From Flavobacteriales bacterium (GTDB lineage Bacteria; Bacteroidota; Bacteroidia; Flavobacteriales; CAJXXR01): a stretch of DNA of 64,000 nt. The notes under the pieces are model-generated. The model ran no database searches, was not told the origin of the DNA, and was given only the letters and a program-made list of their open reading frames with translations. The stretch covers positions 62,001-126,000 of the forward strand of contig JAOAQX010000003.1 in NCBI GenBank assembly GCA_025210805.1, in the 5' to 3' direction. The number at the start of each line of letters is the position of its first letter. Positions within the stretch are counted from its first letter, which is position 1. Positions 1 to 64,000 of this stretch are shown here, one piece after another. Made by a program: the position numbers and the translations under genes.

Positions 1-307
1 TTAAGTAAAACACCAAACTAAAAATAAGAAAGGTAAGATGGTGAACACTCCAGCTAGAAAAAATACTCATGGAGCTAAAAAGCATAAAAAACAAAATGGG
101 AAAATTGTTTTGCTTCCTAATGATTAAATGAGTACTCAAAACTCTTTGTAACAGAAAAGCTTCTGCTAAATGGAGAAGGAAAATAATCAAAATAGGATAA
201 TCCCAAGTTCCTTGATACCAAGCACAAAAATTTCTCAACACGAGTATTGCGAATAAAGTGATGAGAATTATATTTCTATTTCCGTTTTTAAAAAGGCTTA
301 TCAGCAT
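1..307 (-). CDS. Hydrophobic membrane protein, partial (DUF6427-like)
   Basis: This reading frame starts at an ATG complementary to 305-307 and stays open to the window edge, so the C-terminus is missing. The 102 visible residues begin MLISLFKNGNRN and contain at least three hydrophobic stretches (about residues 13-28, 38-54 and 70-102), so it is an integral membrane protein. The N-terminal pattern (short start, SLFK, then a long hydrophobic helix) and its place next to purD recall the flavobacterial DUF6427 family; that name is from memory and tentative. It diverges from the small membrane gene at 349, with 41 bases between the starts. Function unknown. Confidence 0.6.
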   Translation of the reverse strand, partial: MLISLFKNGNRNIILITLFAILVLRNFCAWYQGTWDYPILIIFLLHLAEAFLLQRVLSTHLIIRKQNNFPILFFMLFSSMSIFSSWSVHHLTFLIFSLVFYL

Positions 308-315
308 TTTTTTAC

Positions 316-323
316 TACATTTG
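316..323 (+). promoter_or_regulatory. Promoter -7 box for the small membrane gene
   Basis: TACATTTG fits the Bacteroidota TAnnTTTG -7 element exactly. It would start transcription about 20 bases before the ATG at 349. I see no convincing -33 TTTG at the usual distance. Confidence 0.4.
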
Positions 324-348
324 TCCTTAGATCCAAAATTATACTAAG

Positions 349-513
349 ATGACTGAATTTCTTATTTCTTTAGGAGACTTTTTGGGAGCAGCTACCAAAT
401 CGTTGATGGAAGCTGGAGGTGGTATTCCTAACATTTTAATCGCTGTTGGAATCACCCTAGGATTAGCAAAATGTATTGCTATCATCAAAGCTGAAAAATA
501 TGAGGAAGCCTAA
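349..513 (+). CDS. Small single-span membrane protein, 54 aa
   Basis: The frame runs from ATG at 349 to TAA at 511-513. The product starts MTEFLISLGDFLGAATKSLM. It has one predicted membrane span (about residues 26-46, from GIPNILIAVG onward) and a charged tail ending KYEEA. A TAnnTTTG box sits just upstream and a rho-independent terminator overlaps the stop, which supports a real, separately transcribed gene. It lies between a divergent membrane protein and purD. I do not recognise the family and assign no function. Confidence 0.6.
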   Translation: MTEFLISLGDFLGAATKSLMEAGGGIPNILIAVGITLGLAKCIAIIKAEKYEEA

Positions 514-530
514 GGGCCTCCTCTTTTTTT
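502..530 (+). terminator. Rho-independent terminator after the 54-aa gene
   Basis: GAGGAAGCC at 502-510 pairs with GGCCTCCTC at 515-523 (one G-U type pair) and is followed by a run of eight T. It overlaps the end of the small gene and separates it from the convergent purD. Confidence 0.8.
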
Positions 531-535
531 TGTGC

Positions 536-1807
536 TTATAAATCGAAACCTAGATCTTTACGATAGTATACTCCATCGAAATCTACTTTTTCGGCATTCG
601 TATACGATTGTTTTAGTGCTTCTCTAAAGTTTTCTCCGTAAGAAGTAATAGCCATCACACGTCCACCACTTGTTACCACTTTCCCATTATCCTCTTTTGT
701 TCCTGCATGAAAAAGGATCGAATTTTCCACTTCGTTTAGTCCTTTCATTTCCTTACCTTTCTCATAAGCTTCGGGATATCCTCCAGAAACAAGCATCACA
801 GTTGTGGCACTCTTATCTGTAATTTGTATCTCTTTTGATGCAAGATTTTTATTTCCTACGGCTTCAAAAAGTTCTAATAGATCACTTTCTATTCTTGGTA
901 AAACAACCTCTGTTTCGGGATCTCCCATACGAACATTATATTCAATAACAAAAGGCTCTTCTCCTACTTTTATCAAACCAAAAAAGACAAATCCTTGATA
1001 ATCTAACTGATCTTTTTTAAGACCTTCAATAGTGGGACGCACTACTTTAGATTCTATTTTTGCCATAAACTCTTCTGAGGCAAAAGGCACTGGTGAAATA
1101 GCTCCCATACCTCCAGTATTAAGTCCTGTATCTCCTTCTCCAATTCTTTTATAATCCTTGGCATTTGGAAGCAAAACATAATCTGAACCATCTGTAAGTG
1201 CAAAACAAGAAAGTTCGATTCCATCTAAAAATTCTTCGATCACTACCTTGGCACTTGCTTCACCAAATTTAGCATCAGCAATCATTGTTTTCAGCTCTGT
1301 TTTGGCCGTATCCAAATTATCTAAAATAAGTACTCCTTTTCCTGCTGCAAGTCCATCTGCTTTGAGCACATAAGGTGCTTTTAGACTCTCTAGGAAGGTA
1401 TAACCTTCTTCTAAATTTTCTGCGTTAAAAGTCTTGTATCGAGCTGTAGGAATATGGTGTTTTGCCATAAATTCTTTGGCAAAATCCTTTGATCCCTCTA
1501 GTTCTGCTCCTGCTTTTTTAGGTCCAATGACTGTGATATTCTTCAAGTCTTCTTCTTCAGCAAAAAAATCGTGAATCCCTTCCACAAGTGGCGCTTCGGG
1601 ACCTACCACTACCATTTTGATATCGTTTTGGATAACAAATGTTTTGATTGCTTCGAAATCCGTTTCTTTCAAATCTACATTTTGACCATAAGCAGAGGTT
1701 CCTGCATTTCCAGGTGCAATAAAAAGTTGAGAGAGTTTTGGGCTTTGGCTAAGTTTCCAGCTAAAAGCACATTCTCTTCCTCCAGATCCTAATATGAGTA
1801 CGTTCAT
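536..1807 (-). CDS. purD: Phosphoribosylamine-glycine ligase
   Basis: GAR synthetase joins glycine to phosphoribosylamine using ATP, the second step of de novo purine synthesis, in the cytoplasm. The 423-residue length is normal. The N-terminus MNVLILGSGGREC is the classic PurD opening. GPEAPLVEGI follows in the N-domain, then the ATP-grasp part with KADGLAAGKGV near residue 150, and RMGDPETEVVLPR in the metal/ATP site. Only 9 bases separate it from the upstream phosphosugar mutase gene, so the two are likely co-transcribed from the promoter at 3558-3586. Nothing unusual is seen. Confidence 0.97.
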   Translation of the reverse strand: MNVLILGSGGRECAFSWKLSQSPKLSQLFIAPGNAGTSAYGQNVDLKETDFEAIKTFVIQNDIKMVVVGPEAPLVEGIHDFFAEEEDLKNITVIGPKKAGAELEGSKDFAKEFMAKHHIPTARYKTFNAENLEEGYTFLESLKAPYVLKADGLAAGKGVLILDNLDTAKTELKTMIADAKFGEASAKVVIEEFLDGIELSCFALTDGSDYVLLPNAKDYKRIGEGDTGLNTGGMGAISPVPFASEEFMAKIESKVVRPTIEGLKKDQLDYQGFVFFGLIKVGEEPFVIEYNVRMGDPETEVVLPRIESDLLELFEAVGNKNLASKEIQITDKSATTVMLVSGGYPEAYEKGKEMKGLNEVENSILFHAGTKEDNGKVVTSGGRVMAITSYGENFREALKQSYTNAEKVDFDGVYYRKDLGFDL

Positions 1808-1816
1808 AGATGATAT

Positions 1817-3529
1817 TTAAGCTAATCCAAGTTCTTTTTTAATTTCTTGAATTTTCTGGTTGAGTTTTTCTTGAGTTGATTGATAATCTGAAAAATCTTT
1901 TTCACAAACCGAAATATAGTATTTAATTTTTGGCTCTGTTCCCGAAGGTCTCACCGTAATTTTACTATCTCTTTCAGTAATAAACTGCATGAAATTCGAT
2001 TTTGGCAAAGCTACTTTTTCTTCTTCACCTGTGAGTAGATTTTTTTTGGTTGCAGAACCATAATCTATTACCGACACTATTTTTTCCCCAGCAATGCTTT
2101 CCATTGGGTTGTTTCGGTAGTTTTCTACCAAGATTTTTATTTCTTGAGCTCCATCAATTCCTTTTTTTGTCAATGCATTTAAAGATTCTTGATAGAAGCC
2201 AAATTTACAATGCACTTCTTCCAATAATTCCAAAAGGCTTTTTCCTTGGCTTTTTGCCCAAACAAAAGCTTCGGCAATCATACAGCAAGAACTGATGGCG
2301 TCTTTGTCTCTCACTAAATCTCCAATGAGGTATCCATAAGACTCTTCACCTCCTACAATGTATTTTTTACTTCCTTCTCGCTCACGAATAGCCGTTCCGA
2401 TATGTTTAAAACCAGTGAGGGTGTTCACTACTTCAATTCCATAATGCTCTCCTATTCTATCCAAAATATCAGAGGTCACTACTGTTTTGGCGATAAACTC
2501 ATTTCCTTGGAATTTGGTATTTTCTAGCATATAGTAGAATAATAAAGAAGCTGTTTGATTCCCATTTAGGAGGATATATTTACCCTCAGAATCTCTCACC
2601 GCAATCCCTACACGGTCAGAATCTGGATCTGTTCCCATCACAAGCTCTACACCTTTTTCTTTTGCAAGATTAATTGCCATTTCTAAGGCTTCTGGTTCTT
2701 CGGGGTTTGGGGATTTTACTGTTGGAAAATTTCCATCAGGAGTACCTTGCTCAGCGACTTCAATAATATTATTGAAACCCCAATTTTGCATAGCTTTCTT
2801 TGTAGCGATTGCTCCTGTTCCATGTAAACCTGTATAAACTACGGCTTCTTCTTTGAATTTAGCCACCAAATCTTGACTTAAAGAAAGTCCTTTTATAGCG
2901 TCATAATATTCTTGATCCTCTTGAGCACCCATATAAGTCACCAATTCTTCATTTCTATCCCAAAGAATTTCTTGAAAACTGGTTTTTCTAACACGATCAA
3001 TTAAAGTTTTGTCAAAAGGAGCTACAATTTGGCAACCATCAGAACCATATACTTTGTATCCGTTATACTCTGGCGGATTATGTGAAGCGGTAATTACAAT
3101 TCCTGCATCACAGCCTTTCTCTCTCACAGCAAACGAAAGTTGCGGCGTAGGGCGAATTGCTTCAAAGATATAAGCTCTTACTCCGTTTGCCGATAAAATA
3201 TCTGCTAATTTCTCAGCAAAAAATTGTGAGTTGTTTCTACTATCAAAAGCAATAGCTACAGAGGCATTCTTATTGGATGCTAAAATCACTTGAGCCAAAG
3301 CTTGAGTAGCAGCACCTAGGGTATAAATATTGATTCTGTTTGAACCTACACCCATAATTCCACGCATTCCACCAGTTCCAAAAGCCATTTCTTGATAAAA
3401 AGACTCAATAAAATCTTTATCTAAGCTTTCTAGTCCTTTTGCAATATATTCGTTGATCTCAGGGCTCAAATCTGCCTCTTGCCAAGTTTTAGCATTTGCG
3501 ATTGCCTGATTGATAATCTCTTGATTCAT
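1817..3529 (-). CDS. Phosphoglucomutase / phosphomannomutase (alpha-D-phosphohexomutase)
   Basis: This cytoplasmic enzyme moves the phosphate between C1 and C6 of glucose (or mannose), linking glycolysis to polysaccharide precursors. The 570-residue length fits the larger PGM2-like bacterial class. The phosphoserine loop TASHNPPEYNGYKVY lies near residue 148, the metal loop GTDPDSDRVGI near 299, a sugar loop GGEESYG near 397, and the phosphate-binding RPSGTEPKIKYY near 524. It is the first gene of a two-gene unit with purD and has a strong promoter just upstream. Substrate preference cannot be read from sequence, so no symbol is given. Confidence 0.93.
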   Translation of the reverse strand: MNQEIINQAIANAKTWQEADLSPEINEYIAKGLESLDKDFIESFYQEMAFGTGGMRGIMGVGSNRINIYTLGAATQALAQVILASNKNASVAIAFDSRNNSQFFAEKLADILSANGVRAYIFEAIRPTPQLSFAVREKGCDAGIVITASHNPPEYNGYKVYGSDGCQIVAPFDKTLIDRVRKTSFQEILWDRNEELVTYMGAQEDQEYYDAIKGLSLSQDLVAKFKEEAVVYTGLHGTGAIATKKAMQNWGFNNIIEVAEQGTPDGNFPTVKSPNPEEPEALEMAINLAKEKGVELVMGTDPDSDRVGIAVRDSEGKYILLNGNQTASLLFYYMLENTKFQGNEFIAKTVVTSDILDRIGEHYGIEVVNTLTGFKHIGTAIREREGSKKYIVGGEESYGYLIGDLVRDKDAISSCCMIAEAFVWAKSQGKSLLELLEEVHCKFGFYQESLNALTKKGIDGAQEIKILVENYRNNPMESIAGEKIVSVIDYGSATKKNLLTGEEEKVALPKSNFMQFITERDSKITVRPSGTEPKIKYYISVCEKDFSDYQSTQEKLNQKIQEIKKELGLA

Positions 3530-3557
3530 ATTTTTTGTATTCTAATCTTATAAGTGT

Positions 3558-3586
3558 CAAAGATAAGATACTTTGGGAATGCTCAA
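3558..3586 (-). promoter_or_regulatory. Promoter of the mutase-purD unit
   Basis: On the minus strand TTG (complement of 3584-3586) is followed 18 bases later by TATCTTTG (complement of 3558-3565). This matches the Bacteroidota -33/-7 pattern, and the start would fall roughly 20-30 bases before the ATG at 3529. Confidence 0.6.
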
Positions 3587-3798
3587 GGGCTTTTTTAGAT
3601 GGAATTTGGAGTAGTTAGTATTTTTATAAATAAAATATTTAGTCTTACCTTTGAGGAATAACAAAAAAAAACAACAATAGTCGATAACTTTCTAAAAAGA
3701 TCGCTATTGAAATAGTCTTAGGAGGTTAATAAAAAGCAAATTCTGATAGAATTGATTATTTAACCTACTATATTATGGTGAATTATAAAAAGATTTTA

Positions 3799-3806
3799 TA
3801 AATTTG
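3799..3806 (+). promoter_or_regulatory. Promoter -7 box for the DUF177-rpmF run
   Basis: TAAATTTG lies 22 bases before the ATG at 3829. The rest of the roughly 300-base gap (3530-3828) holds the divergent mutase promoter and a weak AGGTTAA/TTAACCT dyad (3724-3730 and 3761-3767). I see no other gene in it. Confidence 0.5.
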
Positions 3807-3828
3807 CCCTCTCGAAAATAAAAAACTG

Positions 3829-4359
3829 ATGGAAGAGAAAAAGATGATCATTGAGTTTACAGGGCTAAAACTTGGTAAGCATGAGTACAAATTTCAGATT
3901 CCAAGAGATTTTTTTCAAGAGAGCTCCTATAATGAAATCACTCTTATACAAGGAGATGTGATTGTTTCTTTTGATAAAAGAGAAAACATGATGGAGTTAG
4001 AGGCTCATTTTGATTTAATCTATGAGTTTCCTTGTGACCGTTGCGGTGAGGATTATCAACATCCGATGCAATTTGAGGAAAAAGTGATCTATAAAATAGG
4101 TGACGAAGCCCAAAGCACAGATGAAATCATCAATATCGGCAAAAATGATTATCAAATTATCTTAGATAATTTGTTTTTTGAATGGTTGATTATTAATTTG
4201 CCTATGCAAAGGGTTCATCCAGACAAAGAAGATGGTAGCGAAGGTTGCCCCGCAGAATTATTAGAAAAACTTGAGCAAGTATTAGGCTCAGAAACATACG
4301 AAGAAGAGCAGATTGATGAAAGATGGTCTGCTTTAAAGGATTTACTAACAAAGAAATAA
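3829..4359 (+). CDS. DUF177 (YceD-like) protein
   Basis: This 176-residue acidic protein belongs to the DUF177/YceD group, found beside rpmF in most bacteria and linked to 23S rRNA or ribosome maturation in some of them. A conserved-looking CDRCGEDY pair of cysteines sits near residue 72, and the C-terminal half has the family-like EGCPAELLEKLEQ followed by DERWSALKDLLTKK. The 9-base gap to rpmF is the typical arrangement. A second ATG at 3844 (MIIEFTGLKLG) is an equally possible start; the first is kept because it sits at a suitable distance from the -7 box at 3799. Confidence 0.9.
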   Translation: MEEKKMIIEFTGLKLGKHEYKFQIPRDFFQESSYNEITLIQGDVIVSFDKRENMMELEAHFDLIYEFPCDRCGEDYQHPMQFEEKVIYKIGDEAQSTDEIINIGKNDYQIILDNLFFEWLIINLPMQRVHPDKEDGSEGCPAELLEKLEQVLGSETYEEEQIDERWSALKDLLTKK

Positions 4360-4368
4360 GAAGAAGTT

Positions 4369-4548
4369 ATGGCACATCCAAAACGAAAAATATCGAAAAC
4401 GAGAAGAGATAAAAGAAGAACTCACTACAAGGCAGAGGCTCCTACTGTAGCCACTTGTCCTACAACAGGTGAGTCGCATTTATACCACCGTGCATATTGG
4501 CATGAAGGGAAAATGTATTACAAAGGTAGAGTAGTAATGGAAGCATAA
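4369..4548 (+). CDS. rpmF: 50S ribosomal protein L32
   Basis: L32 is a small basic protein of the large ribosomal subunit. The 59 residues open with [20 protein letters not shown], the usual L32 start, followed by [20 protein letters not shown]. Only one cysteine remains where zinc-binding L32 proteins carry four, so this is the non-zinc (C-minus) form common in Bacteroidota. It follows the DUF177 gene by 9 bases and precedes plsX by 99. Confidence 0.97.
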
Positions 4549-4647
4549 TTCCAAAATTAGTTTTGGGATTATCTTTTCTTGAATTTATAATTATTTTGTA
4601 GATTTAGACCTTCATTAAACTAAGGTTTAAATCTACATTTTTATTAT

Positions 4648-5601
4648 ATGCCATCAAGAATACAAATCGGAATTGACGCAATGGGAGGTGACTTTGCCCC
4701 TAAGTGCGTCATTGAGGGAGCTTTACTAGCCATGAAACAATTACCCAAAGAGGTAGAAATTGTTCTATTTGGGCAAGAAGAGCGTATTCTTCAGTCTATT
4801 TCCGAACTCAATATTACTTCGCATCCATTTTCTATTGTCCATTGTGATGAGATTATCGAAATGAGCGAACACCCCGCCAAAGCCATTGCTAAGAAACAAA
4901 AATCTAGCATTGCTCTTGGTTTTCACTATCTAAAATCTGGAAAGATTAACTCCTTTGCAAGTGCCGGAAACTCTGGAGCTATGCTGGTGGGAGGATACTA
5001 TTCTGTAAAAGCCATTCCAGGTGTCATTCGTCCATGTATTTCTGTATCAATCCCTCTTTATGACGGCCGAAAAGCGGTATTGCTTGACGTTGGAGTAAAT
5101 GTGGATTGCAAACCCGATGTTCTTGAACAATTCGGGATTCTTGGTTCTCTTTATGCAGAACATATTTTAGGAGTACAAAAACCTAAAGTAGCATTACTCA
5201 ATATTGGAGAAGAAGCCGAAAAAGGAAATCAATTGACACAAAGTACCTATTCTCTATTAAAAGATCATAAAATGATCAACTTTATAGGAAATATAGAAGG
5301 TAGAGATATACTTTTTACAGAAGCAGACGTTATTGTTACTGATGGGTTTACTGGAAATGTTGTATTAAAACAACTTGAAGGTATGTACACTTTAACAAAA
5401 AAACTTAAATTCGAAGATTCTTATCTAGATGAATTCAATTACGAGAAATATGGAGGGACTCCTGTTTTGGGTATGAATTCAAATGTTTTGATAGGACATG
5501 GGATATCTAATGATATTGCCATCAAAAATATGCTATTACACTCCTATGAATTAGTCTCGGCTAATTTGGAAGAGAAAATTAAAGACGCTTTTAAATTATG
5601 A
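4648..5601 (+). CDS. plsX: Phosphate acyltransferase PlsX
   Basis: PlsX turns acyl-ACP into acyl-phosphate, the donor for glycerol-3-phosphate acylation in membrane lipid synthesis. The 317 residues include the N-terminal [26 protein letters not shown] near residue 107, and a C-terminal [16 protein letters not shown] near 231. Length is close to the family norm. Its TGA overlaps the ATG of fabH (ATGA), so translation of the two is probably coupled. The plsX-fabH-accB-accC order gathers the start of fatty acid and phospholipid synthesis in one run. Confidence 0.96.
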
Positions 5602-6599
5602 CAAAAATTAGAGCAGCTATTACCGCCGTAGGAGGTTATTTACCTGAATATGTTCTTACTAACAAAGAACTAGAAAACATGGTAGATACTTCTGATGAGT
5701 GGATTAAAACCCGTACAGGAATTTCTGAAAGAAGAATTCTAAAAGGAGAAGGACTCGGAACTTCTGATATGGGAGCTAAAGCCGTGGAAGATTTATTAGA
5801 AAAAAGAGGAATTTCAGCAGAAGAAATCGATTTGATTATTTGCGGTACAGTAACTCCTGATATGGTTTTCCCTGCAACAGCAAATATCATTGCAGATAAA
5901 GTAGGCGCCAAAAATGCCTTTAGTTTTGATATAGGTGCCGCATGTTCTGGATTTCTTTTCTCTCTTCAAACAGCCGCACAATATGTAGAAACAGGACGCT
6001 ATAAAAAAGTAGTAGTCGTGGGTGCAGATAAAATGAGCTCTATTGTAGATTATGAAGATCGAGCAACTTGTGTTATCTTTGGAGATGGAGCAGGAGCTGT
6101 TTTGTTAGAGGCTAATGAAGAAGGATATGGAATTCAAGATGCCATTCTTAAAACAGATGGAGCAGGTAGAAAACACCTTCATCAAAAAGCTGGAGGATCT
6201 GTAAAACCTGCTAGCCTAGAAACTGTACAAAATAAAGAACACTATATTTACCAAGAAGGTCAAACCGTTTTTAAATTTGCCGTAACCAATATGGCAGATG
6301 TATCGGCTGAACTCATGGAAAAGAATAACCTAACTGGAGATGATGTTGATTGGCTCGTTCCGCATCAAGCAAACCTAAGAATTATCGATGCTACGCAGAG
6401 AAGAATGGGGCTTGACAAAGACAAAGTAATGATCAATATCCAGCGCTATGGTAATACCACATCAGGGACACTCCCACTATGTTTATGGGATTGGCAAGAT
6501 AAACTCAAAAAAGGAGACAATATTGTTTTGGCTGCTTTTGGAGGTGGATTTACTTGGGGAGCACTCTATTTAAAATGGGCCTATGACCCAAAAAACTAA
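5598..6599 (+). CDS. fabH: 3-oxoacyl-ACP synthase III
   Basis: KAS III starts fatty acid synthesis by condensing an acyl-CoA primer with malonyl-ACP. The 333-residue protein has the catalytic cysteine in [11 protein letters not shown] (about residue 116), histidine in [11 protein letters not shown] (about 255), and asparagine in [13 protein letters not shown] (about 286). The glycine-rich [11 protein letters not shown] end is typical. It overlaps plsX by four bases and is followed by accB after 16 bases. Primer preference (straight or branched) cannot be told from sequence. Confidence 0.97.
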
Positions 6600-6615
6600 C
6601 AGAAAACGAAAGATT

Positions 6616-7122
6616 ATGACACTGAAAGAAATTCAAGACCTTATTAAATTCGTTGCCAAATCTGGAGCAACTGAAGTATCTCTAGAATTAGAAGATCTTA
6701 AATTAAACATTAAAACAGGTGGGAAAAAGAAAAATGGTGAGCCAGCAGCTACCATTGTTCAACAAATTCCTGTAGCAGCTGCTCCACAAGCAGTTCAAGC
6801 CCCAGTTCAAGCTATAGCTCCAGCAGCACCCGTAGCTGAAACACCAGCTGCACCAGTAGAATCAAAAGATGATGAATCTAAATTCTTAACTATAAAATCA
6901 CCAATTATCGGTACTTTCTACCGCAAACCATCGCCAGACAAAGATGCATTTGCTTCTGTAGGTGATACCGTGAAAGCAGGTGACGTAGTATGTATTGTTG
7001 AGGCTATGAAACTATTCAACGAAATTGAATCTGAAGTTTCTGGAAAGATCGTAAAAGTATTGGTTGACGATATGTCTCCAGTAGAATTTGATCAACCACT
7101 TTTCTTGGTTGACCCATCATAG
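6616..7122 (+). CDS. accB: Acetyl-CoA carboxylase biotin carboxyl carrier protein
   Basis: BCCP carries carboxybiotin between biotin carboxylase and carboxyltransferase during malonyl-CoA synthesis. I chose the ATG at 6616 ([17 protein letters not shown]), which gives the normal AccB N-terminus of 168 residues; the ATG at 6583 lies inside fabH and adds an unrelated basic leader. The middle is an Ala/Pro/Val-rich flexible linker (about residues 45-90). The biotinyl domain follows, with the target lysine in [13 protein letters not shown]. accC follows 74 bases downstream. Confidence 0.96.
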
Positions 7123-7196
7123 GTAGTCGATTTTTTTTTAAAAGCTCTAATATTTTTGGAGTAAAAAAAATCATTCAAACTATTAAATCAAGCCTT

Positions 7197-8534
7197 ATGT
7201 TCAAAAAAATATTAATTGCCAACAGAGGTGAAATTGCACTACGTGTTATCCGTACTTGTAAAGAGATGGGGATAAAAACAGTAGCAGTTCACTCTACAGC
7301 AGATAAAGATAGTCTTCACGTACGTTTCGCAGATGAAGCCGTATGTATTGGCCCTGCCAATAGTACGGATTCTTATCTAAAGATTTCTAATATCATTGCA
7401 GCCGCTGAAATAACGAACGCTGATGCAATCCATCCTGGTTATGGATTTTTATCAGAAAATGCAAATTTCTCAAGAATCTGTGGAGAACACGGTATCAAAT
7501 TTATTGGTGCTTCTCCAGATATGATTGATAAAATGGGAGACAAAGCAATGGCTCGTGATACCATGAGTGCAGCCGGTGTTCCATGTATTCCAGGTTCAGA
7601 TGGTCTTCTTGATACTTTTGAAGATGCGGAAAAACTTGCTGAGGAAATCGGATATCCAGTGATGCTGAAAGCAACTGCTGGAGGTGGTGGAAGAGGAATG
7701 CGTGCTGTTTTCGAAAAAGAAAACCTACAAGGCGCATGGGATTCTGCAAGACAAGAAGCTGGGGCGGCCTTTGGAAACGATGGGATGTATATGGAAAAAC
7801 TCATTGTAGAGCCAAGACATATCGAAATCCAAATTGTGGGTGATGCACATGGAAAAGCCTGCCACCTTTCTGAAAGAGATTGTTCTATCCAAAGACGTCA
7901 TCAAAAATTAGTAGAAGAAGCTCCTTCTCCTTTTATGACTGATGAACTCCGTAAAAGAATGGGTGACGCAGCTGTACTAGCAGCTCTTGCTGTTAATTAT
8001 GAAGGTGTAGGTACTGTAGAATTCTTGGTGGACAAAGATCGAAATTTCTATTTCATGGAAATGAACACAAGAATTCAAGTAGAGCATCCAGTTACTGAAG
8101 AAGTTATTAATTATGACTTAATTGCCGAGCAAATAAAAGTGGCTGCGGGTGTTCCTATTACTGGAGCAAACTATGAGCCAAAGCTTCACGCAATTGAATG
8201 TCGTATAAATGCAGAAGATCCAGAAAAGGACTTTAGACCAAGCCCTGGACAAATTACCGTTTTTCATGCACCAGGAGGACACGGAATCCGTGTAGATACC
8301 CATGTGTATGCAGGATATGTAATTCCTCCTCATTATGACTCTATGATCGCTAAACTGATCACTGTTGCACAAACTCGTGAAGAAGCAATTGAGAAAATGA
8401 AAAGAGCACTTTCTGAATTTGTTATCGAAGGGGTTAAAACAACAATACCTTTCCATCATGCTTTAATGGATAATGAAGCATTTAAAAGTGGAGTTTACAC
8501 AACAAAATTCATGGAAGAATACAAGATTTTGTAA
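7197..8534 (+). CDS. accC: Biotin carboxylase
   Basis: AccC carboxylates biotin on BCCP using ATP and bicarbonate. The 445-residue ATP-grasp protein has [17 protein letters not shown] at the start, [11 protein letters not shown] near residue 79, the glycine loop [12 protein letters not shown] near 159, and [17 protein letters not shown] near 287. Length is normal. It ends the lipid run and is followed by a terminator and tRNA-Pro. The carboxyltransferase and biotin carrier genes on the facing strand at 8767-10813 have no carboxylase of their own, so AccC could also serve them (inference). Confidence 0.97.
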
Positions 8535-8563
8535 TCAGTATTTAACATGATTTTAATATATTT

Positions 8564-8610
8564 GGGGTTCTAATTTTTTACGAGTAAAGAATTTGGAACC
8601 CCATTTTTTT
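8564..8610 (+). terminator. Terminator between accC and tRNA-Pro
   Basis: GGGGTTC at 8564-8570 pairs with GAACCCC at 8596-8602 across a 25-base loop and is followed by a T-run at 8604-8610. It abuts the first base of the tRNA. Confidence 0.6.
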
Positions 8611-8684
8611 CGGGATGTGGCGCAGCCCGGTAGCGCGCACGGCTGGGGGCCGTGAGGTCGCAGGTTCGAACCCTGTCATCCCGA
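8611..8684 (+). tRNA. tRNA-Pro (anticodon GGG)
   Basis: A 74-base cloverleaf can be folded by eye. The acceptor stem is CGGGATG (8611-8617) with CATCCCG (8677-8683) and discriminator A at 8684. The D stem is GCGC/GCGC, the anticodon stem CACGG/CCGTG around loop CTGGGGG, and the T arm contains GGTTCGAACC. The anticodon GGG at 8645-8647 reads proline codons CCC and CCU. No CCA is encoded, so it must be added after transcription. Confidence 0.97.
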
Positions 8685-8704
8685 CATTACCCCGTTATAA
8701 CACA

Positions 8705-8744
8705 AAAAAGCCAATCAAATAGAAAATATTTGATTGGCTTTTTA
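8705..8744. terminator. Bidirectional terminator between tRNA-Pro and the carboxyltransferase gene
   Basis: AAAAAGCCAATCAAATA and TATTTGATTGGCTTTTT form a near-perfect stem with a short loop. It has A-runs on one side and T-runs on the other, so it can stop transcription from both convergent units. Confidence 0.85.
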
Positions 8745-8766
8745 TTTATTAGAAAACTCTTTAAAA

Positions 8767-10308
8767 TTATAAAGGGATATTTCCGTGCTTTTTCTTTGGG
8801 GTTACCACAACCTTATTCTCAAGAGATTTAAAAGCTTTAATCAACTTTTCTCTAGTTTTAGAAGGTTCTATAACATCATCTACATAACCTCTGGCAGCTG
8901 CATTGTATGGATTTGCAAAAAGTTCTGCATATTCTGCTTCTTTTTCCTTCCATTTAGCTTCTGGATTTTCAGAAGAAGCTATTTCTCTTTTAAAAATGAT
9001 TTCTGATGCCCCTTTTGCACCCATTACCGCAATTTCGGCAGATGGCCAAGCATAATTCATATCGGCTCCAATATGTTTTGAGTTCATTACATCATAAGCT
9101 CCACCGTAAGCTTTACGGGTAATTACCGTAATTCTTGGCACTGTTGCTTCTGAGAATGCATAAAGTAATTTCGCTCCATGATTAATAATCCCATTCCATT
9201 CTTGGTCTGTCCCTGGCAAGAACCCTGGTACATCTTCAAAAACTAATAATGGAATATTAAAAGCATCACAAAAACGCACAAAACGTGCGGCTTTTACAGA
9301 GGCTTCAATATTCAGAACTCCTGCTAAATATGCAGGTTGATTCGCTACAATTCCAAGACTTTTTCCTCCCAAACGAGCAAATCCTACAACGATATTCTCT
9401 GCATAATCTTTATGTACTTCAAAGAAAGAATCCGCATCTGCAACCTCTTCAATTACTTCCTTGATATCATAAGGTAAATTTGGATTATCTGGGATAATAT
9501 TATCGAGCTTAGTTCTTGTTTCGTCTGCTACTTCATAGTCTAAACTTGGAGCATCTTCTTCACAGTTTTGAGGCATAAATGCAAGAAGTTCTTTCAATTT
9601 CGAAATTGCCTCTACCTCGTTAGAAGCTGTAAAATGGGCTACTCCAGACTTTGAAGAATGTGTAGAAGCTCCACCTAGCTCTTCACTAGTTACTTCTTCG
9701 TGGGTAACGGTTTTAACAACATTGGGCCCCGTAACGAACATATAAGAAGAATCTTCCACCATCATGATAAAATCTGTAAGTGCGGGAGAGTAAACTGCTC
9801 CACCTGCACAAGGCCCCATAATTAATGAAATTTGAGGAATCACTCCACTGGCTTGTGTATTTCTAAAGAAGATATCAGCATAACCTCCAAGAGATACAAC
9901 TCCTTCTTGGATTCTGGCTCCTCCCGAGTCATTTAGTCCAATAACTGGTGCTCCGTTTTTCATTGCCAAATCCATTATTTTACAAATCTTTTCGGCATGT
10001 GCTTCTGCTAAAGATCCTCCCAAAACTGTGAAATCTTGTGCAAAAGCGTAAATCAATCTTCCGTTGATATATCCATAACCTGTAACAACTCCATCTCCAA
10101 GAGTCTTTTGTTTATCCAACCCAAAATTTGTTGAACGGTGTGTTACTAGCATTCCTATTTCTTCAAAAGTACCTTCATCAAACAAAAGCATGATTCTTTC
10201 TCTTGCTGTAAGTTTACCTTTTTTGTGCTGAGACTCTATTCTTTTTTCACCTCCACCAAGAAGTGCTTCGGCTTTTTTCTCGTGTAATATTTTAATTTTA
10301 TCTTTCAT
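8767..10308 (-). CDS. Acyl-CoA carboxyltransferase beta subunit (PccB/MmdA type)
   Basis: This enzyme moves CO2 between carboxybiotin and an acyl-CoA, usually propionyl-CoA/methylmalonyl-CoA. The 513-residue length matches PccB/MmdA. Visible family parts are [20 protein letters not shown] near residue 31, [19 protein letters not shown] near 129, [12 protein letters not shown] near 164, and [11 protein letters not shown] near 403 in the C-domain. The gene follows a biotin carrier gene by four bases, so the two form a unit. No decarboxylase membrane subunit and no carboxylase subunit lies nearby, so carboxylase and decarboxylase roles cannot be told apart. Confidence 0.93.
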
Positions 10309-10312
10309 AGAC

Positions 10313-10813
10313 TTATGCGAATTCTATTAATACTTGCTTTTTTTCTACAGCATCTCCTTGATTAACCAAAATATTTTTGATGGTCAAATCAGCAGGGCTT
10401 TTCAATACATTTTCCATTTTCATGGCTTCAAGAACCAATAAAGGATCTCCTTCCTTTACTTCTTGTCCTATTTCGACTTTAAGATCCAAGATAAGCCCAG
10501 GCATTTGCGCTTGGAAATTCTTAATTTTCTTGGTTGCCATAGAACTCATTCCCATACTTTCTAACAAAAGATCCATTTTATCTTTCATAGAAATCTGATA
10601 ATCCGTTCCATTTACACGGATATTAGTTGTTTTATCTTCTTTATTTATGGATACAATATCCACAAGATAGGACTGATTGTCTTTAAGAATATGAAAACCT
10701 GTTTTTCCCGTTTTTACAAGATCCCAATTGATCTCTTGATCATTGAGACTCATACTTTGGTCAAGGTTTTTATTGATCTGGAAAGTTTTATTTCCAACTT
10801 TTGCAGTGAACAT
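10313..10813 (-). CDS. Biotin carboxyl carrier protein for the acyl-CoA carboxyltransferase
   Basis: The 166 residues resemble the C-terminal part of a propionyl-CoA carboxylase alpha chain set free as its own protein. A beta-rich N-terminal region ([14 protein letters not shown] onward) precedes a C-terminal biotinyl domain from about residue 95 with the lysine in [13 protein letters not shown]. Unlike the AccB at 6616 it has no Ala/Pro linker and carries the AMKMEN form typical of propionyl-CoA and pyruvate enzymes. It is first in the two-gene unit. The biotin carboxylase partner is missing from the neighbourhood. Confidence 0.88.
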
Positions 10814-11071
10814 AAGCGTTTTTTTATCGTTGGTCTAACAAAAATATCATTTATTATTGGATTATCTTTTTCTATTAGCTGTTTTGCATTATGATTGTTA
10901 ATCACTCAAAACACTGTATGCACCATTCGCTTGTGAATGATACCTTTTTGATTTGATATAATATTTTAAAAATGTTTTTTTTAAAATATAGTAGATATTT
11001 TCTAAACTTTATCTAAACGCACTATTTAATCCCTCTTTTACAAGGTTTTGTAAATGTTTTTTATCTCATTT

Positions 11072-11109
11072 TCGTTTAAATATCGTTTAAATGTCGTTTA
11101 ATTAAACGA
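11072..11109. repeat. Three 11-bp direct repeats ending in a 16-bp palindrome
   Basis: TCGTTTA recurs at 11072, 11083 and 11094 with a period of 11 bases (TCGTTTAAATA, TCGTTTAAATG, TCGTTTAATTA). The last copy continues into the perfect palindrome TCGTTTAATTAAACGA at 11094-11109, which contains the stop codon of the remnant gene. The rest of the gap 10814-11071 is AT-rich; I see no gene in it. Confidence 0.7.
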
Positions 11110-11674
11110 GTTTCCATCTTCGGTCAAAAGATAATTCAATGAGCTTATTGCGTTTAAGTTTTTGAAGCATATTTCTTCTTTTTTCTTCCTTTTGTTTATC
11201 ACTTAAAATATCGGGAAATTTGTCACTTAATAGCTTTTTAAAGTCGCTGCTGGTCGCTGTTGTGAATTTTTTTAAATATTCAATAATTAGTTTTTCGTAA
11301 TACTCATCATCAAAACCTTTCTGTTTAATATACTTAGCCTTCTCACCTGATACCTTTGCGACTTTTGATGAAATATGAAAATTAGGTTTTCTGCCTTCAA
11401 TCAATTTTTTAGATCTCAAAAACGTAATTTCAGAATCAGTTAGTGATTTTTGCTTTGAAACTTTATCTAATAGAGTAATGTCATTCAAAGTTAAATCAGG
11501 CATCTGTGCAATCTTACGGGCATATTTTATATCTAGTACTTTACCTGTAATTTTCACTTGTACTTGACTACTTAAAATATCATAATCAGGTAAAGGAAAA
11601 TACTTGTTTTTCTGTATAATAAACATTCGCTTAATACCGCTCCCTATCGTATCTATCATATTTAAGTTTACCAT
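11102..11674 (-). pseudogene. C-terminal remnant of an AlbA_2-type (RecG-like) ATP-binding protein
   Basis: The 190 residues match, from memory, the C-terminal half of COG2865-type proteins, which normally begin with an AlbA_2 (Schlafen-like) ATP-binding domain. The frame opens at MVNLNMIDTIGSGIKRMF, which in full proteins is an internal conserved segment, and continues through LIEGRKPNFHISSKVA, GEKAKYIKQKGFDDEYY and a winged-helix-like end. In-frame stops lie just upstream of the ATG, and the N-terminal domain is not found nearby. It is therefore a truncated gene, although the remaining frame is intact and might still be translated. The TCGTTTA repeats at its 3' end may mark the rearrangement. 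Confidence 0.7.
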
Positions 11675-11735
11675 ATAGATTTATATGAATTTTTATTTTC
11701 TACTTAGCACCATCCATAATTTTTAAAAAAATCAC

Positions 11736-11771
11736 AAAAAAACCCGCTCTCAATATTCATGAAAGCAGGTT
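11736..11771 (-). terminator. Terminator after the TerB-like gene
   Basis: Read on the minus strand, AACCTGCTTTC pairs with GAGAGCGGGTT (two G-U pairs) around a nine-base loop and runs into a T stretch. The G-U pairs exist only in minus-strand RNA, which fixes the direction. Confidence 0.75.
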
Positions 11772-11795
11772 CTACATTATAAGAAAAGGGAAATA

Positions 11796-12224
11796 TTACT
11801 TCACCTTTTTGATTGCATCAATAAAATCATCAAGTTCTAAGTGCTTTTCTACTAAGAAAAAGGCTGCTTCTACTATTTTCTCTTCTCTTTCGATAGGGAA
11901 ACCTAGTCCTATTACGATTCTGTGTAGCATACTTACTTGCTTATCGCTAATATCACTATCCGCTACTATCATACGAGTAAGATTGTATAAACGTTCTATT
12001 CTTCCATCATAATCCACGGGTGGATTAATTGGGTATTTTTTAGGATTCTCAAGGATTTCTCTGTATTCAGAATCTTTGATTCCCAATCTTTTCTTCATTC
12101 GAATAAGCAGAATTTGCTCATCTTCGGTGATTACGTTATCGGCTACAGCCAAAGCCACAATATTGGCAAAATGTCCAAGGTTTCTCTTGTGTGCCCCACT
12201 GCTATATAGTTCGTATATTGACAT
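11796..12224 (-). CDS. TerB-like (tellurite resistance family) protein
   Basis: The 142-residue helical cytoplasmic protein resembles the TerB domain. It has two acidic, EF-hand-like segments characteristic of that fold: VADNVITEDEQILLIRM near residue 28 and VADSDISDKQVSML near 92. The TerB fold binds metal ions in known members, but the job of single-domain Bacteroidota copies is not established, and no other ter gene is present. A well-formed promoter (12243-12270) and a terminator (11736-11771) make it a single-gene unit. Confidence 0.75.
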   Translation of the reverse strand: MSIYELYSSGAHKRNLGHFANIVALAVADNVITEDEQILLIRMKKRLGIKDSEYREILENPKKYPINPPVDYDGRIERLYNLTRMIVADSDISDKQVSMLHRIVIGLGFPIEREEKIVEAAFFLVEKHLELDDFIDAIKKVK

Positions 12225-12242
12225 GTTTTAGTATTTTGAATG

Positions 12243-12270
12243 CAAATTTAGTCAAAGAATTGTTTTTCAA
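12243..12270 (-). promoter_or_regulatory. Promoter of the TerB-like gene
   Basis: On the minus strand TTG (complement of 12268-12270) is followed after 17 bases by TAAATTTG (complement of 12243-12250), a full match to the Bacteroidota -33/-7 pattern. Confidence 0.6.
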
Positions 12271-12323
12271 CTCGTCTAATTTATAAAATCTTAGAAAAAT
12301 TTTACAATTCTCTCTGCTAAGTT

Positions 12324-14765
12324 TTAAGCCTTTAACTCTCCATCTCTTAGTTCTAGTCCAAATTTCTTTTGTAATTGGCTATAAATTTTCAGAATGGCTT
12401 TATCTACTACCTTATCTACCAGCGTTTTGTTTTTATCTAAGAAGGTAAAACTAATGGCATAAGATTTTTTTCCTGTTTCTAATTTTTCACCTCGGTAAAC
12501 ATCAAATATTTCCACCTCAGTAAGAATATTTTTTTCTACCTCTAGCGCAAGAGACTTGATTTCTCCAAAAGACACTTGTTCATCCATCACTAATGCTAGA
12601 TCTCGCTTTACATTTGGATATTTACTTACGGCTTCATATTCTATTTTCCCATCAATAATTTTCACCAAATTATCCCAATAGATTTCTCCATAAAAAGCTT
12701 CTTTTTTGAGTCCACAAGCTTTAGCAACTTTTGGGTTCACGATCATTATGGAAGCAATATTGGTCTTTTTATATTTGAGGATAATTCCATCTAATGCTGC
12801 AGAATGTTTGAGCTCTTTTTGCTTGAGTTTCCCTGCTAATCCCGTTTTCGCCAACACAAGTTCAATCGCTGATTTTAATTGGAAAAATTGTGTCTTCTCT
12901 TTATCTTCATTCCAAGACTGAGTACGATAATTCCCACTTAATGCAAATGCTAGAATTTTACTTTCAGCATAGTTTCCATTGTATTGGGCATAAGTCTTTC
13001 CAAACTCAAAAAGCTTAATAGAATCATTTTTATGATTAAAATTATAAGCAATATTTTCCAACAAAGGCATGAGCATAGATTGTCTTAATATTCCCAAATC
13101 TTGAGATAATGGATTGAGAATATCTACAGCTTGCTCAGCTTTATATTCGTCCATCAATCCTTTATAAGATTGTTTTGTAAGAGAATTATTCATGGCTTCG
13201 TGGTATCCCACAGCTACCAAAGAATTGGCTATATCGTTGTATAATTTATGTTCATCTACTCCATTTTCTATCTCCAATGAAACTTGAAAACGACTAGGAA
13301 GTTCAATAGAATTATAACCAACGAGTCTTAGTACATCTTCAACCACATCAATTGGGCGTGTTACGTCATTTCGATAACTTGGAACACTCAATTCATAAAG
13401 GTCTTCTGTCTTTTTAATTGCCTTGATATCTAATGCTTTCAAGGCGGCTAATATTTGTTCTTTTGCTAGGTTTTTCCCTATAATTTTTCGGCAATAATCC
13501 AATGAAAACTCAAATTGGAAATCGTTTACTTCTTGAGTAACGATATCTTCAAGATTATTGATTACTTCGGCTTCTGGACAAACTTCTTGAATAAGCTCTA
13601 CTGCCCAGCTCACACCATCTAGTGTGGTTTTAAAATCGATTCCTCTTTCGAATCTAAAAGATGCATCGGTATGGAATGTGTGTCTTTTTGCTGATTTTCT
13701 TACAGAAACAGGCTCAAAATAGGCTGATTCTATAAAAACAGAAGAAGTAGAATCGGAAACCGAAGAATGAATACCACCCATAACTCCTGCTATACACATA
13801 GCATCTTGCTCATCGCAAATTACTAAATCCTCTTCTACTAATTCTATTTCTCTTTCATCAAGCGTAAGTAGTTTTTCTCCTGCTTTTGCTTGACGAACAA
13901 TTATTTTGTCTCCAGCAATTTTATCGGCATCAAAAAAGTGCAAAGGTTGCCCAATGTGATGCATGACATAGTTGCTAATATCCACCAAATTATTGGTTGT
14001 ACTAATCCCAATAGAAGCTAAAGCTTTCACTAGCCATTCTGGTGAAGCCGCTACCTGTACATTTTTTACAACAAGACCCGCATAACGGAAACATTTGTCG
14101 GATTGTACTTCTATCGGAAATTTTTCTAATTCATTTTGGATAGGCTCTAGATGTTCTGCTTTCCAAGTATATGGAATCTGGTGCAACTCGCAATACGCTT
14201 TTAAATCTCGTGCTACACCCAAATGAGACATTGCATCGGCTCTGTTTGGCGTAAGCCCAATCTCGATTGTGGCATCCTCATCAATGTCAAGGTAAGCTTT
14301 TACAGAATCTCCAATTACAGCATCGGAATCTAGGATATGAATTCCCGAATGATCGTTTCCAAAACCTAATTCATCTAAGGCACAGATCATTCCTTGAGAA
14401 GCTTCTCCTCTTATTTTTCCTTTCTTGATTTTAAAAGGTTTTTCGGCTCCCGTTGGCATTAAAACGGCACCATGAACGGCAACCATTACTTTTTGTCCTT
14501 CGGCAACATTAGGCGCACCACATACAATAGATAATTGTTCTTCTGCTCCCACATGTACTTTACAGCACTTGAGTTTATCAGCATTAGGGTGCTGAGAACA
14601 AGAGACCACTTCACCTACCAGTACTTTACTAAAGTCTGTTTGAGAACCTCCCATTTGTTCGATTCCTTCAACCTCTAATCCTATATCTGTAAGTATTTCA
14701 CCTATTTTATCGATAGGCATTTGTATATCGATATATTGCGAAAGCCAATTATAACCAATTTTCAT
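12324..14765 (-). CDS. pheT: Phenylalanine-tRNA ligase beta subunit
   Basis: PheT pairs with PheS to charge tRNA-Phe and carries editing activity. The 813 residues hold the usual domains in order: an N-terminal start MKIGYNWLSQYIDI, the EMAP-like tRNA-binding domain with CSQHPNADKLKCCKVHVG near residue 57, the B3/B4 editing region, the B5 domain (about 410-490), the catalytic-like core, and an anticodon-binding FDX-ACB domain at the end (SKYPNVKRDLALVMDE). pheS is not in the window. A TAAATTTG box (complement of 14788-14795) lies just upstream of the start. Confidence 0.97.
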   Translation of the reverse strand: MKIGYNWLSQYIDIQMPIDKIGEILTDIGLEVEGIEQMGGSQTDFSKVLVGEVVSCSQHPNADKLKCCKVHVGAEEQLSIVCGAPNVAEGQKVMVAVHGAVLMPTGAEKPFKIKKGKIRGEASQGMICALDELGFGNDHSGIHILDSDAVIGDSVKAYLDIDEDATIEIGLTPNRADAMSHLGVARDLKAYCELHQIPYTWKAEHLEPIQNELEKFPIEVQSDKCFRYAGLVVKNVQVAASPEWLVKALASIGISTTNNLVDISNYVMHHIGQPLHFFDADKIAGDKIIVRQAKAGEKLLTLDEREIELVEEDLVICDEQDAMCIAGVMGGIHSSVSDSTSSVFIESAYFEPVSVRKSAKRHTFHTDASFRFERGIDFKTTLDGVSWAVELIQEVCPEAEVINNLEDIVTQEVNDFQFEFSLDYCRKIIGKNLAKEQILAALKALDIKAIKKTEDLYELSVPSYRNDVTRPIDVVEDVLRLVGYNSIELPSRFQVSLEIENGVDEHKLYNDIANSLVAVGYHEAMNNSLTKQSYKGLMDEYKAEQAVDILNPLSQDLGILRQSMLMPLLENIAYNFNHKNDSIKLFEFGKTYAQYNGNYAESKILAFALSGNYRTQSWNEDKEKTQFFQLKSAIELVLAKTGLAGKLKQKELKHSAALDGIILKYKKTNIASIMIVNPKVAKACGLKKEAFYGEIYWDNLVKIIDGKIEYEAVSKYPNVKRDLALVMDEQVSFGEIKSLALEVEKNILTEVEIFDVYRGEKLETGKKSYAISFTFLDKNKTLVDKVVDKAILKIYSQLQKKFGLELRDGELKA

Positions 14766-14876
14766 ATCTGCGTCTTTTTGCGATTCGCAAATTTAAGTCA
14801 AAAAATCAGAAGCACATAGATTTTGTTTGGGTGTTTTGTTTCTTATCAAACCGAAAAATATGAGCATCTTTGTATC

Positions 14877-15137
14877 ATGAAAATAATCAACCGTATTTTG
14901 ATTTTTCCTGTATTGGTATTGGTAAAAATATATCAATATATGATTTCTCCCATTTTTCCTTCGGCGTGTAGATATAATCCTACTTGTTCTTCATACATGG
15001 TTGATGCCTTAAAGGAGTGGGGACTTTTTAAGGGATTGTATCTTGGTATCAAGCGAATTTCTTCTTGTCACCCTTGGGGTGGGCATGGTTATGATCCTGT
15101 ACCTAAAAAGGAATCAAGCGCTAGAAAAAAGAAGTAG
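14877..15137 (+). CDS. yidD: Membrane protein insertion efficiency factor YidD
   Basis: YidD is a small membrane-associated protein that helps insertion of membrane proteins with YidC. I chose the ATG at 14877 (MKIINRILIFPVLVLVKIYQ), giving 86 residues; the longer frame from 14823 adds an unrelated leader. The family motif SPIFPSACRYNPTCSSYMVD lies at about residues 24-43, then HPWGGHGYDPVP near 65-76. The C-terminus is very basic. The gene diverges from pheT and ends at a strong bidirectional terminator. Confidence 0.93.
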   Translation: MKIINRILIFPVLVLVKIYQYMISPIFPSACRYNPTCSSYMVDALKEWGLFKGLYLGIKRISSCHPWGGHGYDPVPKKESSARKKK

Positions 15138-15156
15138 AAAGATTTGTAAAAATAGA

Positions 15157-15190
15157 AAAAGCCAAACACATTGATGTGTTTGGCTTATTT
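15157..15190. terminator. Bidirectional terminator between yidD and the dehydrogenase gene
   Basis: AAGCCAAACACA (15159-15170) and TGTGTTTGGCTT (15175-15186) form a perfect 12-bp stem with loop TTGA, flanked by A- and T-rich runs for the two convergent genes. Confidence 0.88.
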
Positions 15191-15212
15191 TTTATTGAAG
15201 ATTTACTACTTT

Positions 15213-16757
15213 TTAGAAATCGAATTTGATTCCTTGAGCAAGTGGTAATTCTGTAGAGTAGTTAATCGTATTTGTTTGTCTTCTCATATATGCTTTCCAT
15301 GCATCTGATCCAGACTCACGTCCTCCACCTGTTTCTTTTTCACCTCCAAAGGCACCTCCAATCTCTGCACCTGAAGTACCGATATTTACATTGGCAATTC
15401 CACAATCTGATCCTTGGTGAGAAAGGAAGTTTTCCGCTTCTCTTAGATTGTTTGTCATAATCGCTGATGACAATCCTTGTGGTACGTCATTTTGCATAGC
15501 AATTGCTTCTTCTAGTTCTGAGTATTTCATTACATAAAGAATTGGGGCAAATGTTTCGTCTTGAACAATCTGGAATTCGTTTTTAGCTTCAATGATTGCA
15601 GGCTGTACATAACATCCACTTTCGTATCCGTTTCCTTCAAGTACTCCTCCATCTACAATTACTTTTCCACCTTCGGCTTTTGCTTTTGCAATGGCATTAT
15701 TATACATTTCTACCGCAGCCTCATCAATAAGTGGTCCTACGTGATTGTTCTCATCCAAAGGATTTCCTATTTTCAATTGTTTATAGGCTCCTTTCATTTT
15801 CTCGATTACATTGTCAAAAATTGATTCATGAATGATTAATCTACGTGTAGAAGTACAACGTTGTCCTGCTGTTCCTACAGCTCCAAAAACAGCTCCTACA
15901 ATAGTCATTTCAAGATCTGCATCTGGTGTTACAATGATTGCATTGTTTCCTCCAAGTTCTAAAATGGTTTTACCAAAACGTTTTGCAACTTCCTGTCCTA
16001 CTGCACGTCCCATTCTCGTAGATCCTGTAGCAGAAACTAATGGCACACGCTTATCGCTTGTCATCATTTCTCCTACTTTGTAGTCTCCATTTACCAAACA
16101 TGAAATTCCTTCTGGCAGATTATTATCTTCCAATACTTCATTGAAAATATTCTGACAAGCAACTCCACAAAGTGGTGCTTTTTCTGAAGGCTTCCAAACA
16201 CAAACGTCTCCACAAATCCAAGCCAAAGCGGTATTCCAAGCCCAAACAGCAACTGGGAAGTTAAAAGCAGAAATGATTCCTACTGTTCCTAGTGGATGAT
16301 ATTGGTCATACATACGGTGCATAGGTCTTTCAGAATGGATTGTGATACCGTTTAGCTGACGTGAAAGTCCTGTAGCAAAATCACAGATATCAATCATCTC
16401 TTGTACTTCACCTAAACCTTCTTGGTAAGATTTTCCCATTTCATAAGAAACCAATTTCCCTAAAGGTTCCTTATATTTTCTTAGTTTTTCACCAAACTGA
16501 CGTACAATTTCTCCACGTTTTGGTGCGGGCATCATTCTCCAAGATTTAAAAGCTTCTTGGGTAGATTGGATTACATTTTCGTATTCAGCAGCGGTAGTTA
16601 CCGATACCTCCCCGATTAATTTACCATCTACTGGTGAATATGATTTTATGTATTCTTTTGATTCGTTACTAAAGTTTTTTCCTGTTGAAGTTCCATCATT
16701 TTTGTCCTTCAAACCTAGTGCCTTTAGTACAGATTCCATGTTTATTTCTTGACTCAT
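15213..16757 (-). CDS. Aldehyde dehydrogenase, ALDH7 (antiquitin-like) type
   Basis: This NAD(P)-dependent enzyme oxidises an aldehyde. The ALDH7 group usually acts on alpha-aminoadipate semialdehyde (piperideine-6-carboxylate) in lysine breakdown. Family features are FNFPVAVWAWNTALAWICGD, the glutamate in ILELGGNNAIIV, the catalytic cysteine in GTAGQRCTSTRR, and the ALDH7-like GGAFGGEKETGGGRESGSDA near the end. The start at 16757 (MSQEINMESVLKALG, 514 residues) is preferred to 16784, which adds a basic leader. A TAAATTTG -7 box (complement of 16808-16815) lies upstream. No other lysine-catabolic gene is adjacent, so the substrate is an inference. Confidence 0.9.
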   Translation of the reverse strand: MSQEINMESVLKALGLKDKNDGTSTGKNFSNESKEYIKSYSPVDGKLIGEVSVTTAAEYENVIQSTQEAFKSWRMMPAPKRGEIVRQFGEKLRKYKEPLGKLVSYEMGKSYQEGLGEVQEMIDICDFATGLSRQLNGITIHSERPMHRMYDQYHPLGTVGIISAFNFPVAVWAWNTALAWICGDVCVWKPSEKAPLCGVACQNIFNEVLEDNNLPEGISCLVNGDYKVGEMMTSDKRVPLVSATGSTRMGRAVGQEVAKRFGKTILELGGNNAIIVTPDADLEMTIVGAVFGAVGTAGQRCTSTRRLIIHESIFDNVIEKMKGAYKQLKIGNPLDENNHVGPLIDEAAVEMYNNAIAKAKAEGGKVIVDGGVLEGNGYESGCYVQPAIIEAKNEFQIVQDETFAPILYVMKYSELEEAIAMQNDVPQGLSSAIMTNNLREAENFLSHQGSDCGIANVNIGTSGAEIGGAFGGEKETGGGRESGSDAWKAYMRRQTNTINYSTELPLAQGIKFDF

Positions 16758-16987
16758 AATCTCTATAAGTTTATGCTTTCGCAATGTTAGTTTTTAATCA
16801 GAAACAACAAATTTAGTTGATTTCTAAGACATTTTTATGGATATCTGATACTTAATGGAAATAAAGCCTAATTATTGGGCTTTTTATAAGAGAACTAAAA
16901 ATAATATACCGTTGATTATTAATGTATTAAATTTCATTGCGAAGATTTTTTAATCAATACACGAAAACATCAAAACTCACACAAAAA

Positions 16988-17021
16988 AAAAGCCTGATAA
17001 CAAAATTGCTATCAGGCTTTT
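16988..17021 (-). terminator. Terminator after rplI
   Basis: AAAAGCCTGATA and TATCAGGCTTTT form a perfect 12-bp stem flanked by an A-run on the plus strand, that is, a T-run downstream of rplI on the minus strand. Confidence 0.85.
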
Positions 17022-17045
17022 AATATGATTGTGCTTTCTGAATAA

Positions 17046-17501
17046 TTATTCAGCTTCAGCTACTATTTCTACTGCAGATTCTACAATCACTTCACGGTGA
17101 CATCTGTATTTTACAGTGTATTTTCCAAGAGCTTTGATAGATCCACCAACGATAGAGATAAACTTTTTCTCAAGTGATATTCCATTGTTTGATAAAAATT
17201 TCTCAAGATCAATATTTGTAATAGATCCGAAAAGTTTGTTTGATCCTTTTGCTACTTTGGCAGTTAATTTTACTTCCAATCCTTTGATTTTCTCAGCAAC
17301 TTCTTTAGCATCAGCAACAATTTTTTGTTCTTTAAAAGCTCTTTGCTTCAAAGTTTCATCCAATTGTTTTTTTGCACTAGGAGTAGCTAATTTTGCAAAT
17401 CCTTGAGGAATTAGAAAGTTTCTTCCGTAACCGTTCTTTACGTTTACGATATCGTCAGCAAATCCTAGATTCGCTACGTCTTTTATCAAAATAATTTCCA
17501 T
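17046..17501 (-). CDS. rplI: 50S ribosomal protein L9
   Basis: L9 has an N-terminal rRNA-binding domain, a long helix and a C-terminal domain. The 151 residues begin MEIILIKDVANLGFADDIVN and continue with VKNGYGRNFLIPQGFAK, the L9 signature. The long lysine-rich helix (about 40-75) is followed by the GSNKLFGSITNIDLEKFL region. It is the last gene of rpmE2-rpsF-rpsR-rplI, 14 bases after rpsR, and is followed by a terminator. Confidence 0.97.
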   Translation of the reverse strand: MEIILIKDVANLGFADDIVNVKNGYGRNFLIPQGFAKLATPSAKKQLDETLKQRAFKEQKIVADAKEVAEKIKGLEVKLTAKVAKGSNKLFGSITNIDLEKFLSNNGISLEKKFISIVGGSIKALGKYTVKYRCHREVIVESAVEIVAEAE

Positions 17502-17515
17502 AACGTTCTAGTTTT

Positions 17516-17782
17516 TTACTTCAATAAATCTGTTAAATAAGGTAATAGAGCGATTTGACGTGCTCTTTTTACAGCCTTAGCAACTTTTCTCTGAAACTTC
17601 AAAGAAGTACCTGTAAGTCTTCTTGGAAGGATTTTACCTTGCTCGTTTAAGAACTTCAATAAGAAATCTGGATCTTTATAATCCACATACTTAATTCCTG
17701 ATCTTTTAAAACGACAGTATTTTTTTCTCTTACCCGTATCAATTGCCAACGGCGTAAGGTATCTTACATCTCCTTGAGCCAT
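17516..17782 (-). CDS. rpsR: 30S ribosomal protein S18
   Basis: S18 binds next to S6 on the platform of the small subunit. The 88 residues contain [18 protein letters not shown] and the S18 signature [20 protein letters not shown], with a basic end reaching [15 protein letters not shown]. It begins two bases after rpsF, which is the usual S6-S18 pairing. Confidence 0.97.
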
Positions 17783-17784
17783 AA

Positions 17785-18129
17785 TTAAGATTTTTTAGCG
17801 TTTGATAATTTATCTCTTCTTTGTTGTGAGTAGGCTTGTGCATACTTATCTTGCTTCACAGTAAGAAATCTCATGATGCGCTCATCACGTTTGAATTCTA
17901 CTTCGAATTTTGAGATAAATGCTGGATCTACCTTGAACTCTACCAAGTGGTAAAATCCTGTACTCTTTTTTTGGATCGGGTAAGCTAATTTTCTAAGCCC
18001 CCAACTCTCTAAGTTTACAATTTCGGCTCCGTTGGATTCCAAAAGACCTGTAAACTTACTTACTGTTTCCTTTGCCTGTTCTTCAGACAAAACGGGATTC
18101 AGAATGAAAACAGTTTCGTAGTTGTTCAT
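17785..18129 (-). CDS. rpsF: 30S ribosomal protein S6
   Basis: The 114-residue protein begins [18 protein letters not shown] and has [20 protein letters not shown] in the middle, both typical of S6, with an extra charged tail. It sits between rpmE2 (26 bases upstream) and rpsR. No ssb gene separates S6 and S18, unlike in Firmicutes. Confidence 0.97.
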
Positions 18130-18155
18130 AACTTTTGTTTTTTCTTTTTAACAAA

Positions 18156-18407
18156 TTACTTCTTAAACTTTGCGTATCGACTCTTGAACTTATCGATTCT
18201 ACCTGCAGTATCAACCACTTTAGATTTTCCTGTGTAGAATGGATGTGATGCAGAAGTGATTTCCATCTTTAGTAGTGGATACTCAACTCCATCAATTTCA
18301 ATTGTCTCTTTCGCATCAGCGCAAGACTTGGTAATGAATGTCTCTCCATTAGACATATCTTTTACACAAACCATGCGGTAGTTCTCTGGATGTATTCCTT
18401 GTTTCAT
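18156..18407 (-). CDS. rpmE2: 50S ribosomal protein L31 type B
   Basis: The 83-residue protein begins MKQGIHPENYRMVCVKDMSN and contains SHPFYTGKSKVVDTAGRIDK, matching L31 type B. The zinc-binding CxxC pair of the type A form is absent. In other bacteria the type B form replaces the zinc form under zinc limitation; here no zinc-form L31 lies in view. It leads the S6-S18-L9 unit and has a strong promoter of its own. Confidence 0.95.
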   Translation of the reverse strand: MKQGIHPENYRMVCVKDMSNGETFITKSCADAKETIEIDGVEYPLLKMEITSASHPFYTGKSKVVDTAGRIDKFKSRYAKFKK

Positions 18408-18432
18408 GATTAGAAAGATTTTTTCAAGTCTG

Positions 18433-18463
18433 CAAATTTAGGGATATTATTTTGTTTTTCAAA
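18433..18463 (-). promoter_or_regulatory. Promoter of the rpmE2-rpsF-rpsR-rplI operon
   Basis: On the minus strand TTTG (complement of 18460-18463) is followed after 19 bases by TAAATTTG (complement of 18433-18440). This is the consensus Bacteroidota housekeeping promoter and the best example in the window. Confidence 0.75.
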
Positions 18464-18504
18464 CTAATTTACCTCCTATTTGAGCTATATTTTCTGGCAG
18501 ATTA

Positions 18505-21231
18505 TTAGAGTTTATAAATCTTGCCTTTGTAAATAAAGGTTCTATATTGGGTTCCTTTGAGCTTCTTTTTGGCTTTTTTATAGGCAATATCAAAACTTTT
18601 TCCCTTAAATACTGGATAGTGTTTTTTTCCATATTTCCCCATTTCAAAAGGAGTTTTCACCTTATGCTTCCTTGGGGTTTTGGGAATTTTTATTGTTTTA
18701 AAAGCAGGAAAAGTATTTTGATAGTTCTTTTTGATTTTCTCTAATTCATTTAGATCAAAGAAGGGCAAAGAAATTGTCCAATTCATTCTTTCTGGGCGCA
18801 TATTCTTTTGATACACTTCTGCAATTTCTGCTACTTTGGCTTTCGCCAATGTTTTTTTCCAGTTTTTATAATGCTTTGTTTTCCAGTTGAGCATTCCATA
18901 TTTACTCAACTGACTGAGTTTCTCATCTAAAGTAATGAAATCAAATGCTTGCTGATTTTTCACAGCATTAATTAACACAGAATCAGTTGCTAAGTGTTTT
19001 TGATTAAACAAGTTTTTAAAAACCTCTACATTTTTATCCAGTGTTTTGTTGGATGGTTTCGAAAGCTTAGTAAAAACAAGATCATTTTCTCTAGCTTCCA
19101 CTTTCCAGTCTTGATAACCTAGCCCATTTACTTGCAAGTATTTTGCGAAAGTTTTTGGACAAATGATTTGATTCTGTCTCAAAATGGATAAGCTGGTTTC
19201 AAGCGCATGTGTTTCTTTCTTCAAGGCAAGTTTTGCAGGAATATCTTGATCTACCTTTGTTAAGAGTGTATTCTTTTCATTCCATTTTTCTAGTCCTCGA
19301 AAAGCCTTTGCATAAGCTTTAAATGGCAATCTCCCTGTATAGGCAACAATCATCCCATCAGTTCCGAAATATTGTCTATGAAACTGTTTTAGAGAATTAA
19401 TATCCAATACATCTGCAGAGTGAACTACTTGCTTTAAATCAATGAGTTTTTTCTCTGTCAAATGTGGCTGTATAAGTAAATGAAGCAGGGTTTCTATAGC
19501 GGTTTGTGTTGCTTTTTCAGGACACACAAGTCGGAATCTTATAAAATGAAAATCGCTACTTATTTCTAGCTTTGCACCCACTGTTTGTAAAATATTTTCA
19601 TAATCTATCCGATCTAAAGAAATACTTCCACCAGCAATCATTTTTGCGAGTATTTCACTTGCTCCAAAATTATTTTCTTGTTCAAATTTTTTACCCGCTG
19701 GAATCAAAATATCGATTCTATTTACTTGAGAAGCTCTATTGGTTGAACCGATAATTTTTGCTCCATTTTTCCATTTTTTGTGATACAGTGGGTATTTAAA
19801 CTCGTTTTCGATCTCAGGAAGCTGAATTGCCGTGGTTTTATCAATTTTTGAAGATTCTATTTTCCAGTCCTTTTTGTAGTTTCCATTTGCATTGTATACT
19901 TTTAGTGCTTTGGGCTTTCTAAAACGTGAAACACCACTCCAGTTTTCCTTAGTATTTATTCCATAATCTACATGAAAAAGGACTTTTCGTAGGTATTTCT
20001 CTGCAGCATTATCTATTTGTGAAGGTCGGATATGTTGCAACTTTTCATAACGCTCTTGCAAATGGTTAGGATTTTTATAAAACAGGTATCCCTCTGCCAA
20101 AGCTTTCGAAATACTAGGAATACTTTCCTTGTTTTTTAGGAGATCTAATCCATGGTTTTTCTTGAATACTTCCAATGCTTCTAAAGATGTTCCATATTGC
20201 TGAAAACTCATTATACTTGCTTTAAACATGGGTTCGAGAACTTTCAAAGATCGATTTTTACTGACTTTAAAAGTGATTCCAAAAACACCTGCTAGTTCAT
20301 CAATTTCGCTTTTCACTTCAAGTTCAAAGGCAAATCCTTTATCCAATACCCTATTTTTTAAATCGCTTTTTGCATAATCTACCAACACATAAGCAAGTCC
20401 TTCCAATGCCAAGGCATCTTCGGAGGCTTGATCTTCTGTGGGTGCTAGTACGGTAAAACTTTGGTATTTATTTTTAGAACTTGTGATAAATATTTGATCC
20501 TCAATATACCTCATCGGTATTTGATTTCTCTTGAAATAAGGGGTTCCTTTTGGAAGTTCAGAAAAATAATATTCCACCCAGCCTAATGCTTGTTGATACG
20601 AGACATTTCCTACTATTGTAATCACAGCATTATTGGCACCAAACCATCTTGCTTTGTGTTTTTTTATTTCAGATTCAGCGTATAATCTTTTATTTGGTTC
20701 CGAAAAATATGGGTGATTTTTTGGGTAAAAGTCTTTAGGTAAATACGAAGTGTTTTCTATTGGCTTTTTCGCCAATTTACTCTGTGCATTTTTCCACCTG
20801 TCAGCTTCAATTTGTAAAATATTTTCGAGTGCTTGAGATGGGACAAATGAATTAAAGGAAGTATAATCTTTTGTTTGGTAATGATGAGATTTTCCTCCTA
20901 CTTGCAAAAGGGTACTTTCTATTTCCCTTTTATTAAAATTCTTTGAACCTTGTTTCATGGATTCAAAGGTTTGTTGAGCGATTCCCTTGAGATTTGCAGG
21001 ATCGCTAGACGTTCCTGCGTGAAAATGCACACCCACTTGGACAAGATTTCCAAAGGCGGAATTTTCATGTATAATTACACTCAAACCATTGGGTAACTCA
21101 TATCGTTTAAATGGTATATGAGCTTGATAATTTTTTTCTTGACTTTCAAACAAATTTGCTTGGGCAAATACTGGTATAATGCTCAAAAAAGTTAAAATTG
21201 TTATCGCAAATAATTTTCTGATCATAATCAA
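18505..21231 (-). CDS. Secreted M16-family (insulinase-like) protein lacking the zinc motif
   Basis: This 908-residue protein starts with a signal peptide (MIRKLFAITILTFLSIIPVFA). Its two halves show the M16 layout: YELPNGLSVIIHENSAFG near residue 44, then GVHFHAGTSSDPANLKGIA, and a second half with GASEILAKMIAGGSISLDRI. The expected HxxEH metal motif is missing: where it should follow TGxAH the protein reads GIAQQTFESMKQGSKNF (residues 83-99). The helix that carries the third zinc ligand also seems shortened after IEADRWKN (about 141-148). It is therefore probably a non-catalytic homologue, perhaps a chaperone-like or binding partner (inference). A TATCTTTG box lies upstream (complement of 21260-21267). 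Confidence 0.8.
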   Translation of the reverse strand: MIMIRKLFAITILTFLSIIPVFAQANLFESQEKNYQAHIPFKRYELPNGLSVIIHENSAFGNLVQVGVHFHAGTSSDPANLKGIAQQTFESMKQGSKNFNKREIESTLLQVGGKSHHYQTKDYTSFNSFVPSQALENILQIEADRWKNAQSKLAKKPIENTSYLPKDFYPKNHPYFSEPNKRLYAESEIKKHKARWFGANNAVITIVGNVSYQQALGWVEYYFSELPKGTPYFKRNQIPMRYIEDQIFITSSKNKYQSFTVLAPTEDQASEDALALEGLAYVLVDYAKSDLKNRVLDKGFAFELEVKSEIDELAGVFGITFKVSKNRSLKVLEPMFKASIMSFQQYGTSLEALEVFKKNHGLDLLKNKESIPSISKALAEGYLFYKNPNHLQERYEKLQHIRPSQIDNAAEKYLRKVLFHVDYGINTKENWSGVSRFRKPKALKVYNANGNYKKDWKIESSKIDKTTAIQLPEIENEFKYPLYHKKWKNGAKIIGSTNRASQVNRIDILIPAGKKFEQENNFGASEILAKMIAGGSISLDRIDYENILQTVGAKLEISSDFHFIRFRLVCPEKATQTAIETLLHLLIQPHLTEKKLIDLKQVVHSADVLDINSLKQFHRQYFGTDGMIVAYTGRLPFKAYAKAFRGLEKWNEKNTLLTKVDQDIPAKLALKKETHALETSLSILRQNQIICPKTFAKYLQVNGLGYQDWKVEARENDLVFTKLSKPSNKTLDKNVEVFKNLFNQKHLATDSVLINAVKNQQAFDFITLDEKLSQLSKYGMLNWKTKHYKNWKKTLAKAKVAEIAEVYQKNMRPERMNWTISLPFFDLNELEKIKKNYQNTFPAFKTIKIPKTPRKHKVKTPFEMGKYGKKHYPVFKGKSFDIAYKKAKKKLKGTQYRTFIYKGKIYKL

Positions 21232-21390
21232 ATTCTATTAGCATGGATTTTAGGAAAACCAAAGATAAGGTTTTTGGTTTTTAATGGAATATCTCAATCG
21301 ATTATTGACGACTGAAATATCTTTTTTGAAAAGGTAAGTTAATTTGAATTCTTCAATTTGGGAATCTTTTAGAGCCCAAAATATTTCACA

Positions 21391-21422
21391 AACAAAAAGG
21401 TGTTTTATTTCTAAAACACCTT
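21391..21422 (-). terminator. Terminator after the small gene at 21457
   Basis: AAGGTGTTTTA (21398-21408) and TAAAACACCTT (21412-21422) form an 11-bp stem. On the minus strand it is followed by a T-rich run, so it ends the unit containing the gene at 21457-21747. Confidence 0.8.
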
Positions 21423-21456
21423 CTTGCATTAATTAACCTTATTATGAGAAAGACTC

Positions 21457-21747
21457 CTAATTCATCGAAAAATTGAGTTCAACAAATGGAATGTTCCTTT
21501 TGTTCAATTCGAGTTGCTGAATTTCGTATCCGTTAAAGAATGAACTGCTCGAAAGCAATTGTTTTAAAAAGGGTACATGTTCATTCTCCACTGCGATCCA
21601 AATTTCAGAAAGGTTTGGTGCCATATTGATATTAACAATAGGCACAAGCATTCCAATAAAATTACCCAAAAATTTCTTCACTTGCTGAAATTTTACTTTT
21701 TCAGCATCCAATTTTCTTAGCTTAATGATTGTTAACTCAGTTTTCAT
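21457..21747 (-). CDS. Hypothetical protein, 96 aa
   Basis: I do not recognise this protein. The start at 21747 (MKTELTIIKLRKLDAEKVKF) is preferred over 21846, because a TATTTTTG -7 box (complement of 21794-21801) lies inside the longer frame and the added part looks non-coding. The product is small and mixed, with a hydrophobic middle (GNFIGMLVPIVNINMAP) and no clear signal peptide. It has its own promoter box and a terminator, which supports a real single gene. It lies downstream of the carotenoid operon, but the 230-base gap and separate promoter argue against membership. Confidence 0.6.
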   Translation of the reverse strand: MKTELTIIKLRKLDAEKVKFQQVKKFLGNFIGMLVPIVNINMAPNLSEIWIAVENEHVPFLKQLLSSSSFFNGYEIQQLELNKRNIPFVELNFSMN

Positions 21748-21978
21748 GATAAGTTTATTTGTTTCCCCATCAGCTATAAAACAAACAGCATGCCAAAAAT
21801 ACAAACAACTCATTTTTAAAACACTAAAACATAAATGTTTTAACAAATATTTTCACTACCAGAACCAAAAAACAGCAAAAAGAATCCTTTAAAAGATGAT
21901 TAAAGACCGTTAAACGAAAATTTAATTTTGTTATTTTAATACCGCTAAGTAAATCAACACCACAAATGGCACAATTTC

Positions 21979-22656
21979 TTATATAAAGCGTTTTTTGAAA
22001 TAATGAAACAAAACTAAATTAGAATACAACATAGAAAAAGCATAAAAGACATCTTCAAAAGGGATCGTTCCTATTCTCATTCCCAAAAATTCTTTAGAAT
22101 GATACCATACTACTGGTTCTGGCAAACCAGTTCCTGTAAGAATTCCATTTACCACAAAAAAGGGAATCAAAATCACTAGAAAAGCGAGTAAAAATCTGTT
22201 TAAATACCTCTTGGTAATCATTAGAGAAATTATAAAAAATATCATGTCAATTCTAGTGTACCATTTATCCCACCCTTTTAATAATAGAAATAAACCTACT
22301 GCTACTAAAAGAAAATGAACGATATCTACCGTTTTTTTAGACAATATCAGTTTTGGGAAATAATATTCTAGAGAAAAGTAGATAAACAAACTGGCATAAG
22401 GAATACAGAAGAAAAACAGCCATTCTTCTAATGGTAAACCAAGAATATGCAAAGGCAAATGATAGTCTTGATTAAATCCCCAAATACCCATTTTAACAAA
22501 AATTGCATCCCAAATAATAAAAATAAATGCAATTATTGTTGTGGAGCACAGAATTGCTTTCCAGTTTTGGATAAACCGCATTCTGGGATGAAAAGAGTAT
22601 AAAAAAGGAATACTAAATGATCCTATATTGAGCAATAAGTACAACCATTGGTTCAT
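21979..22656 (-). CDS. crtY: Lycopene beta-cyclase, fused CrtYc-CrtYd type
   Basis: This membrane enzyme closes the rings of lycopene to give beta-carotene. The 225 residues form about six to seven membrane spans in two similar halves. The first half carries the hallmark LGLPLEEWLFFFCIPY (glutamates at 77-78), and the second the matching GTIPFEDVFYAFSML near residue 196. In actinobacteria these halves are often separate proteins CrtYc and CrtYd; here they are fused, as in other Bacteroidota. Its ATG overlaps the crtZ stop by four bases. It is the last gene of the carotenoid operon. Confidence 0.9.
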   Translation of the reverse strand: MNQWLYLLLNIGSFSIPFLYSFHPRMRFIQNWKAILCSTTIIAFIFIIWDAIFVKMGIWGFNQDYHLPLHILGLPLEEWLFFFCIPYASLFIYFSLEYYFPKLILSKKTVDIVHFLLVAVGLFLLLKGWDKWYTRIDMIFFIISLMITKRYLNRFLLAFLVILIPFFVVNGILTGTGLPEPVVWYHSKEFLGMRIGTIPFEDVFYAFSMLYSNLVLFHYFKKRFI

Positions 22657-23108
22657 TCTTTCTTTTTCTTAAAATATTTAAAAGGGACCATAAGCATCCC
22701 AAAGCATTCTCCATCCTCCTTTTCAATATGCTTGTGATGCATTCTATGTCCTTTTCTTAAACCCTGAAAGTATTTGTTTGTGGTGTGTTTAAGCCAAGGG
22801 AAACGCCCATGAATCATAATATCGTGAACTAAAAAATAAGCAATTCCATATAATAGAATTCCTAGTCCAATAAAAAAACGATAATTGATTTCGGGCTCTA
22901 GCCCAAAGTAAAACAATAAGATACTGGGTATAGCAAAAATAACAAAGAATAAATCGTTTTTTTCGAACACTCCTTGATACTGTGGCTGATGATGATCCTC
23001 ATGCAGATACCATAAAAAACCATGCATCACATATTTATGAGTGAACCATGTTATACCTTCCATGATCAAGAAAGTAATTAATGTTATTCCTATAAAAAGC
23101 CAAATCAT
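22653..23108 (-). CDS. crtZ: Beta-carotene hydroxylase
   Basis: CrtZ adds hydroxyl groups to the rings of beta-carotene to give zeaxanthin. The 151-residue membrane protein shows the di-iron histidine clusters of the family: HKYVMH near residue 18, HEDHH near 36, HDIMIH near 90 and HRMHHKH near 117. Membrane spans lie between them. It sits four bases after an unknown secreted protein and overlaps crtY. Confidence 0.93.
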   Translation of the reverse strand: MIWLFIGITLITFLIMEGITWFTHKYVMHGFLWYLHEDHHQPQYQGVFEKNDLFFVIFAIPSILLFYFGLEPEINYRFFIGLGILLYGIAYFLVHDIMIHGRFPWLKHTTNKYFQGLRKGHRMHHKHIEKEDGECFGMLMVPFKYFKKKKE

Positions 23109-23112
23109 AAGT

Positions 23113-23529
23113 TTATATTTTAAAATATTTCGCCAATTCGTTTTCCTTATCTTGTTGAAGAAAACGGCTAATCATCTCTTTATCTTCTTCTAGGTTTGAT
23201 CGATAACCAACGATTTTAGGGACTTTTTGCTGAATCAAAAATCGGATATATCGTAAATAAATATTTTCTGGATTTTGCTGTATTAAAGATTCCAGCTTGT
23301 TTTTCTCCGATATAAAAATAGCCCATTTTTTCCAAGGTTGCCAGGTATATTCAGCTTTTTTCATCTCTAATGATAGAACAAATGCCTTGTGAGATATAGA
23401 TTTACCTTGATATTTAAGGATATACACTTCCTCTTCTGCCTTAGAAGATAGCTGATGGAATTCTTTCACAAAATCTTGAGAAAAGCTATTATACACTACA
23501 AAATAGAAGACTAAAATGAGATACTTCAT
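23113..23529 (-). CDS. Unknown secreted protein inside the carotenoid operon
   Basis: The 138-residue product opens with a signal peptide (MKYLILVFYFVVYNSFSQ, cleavage likely after SFSQ). Its mature part is helical and charged, with WQPWKKWAIFISEKNKLE near residue 59 and NPENIYLRYIRFLIQQKVP near 85. It overlaps crtB by four bases (ATGA) and precedes crtZ by four, so it is translated as part of the pathway operon. No known enzyme motif is visible. A periplasmic or outer-membrane role in carotenoid handling is possible, but that is only inference from position. Confidence 0.75.
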   Translation of the reverse strand: MKYLILVFYFVVYNSFSQDFVKEFHQLSSKAEEEVYILKYQGKSISHKAFVLSLEMKKAEYTWQPWKKWAIFISEKNKLESLIQQNPENIYLRYIRFLIQQKVPKIVGYRSNLEEDKEMISRFLQQDKENELAKYFKI

Positions 23530-24365
23530 ATCAAATTAAATTGGTGTCTTAAAAAAGCTTTACTTGCAATAATTACTTTATCGGTATTCGATACGCGTAT
23601 TCTTGCCTCCAAAATCCTAGAAGCTTCTACTTTTTTTATTTTCCTCAGAAGTTTTCTATAATATCTATAGGCGGTGTAGACTCCTAATCTGGCTTCAAAA
23701 GGTAGATTTTTAATTCCCTCAAAAGCATGTGTAAAATCAGCTTCTATCTCATCGATAATTTCGTTTTTCTGCTCTGAGCTCAATTGATCAAAGTTAACCG
23801 TAGGAAAATAAGAACGGTTTAATCGGTCTTGATCATCTCTTAGATCTCTAAGAAAATTAACTTTTTGAAAAGCCGACCCCAACTTCATGGAAGATTCTTT
23901 GAGTCGTTCATATTGCTCCGAATCCCCATTTACAAATACCTTCAAACACATTAGCCCCACCACATCGGCTGAACCATAAATATAGGTATTATAAGCCGAA
24001 ACGCTTTGGTAATTACTTTTAGAGAGATCCATTTCCATGGAATCTAGAAAAGCATTCACCATTTCCAAATCTAATTGATACTGATCATAGACTTTTACAA
24101 AAGCATGTATCACAGGATTGATACTTATCTTTCTCTTTTGTGCTCTGTAAAACTCTTCCCTAAACTCTTGGAGCATTTCGGCTTGTGGAAAACCATCGAA
24201 ACTATCTACAATTTCATCGGCATATCTAACGAAACCATAAATGGCATAAATTGCCTTTCTTACTCTTGGAGAAAGTAATCTACTAGCCATAGAAAAACTT
24301 GTAGAATAGGTATTGGTAACTATTTTACTTATTTTTAATGAAGATTCGTCAAACAGTTCTTTCAT
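23526..24365 (-). CDS. crtB: Phytoene synthase
   Basis: CrtB joins two geranylgeranyl diphosphates to make phytoene. The 279-residue protein has both aspartate-rich motifs: DEIVDSF near residue 51 and NFLRDLRDDQDRLNRSYFP near 169. Also visible are YSTSFSMASRLL at the start and YGSADVVGLMCL near 130. Its start overlaps the end of crtI by 17 bases. Family and context agree. Confidence 0.95.
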   Translation of the reverse strand: MKELFDESSLKISKIVTNTYSTSFSMASRLLSPRVRKAIYAIYGFVRYADEIVDSFDGFPQAEMLQEFREEFYRAQKRKISINPVIHAFVKVYDQYQLDLEMVNAFLDSMEMDLSKSNYQSVSAYNTYIYGSADVVGLMCLKVFVNGDSEQYERLKESSMKLGSAFQKVNFLRDLRDDQDRLNRSYFPTVNFDQLSSEQKNEIIDEIEADFTHAFEGIKNLPFEARLGVYTAYRYYRKLLRKIKKVEASRILEARIRVSNTDKVIIASKAFLRHQFNLI

Positions 24366-25857
24366 GGTTCTCTATTTTATGGTTGGTTATATTTGGATGA
24401 TATTTTTGTACTAAACTTGCTACAACTTTTCCTGAGATTATCGCTGGTGGAACTCCAGGACCAGGTACAGTTAATTGCCCTGTAAAGAAAAGGTTCTTGA
24501 GTTTTTTGCTTTTGAGTTTTGGTCGCAAAATATGTGTTTGCATAAGTGTATTTGCGAGTCCATAAGCGTTTCCGCCATAAGAGGAGTATTCCTCTTTAAA
24601 TTCTTTAACACAGAAAGATTCATAAAAAAGAATTTCTTCTTTTAAATCCCTTCCTACTTGTTTTGATAGCCTCGCTAAAATTTTATGTAAATATGTTTTT
24701 CTTGTGCTTTCGTCATCTCCATCTAGGTGGGTTGCTAAAGGAATAAGAAAAATACCAGCTTCATTACCTTCGGGTGCTACTGTGGAATCTGAAATACTAG
24801 GAAAACTCGCGTAAAACAAAGGCGATTTTGGCCAAGATGGATTCCCATATATACTCTGAATATGCTCGTCAAAATCCGTATCAAAAAACAAAGTATGATG
24901 TTCTAAGTTAGGCAATTTAGCTTTAAAACCAACATAAAATAACAGAGCCGAAGGTGCGAATGTTTTATTTCTCCAATAAGCATCGGAATACTGGCGAAAT
25001 TTTTTAGGAATTATTTGTTCCGTAAAATGATAATCGGCTCCGCTAATGATAATATCTGCATAAAAAACACTTTCATCTTTTAATGAAATCCCAATGGCTT
25101 TTCCTTTTTTTTCAAGGATTTGATTGACTTGTGCATTTAAAATAAACTTGACGTTTAAATCTTTTGCTAGTCTGTACATTCCTTGAGCAACTTCATACAT
25201 TCCTCCTTCAGGATACCAAGTTCCTAATCCAAAATCTGCATAGTTCATAAAATTGTAAAAACTAGGCGTTGTTTTGGGCGTGGCTCCTAAAAAAAGAATT
25301 GGAAATTGTAAGATCATCCTTAATTTCTCATCTTGGACCACTTGAGACACTTGCTTGGCAATTGTCTGAATAAAAAGAGGTAATTTCGTTGCCGTTTTAC
25401 CATTGATAATTTCGAATAAATTTTCCCCAGGTTGATATACTAAATCCTGGATTGCTAATTCATAGTTTTCTTTTGCTTTAGCAATAAATTTCTTAAGCTT
25501 CGCTCCACTACCCTTTTCAATTTCTTCAAATTTTTGGGCAATTTTATCTAAGTGATCTTCAATGTCTATAACTTCTTCATTTTCAAAAATCACTCGATAA
25601 GCTGTTGCGAGCTTATTGAGTTCATAAAAATCATTTGTGCTTCGTCCGAAATCTTCAAAAAACGCATCAAATACATCTGGCATCCAATAGAAAGTAGGTC
25701 CCATATCAAAGGTGAACCCTTCCTTTTTCAATTGCCTTGCTCTTCCGCCTACATAGTTTTGCTTTTCAAACACAGTAACCTGATAACCCTCTTTAGCAAG
25801 GTAACAAGCTGTAGATAGAGAAGAAAAGCCTGCACCTATTATAATTACCTTCTGCAT
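24349..25857 (-). CDS. crtI: Phytoene desaturase (lycopene-forming type)
   Basis: CrtI is an FAD-dependent desaturase that converts phytoene to lycopene. The start at 25857 (MQKVIIIGAGFSSLSTACYL, 502 residues) places the dinucleotide-binding GAGxxxL motif at the N-terminus; the longer frame from 25890 begins inside the promoter dyad. The C-terminal CrtI signature, with LFFTGQLTVPGPGVPPAIIS, is clear. It is the first gene of crtI-crtB-unknown-crtZ-crtY, which together would yield zeaxanthin. The promoter carries a striking inverted repeat (25860-25889). No MerR-type regulator gene is nearby. Confidence 0.95.
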   Translation of the reverse strand: MQKVIIIGAGFSSLSTACYLAKEGYQVTVFEKQNYVGGRARQLKKEGFTFDMGPTFYWMPDVFDAFFEDFGRSTNDFYELNKLATAYRVIFENEEVIDIEDHLDKIAQKFEEIEKGSGAKLKKFIAKAKENYELAIQDLVYQPGENLFEIINGKTATKLPLFIQTIAKQVSQVVQDEKLRMILQFPILFLGATPKTTPSFYNFMNYADFGLGTWYPEGGMYEVAQGMYRLAKDLNVKFILNAQVNQILEKKGKAIGISLKDESVFYADIIISGADYHFTEQIIPKKFRQYSDAYWRNKTFAPSALLFYVGFKAKLPNLEHHTLFFDTDFDEHIQSIYGNPSWPKSPLFYASFPSISDSTVAPEGNEAGIFLIPLATHLDGDDESTRKTYLHKILARLSKQVGRDLKEEILFYESFCVKEFKEEYSSYGGNAYGLANTLMQTHILRPKLKSKKLKNLFFTGQLTVPGPGVPPAIISGKVVASLVQKYHPNITNHKIENHERTV

Positions 25858-25859
25858 TC

Positions 25860-25889
25860 TGTTACGTTTATTATCAAATATACGTAACA
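25860..25889 (-). promoter_or_regulatory. Carotenoid operon promoter with a dyad around the -7 box
   Basis: TGTTACGT (25860-25867) and ACGTAACA (25882-25889) are perfect inverted 8-bp arms 14 bases apart. Between them, on the minus strand, lies TATATTTG (complement of 25875-25882), an exact TAnnTTTG -7 element. The crtI ATG is only a few bases downstream. A dimeric regulator on this dyad would cover the promoter core, so the site is a good operator candidate; the regulator is unknown. Confidence 0.65.
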
Positions 25890-26076
25890 ATTTTAAATAA
25901 TCATTCTATTTTTCGATGAGATACAAAAAATCTTTCTTTGCGTATTTTGACAAAACCATTCCCATGTACATTTCCTCTATGATCTGAGTGGGAAAGCATA
26001 AGAAAATCAAAACAAATCACTCACTGGTTTAGCTTTTTTTCTCATCTTTGATACTTAATTGAACCCATCATTTTAT

Positions 26077-26886
26077 ATGAAAAATAAACCCATTGGGATA
26101 TTTGACTCTGGTATTGGAGGACTCACAGTTGCTAAGGCAATTCAAGACCTCATGCCCCAAGAGCATTTTATTTATTTTGGAGATACTGCTCACTTGCCTT
26201 ATGGCGAAAAATCTGGTGCGGCTATTTTGGCTTATTCGAAAAAAATTACAGAATTTTTGATTTCCAAAGATTGTAAAGCAATCATCATTGCTTGTAATTC
26301 TGCATCTTCTGTAGTGTTTGAACCGCTAAAAAAACTCTATGGAAATCAATTACCGATTATTTCTGTTATTGAACCTGTGGTAATGAGCCTTAAAAATTCT
26401 TCACAAAAAAATATCGGAATCTTAGGAACAAAAGCCACTATTGGATCCAAGATTTATTCAAATTATATCAAAAAATTAACTCCGCAACATTTATGTTATG
26501 AGAAAGCGACTCCTCTTTTTGCACAAATGATTGAGGAGAATTTTGCTTCCAAAAATGTATCTAATGCAATTATTGAGGAGTATTTAAGTGATGAAAACTT
26601 AAAAAATACTGATACAATCATTTTAGGTTGTACGCATTACCCATTAATTCATGATGAAATTGCGGGCTATTATCATTATGAAAAAGAAATAATAGACTCT
26701 CCACAAATAGTGGCACATGAAGTAAAAAGACACTTAGAAGAAAGAGATATTTTAGCAGATCAAGAACATGAAAGTTCTCATTTTTATGTTTCACTCTATA
26801 CAAAAAGCTTTGAAGAAAGTGCTAAAATATTTTTTAAACAAACCATTCACTTTGAAGAATACGACTTATGGGAAGATTTAAAATAA
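26077..26886 (+). CDS. murI: Glutamate racemase
   Basis: MurI makes D-glutamate for peptidoglycan. With the start at 26077 (MKNKPIGIFDSGIGGLTVAK) it has 269 residues; the longer frame from 26059 adds six residues with no support. The two catalytic cysteines lie in IIACNSASS (about residue 73) and LGCTHYPLIH (about 189). The end overlaps xth by 19 bases. Confidence 0.95.
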   Translation: MKNKPIGIFDSGIGGLTVAKAIQDLMPQEHFIYFGDTAHLPYGEKSGAAILAYSKKITEFLISKDCKAIIIACNSASSVVFEPLKKLYGNQLPIISVIEPVVMSLKNSSQKNIGILGTKATIGSKIYSNYIKKLTPQHLCYEKATPLFAQMIEENFASKNVSNAIIEEYLSDENLKNTDTIILGCTHYPLIHDEIAGYYHYEKEIIDSPQIVAHEVKRHLEERDILADQEHESSHFYVSLYTKSFEESAKIFFKQTIHFEEYDLWEDLK

Positions 26887-27647
26887 GCTCCTACAATCTC
26901 AACGGAATTCGAGCTGCCGTAAAAAAAGGTCTTATTGATTGGCTTGATGAAGACCAACCAAATGTTTTTTGTATTCAAGAAACTAAAGCACAAGATGAAC
27001 AAATACCAAAAGAAGATCTTGAAAAACTAGGATATCATGTGTACAGTCATTCCGCTCAAAAGAAAGGCTATAGTGGTGTGGCAATCTGCTCTAAAGAAAT
27101 CCCAAAACATGTGGAATATGGAAGCGGGATTCCAGAAATAGATTTTGAAGGAAGAATTATTCGTGCAGATTATGAGCATTTTTCAGTAATGAGCGTTTAT
27201 ATTCCCTCTGGGAGTAGTGGAGCAGAAAGGCAGACCTTTAAAATGAGATTCTTGGATCTTTTCCTACAATATATTCAAGAACTTTTAAAAGATGTTCCAA
27301 ATTTATTAATAGGTGGAGATTTTAATATCTGTCATACCGAAATAGATATTCATAACCCAAAAACCAATAAAAAGACTTCAGGTTTTCTTCCTGAAGAACG
27401 GGAGTGGGTGAGCACTTTTATGGAGAAAACTAAAATGATCGATAGTTTCCGATATCTAAATCCTGATACCTTGGATGCTTACTCTTGGTGGACTTATAGA
27501 ATGGCTGCCCGATCAAGAAACAAAGGCTGGCGAATTGATTATTGGATGGTAGCAAACACACTTGTAAATCACCTTAAAGAAGCAAAAATAAGAACAGAAG
27601 TCGTACACAGCGATCATTGCCCAGTAGAAATTGAACTAGAATTTTAA
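26868..27647 (+). CDS. xth: Exodeoxyribonuclease III (AP endonuclease)
   Basis: This Mg-dependent nuclease cuts DNA at abasic sites in base excision repair. The 259 residues show the exonuclease-endonuclease-phosphatase fold: SSYNLNGIRAAVKKGL at the start, CIQETKAQDEQIP near residue 34, GGDFNICHTEIDIHNP near 146, SWWTYR near 207, and HSDHCPVEIEL at the end. It overlaps murI by 19 bases and is followed after 10 bases by the M3 peptidase, forming one unit. Confidence 0.94.
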   Translation: MGRFKISSYNLNGIRAAVKKGLIDWLDEDQPNVFCIQETKAQDEQIPKEDLEKLGYHVYSHSAQKKGYSGVAICSKEIPKHVEYGSGIPEIDFEGRIIRADYEHFSVMSVYIPSGSSGAERQTFKMRFLDLFLQYIQELLKDVPNLLIGGDFNICHTEIDIHNPKTNKKTSGFLPEEREWVSTFMEKTKMIDSFRYLNPDTLDAYSWWTYRMAARSRNKGWRIDYWMVANTLVNHLKEAKIRTEVVHSDHCPVEIELEF

Positions 27648-27657
27648 GCAAACAACC

Positions 27658-29694
27658 ATGAATAATCCATTATTACATAAAACGCAGACTCTTCATGATA
27701 CCCCTGCATTTGATTTAATTAAAAATGAACATTTTATTCCTGCTTTTCATGAAGCAATAAAGGCAGCAAAAGCAGACATTAAATTCATTGAAAATAATGA
27801 GGAAGCTCCTACTTTTGAAAACACCATAGAAGCTTTAGAATTTGCAGGAATGCAATTAGACAGAATTTCGTCTATTTTCTTCAACCTAAATAGTGCCGAA
27901 ACAAATGAGGAAATTCAGAAAATAGCTCAAGAAATATCTCCTCTTCTCACAGATTTTGGCAATGATATTAATTTAAGCGAAAAACTATTTGGAAGAATAA
28001 AAATAGTCTTTGAAAACACGAATCAAAAGGAACTTTGCGAAGAAAAAAAGACTTTACTAAACCAGCGTTACAAATCTTTTGTAAGAAATGGGGCATTATT
28101 GAATGAGAGCGACAAAGAACAGCTTAGAACGATAGATAAAGAACTGGCAAAAACAAAACTCACTTTTGGAGAAAATGTTTTAGCATCTAGCAATGCCTTT
28201 GAACTTTGGATAGATCATGAAAATGATCTTGATGGATTACCAAAACAAGCGATTGCCACAGCAAAAATGATGGCAGAGCAAAAAGGTAAAAAAGATCAAT
28301 GGTTAATTACCTTAGATTACCCCTCGTATATTCCTTTTATGACGTATGCGAATAACAGAGATCTTAGAAAAAAACTTGCTTTAGCCTTTGGACAAAGGGC
28401 TTTTGGAGACAATGAATTTGACAACAGAAAACATATTCAAAAAATCGTTTCCCTCAGACATAAAAGAGCTGAATTACTAGGCTACGAATCTCATGCACAC
28501 TTTGTTTTAGAGGAACGCATGGCTGAGACGCCAGAAAACGTAATGAATTTCTTAGATGATTTAAAATCTAAATCAATGCCATTTGCAAATAAGGAATTTA
28601 AAGAATTGCAATCTTTTGCTGAGAAAACAGATGGAATAAAAGATTTTCAGTCTTGGGATGGTGCTTATTATACTGAAAAACTCAAACAAGAAAAATTTGA
28701 TTTTGATGAAGAAGCCCTAAAGCCTTTTTTACCACTCGAACAATGTGAAAAAGGAATGTTTTACTTAGCAGAAACACTTTTTGATCTAAAATTTGAACTC
28801 CAAGAAAATATAACTACTTATCATCAAGACGTGAATGCTTATGAGGTTTTTAACAAAGATGGGGAATTCGTTTCTGTGTTTTACACAGATTATTTCCCAA
28901 GACCTGGAAAAAGACAAGGAGCATGGATGACTTCATATAAAAATCAATGGAAAAAGAACGGTGAGAACTCAAGACCTCACGTGTCTATTGTGTGTAATTT
29001 CACCCCGCCTACTGGTGAAACACCTTCTTTATTAACCTTCAATGAGTTTACAACACTCTTTCACGAATTTGGACATGCCCTCCATGGGATGCTTGCTAAT
29101 ACTGAGTACCCAAGTTTATCTGGAACCAATGTATTTTGGGATTTTGTAGAACTTCCCTCTCAAATGCTAGAAAACTGGTGTTATGAAAAGGAAATGCTCG
29201 ATAAAATAGCTTTTCATTATCAAACAAAAGAACCAATTCCTTTTGATCTAGTAGAAAAAATTAAAGAATCTGCTACCTTTATGGAAGGAATGAAAACTGT
29301 TAGGCAATTAAGTTTCGGATTCTTAGATATGACTTGGCATTTCTTAAAACCTGAAAATAAAACGGTTGAGGAAATAGAAAAAGAAGCTTTCTCTTCTACA
29401 CAGTTGTATCCTTATAATTCTAAAACACTAATGAGCACTGCTTTTTCACATATTTTCCAAGGAGGGTATTCATCTGGATATTATTCCTATAAATGGGCAG
29501 AAGTTTTGGATGCCGATGCTTTTGAATTTTTCAAAGAAAAAGGAATATTTAATAAAGACGTTTCTCAATTGTTTAAAGAAAATATTCTTGAAAAAGGTGG
29601 TACAGAACCTCCAATGACACTCTACAAAAGGTTTAGAGGTCAAGAACCATCTAGTGTAGCATTGCTAAAAAGAGCTGGATTACAAGAAAAATAA
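27658..29694 (+). CDS. M3-family metallopeptidase (oligopeptidase A / dipeptidyl carboxypeptidase type)
   Basis: This zinc peptidase breaks down short peptides. The 678-residue length fits the Dcp/PrlC branch of M3. The zinc motif FHEFGHALHGML lies near residue 471, and the second ligand region FVELPSQMLENWCYE near 500. The substrate-side Gly-rich loop GGYSSGYYSYKWAEVLDADA is near 602. No signal peptide is seen, so it is probably cytoplasmic. Oligopeptidase and dipeptidyl carboxypeptidase activity cannot be told apart by eye. Confidence 0.92.
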   Translation: MNNPLLHKTQTLHDTPAFDLIKNEHFIPAFHEAIKAAKADIKFIENNEEAPTFENTIEALEFAGMQLDRISSIFFNLNSAETNEEIQKIAQEISPLLTDFGNDINLSEKLFGRIKIVFENTNQKELCEEKKTLLNQRYKSFVRNGALLNESDKEQLRTIDKELAKTKLTFGENVLASSNAFELWIDHENDLDGLPKQAIATAKMMAEQKGKKDQWLITLDYPSYIPFMTYANNRDLRKKLALAFGQRAFGDNEFDNRKHIQKIVSLRHKRAELLGYESHAHFVLEERMAETPENVMNFLDDLKSKSMPFANKEFKELQSFAEKTDGIKDFQSWDGAYYTEKLKQEKFDFDEEALKPFLPLEQCEKGMFYLAETLFDLKFELQENITTYHQDVNAYEVFNKDGEFVSVFYTDYFPRPGKRQGAWMTSYKNQWKKNGENSRPHVSIVCNFTPPTGETPSLLTFNEFTTLFHEFGHALHGMLANTEYPSLSGTNVFWDFVELPSQMLENWCYEKEMLDKIAFHYQTKEPIPFDLVEKIKESATFMEGMKTVRQLSFGFLDMTWHFLKPENKTVEEIEKEAFSSTQLYPYNSKTLMSTAFSHIFQGGYSSGYYSYKWAEVLDADAFEFFKEKGIFNKDVSQLFKENILEKGGTEPPMTLYKRFRGQEPSSVALLKRAGLQEK

Positions 29695-29820
29695 GCATTG
29701 GACAAAAACCGTGACAATCGATCATTAGCAGCAATCTTCACAAGATGTTTCCATAGTTTTGAGTTGTTAATGGTTGTTTTTTTGAACTCAACCTTTTTAT
29801 TATTTTTCACTTAGGTATCA

Positions 29821-29857
29821 AAAAGCCCTAAAATCATTTGATTTTAGGGCTTTTTTT
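29821..29857. terminator. Bidirectional terminator between the M3 peptidase and hybrid kinase genes
   Basis: AAAAGCCCTAAAATCA (29821-29836) and TGATTTTAGGGCTTTT (29839-29854) form a 16-bp perfect stem with a two-base loop, ending two bases before the kinase stop codon. It serves both convergent operons. Confidence 0.9.
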
Positions 29858-29858
29858 A

Positions 29859-31334
29859 TTATTCACAACTTTGTAGGCGGTTAATGACTTTGAGGATTTT
29901 GTTGAGGTTTGCGGGTTTTTGAATTGCCGCATGGAATCCTCGCTCCTTAAATTCTTCTTCTTTTATACTATCACCTGATAGAATAATCCATTTCATTACA
30001 TTTCCTGAATCTTTTGTACCTACCTTATTTTTAATGTCATAAGCCGTATATTCTTCATTTAGATTATAATCTGTAATGACAAAATCATAGGAATTTATTT
30101 TTAATTTATCAATAGCTTCTCCTACAGTCCTAGCGGTGTCTATATGAGATTTTTGCTTTACAAATCCAGCTTTCAATAGCAATAAACTTATTGGATCATC
30201 ATCCACCAATAATATTTTAACACCTTCTGCAGTTAATTGATGATTTTCAATAAGACGATCTCTTTCTGAGCTTTTCTCAAAGGTAAGATCAAATCGAATA
30301 ATAGTTCCGATGGTTTTCTCACTAAAAGCCTTTATTTTACCACTATAGAGCTTTACATACTGCTTTACAATTGCCAAGCCTAAACCAAAACCTTTTTGAG
30401 CTTGCTCATTAGCCACCTGAACAAAATCATCGAATATTTGGTCTGCTTGATTTTGAGTCATTCCTACACCCGTATCTTTTACATAGAATGAAAATTTATA
30501 AAATGCTCCTAAATCCACATGATTTTCAACCCCGAAGGTAATTGTACCATTTTGGGTGAATTTATTTGCATTAATAATCAGATTATCAAATATTTGATTA
30601 ATTCTCAATTTATCAAACAAATAATAGCAATGATGATATTTAACATCTAAATCTAATACGATTTTGTTATTATTGATCTCCAATCTATATCGATGCTTTT
30701 CTTCTATTTCACTCAAAACCTCAACAAGTTTATTCGTTTTATTACGAATATTTACATGCCCTCGTTTGAGCTTTGCAATTTCTAGAATATCTTCGGCAAT
30801 ATATGCCGCAGATTCAATATTGTTTATCAAAGTATGAAGTAGTCTTTTATCTGCAACCAAATGATCCTCTTTCATTCTCTCAAGCATTAAAAGAGAATTT
30901 TGGAGAGGGTTTCTTATTTCGTGATTAATTTTCTGAAAAAACAAATCCTTTTCTTTTTGCATCTGCTCAAGGTGCTCACTATAGATAAAGTATTCGTTTC
31001 TTTTTTGTTGGATAATCTCTCTCGCCTGATAAGTGATGGTATGATTTTCCAAGAAAATAATGTATTGATCACTTTGTTGATCAATAGTAAAATCTAAATG
31101 CAAACGTTTTCCAACTAACTCTATGGTAACGCAATCGAGTTTTTCTGAAATTCCTTCTTCAATTAATTCTTCTGTGTAAGGCTCTAAGAAAGGAAATGGA
31201 ACTGAAAGATGCACACCGATTTCTACAGGAAAAATGGTATGACAAGACTCTTTTATTATTTGATTTTTATCAAAAATAATAATCTGAGTACTATTACTCG
31301 TATATTTAAACTTCAGTTCATTTAACTTCTTCAT
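29859..31334 (-). CDS. Hybrid histidine kinase with C-terminal receiver
   Basis: With the start at 31334 (MKKLNELKFKYTSNS, 491 residues) the protein has a PAS-like sensory region (about 10-110) and no membrane span, so it is probably cytoplasmic. The H-box INHEIRNPLQ has the phosphohistidine at 138, the N-box NLIINANKFTQNG lies near 251, and DTGVGMTQ near 287 and GFGLGLAIV near 315 complete the ATPase. A receiver follows, with DDD at 378-380, the phosphoacceptor aspartate at 422 (ITDYNL) and lysine at 473. It overlaps the GTPase gene by 17 bases, so the two are tightly coupled. No DNA-binding output domain is present. Confidence 0.92.
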   Translation of the reverse strand: MKKLNELKFKYTSNSTQIIIFDKNQIIKESCHTIFPVEIGVHLSVPFPFLEPYTEELIEEGISEKLDCVTIELVGKRLHLDFTIDQQSDQYIIFLENHTITYQAREIIQQKRNEYFIYSEHLEQMQKEKDLFFQKINHEIRNPLQNSLLMLERMKEDHLVADKRLLHTLINNIESAAYIAEDILEIAKLKRGHVNIRNKTNKLVEVLSEIEEKHRYRLEINNNKIVLDLDVKYHHCYYLFDKLRINQIFDNLIINANKFTQNGTITFGVENHVDLGAFYKFSFYVKDTGVGMTQNQADQIFDDFVQVANEQAQKGFGLGLAIVKQYVKLYSGKIKAFSEKTIGTIIRFDLTFEKSSERDRLIENHQLTAEGVKILLVDDDPISLLLLKAGFVKQKSHIDTARTVGEAIDKLKINSYDFVITDYNLNEEYTAYDIKNKVGTKDSGNVMKWIILSGDSIKEEEFKERGFHAAIQKPANLNKILKVINRLQSCE

Positions 31335-31809
31335 GTAAATCTTTTGAGATTTTAAAGAAAAAATTATCAACGTTTTTCCCAGTTTTGGCACTACTAAGAA
31401 AATCTAATTGATAGGTATCTTTGATAGACAAAGCAAGGCTTTCATCAATCAAATCCAGTTTATTACCTACGGTAACATAAGGAATATCTGAAAGGTGTGT
31501 CTTCAATTTAATCAAATCTTCTTCTAGAGCTACAAATGTTTCTTCTCTTGTAAGATCAACAACATACACAAAAGCATGCGCCCCCTTGAGGTATTTATGA
31601 TTAATCAGACTCATATCTTGTTCTCCAGCAATATCCCAAAGGATCATTTGTATGGAGTCACTAGCATTCAGTTCAACTACTTTTTTATATATAGTTACAC
31701 CAATAGTCGTCAGATACTTATCTGAGAAAAGTTTATGTACATATCGATTTGTAAGAGAAGTTTTTCCTACTCCGAAATGCCCTAATATAACGACCTTCTT
31801 TTTTATCAT
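31318..31809 (-). CDS. Ras/Rab-like small GTPase
   Basis: This is a bacterial member of the Ras superfamily, 163 residues. All G motifs are visible: P-loop GHFGVGKTS at 10-18, a switch I threonine near 35 (YLTTIGVTIYKK), G3 WDIAGEQ at 58-64, G4 NKLD at 116-119, and G5 SSAK at 139-142. There is no lipid-modification tail. In Ras the G3 motif reads DTAGQE with the catalytic glutamine right after glycine; here glutamate and glutamine are swapped. The stop of the roadblock-like gene directly abuts its ATG. It may switch an envelope or polarity module (inference). Confidence 0.9.
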   Translation of the reverse strand: MIKKKVVILGHFGVGKTSLTNRYVHKLFSDKYLTTIGVTIYKKVVELNASDSIQMILWDIAGEQDMSLINHKYLKGAHAFVYVVDLTREETFVALEEDLIKLKTHLSDIPYVTVGNKLDLIDESLALSIKDTYQLDFLSSAKTGKNVDNFFFKISKDLHEEVK

Positions 31810-32637
31810 TTATTTTTTGTGGGTAAATTTGTCAAAGAATTTAGCCAATACTTTGCCAAACTCTTCTTCTGTTAGGTCTTCCTTAAAACCTTTTTCAGCA
31901 AATTCAAAGATTTTATCTTCCAATTCACTTTTAAAATCTGCATGTGGGTTACCATCTATTACAAAGGCAATATCTGCTTTTCCAATACTCTTTACGTGCA
32001 ATTTATGCGTTTCGTACTCTAGCCATTCCAAATGCTCTTTTTCGGTTTGCAAGGCATCTTCTACAAAATCTGTAATTGCGGAAAGCATTGCTGAAACCAA
32101 ATCTTCATCCACGGTATCTTCTGTGGAGTAAGACCCTAGTAAAATAGCTGATTCTGAATCTAATAAGAAAATTTGTTTTACAATAGGTGCTGAGACCTTA
32201 TCTTGCAGTATTTGCTTACTATAGTCAACCCCTCTAATTTTCGTATTAAACCACCTTTTTAATCCATCTACAGTAAAGAATGTATTCACTTGTGTGTCTA
32301 TGTCTTCACTGATTTTCTCTATCTCTTTTCTGATAAATTTTTTAATCAATTTACCAATAATGGGATGCAAAGCCTCTACCATTTCATCTTGAGATTCTCG
32401 TACTTGATTCTTAATGGATTTTGTAATCAGACTTTTAAATTCATCAGGAAAACGCTTTTTAAAATCCGCCATCAATTCCTCCATTTGTTCTTTGGATTTG
32501 ACAGGGAAATTTTCTTCAAAGTTTTTCAATTGAGCACGTAAATCCGCTATCCCCTCTTGATGTTCATCGAGAATAGTTTGCTCATTATGAAGTAGCAACT
32601 TTTTGAGTTGCTCAAACTTTTGTTCGTCTTCTTTCAA
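31810..32637 (-). CDS. Coiled-coil protein with roadblock-like C-terminal region
   Basis: The 275 residues have a helical, charged N-terminus (about 1-120). A region around residues 150-250 reads PIVKQIFLLDSESAILLGSY, then DLVSAMLSAITDFVEDAL and IAFVIDGNPHADFKSEL. This layout resembles roadblock/LC7-type (MglB-like) domains and the pre-OmpA segment seen beside bacterial Ras-like GTPases. That assignment is by eye and not certain. The gene lies directly upstream of the GTPase with no gap, the position expected of its regulator or scaffold. No signal peptide or membrane span. Confidence 0.6.
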   Translation of the reverse strand: MKEDEQKFEQLKKLLLHNEQTILDEHQEGIADLRAQLKNFEENFPVKSKEQMEELMADFKKRFPDEFKSLITKSIKNQVRESQDEMVEALHPIIGKLIKKFIRKEIEKISEDIDTQVNTFFTVDGLKRWFNTKIRGVDYSKQILQDKVSAPIVKQIFLLDSESAILLGSYSTEDTVDEDLVSAMLSAITDFVEDALQTEKEHLEWLEYETHKLHVKSIGKADIAFVIDGNPHADFKSELEDKIFEFAEKGFKEDLTEEEFGKVLAKFFDKFTHKK

Positions 32638-32661
32638 TTCTTTAATGTCTAGCAGATTCGA

Positions 32662-33024
32662 TTACTCCTTAATCTTACGCGCCATTTTCTCTAATTGATC
32701 TGCCAATAGTTGGCGATCCATTTTTTGATCATCCAATCGATCAACTTCTTGGTTAAGGTTCATTTGCAGCTCATCGATCTTATTATTGAATTCTTTTCTC
32801 ATTTCTTCAATATAATCATAGAGTTCTTCCTTAGATTGATTTAGTTGATCGCTCAAGCGCTGCTCGGCTTCCTTTATTTTGACATTCACATCCTCGAATT
32901 CCTGTTGGTATTCGCGCATATTATTTCCAAAAATCAGCTCTTTTATTACATCAATTTTTTGATCATTGCTGATTGGAGCTTTGCTTTCTTCTACTGGTTT
33001 CTTTTCTTCTTTACCTTTGCTCAT
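32662..33024 (-). CDS. Coiled-coil protein of the GTPase operon
   Basis: The 120-residue protein is almost wholly helical and charged. A lysine/glutamate-rich start (MSKGKEEKKPVEESKAP) leads to KIDVIKELIFGNNMREYQ (about 23-40) and then a continuous heptad-like coiled coil to the end. It has no catalytic motif, signal peptide or membrane span. Its ATG overlaps the preceding gene by four bases. A structural or adaptor role in the GTPase module is inferred from position only. Confidence 0.7.
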   Translation of the reverse strand: MSKGKEEKKPVEESKAPISNDQKIDVIKELIFGNNMREYQQEFEDVNVKIKEAEQRLSDQLNQSKEELYDYIEEMRKEFNNKIDELQMNLNQEVDRLDDQKMDRQLLADQLEKMARKIKE

Positions 33025-33674
33025 AGCTTTTCTTTTTTACTTTCAATTCCAAATAAATGCAACCATATGGGTAAATCAATTTTACCATTGGGCTCCATTC
33101 CATATTTGGTCTGATAGCTTTTAACAGTGGTTTCGGTTTCTGATAAAAATATCCCATCAACTGGAAGTGTATATCCCAGATTGCTGAGTTTTTTCTGCAC
33201 TATTTTGATTGCTTCATCTGTATCTCCATATTCAAATAAAATCCAATTATTGAGTTTACAGCTTCTGCTATTCAAACGATATTGCTTACAATTTTCTAGC
33301 GTGAAAATATCCTGATTTGTTCGACCCTTTAGCTTCTCATTTTTTGAAAAAATCAGTTTCTTTTCGATTGTTTTATAAATCCTATGTTCATTGTTAAATG
33401 ACACTTGTGAATTGATAAAGTCAGGGTCGTTTTCCTTTTGATCTCGAATATCTTTTAAGTGATTGTGCCAAGCCTTGCGTATTCTACCATTTAATTGATC
33501 TGCCAAATGATAATATTCCAAGACTAATTCATTGTTATAATAATCTTGATCAATCTCATCGGAAATAGACACTAAGAGACCTTGTGACATATTTCTTCGT
33601 TGATATTCTTGGTAAATCAAATAAGAAATAATCAGTAGGGCTACTAACACTAATATTCTACCTATTTTTTTCAT
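33021..33674 (-). CDS. Membrane-anchored peptidoglycan-binding protein
   Basis: The 217-residue protein begins with a single membrane anchor (about residues 5-21, IGRILVLVALLIISYLIY) and ends in a PG_binding_1-like domain: AIKIVQKKLSNLGYTLPVDG near 156, then TTVKSYQTKYGMEPNGKID. The middle is helical and charged, with a cysteine pair (LENCKQYRLNSRSCKL). The layout places the domain in the periplasm, touching cell wall. It starts three bases after hldD and overlaps the coiled-coil gene by four bases, so it belongs to the operon. Confidence 0.82.
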   Translation of the reverse strand: MKKIGRILVLVALLIISYLIYQEYQRRNMSQGLLVSISDEIDQDYYNNELVLEYYHLADQLNGRIRKAWHNHLKDIRDQKENDPDFINSQVSFNNEHRIYKTIEKKLIFSKNEKLKGRTNQDIFTLENCKQYRLNSRSCKLNNWILFEYGDTDEAIKIVQKKLSNLGYTLPVDGIFLSETETTVKSYQTKYGMEPNGKIDLPIWLHLFGIESKKEKL

Positions 33675-33677
33675 TTG

Positions 33678-34655
33678 TTAAAAATAACTATTTTTATTCA
33701 AATATTGCTTCACATAATCCTTAACTCCTTCTTCAAGGCTGGTAAAAGGTCTTTTATACCCAATATTAACCAATTTTTTCATATTGGCTTCTGTAAAGTA
33801 CTGATAGTTTTCACGAATATCCTCGGGGATATCGATATACTCTATTACCTCGGGTAAATCTAGTGCCTCAAATGTATATTTAACTAAATGATAAAAGCTA
33901 TCTGCTTTCCCTGTTCCTAAATTATATATTCCAGAATACGCTGTTTTTCCATTTTCTTTCAAGAAATTAATTACATGAACGATATCTTTCACGTAAATAA
34001 AATCTCTCAATTGTTGCCCATCTTCAAAATTGGCATTATGAGATCGGAAAAGCTTCATTTTTCCTGTTTCTTTAATCTGATTAAACGCATGGAATATCAC
34101 TGAAGCCATTCTACCTTTATGATATTCATTGGGTCCATACACATTAAAAAACTTTAAACCTGCCCAAAATGGAGGTGTTTTTTCTTGCTCTAAAGCCCAA
34201 ATATCAAATAGGTTTTTAGAATCTCCATAAGGATTTAAGGGTTTTAATGATGAGATGAGTTCATGAGAATCTTCAAAACCGAGTTTTCCATCACCATAAG
34301 TAGCTGCTGAAGATGCGTAGATCAATGGTATTTCATAATCGCTACAATAATTCCACACACGCTGTGAATAAGAAATATTTAATTCCTCAAATAATGTTAC
34401 TGATTGCTCTGCAGTATCTGTTCTTGCTCCTAAATGGATAATTAATTCAATTTCACTGGCATCTTTTTGAGACAACCAATTGAAAAAATCAGCCCTTTGG
34501 ACAAAAGTAGCTTCCTTTAAATTTTGAAAATTCTTTTGCTTAGAACGAATTGAAAAATCATCTACTAAAACCAATGATTTTCCTTCTCTAGATAAATCAC
34601 TAGCCAATGCCGAAGCTATAAACCCCGCCGCGCCTGTAACTATTATTTCACCCAA
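33678..34655 (-). CDS. hldD: ADP-glyceromanno-heptose 6-epimerase
   Basis: HldD changes ADP-D-glycero-D-manno-heptose into the L-form used in the LPS inner core. The 325-residue SDR enzyme has the nucleotide motif VTGAAGFIAS at the start, the serine region YASSAATYGDG near residue 112, and YxxxK in NPYGDSKNLFD (tyrosine near 141). The C-domain has YNLGTGKADSFYHL. It is the first gene of a six-gene run with the GTPase module, starting from a strong promoter at 34679-34707. The link of LPS heptose synthesis with a GTPase module is unusual. Confidence 0.9.
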   Translation of the reverse strand: MGEIIVTGAAGFIASALASDLSREGKSLVLVDDFSIRSKQKNFQNLKEATFVQRADFFNWLSQKDASEIELIIHLGARTDTAEQSVTLFEELNISYSQRVWNYCSDYEIPLIYASSAATYGDGKLGFEDSHELISSLKPLNPYGDSKNLFDIWALEQEKTPPFWAGLKFFNVYGPNEYHKGRMASVIFHAFNQIKETGKMKLFRSHNANFEDGQQLRDFIYVKDIVHVINFLKENGKTAYSGIYNLGTGKADSFYHLVKYTFEALDLPEVIEYIDIPEDIRENYQYFTEANMKKLVNIGYKRPFTSLEEGVKDYVKQYLNKNSYF

Positions 34656-34678
34656 TTTTTTGTACTTTTATTAACAGA

Positions 34679-34707
34679 CAAATGTACTAAATTATCCATG
34701 GATTCAA
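34679..34707 (-). promoter_or_regulatory. Promoter of the hldD-GTPase operon
   Basis: On the minus strand TTG (complement of 34705-34707) is followed after 18 bases by TACATTTG (complement of 34679-34686), an exact TAnnTTTG -7 element about 24 bases before the hldD ATG. Confidence 0.65.
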
Positions 34708-34884
34708 TACTGATTACTCTATATTTCAAAATATTGTTATACAACAAAATAACCTCATAAACTTTGGTTAAAAATAATATCCTTTTTAATTTTTAGCACC
34801 CACAAGAATCCTTTATAACGAAGTCTTTTTGTAAATTCTAAATTTCTAAATCGAAAAGTAAATTTTCATTACCTTCGTTGACAC

Positions 34885-34892
34885 TAAATTTG
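34885..34892 (+). promoter_or_regulatory. Promoter -7 box for radA
   Basis: TAAATTTG lies 36 bases before the radA ATG. The -33 region is less clear. Confidence 0.45.
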
Positions 34893-34928
34893 AAAAATAG
34901 AATTTAGATCAATTAAGCATAACAGAAG

Positions 34929-36305
34929 ATGGCTAAGATAAAGGAAAAGACAGTTTTTTACTGTAATAATTGTGGGAATGAGTTTTCTAAGTGGCAAGGA
35001 CAATGCACTTATTGTAAAGAATGGAATACAATTGTGGAGCATAAAGTGCCTAAAAAATCAGCTTCTTCAGTTCCCCAGTGGGTACAATCTACAGATGCAG
35101 ATATCCAACATAAACCAAAATCTTTAGCAGAAATTTCTTTAGAAAACGAACTCAGAATTGAACTTGCCGATAGTGAATTTAATAGAGTATTGGGAGGCGG
35201 TATGGTTTCGGGTGCGATGGTCTTATTTGGTGGAGAACCTGGGATCGGAAAATCTACTCTTATGTTGCAATTAGCCCTTTTTCAGCATCAAATAAAAACA
35301 CTTTATGTTTCTGGTGAAGAATCTGAAAGACAGATAAAGCTTCGTGCTGATAGAATTGATCATCAGAATGAAAATTGCATGATTTATACAGAAATCAATA
35401 CGCATTCGATTTTAAAAGAAGCCAAAAAGCATCAACCTCAACTGATGATTATTGACTCTATCCAGACACTACAAAGCCCCTTAGTAGATTCTCTCCCTGG
35501 AACCATCACACAAATTAAGGAGTGTACTACAGAGCTCATGCGATTTGCAAAAGAAACAGGTACTGTCATTGTTCTCATTGGTCATTTGACTAAAGATGGA
35601 AATATTGCTGGACCCAAAGTTTTAGAACACATGGTGGACGTTGTTCTTCAATTTGAAGGAGACAATAAATATGCTTATAGAATTCTCAGAAGTAGCAAAA
35701 ATAGATTTGGTTCTACTCATGAATTAGGGATTTATGAAATGAATCAGCAAGGGCTTTCTCCTGTTGACAATCCTTCAGATTTACTCTCCAATCAATTGGG
35801 AGAGGATTTAAGCGGATCAGCTATTGCAGCAACAGTTGAGGGTGTCCGCCCTTTAATGATTGAAGTTCAAGCACTCGTAAGCTCTGCGGTTTACGGCACA
35901 CCTCAACGTTCCACGACGGGGTTTGATACCAGAAGACTAAATATGCTTTTGGCAGTTTTGGAAAAAAAATGCGGTTTTCGATTAGGAGTAAAAGATGTTT
36001 TCTTGAATATCACAGGAGGAATTAAAATGGATGATCCAAGTATGGACTTAGCCGTTGTGGCAGCCATTTTATCTTCCAATGAGGATTGTGCAGTGGATAA
36101 AAAAGTGGCTTTTTGTGGGGAAATAGGTTTAAATGGCGAAGTACGCCCTTCTAGAAAAATTGATCAAAGGATTTTGGAAGCTCAAAAGCTCGGTTTTTCA
36201 GATGTTTTTGTAAGCTCCTACTCAAAAATTGACAATCCTGATCAGTATCATGTAAAAATCAACTATGTAAGCTCTGTATTAGAACTTTATCATGCCTTAT
36301 TTTAA
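34929..36305 (+). CDS. radA: DNA repair protein RadA
   Basis: RadA is a RecA-like ATPase that helps branch migration during recombinational repair. The 458 residues have the N-terminal zinc finger CNNCGNEFSKWQGQCTYC near residue 11, Walker A GGEPGIGKSTLM near 98, the RadA motif KNRFGST near 256, and a C-terminal Lon-protease-like domain (about 330-458). It converges on the hydroxylase gene, and the two ends overlap by nine bases. Divergent from hldD. Confidence 0.96.
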   Translation: MAKIKEKTVFYCNNCGNEFSKWQGQCTYCKEWNTIVEHKVPKKSASSVPQWVQSTDADIQHKPKSLAEISLENELRIELADSEFNRVLGGGMVSGAMVLFGGEPGIGKSTLMLQLALFQHQIKTLYVSGEESERQIKLRADRIDHQNENCMIYTEINTHSILKEAKKHQPQLMIIDSIQTLQSPLVDSLPGTITQIKECTTELMRFAKETGTVIVLIGHLTKDGNIAGPKVLEHMVDVVLQFEGDNKYAYRILRSSKNRFGSTHELGIYEMNQQGLSPVDNPSDLLSNQLGEDLSGSAIAATVEGVRPLMIEVQALVSSAVYGTPQRSTTGFDTRRLNMLLAVLEKKCGFRLGVKDVFLNITGGIKMDDPSMDLAVVAAILSSNEDCAVDKKVAFCGEIGLNGEVRPSRKIDQRILEAQKLGFSDVFVSSYSKIDNPDQYHVKINYVSSVLELYHALF

Positions 36306-37178
36306 TTTCTTCTTGGTGAGCGGAAACAGTTCTTGCCCTATAAAATCTTTTGGCATTTCTTCATCTTTATGAAAACCCAAAGGGATATCTCTTCCATCGT
36401 GAGGAATGTAGGCTGTTTTAAAAATATAATCCCAAATACTCAAAGAAATTCCGAAATTCATTCCAAAACGATGATTCTTAGGGAGTTTTTTTGAGTGGTG
36501 CCAAATATGCATTTTGTTATTATTAAAAATATATTTCAAAGGTCCTAAATCGTATTCAAAATTGGAATGATTCAAATGCCCAATTAACAAAGCAAAATAA
36601 TGCACCAAAAATACCTGAGAAACCTCGAAACCGCCTATCAATACTAACAATAAATACACTATTGGCTTATAGGCAAATGTCTCAAACCAATGATAACGCA
36701 AGTGTGCAGCAAAGCCCATTTCTTTTACAGAATGATGCACTTTATGAAAATTCCAAAGAAAAGGAACTTTATGTAAAGTAACATGAACACCCCATTGCAC
36801 AAAGTCTGATAAAAGAAAAAAGACTAACAAACCAACTGCCACAGGAAATTCTGAAATATTGAATAATTGCAAATTCTGCTCTGAGATATTTAAATAGGCT
36901 AAAAGACTTTGAAAACCAAAATGCACCATATCTGAAAGTGCAATAAAAAGAATCAGGTTAAAAATGAAAAAATTAAAAAACATATAAAAGAGATCCAAAA
37001 AGAAATCTTTTCTAATAATTTTTTGGTGCTTTCTCCAAGGATGAATGATCTCTAAACCCCAAACTGCAAGTGAAAAAAGTATTAAAGCATAGAAATAATT
37101 TTCTAATCCAGGGCTGGTAATTTCCTTAATCAGATATTGGTAATAATTACTGTAAGCTTTTGATATAATTTCTAGCAT
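36297..37178 (-). CDS. Sterol desaturase / fatty acid hydroxylase family membrane protein
   Basis: The 293-residue integral membrane protein has several spans and the histidine boxes of this di-iron superfamily: HVTLH near residue 132, HKVHHS near 145, and HIWHHSK near 224. HSNFEYDLGPLKYIF is also typical. It presumably hydroxylates or desaturates a lipid, but the substrate cannot be told. It stands alone on its strand, diverges from anmK, and its stop codon lies inside the end of radA. Confidence 0.88.
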   Translation of the reverse strand: MLEIISKAYSNYYQYLIKEITSPGLENYFYALILFSLAVWGLEIIHPWRKHQKIIRKDFFLDLFYMFFNFFIFNLILFIALSDMVHFGFQSLLAYLNISEQNLQLFNISEFPVAVGLLVFFLLSDFVQWGVHVTLHKVPFLWNFHKVHHSVKEMGFAAHLRYHWFETFAYKPIVYLLLVLIGGFEVSQVFLVHYFALLIGHLNHSNFEYDLGPLKYIFNNNKMHIWHHSKKLPKNHRFGMNFGISLSIWDYIFKTAYIPHDGRDIPLGFHKDEEMPKDFIGQELFPLTKKKLK

Positions 37179-37295
37179 AGAGTCTCAATTTTAATAATAG
37201 TCTTTTCCCTTAAAGAACCTTACAATTATGAAAGCAAAAATAGGACAAACTGTTTATTAATATTGTATTTGGTATATTTATAAAAAATTGTTTGA

Positions 37296-38354
37296 ATGCC
37301 TCAACACATACTCGGAATCATGTCTGGAACCTCTTGTGATGGTTTAGACTTCTGCTTATCTTCTTTTTCAAAGAATAATAACAAGTGGGAATATCAAATT
37401 CATCAAACTGCTTTTTATCCCTATTCTCAGGAATGGAAAAATAAGCTTTTAGGAGCCTATTTTCTCTCGGGTAAAGAACTCATAGAACTTGAAATTTCCT
37501 TTACTAAACTACAATATCACTATATTTTAGAGTTTGAAAAAGAATTCCCAAATCTCCAAATTGATGCTATTGCAACGCATGGTCATACCGTGTACCACAA
37601 CCCCAATGAGGGTTATACACTTCAAATTACCAAAGGTGATTTACTCTCACAGTTAACTAAAAATCCTGTGGTTTGTAATTTCAGACAACAAGATGTTATA
37701 TTGGGCGGTCAAGGAGCGCCACTTGTTCCCATTGGCGACCAATTACTTTTCTCAAAATATGAAGCCTGTATCAACTTAGGAGGATTTGCCAATATTTCCT
37801 TAGAACGACAAAAAGAACGAATTGCTTGGGATCTCTGCCCGTTCAATCATTTGCTAAATAGAGAAGTTTCAAAAATGGGATTGGAGTATGATAATGGTGG
37901 ACAAATTGCACAATCTGGAAAGCTCAACGAAGCCCTTTTAGATAAACTAAATTGTGTTTCCTACTACTCCAAAAAAACTCCTAAATCACTTTCTATTGAA
38001 AATCTCGAAAGTCATTTTTGGGCTATTTTAGACAACTTTAATCAGCTAAGCACCCAAGATAAACTCCATACCCTTTGCGTGCATTTCACAGAACAGATAA
38101 GTAAAGAAATTGATCATAAAAAAAATGTGCTAATCACAGGAGGAGGAACTTATAATCAATTTTTTATCAATAAACTTCGAGAGCAAACATCATGTGAAAT
38201 AATGATTCCAAACAAGGAACTCATCGACTTTAAGGAGGCATTAATATTTGCCTTTTTAGGTTTTTTAAGATTTAAGAACCAAATCAATATCTTATCTTCG
38301 GTCACTGGTTCTTTGAGAGATCATTCTTCTGGAACTATTTTTTATCCTATTTGA
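37296..38354 (+). CDS. anmK: Anhydro-N-acetylmuramic acid kinase
   Basis: AnmK phosphorylates 1,6-anhydro-MurNAc during recycling of cell wall fragments. The 352 residues begin with the family signature LGIMSGTSCDGLDF, followed by ATHGHTVYHNP near residue 90, NLGGFANIS near 164, LCPFNHLLNR near 182, and ITGGGTYNQFF near 281. Length is close to the family's. An ABC transporter follows after 10 bases and may share the transcript. Confidence 0.93.
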   Translation: MPQHILGIMSGTSCDGLDFCLSSFSKNNNKWEYQIHQTAFYPYSQEWKNKLLGAYFLSGKELIELEISFTKLQYHYILEFEKEFPNLQIDAIATHGHTVYHNPNEGYTLQITKGDLLSQLTKNPVVCNFRQQDVILGGQGAPLVPIGDQLLFSKYEACINLGGFANISLERQKERIAWDLCPFNHLLNREVSKMGLEYDNGGQIAQSGKLNEALLDKLNCVSYYSKKTPKSLSIENLESHFWAILDNFNQLSTQDKLHTLCVHFTEQISKEIDHKKNVLITGGGTYNQFFINKLREQTSCEIMIPNKELIDFKEALIFAFLGFLRFKNQINILSSVTGSLRDHSSGTIFYPI

Positions 38355-38364
38355 TTATAAAAAA

Positions 38365-39261
38365 ATGTTAGAAATAAAAAACATTACTAAAAATTATGAA
38401 GCGTTTACGGCTTTAAATAATTTCTCCATTTCTGTTCCCAAAGGGAGTATTTATGGAATTCTAGGACCCAATGGAGCTGGAAAAACCACTTTCCTGCGTG
38501 TACTCAATCAAATTATCCCTGCCACAAAAGGCGAAATTTATTGGAATGATCGGCTGATTTCTAGAGAAGATCTTTCAAAAATTGGTTATTTACCCGAAGA
38601 GAGAGGCCTCTATAGAGAAATGAAGGTTGAGGATCAATTATTATATCTTGCTCAGTTAAGAGGTTTGGATGTTAAGACTGCAAAAGCCAATATGAATGAT
38701 TGGTTCAAAAGACTTAAAATAGAAGGCTGGAATGGTAAAAAACTCAGGGAATTATCAAAAGGAATGGCTCAAAAAATTCAATTTGTTGCCACCGTTATTC
38801 ACGAACCTGAAATACTCATTTTAGATGAGCCTTTTTCTGGTTTCGATCCTGTAAATGCGAATCTGATAAGAGACGAAATTATTCGTTTGAACGAGGAAGG
38901 AGTAACCATTTTATTTTCCACTCACCGCATGGAATCTGTGGAAGATTTATGCTCCCATATTTGTCTCATTCATCAATCCAACAAAATATTAGATGGTAAA
39001 AAGACCGAGATAAAAAATCAGTTCCGAAATGCGATTTATTTACTAGAGGTCAATCATCAAGAAGCACTTTCTTTTGAGGAAAATATTCATGTTCTTGAGC
39101 AGAAACAAGAAGGTATTTTTTGGCAATACAAATTGGATTTATCTAAAATAGAAAACCCATTGCAAATTGTGAAAAACCTTCCAGAAACTGTAGATTTTCT
39201 AGCTTTTAAGGAACATATTCCTAGTATGAATGAAATATTTATCAACGCTGTAGCAGAATAG
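38365..39261 (+). CDS. ABC transporter ATP-binding protein (Nat/drug-export type)
   Basis: The 298-residue ATPase has Walker A GPNGAGKTTF near residue 36, a signature LSKGMAQKIQF near 130 in place of LSGGQ, Walker B LILDEPFSG near 151, and the switch histidine in STHRMESVEDL. The variant signature is usual for the NatA/CcmA-like exporter group. It is followed four bases later by its permease. Substrate unknown. Confidence 0.92.
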   Translation: MLEIKNITKNYEAFTALNNFSISVPKGSIYGILGPNGAGKTTFLRVLNQIIPATKGEIYWNDRLISREDLSKIGYLPEERGLYREMKVEDQLLYLAQLRGLDVKTAKANMNDWFKRLKIEGWNGKKLRELSKGMAQKIQFVATVIHEPEILILDEPFSGFDPVNANLIRDEIIRLNEEGVTILFSTHRMESVEDLCSHICLIHQSNKILDGKKTEIKNQFRNAIYLLEVNHQEALSFEENIHVLEQKQEGIFWQYKLDLSKIENPLQIVKNLPETVDFLAFKEHIPSMNEIFINAVAE

Positions 39262-39265
39262 TATC

Positions 39266-40594
39266 ATGAAAAAACTCAAAATAGTTATCCTTAGAGAATA
39301 CTTTAATAAGGTAAAGAAAAAATCTTTTTTGATTCTCACTTTTTTGGCTCCAGTCATCATGGTCGCTTTGTTTTCAATAGTGGGAGTACTTATTGTTGCA
39401 AATCAAGCCGATCAATCTGTTCTTTATGTATTGGATGAAACCAATTATCTGTCAGAAAAAGACCTTAAAGACAATAAGCAAGTTGATTTTCAGCTGATTA
39501 AATCATTAAAAGATCAACCTAAAGATTTCGTTGCCAGCAAAAAAGATGCTTATGGATTATTAGTCATTCCTTCGCTTAAAAGAGAGAATATTCAAGATTT
39601 AGGAAAAAGTGTCAAACTCTACTCCAACGCGACTCCCAATACTTCCATCATTTCATATATAGAAAGAACCATTGAAAAACGTTTTAGAAAAGTAAAAATG
39701 GATTATTATGAAATAGAGCAAGAAGTACTTGACAAAATAGATGTAAATGTAGATATCAGCTATATTAGTTATAGTGCCGATCACAAGGAAGAAGTAGAAC
39801 GAGACGAAACCTACACTTATATTCGGTTTATCATTGGAATGATTGTAGCAATGGGAATTTACATGTTCATTTTTGTTCATGGAGCTTCTATTATGCGTTC
39901 TGTTTTGGAAGAAAAAACGACTCGAGTAATAGAAGTCATTATTTCATCTGTAAAACCTTTTCAGTTAATGATCGGGAAAATTATTGCAGCAGGTTTAGTT
40001 GCCATTACCCAGTTTGGTATTTGGGGAATTCTAGCAGGAATTAGTAGTCTTATTTTCTCTGCCTTTATCCCACAGCCCGACCAAGTTGCCAGCAATGAAG
40101 CCGAAGAGATTATGGAAGAAGTGATGAATTCTGGGGTGATGGAAAATATCATCATGAATTTTGAAGGATTAGAAATTGGTAAGATTATTTTTGGTGCTTT
40201 TTTCCTTTTTATCTTAGGGTATTTACTCTATTCGTCCATTTTTGCAGCAATAGGTGCAGCATCTGATACAGAAACAGATACACAGCAATTTATGCTTCCC
40301 GTAACCATTCCATTGGTGCTTGCCATATATGTAGGAATTTCTCTTCAAGATAATCCCGATGGACCTGTAGGAATGTTTATGTCTATGTTTCCACTTACTT
40401 CACCTATTGTAATGGCTATTCGTCTCCCTTTTGGTGTTCCATGGTGGGAGCTACTTACAGCCATTATATTATTGCTACTCTCTTTTATGCTCATGGTTAA
40501 AATTTCCTCCAAAATATATCAACATGGTTTGCTCAATTTTGGTAAAAAAGCAAGCTATAAAGATCTTTGGAAATGGATTCGAATGAAGGATTAA
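39266..40594 (+). CDS. ABC-2 type permease (NatB-like)
   Basis: The 442-residue membrane protein has an N-terminal span (about 19-44), a long extracytoplasmic domain, and then a group of five to six spans from about residue 180. This is the ABC2_membrane_3/NatB layout. GASIMRSVLEEKTTRVIEVI near 208 is a typical cytoplasmic motif of these permeases. It works with the ATPase just upstream. Sodium or drug efflux are family roles, not shown here. Confidence 0.88.
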   Translation: MKKLKIVILREYFNKVKKKSFLILTFLAPVIMVALFSIVGVLIVANQADQSVLYVLDETNYLSEKDLKDNKQVDFQLIKSLKDQPKDFVASKKDAYGLLVIPSLKRENIQDLGKSVKLYSNATPNTSIISYIERTIEKRFRKVKMDYYEIEQEVLDKIDVNVDISYISYSADHKEEVERDETYTYIRFIIGMIVAMGIYMFIFVHGASIMRSVLEEKTTRVIEVIISSVKPFQLMIGKIIAAGLVAITQFGIWGILAGISSLIFSAFIPQPDQVASNEAEEIMEEVMNSGVMENIIMNFEGLEIGKIIFGAFFLFILGYLLYSSIFAAIGAASDTETDTQQFMLPVTIPLVLAIYVGISLQDNPDGPVGMFMSMFPLTSPIVMAIRLPFGVPWWELLTAIILLLLSFMLMVKISSKIYQHGLLNFGKKASYKDLWKWIRMKD

Positions 40595-40678
40595 AAGACT
40601 TTTAAAAAATCCACCCTGAAATACAATTCAAAAAAAGAAGAGAGTGTATCTTTACCCAGAATTTCAAAAATAGCTAAA

Positions 40679-41968
40679 ATGACGAAGAGTGAATCTTTTT
40701 TTCAACGTGCTCAAATGTTTATTCCTGGTGGAGTAAACTCTCCTGTACGTGCCTTCAAATCAGTAGGCGGAACACCTGTTTTTTTCAAAAAAGCTCACGG
40801 ATCTATCTTAGTAGATGTAGATGACAAAGAGTATATCGATTATATTGGTTCTTGGGGACCTATGATTCTTGGACATGCACACCCTGGTGTTACACAAGCT
40901 TTGAAAAACGCCACGGAAAATTCCACCTCTTTTGGAGCTCCTACGGAGATTGAAACAGATTTAGCAGAATTGATTTGCAAGATGATGCCGGCTGTAGATA
41001 AAGTAAGAATGGTGAACTCTGGAACAGAAGCTTGCATGAGTGCCATTCGTTTAGCTAGAGCCTATACAAATAGAGAAAAATTTATCAAGTTTGAAGGTTG
41101 CTATCACGGTCATGCCGATGCTTTTTTGATTAAAGCAGGATCAGGAGCCATCACACTTGGAGTTCCAAACTCTCCTGGAGTTACAAAAGGAACAGCAAAA
41201 GACACTTTATTAGCAAGGTATAATGACCTTGAAAGTGTCAAACAAGTATTTACAGATAACCCCGGAGAAATTGCCGCTATCATAATAGAACCCGTGGCAG
41301 GAAATATGGGGTGTATTCCCCCTCATGAAGGTTTTCTTGAAGGATTAAGAACAATCTGTGATCAAGAAGGCGCTCTTCTTATTTTTGATGAAGTAATGAC
41401 AGGTTTCCGTCTTTCAGCAGGAGGTGCTCATCATAAATTTGAAATCAAACCAGACCTTATTACCATGGGTAAAGTAATTGGTGGAGGAATGCCAGTAGGA
41501 GCTTTTGGTGGTAGAAAAGAGGTTATGGCAATGATTGCTCCAGAAGGTCCCGTGTATCAAGCTGGAACACTCTCTGGTAATCCCATGGCAATGACAGCAG
41601 GATTAACGCTCCTAAAAGAACTTTATGAAAACCCAAAAATTTTCAAAGAAATAGATGAAAAAGCCGAATTTCTTCATCATTTATTAGAAAAGGTATTTAA
41701 TAAACATCAACTTCAATACGTAATCAACCGAAATGGATCCATGATTAGTTTTCATTTTGGAGTAAACAAGGTTGCCAATTTTGATGATGCCTGTGCTGCC
41801 GATGCCGATCTTTTCAAAAAAGTATTTCATGGAGTTCTAAAAAGAGGAATTTACTTAGCTCCTTCAGCATTTGAAACATTATTTATTGCCCATACACATA
41901 CTTCAGAACTTCTTGAACAAACGGCTCAAGCTATTGATGAAGCCTTGACAGAAATACTTGTAAAATAA
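40679..41968 (+). CDS. hemL: Glutamate-1-semialdehyde 2,1-aminomutase
   Basis: HemL makes 5-aminolevulinate, the first committed haem precursor. The 429-residue PLP enzyme begins with [20 protein letters not shown], has [16 protein letters not shown] near residue 121, the aspartate motif [11 protein letters not shown], and the PLP lysine in [18 protein letters not shown] near 264. Its TAA shares a base with the ATG of the next gene, so translation is probably coupled. TATCTTTA (40647-40654) is a possible -7 box. Confidence 0.96.
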
Positions 41969-42453
41969 TGTCGGAAATTATTTTTAAAAATATCCTGAAG
42001 GAATTTGAAACCTTTCTTCAATCTCAAAAACCTTCAAGTACGCAAGCCATGAAAAAAGCTTGTGAACTGATTGATCAAAACCTCGATTACTACAATTGGA
42101 CAGGTTTTTATATGGTTTCCCAAACAGAAGAAAGAATGCTGGAACTGGGACCCTATGTAGGAAGCAAAACCGAACATACTAAAATCCCTTTCGGGAAAGG
42201 TATTTGTGGACAGACTGCCGAGTCTCAAGATACATTTATTATTGACGATGTAAACCAAGAGGATAATTATATCGCTTGTAATATCGATGTCAAATCGGAG
42301 ATTGTAGTCCCTATGTTTCTAGAAGAAGACATGATTGGACAAATAGATATAGACTCCAATAAACCAGCTGCTTTTGGAAAAACAGATGAAATTTTCCTAA
42401 GTCAAATATGTTTATTAATTTCACAAGTCATTAAAAACGAAAAAAATGTTTAA
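41968..42453 (+). CDS. GAF-domain protein, free methionine-(R)-sulfoxide reductase type
   Basis: The 161-residue GAF protein matches the fRMsr group, which reduces free methionine-R-sulfoxide. IPFGKGICGQTAESQDTFI (about 72-90) carries one family cysteine, and NYIACNIDVKSEIVVPMF the catalytic one near residue 102. The third cysteine, usual just before IPFG, is replaced (KTEHTKIPFG), so only two of the three family cysteines remain. It overlaps hemL by one base and the lipoprotein gene by eight. Confidence 0.82.
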   Translation: MSEIIFKNILKEFETFLQSQKPSSTQAMKKACELIDQNLDYYNWTGFYMVSQTEERMLELGPYVGSKTEHTKIPFGKGICGQTAESQDTFIIDDVNQEDNYIACNIDVKSEIVVPMFLEEDMIGQIDIDSNKPAAFGKTDEIFLSQICLLISQVIKNEKNV

Positions 42454-42904
42454 AGCGATCACAAAAATCAGTTTATTGATTACCACTTTATTGGTGTTTA
42501 CTTCTTGTAATCTACTGAAGCCTGAAAAAATATCTTCTTTAGTAACTAAGACTTCTTATCATTACTACACAGACGTAAAAACACATGATAGAGGAATTAA
42601 ATTTTATATTGTATTTACAGGGGAAAAATTGGAAAAAGTAAAACCAATAAGCTTTAAAATAGGAGAACACACCCTAGAAGCCATCCCAGATTTATACGAA
42701 CCAACGGATAGAGACTTACCTTCGATACTTACTTGTACGGCTTTATTTAAAGAAAAAATTGACAAAGTGGGAGACTATGTTTCATTACCCAATTCTCTCT
42801 ATGGAAAAGAACCCTTTAAAAATGCCATTTTCACGTACCGTGTTGGAGCAAAAGAATATGAATTACCGATCAAAGAATTTGTCTTAAATCATAAACTCAA
42901 CTAG
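42446..42904 (+). CDS. Hypothetical lipoprotein
   Basis: The 152-residue protein has a lipoprotein signal, MFKAITKISLLITTLLVFTSC, with the acceptor cysteine at 21 (lipobox FTSC). The mature part is beta-rich. I do not recognise a domain. It overlaps the GAF gene by eight bases and precedes the TetR gene by four, so it is in the hemL operon. Confidence 0.75.
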   Translation: MFKAITKISLLITTLLVFTSCNLLKPEKISSLVTKTSYHYYTDVKTHDRGIKFYIVFTGEKLEKVKPISFKIGEHTLEAIPDLYEPTDRDLPSILTCTALFKEKIDKVGDYVSLPNSLYGKEPFKNAIFTYRVGAKEYELPIKEFVLNHKLN

Positions 42905-42908
42905 ACAA

Positions 42909-43445
42909 ATGACCAAGAAAGAAATTCTTATTCAACAAGCCGAAGAGCTCCTATTGCAAAAGGGATATCAGCAAACAGGAATCAATGAGCTTTTGAGTAT
43001 CACAAAACTCTCAAAAGGAACCTTATATTATTATTTCCCTAAAGGAAAAGAAGAGATTTTTGGTTTAGCACTTCAAAACCTTATCGATCAAGAACTGAGG
43101 ATTATTTCTAATATTTGTACAGGGAAAGTGATCGTTGCACTCAAGAGACTTATCAAAAGATATTCACAAGAGCAAAATCAAGAGAATTACCCATTTGTAT
43201 TTTCTCATATTTACAATGACTTACGAAATGAAACTTCGGTCACATTACAAGAGAAAATAAAAGAGTTTCAAACAGCATTCTTAACGATTTTGGCGGTATT
43301 TTTGCGAGAGAAAAAAGTCTCGAATCCAAAAAGGAAAGCAAGACAATTTTATATGCTCATGATTGGTTTTATCCAGATGAATGACATCTTGGATGATAAA
43401 AAGCATGAAACAGCCTTAGAAGAACTGATTGAGCGAATTTATTAA
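42909..43445 (+). CDS. TetR-family transcriptional regulator
   Basis: The 178 residues open with a TetR N-terminal helix-turn-helix: AEELLLQKGYQQTGINELL, then KLSKGTLYYYFPKGKEEIF near residue 34. The C-terminal ligand-binding part is helical and unassigned. It lies inside the hemL-flavodoxin run and may control it or the neighbouring genes; no operator was recognised. Confidence 0.9.
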   Translation: MTKKEILIQQAEELLLQKGYQQTGINELLSITKLSKGTLYYYFPKGKEEIFGLALQNLIDQELRIISNICTGKVIVALKRLIKRYSQEQNQENYPFVFSHIYNDLRNETSVTLQEKIKEFQTAFLTILAVFLREKKVSNPKRKARQFYMLMIGFIQMNDILDDKKHETALEELIERIY

Positions 43446-43465
43446 GACAAAAACACAACACAAAG

Positions 43466-43981
43466 ATGAAAAAAATAGGACTTTTTTACGGATCTGATAC
43501 GGGAAATACAGAAGAAGTAGCTGAAAAAATACAAGAAATGCTCGGTGAAGATCTTGTGGATACTCATGATATGTATGATGCCGAAATTGAACAATTTGAT
43601 CAATACGATCAACTCATTTTAGGACTTTCTACTTGGCATGATGGACAGTTGCAAAGTGACTGGGAAAGCTTTTTTGAAGATTTCAAAAAGGTAGATTTCA
43701 CAGGAAAAACAATTGCTTTATATGGTCTTGGAGATCAATATGTATATGCAGAATATTTTATTGATGGCGTAGGTATGGTTGCTGAAGTTGTCCTTGAAAA
43801 TGGTGGAACTATTGTAGGAAAATGGTCCACTGATGGATACGACCACACAGAATCTAAGGCAGAAATGAAAGAAGGAACTTTCATTGGTTTAGCACTAGAT
43901 CAAGATAATCAGCCCGATCAAACAGACGAACGCCTTGAGGAATGGCTAGAGCAAATCAAAAAAGAATTCCCTATCGCCTAA
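43466..43981 (+). CDS. fldA: Flavodoxin, long-chain type
   Basis: Flavodoxin is an FMN-binding electron carrier that can replace ferredoxin. The 171 residues begin with the phosphate loop GLFYGSDTGNTEEVAEKI and include LGLSTWHDGQLQSDW near 53 and YGLGDQYVYAEYFIDGVG near 92, the aromatic loops around the flavin. The insertion after the second loop makes it the long-chain form. It is the last gene of the hemL run and has a terminator. Confidence 0.94.
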   Translation: MKKIGLFYGSDTGNTEEVAEKIQEMLGEDLVDTHDMYDAEIEQFDQYDQLILGLSTWHDGQLQSDWESFFEDFKKVDFTGKTIALYGLGDQYVYAEYFIDGVGMVAEVVLENGGTIVGKWSTDGYDHTESKAEMKEGTFIGLALDQDNQPDQTDERLEEWLEQIKKEFPIA

Positions 43982-44028
43982 AAGCTCTTAATTCATATGT
44001 TAGGTGATAAGTTTAACCTTATACAGAA

Positions 44029-44060
44029 AAATGGGATCTTTAATAAAGTTCCCATTTTTT
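44029..44060 (+). terminator. Terminator after the flavodoxin gene
   Basis: AAATGGGA and TCCCATTT, extended by CTTT/AAAG on the inner side, form a stem around AA and are followed by a long T-run. Confidence 0.85.
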
Positions 44061-44145
44061 TTTGTTGGGACAGGTCTTGTAACCGTTTGTTCCCTTTCTT
44101 CCTATTTTTATCATTGATTAAACACATACTAGGTTTAGCTAAACT

Positions 44146-44541
44146 CTACCTGCTTGCTGAATTCACCCATATTTTATTGCTTAAAATTACCCTATGAGTT
44201 GATAGTTTACATCCACAAATCTTCACATCATTATAATAATAATCATACTCTAAAACAGATGAAGTATTAATCAAGCTATCTTCACTTATCAAATAAAAAA
44301 TTGTATCTCCAATATTAATGTCACGAAAAACCCTGCTTGATTTATTGATTAAGAATGTTGTATCTGAAGCTGTGTTATTTGAATAGTATTCGAAACCCTG
44401 AGTATTATAAATACTACCAACTATAAATTCACCAATACTTTTCACCCCCTGAGAAGAAGAAGAAGGTATGGTTCTACAACTGAATGAAAGGCTAATCAAA
44501 GAAATAATCAAACATATCTTTTTAATCCCGAATTTGCTCAT
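44146..44541 (-). CDS. Hypothetical lipoprotein
   Basis: The 131-residue product has a lipoprotein signal, IKKICLIISLISLSFSC, with lipobox SFSC and acceptor cysteine near 22. The mature part is serine- and tyrosine-rich (EYDYYYNDVKICGC near 97) and matches no family I know. It stands alone on the minus strand. It could be a recent or strain-specific gene. Confidence 0.65.
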   Translation of the reverse strand: MSKFGIKKICLIISLISLSFSCRTIPSSSSQGVKSIGEFIVGSIYNTQGFEYYSNNTASDTTFLINKSSRVFRDINIGDTIFYLISEDSLINTSSVLEYDYYYNDVKICGCKLSTHRVILSNKIWVNSASR

Positions 44542-44856
44542 ATTATTTTGTTTTCTTTGATTTTCTATCTCTAATCTCCCGAAAGGTCGAAATGAGTTTT
44601 GACAGACTGATAATCAACCAAATTTACATGAATTATAGAAAAATCAACTAATGTATAATTCTGAATAGGGTTTTGTAATTGTTTATGGAATTTTCTCCTC
44701 ATTTTTTAGAAAATTTTACTTGAGGTTTGGTATTTTTTCATCATAAATCTCAAAAAAATCCATCAAGAAGCATAAATCATCCATTCTTTGACTGTTGATT
44801 CATTGTCATCTTTGTAGTGTCAATATTGACATAGAATTTTAAACACCAAATAAGAG
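44542..44856. other. 315-base intergenic region with YHS-gene control
   Basis: This AT-rich gap separates two divergent genes. Its right end holds the promoter and palindrome at 44787-44831. I see no gene or RNA in the remainder. Confidence 0.6.
44787..44831 (+). promoter_or_regulatory. Promoter and palindromic operator candidate for the YHS gene
   Basis: TTTG (44787-44790) and, 16 bases later, CATCTTTG (44807-44814) form a plausible -33/-7 pair. The perfect 14-bp palindrome TGTCAATATTGACA (44818-44831) covers the expected start site, 25 bases before the ATG. It looks like an operator for a dimeric repressor. Confidence 0.5.
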
Positions 44857-45306
44857 ATGAAAAAACTTAAATCGATTATGTTACTTGCTGCATTCACAAT
44901 GATGGCCTATGCACAAGCTCAAATAGCTCCAATAGATAAAAATGGTTTGGCTATTGGCGGATACGATCTTGTTTCCTATTTTTCTGGGACTGCTAAAAAA
45001 GGTTTTGAAGCTTACTCTACTAAATTTAATAAGGCTACTTACCAGTTTTCTTCTAAAGAAAACCTCGAAACTTTTAAAAAGAATCCAGAAAAATTCCTAC
45101 CACAATTTGATGGATATTGTGCCTGGGGTGTGGCTGCAAAGGACAGTAAATTTCCTATCAACCCCGAAACTTTTGATATTGTAGATGGAAAGCTATATCT
45201 GTTTTTCAATGGTCCATTTAATGGGAAAATGCTTAACACTCTCTCACCTTGGAATGCTAAAACTACTGAGTTATTAAAGAAAGGACATTCGAACTGGAAA
45301 AAATAA
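44857..45306 (+). CDS. Secreted YHS-domain protein
   Basis: The 149 residues start with a signal peptide (MKKLKSIMLLAAFTMMAYAQAQ). A YHS-type domain follows, with AIGGYDLVSYFSGTAKKG near residue 32 and FDGYCAWGVA near 86. YHS domains are small and often found with metal-handling proteins, but this secreted form has no settled role. The motif's single cysteine lies in GYCAWG. Its promoter carries a clear palindrome, suggesting regulated expression. Confidence 0.85.
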   Translation: MKKLKSIMLLAAFTMMAYAQAQIAPIDKNGLAIGGYDLVSYFSGTAKKGFEAYSTKFNKATYQFSSKENLETFKKNPEKFLPQFDGYCAWGVAAKDSKFPINPETFDIVDGKLYLFFNGPFNGKMLNTLSPWNAKTTELLKKGHSNWKK

Positions 45307-45326
45307 AAATATCCATTTTATTTTTT

Positions 45327-45368
45327 AAAAAGAGTGATGCTATGATTTTGTGTCACTCTTTTATTTTT
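45327..45368. terminator. Bidirectional terminator between the YHS and HEAT genes
   Basis: AAAAAGAGTGA (45327-45337) and TCACTCTTTT (45353-45362) form a 10-bp stem with a 15-base loop, with a T-rich run after it. Confidence 0.75.
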
Positions 45369-45427
45369 TATAATGAGATTGAAGAGTCGTTCAGAATATT
45401 GCTTTTTTCCTATTTCTTATATTCTTA

Positions 45428-46159
45428 TTAATCAAGCTTGTGATAGTTTACAAGAGCAAGCTTCAAAGCTTCTTTAAGAGTATAAGATAAACAATAAGTA
45501 CCTTCTAATTCTTTAAAAAGCAACATACCAGAATTGTCGTATTTCCGTCTAATTAGACCAAGAATTGCCTCAGATCGCACACCATGATTCGTATCTTTTA
45601 CTCCCTTTAATAAAATAGGCAAAACTAAATCTTCATATTCCTCCATCAGTTCCAAAGAGGAAATTGCCCAGTCCCTTACTTTTGCACTTTTATCTGAAGT
45701 AAATTCAATTAAATACTCAATTGAAGATTGAAAATTTTGACCGGAAATAGCATGAATAACAGCAATCTTCATATATTTCTCTTTATACTTTTCAGAAAAA
45801 GAAAATAGAAAAGGAATATCAACTTCTCTTAGATTTTCAGAATTCACACTTATTCCATACAATAGAGAGCTAATTACTTCTTTTTTCTTTTCCTTTTTCA
45901 ACATGGCTAAAAATAAAAAATACACCTCTTTTCTATAAGGTCTAATTTTTCCTTTTCTACTCAACTGGGATAAAATTGTAATAGCAATATCTCTCTCCTT
46001 AAAAGAATTAGATTTTGTTTTCTTAATACAAAATTCATAAAAAGATTTAGACCCATTTCTTCTAGCCTCAGATATCAAAACATCAAGCTTATTCTTTTTA
46101 TAATTTAGTACCATCTTATAAAATAGCTCTTTAAATTGTTTCTTTTTAGAATAAGTCAT
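45428..46159 (-). CDS. HEAT-repeat protein
   Basis: The 243-residue cytoplasmic protein is made of helix pairs. At least two good HEAT-like units are seen: DKSAKVRDWAISSLELME near residue 156 and DTNHGVRSEAILGLIRRK near 188, with weaker ones before. Such repeats bind proteins or nucleic acids; no enzyme motif is present. It is lysine-rich at the start and stands alone on its strand. Confidence 0.75.
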   Translation of the reverse strand: MTYSKKKQFKELFYKMVLNYKKNKLDVLISEARRNGSKSFYEFCIKKTKSNSFKERDIAITILSQLSRKGKIRPYRKEVYFLFLAMLKKEKKKEVISSLLYGISVNSENLREVDIPFLFSFSEKYKEKYMKIAVIHAISGQNFQSSIEYLIEFTSDKSAKVRDWAISSLELMEEYEDLVLPILLKGVKDTNHGVRSEAILGLIRRKYDNSGMLLFKELEGTYCLSYTLKEALKLALVNYHKLD

Positions 46160-46332
46160 TTAGTAAATATTTTGGTGTTTTTTATTTAGTACAGATTAGT
46201 TGCTAAAACCACTCTCTGCATCCTTACATTAATAATTAATTTACAGCTACATACAATCCCAGTATGCAAATAAACATCTAATATTTAACAAAATACACGT
46301 TTCTATATTACACTATTTGGGATTGTTAAAGC

Positions 46333-46359
46333 AAAAAACCAGATGTAATTCTTATATCT
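46333..46359 (-). terminator. Possible terminator of the cyclase-PycTM operon
   Basis: On the minus strand AGATATAA pairs with TTACATCT (one G-U) around a three-base loop, followed by GGTTTTTTG. It lies just after the last gene of the operon. The stem is weak. Confidence 0.5.
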
Positions 46360-46366
46360 ATGCCCC

Positions 46367-46951
46367 TTACCTCACAAAAGACCTTAATTGTTTTCTTTGT
46401 CTTTTCTTCATTGGCACTGTGATCATCTCTTCTTCAGAATAATACCTTACTGCAATATACTTTGATTTTTTTATTGCTTTGATCATAGCGGGTCTTAGAT
46501 GATAAATTAGTGTCACTTTTCTTGTAGGAAAAACTTTAATATCAGACAAAACCTCTACTTTACTACTATCCAGTGTAGCTATTTTTTGTTTTTGGGGAAC
46601 AAAATTGGTAAAATCTTTTGAAGGCATTTTTTTGACTTCAACAGGGAATACCTCATCGTCTATAATCCAAAATATTTCTGTGTTCAAAGCACAAGCAGTT
46701 TGTTCTAAAGACACTCTGTCAAATACCTTTAGCTTAAAGTTCTTGTCTTTTGTGATTTTCAAAAACCTTTGTTCCAAATCATAAAAACGCGTTCTATGCT
46801 CTACTGTTTGGTTATAATAATGAACTAGAGTAGCGCGCTCTTCATCTTTAATATGGTCATAGGTTTCACTTATGTGTCTTTTTGAAAGGCAAGAAGCTAC
46901 ACTACTTAAAACAACAATCAGTAAACTTAATTTTATCACAGTATTTTTCAT
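46367..46951 (-). CDS. Hypothetical lipoprotein, last gene of the cyclase operon
   Basis: The 194-residue product has a lipoprotein signal with lipobox VASC (MKNTVIKLSLLIVVLSSVASC, cysteine at 21). The mature protein has a helical charged start (SETYDHIKDEERATLVHYYN), a beta-rich middle, and a very basic end (MKKRQRKQLRSFVR). I do not recognise a domain. The 24-base gap to the HD-PycTM gene, the same spacing as the next pair upstream, places it in the operon. It may be an envelope partner of that protein (inference). Confidence 0.75.
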   Translation of the reverse strand: MKNTVIKLSLLIVVLSSVASCLSKRHISETYDHIKDEERATLVHYYNQTVEHRTRFYDLEQRFLKITKDKNFKLKVFDRVSLEQTACALNTEIFWIIDDEVFPVEVKKMPSKDFTNFVPQKQKIATLDSSKVEVLSDIKVFPTRKVTLIYHLRPAMIKAIKKSKYIAVRYYSEEEMITVPMKKRQRKQLRSFVR

Positions 46952-46975
46952 AGCCTTGCTTTTGCAAGAATGATG

Positions 46976-48247
46976 CTAAAGCACACTTCCTTCTGCTACA
47001 CATCTCAAACTATAGATAAAAACGATAATGGAAACACATAAACCAATTACGAACACATAATAGGTATAGCGAAGTAATTTATATTTCTTATGCAATACTT
47101 TCCCAAGGAAAAATAAGTCTCTTGACAAGCTATTGTATAAATAATCTTTGTCATTCATTAGCTGTTGAATTCCCCACTCATAATCCTCTAGGCTCATTTT
47201 ATGAAAATTACCAAAAAACAATAAGTTCCCTTTTTTATTTTCAACGTCTTCTTTGGACAAAAGACCATGTGTTGTTTTAGGAATCGTTGATATGGTCGCA
47301 AGAATAATAGAAATAATACTTGAAACCAATAAGGTGATTCCTGCATAAGCTAAGAATGGATTGTTGTCTAATTTTGGAAAGAGAAGTGAGAGTACAATAG
47401 AAATAATAATGGCATTAACACTAATCATAGTGTTTGCTTTATTATCGGCTATTCTACTTAAATTCAAGTGGTTTCTAAGAGAAACTCTAAACATGGTTTC
47501 AATTCCTCTATCGGGTCGGTCTCCTTTATCCTTTTTCTTTTTTTTCTTCTTTGATGATTTAAGATCGTTGTTGTTGGTATTATTATTCTCTTCAGATTCT
47601 TTTCCTGTATCTAACCTGTTCTTTTCCTCAATCATAATCTCATTCATTAAATGATTCAACTTATGTAAATTACCTGATTTTTTAGGCTCCCATTCTCTTT
47701 TTGCATACTCAGTATGGTATTTGTGAGTTTTAAGAAAATCAACACATGATGTTGCCCATTCTTGATTACTCATTTCTGGCTTCATGAGCTCTTTTACTTC
47801 TTTATAGAGATCCTCAAACGAAGTATCAATATAATCTGTATTTCCTAAATGAACAAGATCTGCATCCTTGATGATTTTCTCTAAAATATTTTGAGGGTCG
47901 TGCTGTAAGTTCGTTGCTTGAATCAATTTCATGATTTTTTGCACTTTATTTTCTGGATAATTCATTTTTAATAAATAATCCTGAGCAACTATTGCACTCT
48001 TATCTTCATGGTTTTCGCAAGATTTCACATAGGCAATATCATGAAAAAGTATCGCTATTTTAAGATGTTCTATATCTTCTTCTGAGACTCCTTCAGTATT
48101 CTGAGAAATTTCAATTGCTGCATCAAATACCATTTCTGTATGCATCATATTATGATAAAACAATCTTCTTTGTTTGTTTTCATCAAATGCTTTCTTTACA
48201 AACTGGTAAATGTCGGCTATGAGTTGATTTTCGTTCTGAATATCCAT
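46976..48247 (-). CDS. HD phosphohydrolase fused to a Pycsar-effector-type (PycTM/DUF5706) membrane domain
   Basis: The 423 residues fall into three parts. An HD domain (about 1-205) has histidine at 32 or 36 (HNMMH), the HD pair at 69-70 (ILFHDIAY) and aspartate at 128/130 (IIKDADLVHLG). A low-complexity Asn/Lys linker (218-245) follows. The C-terminal part resembles PycTM/DUF5706, with SLRNHLNLSRIADNKANTMI near 256 leading into membrane spans (about 275-291, 298-322 and 394-413). In Pycsar defence such domains sense cCMP or cUMP and disturb the membrane. Here the same operon encodes a class III cyclase. The HD part may be a matching phosphodiesterase or nucleotidase (inference). Confidence 0.85.
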   Translation of the reverse strand: MDIQNENQLIADIYQFVKKAFDENKQRRLFYHNMMHTEMVFDAAIEISQNTEGVSEEDIEHLKIAILFHDIAYVKSCENHEDKSAIVAQDYLLKMNYPENKVQKIMKLIQATNLQHDPQNILEKIIKDADLVHLGNTDYIDTSFEDLYKEVKELMKPEMSNQEWATSCVDFLKTHKYHTEYAKREWEPKKSGNLHKLNHLMNEIMIEEKNRLDTGKESEENNNTNNNDLKSSKKKKKKKDKGDRPDRGIETMFRVSLRNHLNLSRIADNKANTMISVNAIIISIVLSLLFPKLDNNPFLAYAGITLLVSSIISIILATISTIPKTTHGLLSKEDVENKKGNLLFFGNFHKMSLEDYEWGIQQLMNDKDYLYNSLSRDLFFLGKVLHKKYKLLRYTYYVFVIGLCVSIIVFIYSLRCVAEGSVL

Positions 48248-48271
48248 AATAATCTTGCTTTTTTGTTTTAT

Positions 48272-51200
48272 CTAAAACATAAAACCGGTGCTTACTGTTA
48301 ATAACTCTTCATTTTCATAAAAAGTATAACCTCCTCGGATAATTAGTTGATCTAAAATACCGAAATACATTCCTAAACCATAAGAATGATGCCATTTTTT
48401 TGATTCCTCCTTGTCTTGCCAAGTTCTTGCCAAATCTGTATAGGCAGTAAAACCAAAATCGAAAGGAACTACATAATTAGGCACTTTTAACAAACTTGTT
48501 CTTAGCTCTAGGGAATTAAATTGCATAGATCTCCCAGAAAAACGATTTCTATAAACGCCTCTAAAATTTGTTTGACCTCCCAAAAAATGGCTCTGAAAAA
48601 AGGAGAAATCTCCAAAATTCTTTGCAAATCCAGATCTAAACGCTAAAGTTGTTTGTTTTTTCCTGAAATTTAATGGAATAAATAAACGGAGCTCAGATTT
48701 TAACTCGAAAAAAGAATAATCATTTCCAGAAATATCTTGACTCCACTGCCCTGAAGTATTAAACACAAATCCTCTATGTGGGTTTGTTACATGATCCATA
48801 TTCTCGTAGGAAAAACCTACCCCAAGTCCTAAATTTGTTTGACGACTTTTCCAGTGATGACTAAAACTGTCATGGATTCCTTCTTGATGTCTGAAATGAT
48901 TTAAACTCGAAAATATTTCTAATGCGCTTGCATAATTTGATATCGGGATTATCAAACTAGGTTTCCATCTAATTTTTGAAAGCCGTACCCATGCTTCGGA
49001 GTGCTCATCTTTATCTATAAACGGAGTTTCGTTTCCTATTCCATGGAAATCAAAAAACTGCGGTAATCTTAATGATAAATCAGACTCAAAATCTGCTTGT
49101 CCAATGATATCTGTATAGGTAAAAGTATAATCGGCTCGCCATCCATCCTGTCTATTGATCGATTTTCCCAACACAAATTTATGTCTTTGCTCAAAGGGTT
49201 CTTTTTTAAATCCATGCTTGGTATAAACAAAACCTGCCCCCAGATAAAATCCATCATCGGGATTTCTACCAAGACTCAAAAGCGGTGCAAGACGATTGTA
49301 TCTAAAACCTCTTCGGTTATAGTCAATATGCTCAGGCTCATTCTTGATAAATAGCTTAGATTCTTTTCCTAGAGAGAACGCATTCTTAGAGGATGTTTCG
49401 TAGATTTTTGTATAATTTCTCCAACCTTTAACAGTAGAATTATCCTCTATTTTATCTTTTTTTGTACCCCCTATAATCCTCACGAGAATACTTTTATTAA
49501 CAGATCCTTCAACGATATATTCGTCTTTCCCATCTAAGCCATACAATCTTATTTCTTTGGTCTCTTCTGTATTAAAAATGCGTTTATAGAAAGCTTTTGT
49601 AGCGATACTTTTGTCTTTTTTTATATTGAAAACTGACACCTCCACTTCCCGGTCATTCATTCTTTTCACTACAAATTTTTCGCTCCCGAAAGTTCCTATA
49701 ATATCTACTTGTTTTGACAGAATTTCATAATATTCCTTCACAAAATGAGCTAAATTGTTTCTTCTTGCCTTCAAGATGTCTTTCAGTTCGTTACCATGCA
49801 TTTCTTGTGACGCTTTAGGTAATTTTGAAATAGATACCTCGATTACAGAATCTGTAATAAAACTTTGTAGATTTTCGACCTGCAATAACCAATCATTCAA
49901 TGTTGCCTGAGATAAAAAAGCTCTATCAAAATATCTCGCATTAAAATTAAAACCTTCAATACTGATAATTTCTTTTTTAAATGGCTGAAATTTTGGCATT
50001 AAAGCTCTTTGCCTAGTAAGGAAAGGTAATACTCCATCAAATCTAAAAAAGACTTGATCTCTATCTCTAGGTATAGGTCTATATATCGTTTTCTTACCTT
50101 TCTTAAAAGTCGCCCATCTCCACTGATCATCATGACGATCCCAATCTCCAATAAGCATATCAAAGATTCTTGAACGCAGAGTAAAAGGTAAATCTATTTG
50201 ATGTTTTGTTGAGTTTTGAATTTTCTTTATCGCCTTAGAGTAACTGATGACTTTCTTGCTATTTCCAAAATTTGAAAAAGCTTCCATATTATTATCTGGG
50301 CGTTCTTCAATGATTGCGAGCATTCCACCAAATTCATCAATATAATCTCCTAAAATAGCATCTTTGGGAACATAAACTAACTCCGGATTACTATAATATA
50401 TTTTAGCTGCATTTGCAAGTGGCGGAACAGCGAGTGCGGCATAAGGATGAGCACCAGCCATACCTTCATAAATGATATCTTGAGCGATCGTTCCTCTTAA
50501 ATTTCTTTGAGTTAGGAATTCCGTATTTTTTTTAATTCCTCGTAGAGAATATTGTAAACCATTGGCTCCTTGAAGTCTCAAAGAAATAGTTTGCATTCCT
50601 CCCCCTTTTTTAATGGGTGTTAAACCTCCTGCTTTGTTATGTATATCTAGTACAGGAACCTCTATCTCTGTTGCCCAAAGATCTCTATACATATCACCCA
50701 TCAAGAATCGCTTCATTTTTCCACCTTGGTAAGTGGAATCCGGTGTCACCCGCATGACTTGATTTGCATAAGATATTTTAACCGCATTCCCTTTTAGGGC
50801 TCCCAAGTTTTTAATCTCTTTAGTAAATAGTTTTCTATTAAAAACCTCTACCATTTTTCCCTGTTCATTGAGTGCATAAAAGCTTACCCAAACTGCTCCA
50901 TTTGCAAAGATTTTTAATTTAGAATATCCTTTATTACTTGTTCCAAAATCAATTTTCCTATTTCTTTTTAAATAAGTTCCTTTACTTCCTGCACCACTAA
51001 TGATATGATGAAAATTATCTTTTTTGGTATATTGTAAATTATGCTCATGCCCAGAAACATAGATAATATCATCATACTCATTCATCGCTTGAGAAATTTT
51101 TCTTACAAAGTCTCGATAAACAGGATGAGCAATATCTTGCCTATGCCCTAAGAACTTTCTATACCCAGGATAAATACTCCCCAAAACGGGTAATGGAACA

Positions 51201-51967
51201 TAAGCATTTTTTGATAACTCGGTAAGTGGAAACAAATGGTATTTTAATGGAAAATTCCCTCCATGTTTTCCATTACTCACCAGAGGATGATGGCCTGCTA
51301 CAATGATTTTTTTATTTCGATGTTTTTTCAGTTGTTCTTTAAAACTAAAAAGTAATTCATCTGTATTTCTCACGGAACAATCATCGGCCTCTCCATTGGG
51401 TTTTTTGTGAGGATGCAACCACCATTGTGTATCTAAGATGATCATGACTAAGCCTGGGGATAATTCTCGAACTTCGGGACCAGGGCAACCTTTACTAGGA
51501 AGAAATACATCGCCTTTTTGAAGGTATTTTTCTATAAATCTTTCTTGACGCTTTACTTGCTTCTCTCCTTTTTCTCCTTGCCTTTGCCAATCGTGATTTC
51601 CTGGGATAAAAAAGAGATCTGCTTCTACATCTTTCAATAAGTCTAACTGAGCGATGATTCTTTCTTCGTCTTGTTTTCTTTCAGGATGATCTTTTTTCCT
51701 CAATCCTACGGGGTAAATATTATCCCCTAAAACGACTACTCCACATTTTCCGTTTGCAGACATTTCTTTTACCATAGGAGAAAAAACTTCTGAAGATTCT
51801 GTGGGACTTTCTCCTGCATCTCCTACCAAGTATAACTCATATACTAATTCAGAACCCTCATCGGGAATGATTTTGTTCTTTAATTTGGGGTTTATATAAA
51901 CCAATGAACCCGTATTACAAGAGATCATAAACAGAAAAATACTGATATAGATTCCTATTTGCTTCAT
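48272..51967 (-). CDS. Secreted metallophosphatase, kinase-like segment and Omp85-like barrel in one protein
   Basis: This 1231-residue protein has a signal with a possible lipobox (FLFMISC) and three parts. First comes a calcineurin-like phosphatase (about 40-360) with VGDAGES, LGDNIYP, PGNHDW, GHHP and GHEH. The middle (about 440-800) includes FDMLIGDWDRHDDQWRW with DRH at 610-612 and IPRDRDQVF with aspartates at 635 and 637. This pattern resembles the catalytic and metal loops of CotH/HipA/Fam20-type kinases (my inference). The end (about 900-1231) is a BamA/TamA-like beta-barrel with LGGQTNFRGVYRNRFSG and a final phenylalanine. It overlaps the propeller gene by four bases. Confidence 0.8.
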   Translation of the reverse strand: MKQIGIYISIFLFMISCNTGSLVYINPKLKNKIIPDEGSELVYELYLVGDAGESPTESSEVFSPMVKEMSANGKCGVVVLGDNIYPVGLRKKDHPERKQDEERIIAQLDLLKDVEADLFFIPGNHDWQRQGEKGEKQVKRQERFIEKYLQKGDVFLPSKGCPGPEVRELSPGLVMIILDTQWWLHPHKKPNGEADDCSVRNTDELLFSFKEQLKKHRNKKIIVAGHHPLVSNGKHGGNFPLKYHLFPLTELSKNAYVPLPVLGSIYPGYRKFLGHRQDIAHPVYRDFVRKISQAMNEYDDIIYVSGHEHNLQYTKKDNFHHIISGAGSKGTYLKRNRKIDFGTSNKGYSKLKIFANGAVWVSFYALNEQGKMVEVFNRKLFTKEIKNLGALKGNAVKISYANQVMRVTPDSTYQGGKMKRFLMGDMYRDLWATEIEVPVLDIHNKAGGLTPIKKGGGMQTISLRLQGANGLQYSLRGIKKNTEFLTQRNLRGTIAQDIIYEGMAGAHPYAALAVPPLANAAKIYYSNPELVYVPKDAILGDYIDEFGGMLAIIEERPDNNMEAFSNFGNSKKVISYSKAIKKIQNSTKHQIDLPFTLRSRIFDMLIGDWDRHDDQWRWATFKKGKKTIYRPIPRDRDQVFFRFDGVLPFLTRQRALMPKFQPFKKEIISIEGFNFNARYFDRAFLSQATLNDWLLQVENLQSFITDSVIEVSISKLPKASQEMHGNELKDILKARRNNLAHFVKEYYEILSKQVDIIGTFGSEKFVVKRMNDREVEVSVFNIKKDKSIATKAFYKRIFNTEETKEIRLYGLDGKDEYIVEGSVNKSILVRIIGGTKKDKIEDNSTVKGWRNYTKIYETSSKNAFSLGKESKLFIKNEPEHIDYNRRGFRYNRLAPLLSLGRNPDDGFYLGAGFVYTKHGFKKEPFEQRHKFVLGKSINRQDGWRADYTFTYTDIIGQADFESDLSLRLPQFFDFHGIGNETPFIDKDEHSEAWVRLSKIRWKPSLIIPISNYASALEIFSSLNHFRHQEGIHDSFSHHWKSRQTNLGLGVGFSYENMDHVTNPHRGFVFNTSGQWSQDISGNDYSFFELKSELRLFIPLNFRKKQTTLAFRSGFAKNFGDFSFFQSHFLGGQTNFRGVYRNRFSGRSMQFNSLELRTSLLKVPNYVVPFDFGFTAYTDLARTWQDKEESKKWHHSYGLGMYFGILDQLIIRGGYTFYENEELLTVSTGFMF

Positions 51968-52737
51968 GGTCTTGGGATTTTAACAATATTTGGAAATCCA
52001 TTTTTCTTTTCATTCGAAATATAGATTTCTCCTGTCTTTAGCACAACAATTCCCTCTGGTTGTTGAAAGGGTCTTTTGGGTAATTTTATTTTATCAAAAT
52101 CAGCTGTTTTCATTGTATAGATCATTAATTCTCTTGAAGAAGAACTGAGAATAAACCATGTCCCATTGGGTTGAATGTATAAACCTGAAGGTTTGAAATT
52201 TTTTCCAACTTGATCATGAGCTAGAGTTAAAATTGGCTTTTTTAAATATTCCATTTTTTCTAGATCGAAAGCATAGAAAAGCACCTTATTTTTATATTTT
52301 TTTATCGAATGTGATTTACAAGCAAGAATCAATTGTTTATTTTGCTCATCGTAACTCAAGCCTTCAAAATCAAACCCATTTCTTTTTGGAAACTTAAACC
52401 GATCTTTTCCCTTAATATCAAGAGGATACAAGTCTCCATTACTTTTTAAAACAAATAAGCCTTTAGAAGTATTTGTAATCCCTTCATAATCTCCATTTTT
52501 TCCAAAATATCGTTCATCAATCGTTCTACCTGAAGACGGATCAATTTGAAAAACGATGCCTTGCTCATCATTAATCGCAAATAAATTTGAATTCTCATCA
52601 AAGGTAAGACCCGATATCTCATTTAGCTGATTATCTAACTCCACAATATCGAAACCAATGTTTTGTTGAGCGTTTTTTACTAAGCCATCACAGGCAAATA
52701 AGGTCATTGACAATATGACAAATGCAAGTCGCTTCAT
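51964..52737 (-). CDS. SdiA-regulated-type beta-propeller lipoprotein
   Basis: The 257-residue protein has a lipoprotein signal (MKRLAFVILSMTLFAC, cysteine at 16) followed by beta-propeller-like repeats: LNEISGLTFDENSNLFAIND near 39, then YEGITNTSKGLFVL, DFEGLSYDEQNKQLILACKS and QPEGIVVLKTGEIYISNE. The E-G/S-G-L pattern fits the SdiA-regulated/phytase-like group. Function is unknown, though some propellers of this kind are phosphatases or binding proteins. It overlaps both neighbours by four bases, so it is firmly in the operon. Confidence 0.8.
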   Translation of the reverse strand: MKRLAFVILSMTLFACDGLVKNAQQNIGFDIVELDNQLNEISGLTFDENSNLFAINDEQGIVFQIDPSSGRTIDERYFGKNGDYEGITNTSKGLFVLKSNGDLYPLDIKGKDRFKFPKRNGFDFEGLSYDEQNKQLILACKSHSIKKYKNKVLFYAFDLEKMEYLKKPILTLAHDQVGKNFKPSGLYIQPNGTWFILSSSSRELMIYTMKTADFDKIKLPKRPFQQPEGIVVLKTGEIYISNEKKNGFPNIVKIPRP

Positions 52738-53807
52738 TCTTGAGTGATTTTATAGAGTTTTACCATATTCATTTTTCCTTTAACAGGATGTTCGCCTATA
52801 TATTCACGTTTAAACTCTTCACAATCCAAAAGTGAATCATATACTTGAGAAGAAATAAGAAGCTGTGCAGACAAATTATTGCACATTGCTTGAATACGTG
52901 AAGCGGTATTCATGGTGTCTCCATGATAAGTAATTTCTTTTTTATACTCACCAACTTCTGTAATTACCACGGGTCCTATATGTGCTCCTGCCTTAAAAAA
53001 AGGTTTTACCCCATATTCTTGTTCATAATGATTCGCTCTTTTATCAATAATCTCATTGAATGCAAAAAAGGCTTTAAGAACATTATTATTTTTAAAAGCA
53101 TCTTTTTTGTTCCAAGAAATTACCACCTCATCTCCAACGTATTGATATACATCTGCCTTAAATTTATCCACTACAGCAAAATCATAAAAACAATCTTGAA
53201 GTAGTTGACTAAACCTAATATGCCCTAATGTTTCGGCTAATAAACTAGAATCTTTTAGATCTACAAACATAAAAACTCGTTCTTCTTCAACAGGCCTTAG
53301 AAATTTACCTGTTATCATTTTCCAGAGGTTTCCTCGTCCTAGTTTTTTATCCATTTCTATAAAAATTTTACCCATGAATAAAATAACAAGAATATTGACT
53401 GCTATGGGGCTTATTTCATCTTGAGTGAAAAATTGATAGGATACGCCAGAAACTTTATAAAATAAACGATTGATAAATAAAACTACTGTATCTAAAACCA
53501 ATAACACGATAGCAGCATCCGCTAATATCGAGAGCATAATAAAAGTAATCCAGCGCTTATATTTTAAGATTTTCCTTAATACAAGGATATCAAAAAGGCT
53601 TGCAGACAAAGCCATTAAAGAAGAAGTAAACACATTGATTATCAATGTAAATTTGATCAAACCAAATTCATTTATCAACAATAACATATTTTGATCCATT
53701 TTGCTAGAATCAACATTGGTGATTCTATTGTAAGCAAAAAGGCTAAACATGATAAAGCTGATTATAAAATAATACTTAAAATGCGTATAAAAGCTCCTTC
53801 TTTTCAT
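52734..53807 (-). CDS. Membrane-bound class III nucleotide cyclase
   Basis: The 357-residue protein has about four membrane spans (about 12-27, 51-72, 88-113, 134-150) and a cytoplasmic class III cyclase domain (about 175-335). Metal aspartates lie in FVDLKDSS (183) and YVGDEVV (226). Transition-state residues are Asn300 and Arg304 in GDTMNTASRI. The base-selecting positions read Gln222, where adenylate cyclases carry Lys, and Thr293. It could therefore make cAMP, cGMP or another cyclic nucleotide; the product is not predictable by eye. It leads the five-gene operon with the PycTM-type protein. Confidence 0.88.
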   Translation of the reverse strand: MKRRSFYTHFKYYFIISFIMFSLFAYNRITNVDSSKMDQNMLLLINEFGLIKFTLIINVFTSSLMALSASLFDILVLRKILKYKRWITFIMLSILADAAIVLLVLDTVVLFINRLFYKVSGVSYQFFTQDEISPIAVNILVILFMGKIFIEMDKKLGRGNLWKMITGKFLRPVEEERVFMFVDLKDSSLLAETLGHIRFSQLLQDCFYDFAVVDKFKADVYQYVGDEVVISWNKKDAFKNNNVLKAFFAFNEIIDKRANHYEQEYGVKPFFKAGAHIGPVVITEVGEYKKEITYHGDTMNTASRIQAMCNNLSAQLLISSQVYDSLLDCEEFKREYIGEHPVKGKMNMVKLYKITQE

Positions 53808-53997
53808 TAATAAAGGTTATGTGTTGGTTGTGTGTCTATTTTTTTAAAAAAAAATCAGATGTCTATTCAATTTATAGATAATTTATCGCTTTTCAAAAAG
53901 AAGGAAAATTTAGATCAAAGAAAAATCTTTGAATTCTTAGTTAATAAAGCCGTGAAATATTACTCTTTTTAATCCTCAGCTAAAAGTTCCTGTATCA

Positions 53998-55755
53998 TTA
54001 GGAATCTCCAAACTGCATTTGGTGAAGGTTTGCATAAAGTCCTTTTTCTGTCAAAAGATCTTCATGACTTCCTTCTTCCACAAGTTTTCCTTTATCTAAA
54101 ACAAATATTTTGTCGGCATTTTGGATCGTACTTAATCGATGAGCCACAACGATAGCCGTTCTTCCTTGTCTCAGTTTATTGAATGCTGTTTGAATATATT
54201 GTTCCGTTATTGTGTCTATTGACGCTGTTGCCTCGTCTAAAATAATGATACTTGGGTTGTATAAATATGCTCTCAGAAAAGCCACTAGCTGTCTTTGCCC
54301 GGTTGATAGATTCGATCCTCTTTCTGAAACTTGAAAATCAAACTGATTGGGTAATTTTTCAAAGTACTCATAGATTCCTATTTCTTTTGCAGCTTCAAAT
54401 ATTCTTTCTCTTGAGAAATCATTTCCTATTTGAAGGTTATACATAATGGTTCCTGAAAATAAAAATCCGTCTTGTTGTACGGCGGCAATTTGGGTTCTCA
54501 AAAATTTCTTTGGCAGTTTTTGTATTGGGTGTTTATTAATTAAAATTTCTCCTCCTTCTATTTCATAAAATCTGTTCAGAAGATTCAATATTGTACTCTT
54601 ACCCGCTCCTGTTGCTCCTACCAGAGCAATATTTTCGTTCTTTTTTATCTCAAAACTTAGCTGATGAAGTATTCGTTCTCCTTCTTTGTAGGAAAAATCA
54701 ACCTGATCAAAAACAATATCCCCACTTAAATCTATTGTTTCTTGTGGAGAATCGGTATCAAAATCATCTTGATTATCATCTAAAATATTAAAGATTCTTT
54801 CAGACGCCACTAAACCTCTTTGGATCGTGTTTACTCTATCTGCCAACTGTCTTACAGGTCTAAAGAGCATATTTATCAACAAAATATACAAAACGATATC
54901 TCCTGGCTCTAAGCCAGTATTATTAATAATATCTAAACCTCCTTGCCAAACGACAATCCCTAATGCTACCGCAGATATTATTTCTATAAAGGGCAGAAAA
55001 ATAGAGAAATAGAGTATAGACTGTAAAGTAGCCTTGAGGTGCTTTTCATTAAGGTTTTGAAACTTTTGAAACTCTTGTTTTTCCCTATTAAATATTTGCA
55101 CAATAGACATTCCTTGTACATGTTCTTGCACAAAGCTTCCTAATGCCCCAATGGCAGTTCGTTCTTGATCAAATGCTTTTTTCATATATTTTTGAAACCA
55201 TCGGGTAGCCAAAAACATGATCGGAAAAAGAAGTAAAATATAAATAGTGATGCGGATGTCTGTGTAAAACATCAAACCAACAATAAAAAGAATTTTCACC
55301 AAATCTCCCACAAATGTGAGAATTCCTTGGGAAAAAATATCTGAAATGGCTTCGATATCAGATACCACTCTCACCACCAGTTTTCCCACTGGATTTTTAT
55401 CAAAAAAGACGGTTTTAAATTGACTCAATTTTCTATAAGTAACTGTTCGGATATCCTTGATAACCATTTGCCCAAGCCAACCAGACCAGTAACTCATTAA
55501 AAACTGAAAAAGAGCTTCTATCAGTATAAAAGAAAGTATTAATAGGGCGTAGAATCGCAATCCTTCCATATTTGGCGAAGCGATATTATCTTGAAATGCT
55601 TCACGGACAAAAAAGGTTCTACTAATACTTAGAAATGCCAATGAAAGTGTAAAAAACACACAGAAATAAAACACCTTGCGGTACGGTTTTATAAATTTCA
55701 TCAATCGTCTGAGGAAATCCCATCGAAATATGGCTTTTTTCTTTGTTTGGCTCAT
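53998..55755 (-). CDS. ABC exporter with fused membrane and ATPase domains (MsbA-like)
   Basis: The 585-residue protein has an N-terminal six-span exporter domain (about 20-310) and a C-terminal ATPase with Walker A GATGAGKSTILN near 378, signature NLSTGQRQL near 486, Walker B IIILDEATASID near 508 and the switch histidine in AHRLST. The signature has T in LSTGQ in place of LSGGQ. It follows truA by ten bases. Lipid or drug export is the family role; the cargo is unknown. Confidence 0.92.
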   Translation of the reverse strand: MSQTKKKAIFRWDFLRRLMKFIKPYRKVFYFCVFFTLSLAFLSISRTFFVREAFQDNIASPNMEGLRFYALLILSFILIEALFQFLMSYWSGWLGQMVIKDIRTVTYRKLSQFKTVFFDKNPVGKLVVRVVSDIEAISDIFSQGILTFVGDLVKILFIVGLMFYTDIRITIYILLLFPIMFLATRWFQKYMKKAFDQERTAIGALGSFVQEHVQGMSIVQIFNREKQEFQKFQNLNEKHLKATLQSILYFSIFLPFIEIISAVALGIVVWQGGLDIINNTGLEPGDIVLYILLINMLFRPVRQLADRVNTIQRGLVASERIFNILDDNQDDFDTDSPQETIDLSGDIVFDQVDFSYKEGERILHQLSFEIKKNENIALVGATGAGKSTILNLLNRFYEIEGGEILINKHPIQKLPKKFLRTQIAAVQQDGFLFSGTIMYNLQIGNDFSRERIFEAAKEIGIYEYFEKLPNQFDFQVSERGSNLSTGQRQLVAFLRAYLYNPSIIILDEATASIDTITEQYIQTAFNKLRQGRTAIVVAHRLSTIQNADKIFVLDKGKLVEEGSHEDLLTEKGLYANLHQMQFGDS

Positions 55756-55765
55756 TCTTTTGGTT

Positions 55766-56518
55766 TCAGAAAATGGTTGTTGGGTATTGTACTTTTGTCA
55801 AAAATAAACCTTTTGCGGGAGCAGAAGAACCTGCATTAGATCTATTTTTTGATTCAATGATACTTCTAAATGTTTCTAAACTTGTTTTTCCTTTACCAAT
55901 ATCTAACATGGTGCCTACAATGGCTCTTACCATATTTCTCAAAAATCTATTGGCGGTGATATGAAAAATATAGTGGCTGTTTTCAAATTTCCAATGTGCT
56001 TCCTGGATATTGCAGATAAACGTTTTTACATCGGTATGGGTTCTAGAAAAAGCTTCAAAATCTTCATATTCTTTAAGAATTTCACATGCTTTGTTCATTA
56101 AATCTATATCCAATTTATGTTTTAAAAAATAGCTCGTTTCTTGACTGAAAATATTTTTTTGAGTGCTAATATGATATTCATAACTTCTCTCTGTTGCGTC
56201 AAAACGAGCATGTGCATCAGCACGAGCCATAATTATTTCGTAAACGGCAATATCTTTCCCTAAGAATTGATTCATTCGATAAACCCATTTTTCGGGCACT
56301 TTGGAATTCTGAAGATCAAAATGTGCCCACATCTCTTTTGCATGTACACCGGCATCTGTTCTTCCTGCGAAAAGCAATGAAATTTTTTCCTTACACAAAA
56401 GGCTTAAACACTTTTCCATTTCCTCCTGCACACTTATTTGATCAGGCTGAACCTGAGAGCCATGATAACGTGTTCCATTGTATGCGAATCTGATAAAATA
56501 TCTTTGGGTATTTGACAT
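55766..56518 (-). CDS. truA: tRNA pseudouridine synthase A
   Basis: TruA makes pseudouridine at positions 38-40 of tRNA anticodon arms. The 250 residues include RFAYNGTRYHGSQVQPD near 10, the catalytic aspartate in FAGRTDAGVHAKEM near 53, and FLRNMVRAIVGTML near 204. It has its own start after the clpX terminator and shares a unit with the downstream ABC exporter. Confidence 0.94.
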   Translation of the reverse strand: MSNTQRYFIRFAYNGTRYHGSQVQPDQISVQEEMEKCLSLLCKEKISLLFAGRTDAGVHAKEMWAHFDLQNSKVPEKWVYRMNQFLGKDIAVYEIIMARADAHARFDATERSYEYHISTQKNIFSQETSYFLKHKLDIDLMNKACEILKEYEDFEAFSRTHTDVKTFICNIQEAHWKFENSHYIFHITANRFLRNMVRAIVGTMLDIGKGKTSLETFRSIIESKNRSNAGSSAPAKGLFLTKVQYPTTIF

Positions 56519-56540
56519 TTTTTTTGTCGGTTTTTCTTTT

Positions 56541-56586
56541 AAAAAAAAGACCTTTGAAATAATCTTAATGAATATCGCAAAGGTCT
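56541..56586 (-). terminator. Terminator after clpX
   Basis: AGACCTTTG (56548-56556) and CAAAGGTCT (56578-56586) form a 9-bp stem with a 21-base loop. On the minus strand it is followed by a run of eight T. It separates clpP-clpX from truA. Confidence 0.75.
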
Positions 56587-56611
56587 CATAATAAATTCTA
56601 ATAGAAAATCT

Positions 56612-57838
56612 TTAATGATCTATTTTACTCATTGCATATTCTTTATCAATCAAGATTTTTTTCTTTTTCATCTTGGGTGCATCATACATTAAGTCTATCA
56701 TAATGTCTTCACAGATTCCTCTTAATCCTCTTGCTCCAAGTTTATTTTCATCTGCTTTATCTACAATAAAATCTAAGGCCTCTTCGGTAAAAGTAAGCTC
56801 TTTATCATCCATCGCAAAAAGTGCTTGATATTGCTTAATTACAGAATTTTTGGGTTCTGTAAGGATTGATTTCAAAGCTTCCTTGTTCAGTGGTTTCAGA
56901 TACGTTACTACAGGTAACCTTCCTACGAGTTCGGGAATCAGTCCAAATCTTTTCACATCTTGAGGACTCACATATTGTAGTACTTCTTCTCCTTCGATTT
57001 GTTTGTTGGAGTGTGAACCAAAACCAATGGACTGCTTTTTCATCCTTGATCTGATAATTTCTTCGATTCCATCAAAAGCTCCCCCACAAATAAATAGGAT
57101 ATCGTGTGTATTTACTTTGATGTATTTCTGGTCTGGATGTTTTCTTCCTCCTTCTGGTGGTACATTTACTTCAGATCCTTCTATAATTTTAAGAAGTGAT
57201 TGCTGAACTCCTTCACCAGATACATCCCGTGTAATTGATGGATTATTCCCTTTTCTTGCAATTTTATCTACCTCATCAATAAATACAATTCCTTTCTCGG
57301 CTTTATTGACTTCATAATTACAAGATTGTAATAATCTACTCAAAATACTTTCTACGTCTTCTCCCACGTATCCTGCTTGTGTAAACACTGTAGCATCTAC
57401 GATAGTGAAAGGAACTTGGAGAACTTTAGCAATCGTTTTTGCCATAAGGGTTTTACCTGTTCCTGTACGTCCAACAAAAAGCATATTCGATTTATCAATC
57501 TCTACATCATAGGTATCTTTCCCTTTTGTAAGCAATCTTTTATAATGGTTATAAACTGCTACACAAAGTCGTTTTTTGGCTTCATCTTGCCCGATAACGT
57601 ATTCATCGAGGTGAGATTTCATCTCAGTGGGTTGAAGAAGGTTTATTTCTTCTTCGGATTCGGTTTCATCCAAATCCATTATAGAATCACCATCTGAAGG
57701 TAAAATTCCATTTCTTTCCAACAAAACCTTTGAACGAACGATACACATTTCACATATTTGTCCGCTTGCTCCAGTTACTAGGATATCTACATCATCCTTG
57801 TGTGCTCCACAAAAGGAACATTGATTTTTTTTTGCCAT
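56612..57838 (-). CDS. clpX: ATP-dependent Clp protease ATP-binding subunit ClpX
   Basis: ClpX unfolds proteins and feeds them to ClpP. The 408 residues have the N-terminal zinc-binding part (CSFCGAHKDD with CEMC), Walker A FVGRTGTGKTLM near 122, GYVGEDVESIL near 154, Walker B GIVFIDEVDKIA, and the sensor motif LGARGLRGICEDIM. The Walker A loop has arginine where nearly all ClpX proteins have proline (GPTG). It starts three bases after clpP, as expected for the pair. Confidence 0.96.
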   Translation of the reverse strand: MAKKNQCSFCGAHKDDVDILVTGASGQICEMCIVRSKVLLERNGILPSDGDSIMDLDETESEEEINLLQPTEMKSHLDEYVIGQDEAKKRLCVAVYNHYKRLLTKGKDTYDVEIDKSNMLFVGRTGTGKTLMAKTIAKVLQVPFTIVDATVFTQAGYVGEDVESILSRLLQSCNYEVNKAEKGIVFIDEVDKIARKGNNPSITRDVSGEGVQQSLLKIIEGSEVNVPPEGGRKHPDQKYIKVNTHDILFICGGAFDGIEEIIRSRMKKQSIGFGSHSNKQIEGEEVLQYVSPQDVKRFGLIPELVGRLPVVTYLKPLNKEALKSILTEPKNSVIKQYQALFAMDDKELTFTEEALDFIVDKADENKLGARGLRGICEDIMIDLMYDAPKMKKKKILIDKEYAMSKIDH

Positions 57839-57841
57839 ATA

Positions 57842-58525
57842 TTATTTATGGTTTTCTCTGAGTAGTACTTTATCTACCATTCCGTAATCTAATGCTTCTT
57901 TTGAAGTCATCCAGTAGTCTCTATCAGAATCTTCCCAAACTTTTTCATAAGGTTTTCCTGAGTGTTGAGCGATGATTTCATAGAGTTCTTTTTTCAGTTT
58001 TTGAATTTCACGGTGAGTAATTTCAATATCTGATGCTTGTCCTTGTGCTCCTCCTAGTGGTTGATGAATCATCACACGTGAATGTTTTAGAGCAAATCTC
58101 TTTCCTTCGTGCCCTGCACAGAGTAATACAGCTCCCATACTCGCTGCCATTCCTGTACAGATAGTAGATACATCAGGGGCAATATACTGCATGGTATCAT
58201 AAATTCCCAATCCTGCATAAACTGATCCTCCAGGAGAGTTTACATAGATTTGGATGTCTTTATTTGGGTCCGCAGATTCTAAAAACAATAATTGTCCCAT
58301 GACAATATTGGCTACATAATCATTAATTCCTGTTCCTAAGAAAATGATTCTATCCATCATTAATCTTGAGAAAACGTCCATAGAAGCAACATTCATTTGA
58401 CGTTCTTCAATAATTGTTGGCGATATATAACTGCTTTGGATAGCTGATTTGTAGTCATGCATGGTCTGGCTACTAATTCCTAAGTGTTTAGTAGCATATT
58501 TATCAAATTCGTTTTTTGGAAACAT
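57842..58525 (-). CDS. clpP: ATP-dependent Clp protease proteolytic subunit ClpP
   Basis: ClpP is the serine protease ring of the Clp machine. In 227 residues the catalytic serine lies in GMAASMGAVLL near 125, the histidine in SRVMIHQPLGGAQGQ near 150, and the aspartate in DSDRDYWMTSKEALDYGM near 199. The N-terminal 30 residues extend beyond the E. coli form and may be a propeptide. clpX follows three bases after the stop. Confidence 0.96.
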   Translation of the reverse strand: MFPKNEFDKYATKHLGISSQTMHDYKSAIQSSYISPTIIEERQMNVASMDVFSRLMMDRIIFLGTGINDYVANIVMGQLLFLESADPNKDIQIYVNSPGGSVYAGLGIYDTMQYIAPDVSTICTGMAASMGAVLLCAGHEGKRFALKHSRVMIHQPLGGAQGQASDIEITHREIQKLKKELYEIIAQHSGKPYEKVWEDSDRDYWMTSKEALDYGMVDKVLLRENHK

Positions 58526-58588
58526 ATTTTATTCTTTTTTGATGATATAACGAAGATACTAATAGAATTTTAGATATAGAAAACAAAA

Positions 58589-58615
58589 AGAGGCTTCCCT
58601 TTCGGAAAGCCTCTT
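58589..58615 (-). terminator. Terminator after the type IX secreted protein gene
   Basis: AAGAGGCTTCC (58589-58599) and GGAAAGCCTCTT (58604-58615) form a stem with one bulge and a short loop. On the minus strand it is followed by a T-run. Confidence 0.85.
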
Positions 58616-58650
58616 ATCTCTACTTAAATCTGGTTTAAGTTTATGATTAC

Positions 58651-61600
58651 TTATTTAAGAACATTGATTTTTGTTCTCATGACTTTATTAGTCAATTTGT
58701 CTCTTAGGACAACTTGGTAAAGACCGTTAGTCATTTCACTTAAATCATATTCTACAGAAGTTTGATCTTGGTAAGCGTCTTGTTTAACGATTTGCCCTAG
58801 TGGGTTGTAAACTGTGATTTCGAAGTCTGTGATAGACGATTCTACATCGATATTTACAATTCCATTTGTAGGGTTCGGATAAACTGTTACCTTACCTTCT
58901 TCAAGATCTTCTAATCCAGTAGTACAGTCTTTCAGGATGATTTTATACGTTTCCGTATAGTTTGTATCCTGAGCTGTTACCTCGATGATTGCTGTATCTC
59001 CAATTGCTGCAAAATTCTGAACGAAGTTTATGGTAGATGTCGCTTCTTGAGCTGTAGGAGTCAACGTAGGAATAGAGTTAATGTTTACAACTTTATCAAT
59101 ACACCACTCATATAGGAATGTATTAGGATCAAAAGTTGCCGTAACATTATTCGATCCAGCATCGATTAATCTACCAAACGAACCTGTTATACCAGATAAT
59201 AGTGCATTTGTGTTTCCATCCTCGAAGAAGAAGTTAATGAAATACTCTTTCTGAGTAGTCATATTCTCAGCAAGTACGGTTACCGTGGCTGTATTGTTCG
59301 CTATTGTTACATAAGCTGTATCAACATCAGGATCTGAAGTTACCCACGTGATTGGTGGAATAGATGCTCCATAAGCTAATGTATCATAGTTGTAAGTATA
59401 AACCGAAGAATCAAATCCTGTGATTGTTGTTCCATCAACTAATAAGTCTGATAAGAATGCATTATCACTAGCAACTTCATTGATAACTACTGTGTACGTG
59501 TTTGTAACATTCGTATCTTGAGCTGTAACCACAATAGAAACCGTTGTTGGGAACGTTGTAATCGTTCCTGAAGGTGTCATTGTATAACTCGCCAATGAAT
59601 TTGCTAAATGAGGAAGTACAGTAGCTGTAGCTCCATTTGGTACCGTGTACGTATAGTTGTACGTTGTTGAATCGAATCCAATTACCGAGTTACCGTTCAC
59701 TTGAATATCAGATAAGAACGCATTCGCATTTGGTGCTTCTTCATTCACAATTACCATATACTGCATTGTATAATTTGGATCCTGCGCAGTTACATTTGCA
59801 TAAATAGTATCTGGTAAGGTAGTTCCCGGAGCCAATTGACCAATTAGTGTATTAGACAAATTAGACGATGCTGTTCCAGTGAAGGCACCAAAGTTTGTTG
59901 TACCATAAGGTACTGTAATTGTGTACTGAGTAATTGTAGAATCAAATCCTGCGATTGTGTTACCTCCATAAGATAAATCAGATAGATAAGCATTTGTATC
60001 ACCCGGAGTTACTTCAAAGTTCACCGTATATAGTAAGCTAAACGCAGTATCTTCTGCAGTAACTTCTACAGTTGCCGCACCAGGTAATGCTGGAGCTTGA
60101 TCTACATCAATATCATCTACAATAGGTGCATTATATACAGCAGATACATTAGGAATATTTGTTGTTCCGAAAGGTAACATTACTGTATAATTCAATGTAT
60201 CAGGATGGAATCCAGGTACAGTGATACCATTATAAGTAAGATTTGATAAAGTAGCATCTGTATAAGGAACATGTTCCTTAATCTCTATATTATCAACTCC
60301 AAATCCTTCAATTGGGTTACTGAAAGATGTTCTAAAGTAGAATCTAAATCTCACATAAGGCTCACCTGCTAATCCTGTGATTAATGCTCCTGCATCTGTC
60401 CAAGTATTAGAGGTCGCAAAGTTATTTGAGAAATTATTTGGTTGCATATCTACTGTTGTCCAACTATTATCATCAGTGGTATATTGAAGTCTTGCATAGT
60501 GAGAGCTAAACCCTGATACTGGTGTTGTCATGATATAATCCATTGAGATTTCAACATCTGCTGTATATCCAGAGAAATCATAACATGGAGACAATAAATA
60601 TGAATCTTCATTTAATGCTGCATTGGTATCCAATTTAGTTACCCAAGCTTTTCCTTGAGTACCTTGAGCCATATTCGCCGTAGTTGGAACACCCCACTCC
60701 CATGAGTTTGTAATCCCTTGGATAATTCCAGATGTCCAACCTTCTTGAGTTACATCAAAATTATTATTTGATGCAGTGTCTTGAGGAATACTTACCACTG
60801 TTGCAGTTAAAGTATTATTTTGAGCACTAGAATCAGCTGGGAATAATACTTGGAAACTATAAGTGTAATTTCCTGCTGTTGACATATCCACTGAAGGTAA
60901 AGCTGCCATAGCAGTAGCTCCAGGAGCCAACGGAGTTGTAAATGTATAAACATCTGTCATTGGAGATCCATTTACACTATACTGGATAGATGCTCCAGAA
61001 GCCGAAGTTACTGTGTCATTTCCATGATTTTTAAAGCTTACATATCCTATTTCAGATGCTGATAATCCACAAGCTGAAGATACTGAATCAAAAGAAATGA
61101 TTGCTAAATCATTATCAGGACAAGCGTTAATTGAGAAGTACTCTAATGCCTCTAATTGATCTGTTCCTGGTGGCACCACAGTAGGATCATCTGGACTTTC
61201 TCCATTATTGTTTATGATAATATTTCCAAAACATTGTGAAACTTCATAAGTACCAGAGTTCCATCCATCACCATAATCATCCCAAGCCTCAAAGCTATAT
61301 ACTACTCCTTCGAAAAGACAAACATCATAAGTGTATCCATCTGTATAGTTACTATAACCATTTGGTTGAGCTACATTAAACACTGTATTTCCAGCAGCCG
61401 TATCGATAATATTCCACCAATATTCACCCGCGTAGTTTCCTGTGTTAATTACAATTTGAACTAGTGCATTACCTTGATTCGTGATATCTTGATTATCCAC
61501 ATTGTTATTTGTATCAGCGTCATTCGTTTGAACAAGCTTAATGTAGATTGTTGAATCTTGTGCCGAACTAAAGTCGAAAGTGTTAGTTAATGTATAAATA

Positions 61601-64000
61601 GCTGATTGACCAGAAGCAATGGTATCTGGGTACGTACTATCTAGCATATATGTTGTATCATCCCAGCTATAGTACACATCGAAACCAAATGCTGGTTGAC
61701 CACCATTATTCGAAATTCCAATAATAACTTCTTCAGAAGCTGTTAACATACATCCGTTATCATCAGGACTAATCACTCCATCTAATACAACATCATAAGA
61801 TGCAGGTGTAGTAAAAGTCTCAGCAAATGTCCAAGTAGAATCACAAGTATTTCTTACGATAAACTCATAAGTCGTACTTGGTAGTAATCCTGTAATATCA
61901 ACCGTTGCACCTGTCAGTACTGTAGTATCTGGCGTATAAGTAAATGTATCACCTGCAGTAATATTGATCCACTCAAAGTCAAATTGAGAGTTTAATGAAA
62001 GTGAAGATGCATTCAAGGTTGCTGAAACATCTGTTAAGTTTGTTACATTAAGATTCACTGGTGTAGCACAGCTATCCATTTCTTCCCATGAAACATTATC
62101 TATATGAATATAGTTATAAGTTCCGTTTTCTTTTAATCTAAATGCAATATACTTATCTGTTCCTGTATAATTAGCAAAACCATACTCAACTTCTTGGTAA
62201 GATGTAGAAGTTGATGGATAAGTTGCTAACTCTGTAAATGTAGCAGGGTCAGTATTATCTGTCATCGTTCCCAATTGAAGAGTTCCAACTGGTCCATAAG
62301 CTCTTCTATAGTTGAATACTAGCTTTCTATCACCACTATTCATATTAGACAGTTCAGGTGTTATTGCAAGAACTTCTTCATTATTAGCAGAACTACTGTG
62401 GTATAAACGAACCGACTTAGAACTTGATTGAGCATATCCATTATAGATCGCACTGGTAACGAAACCTGATGGAGCATTTGCAATAAATGACCAACAAGGT
62501 GCTCCATTTTCAAATCCTTCGTCTAAAGAATCTTGAGCAGTACATGCGGTAGTAAAATCAACACCATTCAGCATCCAATCAGATTGAACGATACCACAAT
62601 TTGTTAAGAAATAAATTTCATATTGTGAGTTTGGATTCAGTCCTGAAATGGCAAAGTTTGTTGAAGTAATCGTATCTGTAGCAACACCAGTTACTGATTG
62701 ACCAGCTGTTAAGTTTACAATTTCTGCAAACCACTCCGTATCGGCAGTATCAGCAGGAGTAAATGATCCAAAAACAGTATTTGCATTAGCACTATCTACA
62801 ACTACATTCGTTGGTGGATAACATGTAGGAGCAATTTCCCAAATTACATCATCCATATATACATCAACACCATAAGATGAATTCCAGTCATAACGGAAAG
62901 CGATTCTTGTTCCTTGGAAGTTTGGATAATCAGATGGTTTAAAATCATATTTTGTATATGATGAACCTGTTACTGTAATCGTTTCAAGTTCTACAAATGA
63001 ATCCTCATCCGTAATATCTGTAATATATCCTACTTCAATTTTTCTAACATGTGAACTTGAGTTATAACTACCTCTCAACCAGAAAGTCATCCACTTATCT
63101 GAAAGTGAGTCAAGCTCTGGAGAATAAAGAATCATATCAGGAATCAAACTACTTGATTGAGATCCGTGATCGAAATCCATTTTATATGAACCAGATTTTG
63201 CAGAATATTGAGTAATCTTAATAGATGCATTTGACGAAGCAGGAACATTTGCTAATATAGATCCCCAACAATTTGGCATGTCTGCACCATTTGCATTATC
63301 GAAGTTCTCTGTGAATGAGGTGAAAATACCACAATCTGTATTAAAGCTAACTGATGGTCCATTTACGGTATCTGAAGTACAGTACGTTGTCAAAGACATA
63401 TTATAAGAAGTACTTGACATTAATCCTGTAACTGTAAAAGGTGATGCTGTTGCAGTACCTGTAACAGTATCTGTTAAATCTGCTGAAATAGCTTCATAGT
63501 AGAACGATTGTGATTGATCTGCAACATCAATAAAGCTAAAGTTAGCTGTGGTAAGCGTTGCTGAGTCAAAAGTTAAGCTGAATGCTGGCTCACAAGTTGA
63601 GAAAGAGCGTACTCCAATATTATCAACAAACATGTTTGCTCCAGTATATGTTCCTCCAGAAGTTTTTCCTGCAGTAAATCTAAATTTCAAAGTTTGCCCA
63701 ACTAATGTAGTAGGTAACAAAACTAATTTTTCTTCCCAAACATGAGGGTTTACCGCATTGGTAAAAGAACTAGAAGTAGATGTAGATAAATCTTCATTTT
63801 CTTGTAACCAAAGGTTTGTCCATGTTGAACCACCATTTGTAGAATACTCTATTTTTAAAGAAGTGTTTGCTGTACCAGAATACTTAGTATTTGCTACATC
63901 AAAATGAAGGTAACCACCTGTTGAGTAATTTACTTCGGCAGTTGTAAACCAAATTGGCGTTTGTGTAGAAGTCATATAACGCGTAGGAGCTCTCATAGAC
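58651..64000 (-). CDS. Giant multidomain cell-surface protein with T9SS sorting domain, partial
   Basis: The frame is open to the window edge, so the N-terminus is missing; the ATG at 63996 is not a credible start. About 1780 residues are visible. They include two MAM-like/choice-of-anchor segments ending VDVYMDDVIWE and YIHIDNVSWEE, fibronectin-III-like domains between them, then DUF-like regions with many Asp/Thr/Asn. A row of cadherin-like beta-sandwich repeats follows. The C-terminus is a type A T9SS sorting domain (VTVYPNPTNGIVNID near 1705 and a final KVMRTKINVLK). The protein would cross the outer membrane by type IX secretion and stay on or leave the cell surface, perhaps as an adhesin (inference). 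Confidence 0.9.
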   Translation of the reverse strand, partial: SMRAPTRYMTSTQTPIWFTTAEVNYSTGGYLHFDVANTKYSGTANTSLKIEYSTNGGSTWTNLWLQENEDLSTSTSSSFTNAVNPHVWEEKLVLLPTTLVGQTLKFRFTAGKTSGGTYTGANMFVDNIGVRSFSTCEPAFSLTFDSATLTTANFSFIDVADQSQSFYYEAISADLTDTVTGTATASPFTVTGLMSSTSYNMSLTTYCTSDTVNGPSVSFNTDCGIFTSFTENFDNANGADMPNCWGSILANVPASSNASIKITQYSAKSGSYKMDFDHGSQSSSLIPDMILYSPELDSLSDKWMTFWLRGSYNSSSHVRKIEVGYITDITDEDSFVELETITVTGSSYTKYDFKPSDYPNFQGTRIAFRYDWNSSYGVDVYMDDVIWEIAPTCYPPTNVVVDSANANTVFGSFTPADTADTEWFAEIVNLTAGQSVTGVATDTITSTNFAISGLNPNSQYEIYFLTNCGIVQSDWMLNGVDFTTACTAQDSLDEGFENGAPCWSFIANAPSGFVTSAIYNGYAQSSSKSVRLYHSSSANNEEVLAITPELSNMNSGDRKLVFNYRRAYGPVGTLQLGTMTDNTDPATFTELATYPSTSTSYQEVEYGFANYTGTDKYIAFRLKENGTYNYIHIDNVSWEEMDSCATPVNLNVTNLTDVSATLNASSLSLNSQFDFEWINITAGDTFTYTPDTTVLTGATVDITGLLPSTTYEFIVRNTCDSTWTFAETFTTPASYDVVLDGVISPDDNGCMLTASEEVIIGISNNGGQPAFGFDVYYSWDDTTYMLDSTYPDTIASGQSAIYTLTNTFDFSSAQDSTIYIKLVQTNDADTNNNVDNQDITNQGNALVQIVINTGNYAGEYWWNIIDTAAGNTVFNVAQPNGYSNYTDGYTYDVCLFEGVVYSFEAWDDYGDGWNSGTYEVSQCFGNIIINNNGESPDDPTVVPPGTDQLEALEYFSINACPDNDLAIISFDSVSSACGLSASEIGYVSFKNHGNDTVTSASGASIQYSVNGSPMTDVYTFTTPLAPGATAMAALPSVDMSTAGNYTYSFQVLFPADSSAQNNTLTATVVSIPQDTASNNNFDVTQEGWTSGIIQGITNSWEWGVPTTANMAQGTQGKAWVTKLDTNAALNEDSYLLSPCYDFSGYTADVEISMDYIMTTPVSGFSSHYARLQYTTDDNSWTTVDMQPNNFSNNFATSNTWTDAGALITGLAGEPYVRFRFYFRTSFSNPIEGFGVDNIEIKEHVPYTDATLSNLTYNGITVPGFHPDTLNYTVMLPFGTTNIPNVSAVYNAPIVDDIDVDQAPALPGAATVEVTAEDTAFSLLYTVNFEVTPGDTNAYLSDLSYGGNTIAGFDSTITQYTITVPYGTTNFGAFTGTASSNLSNTLIGQLAPGTTLPDTIYANVTAQDPNYTMQYMVIVNEEAPNANAFLSDIQVNGNSVIGFDSTTYNYTYTVPNGATATVLPHLANSLASYTMTPSGTITTFPTTVSIVVTAQDTNVTNTYTVVINEVASDNAFLSDLLVDGTTITGFDSSVYTYNYDTLAYGASIPPITWVTSDPDVDTAYVTIANNTATVTVLAENMTTQKEYFINFFFEDGNTNALLSGITGSFGRLIDAGSNNVTATFDPNTFLYEWCIDKVVNINSIPTLTPTAQEATSTINFVQNFAAIGDTAIIEVTAQDTNYTETYKIILKDCTTGLEDLEEGKVTVYPNPTNGIVNIDVESSITDFEITVYNPLGQIVKQDAYQDQTSVEYDLSEMTNGLYQVVLRDKLTNKVMRTKINVLK
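58920..60265 (-). repeat. Tandem cadherin-like beta-sandwich repeats in the T9SS protein
   Basis: Five to six degenerate protein repeats of about 80-90 residues share the pattern A-x-LSDLxxxGxTIxGFDSxxxxY, then a YTVPxGTT-like strand and TVTAQDTNxTxxYTVxI at the end. They fit the cadherin-like beta-sandwich family (PF12733 type). The repeat units are similar in sequence but not identical, so the tandem array is old. Confidence 0.8.

Follow-up and report, generated by a model that had tools for sequence, protein, structure and literature searches.

The locus considered here raises the question of whether a gene for a full-length homologue of M16 peptidases, in which the zinc-binding motif of the family is replaced, encodes a protein retained for something other than cleavage, or is instead a gene in the course of decay. 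It lies within the window, i.e. the whole stretch of 64,000 nucleotides of DNA that was analysed, and comprises the following features.

18505..21231, minus strand: putative single-chain M16 pseudopeptidase gene, recognised by its open frame, Pfam M16 domains and neighbour-like codon usage.
21157..21225, minus strand: signal-peptide-like N-terminus, MIRKLFAITILTFLSIIPVFAQA, residues 3-25 counted from TTG, by eye.
20962..20976, minus strand: site of the zinc motif, residues 86-90, where HxxEH is replaced by QQTFE, from ungapped alignments.
20713..20805, minus strand: shortened stretch EADR..HPY, residues 143-173, from alignment length compared with relatives.
19396..19440, minus strand: cut second-half counterpart of the third-ligand stretch, residues 598-612, from alignment and profile.
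19099..19122, minus strand: Leu704 and Val711, aligned to the Arg/Tyr pair of the relatives, from the MAFFT alignment.
18508..18735, minus strand: basic C-terminal tail of about 75 residues, net +22, from length and charge.

The reading frame provides 908 open codons when counted from TTG, and the gene is in this respect as intact as the sequence-only reading had stated; an ATG at 21225, two codons past the TTG, appears by eye to be the likelier start and would give a product of 906 aa. Residues are numbered from TTG throughout, such that ATG-based numbers are lower by 2. The N-terminus ends in AQA and, again by eye, resembles a signal peptide. Codon usage is ordinary (0.662, compared with 0.635-0.728 for 21 genes of the window), and GC3 is 0.268 compared with 0.214-0.288 in 21 window genes. 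A Pfam search with the whole protein returned Peptidase_M16 (E 6.2e-19, in two stretches) and Peptidase_M16_C (E 5.5e-20), both above the curated cut-off, and the two domains place the protein in the M16 (insulinase) family, taken as a fold family. When the second half was searched alone, Peptidase_M16 was recovered at E 1.2e-8 and Peptidase_M16_C at E 0.056, which is below the cut-off, the last domain being matched poorly. Peptidase_M16 is therefore recognised in each half, as had been proposed from the sequence, and the protein aligns over its full length with single-chain relatives, indicating that both halves reside in one polypeptide.

In alignments of up to 79 long single-chain rows the zinc-motif block is ungapped, with GIAQQTFESMKQGS in the protein compared with GFAHFFEHMMFQGS in the relatives. 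Within it GFAHFFEHMMF of the relatives becomes GIAQQTFESMK, and the replacement of HxxEH by AQQTFES that had been reported earlier is reproduced letter by letter: in going from AHFFEH to AQQTFE, the changes H86Q, E89F and H90E replace both zinc histidines and the catalytic glutamate. The third zinc ligand of M16 is a Glu located in helix alpha4 of domain 1 (PMC12731061, in part). The stretch from EADR to HPY, where this ligand is expected and where a shortening had been suspected, comprises 31 residues compared with 51-53 in 79/79 aligned relatives; the column of the third-ligand Glu falls in a gap, and the protein does not qualify as an M16 zinc peptidase. A shifted or hidden intact zinc motif was considered also. 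The whole protein was scanned for HxxE/D+H/N/Q/D, HExxH and HxxxH, and none was found, which rules out such a motif. With the catalytic glutamate, both histidine ligands and the stretch for the third ligand all gone, it seems likely that catalysis has been lost as opposed to shifted, and the protein, a homologue of M16 whose gene is intact but whose catalytic residues are missing, fits the class of M16 pseudopeptidases, its inactivity being predicted from these replacements.

The loss of residues extends past the zinc site described in the sequence-only reading, the second half being trimmed also. The counterpart of the third-ligand stretch there comprises 15 residues, compared with 50-55 in 79/79 rows. 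A profile built from the second halves of 12 active relatives matches the protein piecewise (profile positions 1-121, 162-217 and 312-406), with positions 122-161 lacking a counterpart in the protein and 218-311 unaligned. When the same profile was placed on the first half of the active-type protein L132, positions 100-161 fell on the segment that contains the VILEE glutamate, and because of this placement the piece missing from the second half can be regarded as the counterpart of that missing from the first. The last domain is shorter in its first part also, with 81 residues compared with 108-111 in relatives. The substrate-binding Arg/Tyr pair, which is conserved across M16 except in MPP and the bc1 cores (PMC12731061, in part), aligns to Leu704 and Val711 and is absent here, an assignment that comes from MAFFT only since the profile alignment leaves this region unaligned; a crude search pattern for it likewise failed on 8 rows in which HxxEH is present. 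Of the 88 columns in which the 79 relatives show at least 97% identity, the pseudopeptidase keeps 33, mainly glycines, prolines and the HPY block, and has lost 55, among them the R/Y pair, H86, E89 and H90 and, at 116-119, the NG.T strand.

Loss of HxxEH is rare among the relatives examined. HxxEH is present in 82 of the 83 ORFs of at least 850 aa that were picked by the second-half profile (86 such ORFs were scanned, the 3 unmatched ones not being M16 by sequence), and in 30/30 additional relatives that belong to other orders of the class. Combined, 111 of 112 distinct long M16 genes keep HxxEH, with the pseudopeptidase as the sole exception, a count that is no census since the relatives were chosen by match to the protein or to the second-half profile. 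The total of 112 is of distinct genes, that of G075 standing twice in the first set and twice in the 79-row alignment; the latter leaves out L132, L050 and L051, and the L131 and L133 loci contain no ORF of at least 850 aa. Searches for relatives covered 99 relatives and draws, which overlap, of 395 genomes of the order, 395 of the phylum and 395 of the class. Among the matches listed, no close orthologue was found, identities were 20-33%, and the best match, from the class draw, had an E of 6.0e-43 and 27% identity over residues 4-596. In the other orders of the class, matches from 30 of 31 genomes were examined (G1027 being left out), and all 30 were active-looking. One other genome of the same family (83% complete) gave a half-size match only, and a scan of genome contigs with the single protein returned one distant split-type locus.

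In three trees of the first half, the pseudopeptidase grouped with the single-chain against the split type with support of 93, 97/98 and 100/98, respectively, a placement that concerns one very long branch. This branch measured 2.75, 3.11 and 4.79 changes per column, compared with medians of 0.25, 0.23 and 0.24, or 11-20 times the median of the relatives. The position lies outside the single-chain crown, beside that group in the first and third trees and between the single-chain and split types in the second. The best reading of these trees is that the protein derives from the phylum's single-chain M16 peptidases of roughly 950 aa, the apparent point of origin varying from tree to tree.

These data bear on the possibility that the gene is decaying, in which case the zinc site would have been lost, selection relaxed, and the frame by chance not yet broken. 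The occurrence of the pseudopeptidase in one genome only, its long branch, the loss of 55/88 near-invariant positions and the several deletions are consistent with decay, and trimmed segments may arise in this way as well as by remodelling. However, the 2.75 to 4.79 changes per column across 908 codons without a stop or frameshift would be hard to reconcile with neutral drift, codon usage is ordinary, and the deletions are in frame and at matching places of both halves. Decay is considered unlikely on these grounds, and the earlier view that the loss of catalysis is functional can be retained in a weaker form: the 908 open codons, the ordinary codon usage and the long branch without a stop make it likely, and no more than likely.

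In M16 enzymes an inactive half is paired with an active one, and the sequence-only reading had remarked on the lack of an adjacent active partner. Indeed, no second M16 gene was found in the window or adjacent to the pseudopeptidase gene, the others all being on other contigs. The genome does contain the active M16 genes that the same reading had proposed to look for, there being five active-looking genes with HxxEH, on C4, C34 (two), C1 and C7.

Contig C4: exported split M16 pair, 451 aa with HFFEH and an adjacent 691 aa.
Contig C34: M16 pair, 431 aa with HLFEH and 443 aa.
Contig C1: M16 gene of 412 aa, HFVEH.
Contigs C34 and C7: M16 genes of 992 aa, HYLEH.

A string HFPEH in the 443-aa C34 gene precedes its M16 domain and was not counted as a zinc motif. 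A profile search showed that an active single-chain member of the same type is absent from the pseudopeptidase's own genome, the best match being the 691-aa C4 partner. The protein could feasibly be a regulatory or structural partner of an active M16 enzyme of the genome, for example the exported C4 split pair, given that active M16 genes exist there and that bacterial M16B enzymes operate as active/inactive pairs (PMC12731061 and PMC11266112, both in part). However, a partner gene of its own already adjoins the active gene on C4, and the pseudopeptidase holds both halves in one chain and is encoded by a gene unlinked to any M16 gene, leaving a partner role quite improbable. The earlier argument from pairing stands in so far as inactive halves do pair, but does not carry over to a chain that has both halves, as its active relatives do; since one chain holds both halves and needs no completing partner, the missing M16 neighbour is no puzzle. 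That the old scaffold now houses a peptidase with another mechanism or another metal site has nothing positive in its favour and is scarcely credible, as no HxxEH, HExxH or HxxxH occurs anywhere in the protein and neither the catalytic Glu nor the R/Y pair remains.

The charge of the protein also sets it apart from its relatives. The mature chain has a net charge of +49 and a pI of 9.63, compared with a median net charge of -17 (range -75 to +12) and a median pI of 5.55 in the 79 relatives, and it has the highest net charge among 29 window genes. A net charge of +27 remains after removal of the last 75 residues. The C-terminal stretch comprises 79 residues, compared with a median of 20 (range 0-68) in aligned relatives, and no match to the tail was found in Pfam, PHROGs, PDB sequences, phages, plasmids or the protein's own genome. 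When predicted alone the tail gave a pLDDT of 67, and a structure search returned no significant PDB match. An AlphaFold2 model of the full-length protein, made with a two-sequence alignment, has a pLDDT of 36 and a pTM of 0.26, values too low to show the fold of the scaffold, the last 46 or so residues of the tail having values of 79-88 within it. As a separate observation, the 691-aa member of the split pair (L047, 2285-4357, minus strand, G000:C4) is also basic, with a net charge of +24 and a pI of 9.44.

Taken on balance, the protein is probably a lineage-specific, exported, single-chain M16 pseudopeptidase that keeps the two-half scaffold and acts by binding. The lack of a close orthologue among the matches listed, the low-confidence full-length model and the poor match of the last domain weigh most against certainty here. 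The protein would be exported by the Sec route, would adopt the two-half M16 fold with no zinc bound, and would cleave no peptide; selection may have kept it for binding, although this step is the weaker one. The remodelled interior or the basic surface would then hold a peptide, a protein or an anionic component of the envelope, and the role would be that of a chaperone-like holder or scaffold. There is precedent for binding without cleavage, in that IDE continues to bind amyloid peptide, and to block fibrils, when its catalytic Glu is substituted (PMC3623905, in part), and further pseudopeptidases are reviewed in PMC11266112 (in part). A more specific version, offered tentatively, is that a protease chamber formed of two halves has become a dedicated holding device, an exported clamshell that binds an anionic ligand uncut. 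The stretch lining the catalytic site would have been removed in both halves and the substrate-binding pair dropped, and charge would have been inverted and a basic tail added; an acidic peptide, a nucleic acid or an envelope glycan are candidate ligands. On this version, the equivalent cuts in the two pseudo-symmetric halves would be a sign of remodelling as opposed to decay.

The known M16 pseudopeptidases are mainly subunits of half size, which serve to complete an active partner, and a protein with both halves in one chain but without the zinc site, the third ligand and the substrate-binding residues is not explicable as half of an enzyme. The closest known proteins are the Bacteroidota single-chain M16 peptidases of about 940-1040 aa (for example L081, L083 and L146), which likewise have two halves in one exported chain and provide the best matches (E down to 6.0e-43). 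Conversely, these peptidases keep HxxEH and the third-ligand stretch, with the R/Y pair present in nearly all aligned rows, and are typically acidic whereas the pseudopeptidase is basic. MPP alpha, the bc1 core proteins and the inactive subunit of the Sphingomonas zinc peptidase (3amj_B, which matched at E 0.14) likewise have the M16 fold without a working zinc site, the R/Y pair being absent as well from MPP and the bc1 cores (PMC12731061, in part); however, MPP alpha, the bc1 cores and 3amj_B are half-size and pair with another chain. Bacterial FusC and PqqL, of M16B, likewise have two linked halves in one exported chain (PMC12731061, in part) but are active zinc peptidases, PqqL being a weak match (6oft_A, E 0.00064). 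Members without HXXEH occur also in Cryptosporidium parvum, where ten of 22 M16 members have the motif (PMC8092296, in part), although these are eukaryotic and the likeness is in motif loss. With the terms used, no paper on a single-chain bacterial M16 pseudopeptidase was listed in the open-access library searched. The protein would offer a natural test of the M16 scaffold when it only binds, a question already raised for mammalian IDE by the chaperone-like inactive mutant (PMC3623905, in part). There is a lesson for annotation also, in that the automatic name insulinase family peptidase would mislead for this protein.

The surroundings of the gene were examined for indications of its role. 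Downstream of it are bL31 and then rpsF, rpsR and rplI (identified by eye, rplI by Pfam), and upstream is a small frame without a Pfam match, followed by lycopene cyclase and phytoene synthase. The genes rpsF, rpsR and rplI occur together in 8/8 of the relatives' 9.5-kb stretches, and an M16 gene occurs in 0/8 of these stretches. The ribosomal-protein and carotenoid neighbours give no functional hint. A match to the Bacteroidota -7 box, TANNTTTG, is present at 21260-21267 on the strand of the gene; since the window contains 99 such matches compared with 91 expected by chance, it carries no weight and was rejected as evidence of a promoter. A sigma-70 promoter scan likewise remained at chance level. 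A hairpin followed by a T-run is visible by eye at about 21390-21425, after the small upstream frame, and is absent from the terminator scan. Elsewhere in the window, positions 21979-25890 (minus strand) hold the carotenoid genes, comprising lycopene cyclase, phytoene synthase and an amine-oxidase-type desaturase-like gene. Positions 58651-63996 (minus strand) encode an acidic protein of 1781 aa (pI 4.05) that carries fn3 together with a C-terminal sorting domain for type IX secretion; the 5' end of the gene may extend beyond the window. At 48272-51967 (minus strand) is the gene for a protein of 1231 aa in which a calcineurin-like phosphoesterase domain is joined to an Omp85 outer-membrane barrel.

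Follow-up and report, generated by a model that had tools for sequence, protein, structure and literature searches.

The window, a 64,000-nucleotide stretch of DNA from a member of the Flavobacteriales, contains an intact reading frame, beginning with ATG, for a long protein whose two ends are recognizable. Pfam reports Metallophos at residues 77-242 (E 1.7e-5) and Omp85 at residues 961-1199 (E 2.8e-14) and is blank across residues 400-900, while residues 396-770 have no family match in Pfam or NCBIfam. What lies between the phosphatase and the barrel is the question raised by this locus. The initial annotation had described a secreted phosphatase, a possible kinase and an outer-membrane barrel on one chain, and we find that the reading frame is real and that all three segments are present. 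Judging by fold, conservation, export signals, domain architectures and gene linkage, the product is probably an outer-membrane protein with two extracytoplasmic enzyme domains that most likely face the periplasm, namely a phosphatase of the purple-acid-phosphatase (PAP) type and a kinase-fold phosphotransferase of a new family.

Coordinates in the window of the phosphatase-kinase-Omp85 gene, its features and its neighbours
Feature	Position	Strand	Remarks
Whole gene: PAP-type phosphatase, kinase-fold domain and Omp85 barrel	48272..51967	(-)	1231 aa
Signal peptide with lipobox, residues 1-17	51917..51967	(-)	MISC, Cys17
Metallophosphoesterase, purple-acid-phosphatase subclass, residues 44-395	50783..51838	(-)	ligands D50, D82, Y85, N124, H226, H307, H309
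Kinase-fold (PKL) domain, residues 396-770	49658..50782	(-)	conservation and predicted structure
Glycine-rich strand-turn of N-lobe, G455-G456-G457	50597..50605	(-)	
Candidate ATP-binding lysine, K480	50528..50530	(-)	after strand 3
Catalytic loop, D608-W-D610-R-H612-D-D-Q615-W616	50120..50146	(-)	
Metal loop, P633-R-D635-R-D637-Q638	50054..50071	(-)	
Beta-rich linker between kinase and barrel, residues 771-891	49295..49657	(-)	conserved T803, D815, G821, G833-G834, D838; no POTRA
16-stranded Omp85/BamA-type barrel, residues about 892-1231	48275..49294	(-)	
Omp85 loop-6 RG(F/Y)-type motif, R1136-G1137	48557..48562	(-)	
HD + PycTM membrane protein	46976..48247	(-)	24 bp downstream; conserved neighbour
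SdiA-regulated/phytase-like propeller	51964..52737	(-)	4-bp overlap with gene start; conserved neighbour
Class III nucleotide cyclase, N-terminal membrane segment	52734..53807	(-)	4-bp overlap with propeller gene; less often conserved

The gene is single copy in its own genome, and the AlphaFold model of the whole chain has a pLDDT of 89.9 and a pTM of 0.85. Full-length relatives with 30-47% identity are present in 42 genomes from the sampled order, counting that of the window, and a profile search without a motif requirement finds the kinase domain in 113 of 297 Bacteroidota genomes. An N-terminal export signal is present, as the description of the protein as secreted had implied, and it is of the lipobox type rather than a plain secretion signal, with Cys17 identical in 30/30 same-order relatives. 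Most members are predicted from sequence to carry a lipobox, a signal peptide or an N-terminal membrane anchor ahead of the kinase domain, apart from a few that have truncated starts and cannot be judged.

That the middle region adopts a kinase-type fold had been proposed by inference, and structure prediction bears this out. The AlphaFold2 model of residues 392-800, which was built on 74 sequences, has a pLDDT of 94.3 and a pTM of 0.93, and its DSSP elements run in the order β1-β3, helix, β4-β5, helix, loop and hairpin. The modelled domain is bilobal and includes the N-lobe sheet, helix C, catalytic loop and metal loop of the protein-kinase-like (PKL) fold. A Foldseek search of the PDB returned nine matches at E ≤ 0.001, all of them kinases: six chains of CtkA, which is the best match (E 5.2e-6, prob 1.00), two of Fam20C, and the HipA-type structure 7vkb. 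Next in order are CotH (5jd9, E 1.2e-3) and PI4KIIα (E 2.9e-3). The TM-scores of the middle-domain matches are modest (0.37-0.54), and their E-values are good.

A sequence profile of the middle segment, which uses no structure, also leads to CtkA, the best match among 177,635 PDB sequences (E 0.029) and the second best in another run (E 0.037), although these scores are marginal taken alone. The profile alignment places D610 on D155 of CtkA and Q615 on N160, with GDWDRHxxQW lying over GNFDRHNGNW. On the predicted structure, residues 396-770 are a domain of the protein-kinase-like fold. A weak profile match to YaaH, covering a helical part of the segment away from the active site, was discounted. 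There is also a short, weak match (E 6e-4) between residues 572-626, in the kinase catalytic loop, and the PADLOC candidate phage-defence model PDC-M03A, too short to be informative.

The DRH and DRD motifs, which had been placed at residues 610-612 and 635-637, are found exactly there, and their presence goes beyond coincidence. Seven residues (K480, D608, D610, H612, Q615, D635 and D637) are identical in 33/33 relatives, comprising 30 same-order full-length proteins, retrieved with the whole-protein query and without a motif requirement, and three stand-alone copies of the middle segment. Among them are the four (D610, H612, D635 and D637) on whose conservation the kinase proposal had been made to depend. 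All of these except D608 are also invariant in 127/127 phosphatase-bearing relatives, 102 with an intact and 25 with a degraded phosphatase, a count that is inflated and partly built in because 80 loci of this wider set were chosen by their kinase motifs; the same-order search, the 33-relative alignment and the 297-genome profile search are free of this selection bias. The lysine, the catalytic aspartate and the metal-binding residues typical of the fold are thus present, with one substitution: at +5 from the catalytic Asp, the metal-binding position usually held by Asn, the family has Gln (Q615), and one relative (L158) has Asn.

Profile searches also uncovered divergent branches in which the catalytic residues have been lost (loci L156, L157, L166, L167, L169, L170, L171 and L175). 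GDWSRR takes the place of GDWDRH in L156 and L157, while L166 and L175 carry GDGDRQ and GDGDRL and have lost DRD. These branches resemble pseudokinases and offer a natural comparison with the conserved members. At L156 (7439-9151) and L157 (4433-6055), the divergent genes encode lipoprotein kinase-like copies that adjoin canonical copies, and these may be pseudokinase-kinase pairs. In animals, Fam20A and Fam20C are such a pair of degraded and active paralogues, and the arrangement at L157 resembles them.

Losses of this kind are what would be expected if the kinase-fold domain were a pseudoenzyme or scaffold in an Omp85 assembly factor, the added domains of which serve for partner binding alone. 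Five of the branches (L157, L166, L169, L171 and L175) fit that explanation, as do the 25 members with a degraded phosphatase and the usual role of Omp85 proteins in assembling or translocating proteins (PMC4104836). However, the six active-site residues are invariant even where the phosphatase is dead, and a scaffold would not retain an exact catalytic set; we therefore regard this explanation as very improbable.

A narrower claim, that the segment is of the CotH, HipA or Fam20 type, fails at the level of sequence profiles, the common ground being fold and motif register. When 17 aligned middle-segment members were scanned with Pfam at E 10, only scattered chance matches appeared and none to CotH (PF08757), HipA_C (PF07804) or Fam20C was credible, the HipA model (PF07804) matching one of 17 members at E 0.23. 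Profile-profile comparisons by hhalign with CotH and HipA alignments built from relatives were not significant (E 0.17 for CotH; E 0.12 for HipA, with the motif in register), in a test of low power given that the CotH versus HipA control scored no better than 0.029. Membership in CotH or HipA was rejected on this ground, and we therefore treat the middle domain as a separate family within the protein-kinase-like fold, absent from Pfam.

Comparison with each of these kinases supplies likenesses and differences. The CtkA/HipA-type Ser/Thr kinases share the fold (E 5e-6) and a catalytic loop in residue-by-residue register, with Asp at the base position and Asn or Gln at +5; HipA loops from the same order, FNIAISNTDDHLRNHGF for example, can be aligned with FDMLIGDWDRHDDQWRW with no gap. 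Those kinases, however, are cytoplasmic or injected and have no profile similarity to the window family (hhalign E 0.12), and the PxDRDQ metal loop of the window family differs from the HipA form. The spore-coat kinase CotH is likewise used outside the cytoplasm and shares the fold (E 1.2e-3) and a PxDxD-type metal loop, IPRDRDQ resembling the IPYDTDN of some CotH proteins, but it has neither profile similarity (E 0.17) nor a Pfam CotH match in common with the window family. Genome G000 has separate CotH genes. Fam20C, the Golgi casein kinase, is a secretory-pathway kinase with a fold match (E 4e-4), but it is eukaryotic, has neither a barrel nor a fused phosphatase, and has no sequence-level match to the window family.

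The N-terminal motifs, previously listed as those of calcineurin phosphatases, do mark a phosphatase, as both Pfam Metallophos and the fold match indicate, and the motif set can be refined to that of purple acid phosphatases. Five motifs of this class (D50-A-G, G81-D-N-I-Y85, G123-N-H-D, V223-A-G-H226 and G306-H-E-H309) supply all seven ligands, and the tyrosine ligand Y85 is found in 101/102 members with an intact phosphatase. The best matches in the PDB, by sequence and by fold, are TRAP type 5 and PfGAP50. The window protein has the complete motif set of purple acid phosphatases, whereas the window family fuses its phosphatase to a kinase and a barrel and includes relatives depleted of ligands. 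Among 128 members, 102 keep every metal ligand, 1 has a change at a single site, and 25 are degraded at two or more sites; two of these 25, L034 and L035, came from the search without a motif requirement. The kinase residues are retained in 25/25 of these degraded-phosphatase relatives. GAP50 is likewise a degraded relative.

Of 165 proteins, 130 have the order phosphatase, kinase and Omp85, about 21 have kinase and Omp85, and 14 have the kinase alone. A quick kinase-domain tree requires at least 14 changes to account for the distinction between an intact and a degraded or absent phosphatase, eight of them on well supported branches. When the same 297 genomes of the phylum were searched with the phosphatase alone, stand-alone phosphatases of 366-447 residues were found, and no frame of more than 1100 residues carried a fused phosphatase without the kinase. 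Every phosphatase match in a frame longer than 1100 residues was already in the kinase-profile set, so that fusion of the phosphatase to the barrel always involves the kinase as well. The core of the family is thus the kinase, and the phosphatase is accessory. Five stand-alone kinase-fold proteins (L031, L032, L033, L173 and L174), each of 423-428 residues, carry a single membrane anchor at the N-terminus, and no gene is constantly found beside them.

The C-terminal part is an Omp85-type barrel, as had been read from the sequence: Pfam matches Omp85, and the predicted model has 16 strands by our count and matches the BamA fold (E 6.6e-12). The loop-6 RG motif is conserved at R1136 in 79/79 and at G1137 in 78/79. 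Pfam detects no POTRA domain, the model placing a strand-rich linker ahead of the barrel, and the protein is therefore not a BamA or TamA proper. The barrel starts only once the enzyme domains have ended, and its strand number is even, so that by default these domains would lie in the periplasm; we consider it most likely that both face that side.

The initial annotation had proposed a surface device, a location for which we find no support. In that arrangement the phosphatase and kinase would pass through the barrel and reach the cell surface, where their targets would be external proteins or glycans, in the manner of the type Vd patatin autotransporters. Bacteroidota do export many lipoproteins to the surface, and the type Vd proteins PlpD (PMC4104836) and FplA deliver an enzyme domain N-terminal to an Omp85-type barrel to that side. 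However, the type Vd enzyme is a lipase accompanied by POTRA, whereas the window protein has a kinase and a phosphatase and no POTRA domain. Its N-terminal domains precede strand 1 of the predicted 16-strand barrel, the periplasmic side by default, and by the positive-inside rule the N-terminally anchored stand-alone kinases would point into the periplasm. Display at the surface is thus unlikely.

Part of this architecture has been described before. Heinz and Lithgow defined in 2014 a 'Metallo' subfamily of Omp85 proteins, in which PF00149 was read as a metalloprotease (PMC4104836). Its members have an N-terminal PF00149 domain, an Omp85 barrel and no POTRA, and they are almost certainly the same proteins as the window family. 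They were seen as scattered and without a kinase, whereas here the kinase domain is widespread in Bacteroidota; the words 'kinase' and 'phosph' each occur 0 times in the text of PMC4104836. In the open-access literature, to which the search was confined, no previous account of a kinase in Omp85 proteins came to light. The family is thus already known by its phosphatase and barrel; what is new is the kinase, and that it ranks above the phosphatase as the constant part. Riemerella OMP76, considered as a possible relative, is an unrelated receptor of the TonB type.

Neighbouring genes bear on the context in which these domains might act. Relatives of the HD-PycTM gene occur at 59 loci, of the propeller gene at 33 and of the cyclase gene at 19, and among the 48 fused loci whose flanks are long enough, 38 have HD-PycTM no more than 2 kb away, in several different orientations. 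The genome of the window has one full-length copy of HD-PycTM. HD-PycTM and the kinase-Omp85 gene are functionally linked by this conserved proximity across the phylum, which does not in itself prove an interaction. The propeller resembles an esterase-like phytase domain, narrowly missing the Pfam cut-off (E 1e-5), a likeness that fits a metabolic rather than a signalling role, in which an active kinase-fold domain would have a lipid, an inositol phosphate or a sugar as its main substrate and the phosphatase would be phytase-like or nucleotide-cleaving. PI4KIIα is among the fold matches, and Bacteroidota make inositol lipids according to two papers (PMC9246714, PMC8791184). Against this, the best fold matches are protein kinases (CtkA and Fam20C), and we judge a metabolic role plausible though short of probable.

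If the domain is a phosphotransferase, as we favour, its phosphate acceptor would be an envelope component, whether protein, lipid or glycan. The phosphate donor might be held by K480 and the glycine-rich turn, D610 would serve as catalytic base, and Q615, D635 and D637 would bind metal. The tethered phosphatase could then strip phosphate from the same or a related substrate, with the barrel acting as anchor and perhaps also as gate, and HD-PycTM may tie the device to nucleotide signalling in the cytoplasm. Activity, donor, substrate and membrane side are the parts of this scheme that we infer. The periplasm is expected to hold little ATP, and some kinase-fold families catalyse other transfers, such as AMPylation and glutamylation. 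Both the metal-site Gln and the shortage of extracytoplasmic ATP leave room for other donors or other transfers.

The conserved active site suggests that Bacteroidota, a phylum dominant in gut and marine systems, phosphorylate some envelope component outside the cytoplasm. An active enzyme would mean an integral outer-membrane protein bearing a kinase in an ATP-poor compartment, and raises the question of where its phosphate donor originates outside the cytoplasm. A family filed since 2014 as 'metalloprotease' Omp85 becomes a phosphorylation device open to test, for which residues to mutate and a conserved partner gene can be named. A more far-reaching proposal, which we advance tentatively and hold to be somewhat doubtful, is a phylum-wide system of envelope phosphorylation under nucleotide control, in which an outer-membrane kinase and its same-chain phosphatase would be linked through HD-PycTM and the cyclase to second messengers of the cytoplasm.

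Further along the cluster, 24 bp downstream of HD-PycTM, the frame at 46367-46951 (-) encodes a probable lipoprotein of 194 residues with a VASC lipobox, which has no family match and is not conserved beside relatives of the kinase-Omp85 gene. Pycsar anti-phage systems combine a pyrimidine cyclase with a PycTM or PycTIR effector; the cyclase and HD-PycTM match PycC and PycTM models weakly to moderately, and the cyclase is not always present. The PycTM part of HD-PycTM matches Pycsar effector models (E 1.7e-18) in a setting that is no obvious defence island. The membrane-anchored cyclase, whose similarity to PycC is weak, lies in the same apparent operon as HD-PycTM, and such a pair in a conserved envelope operon is unusual.
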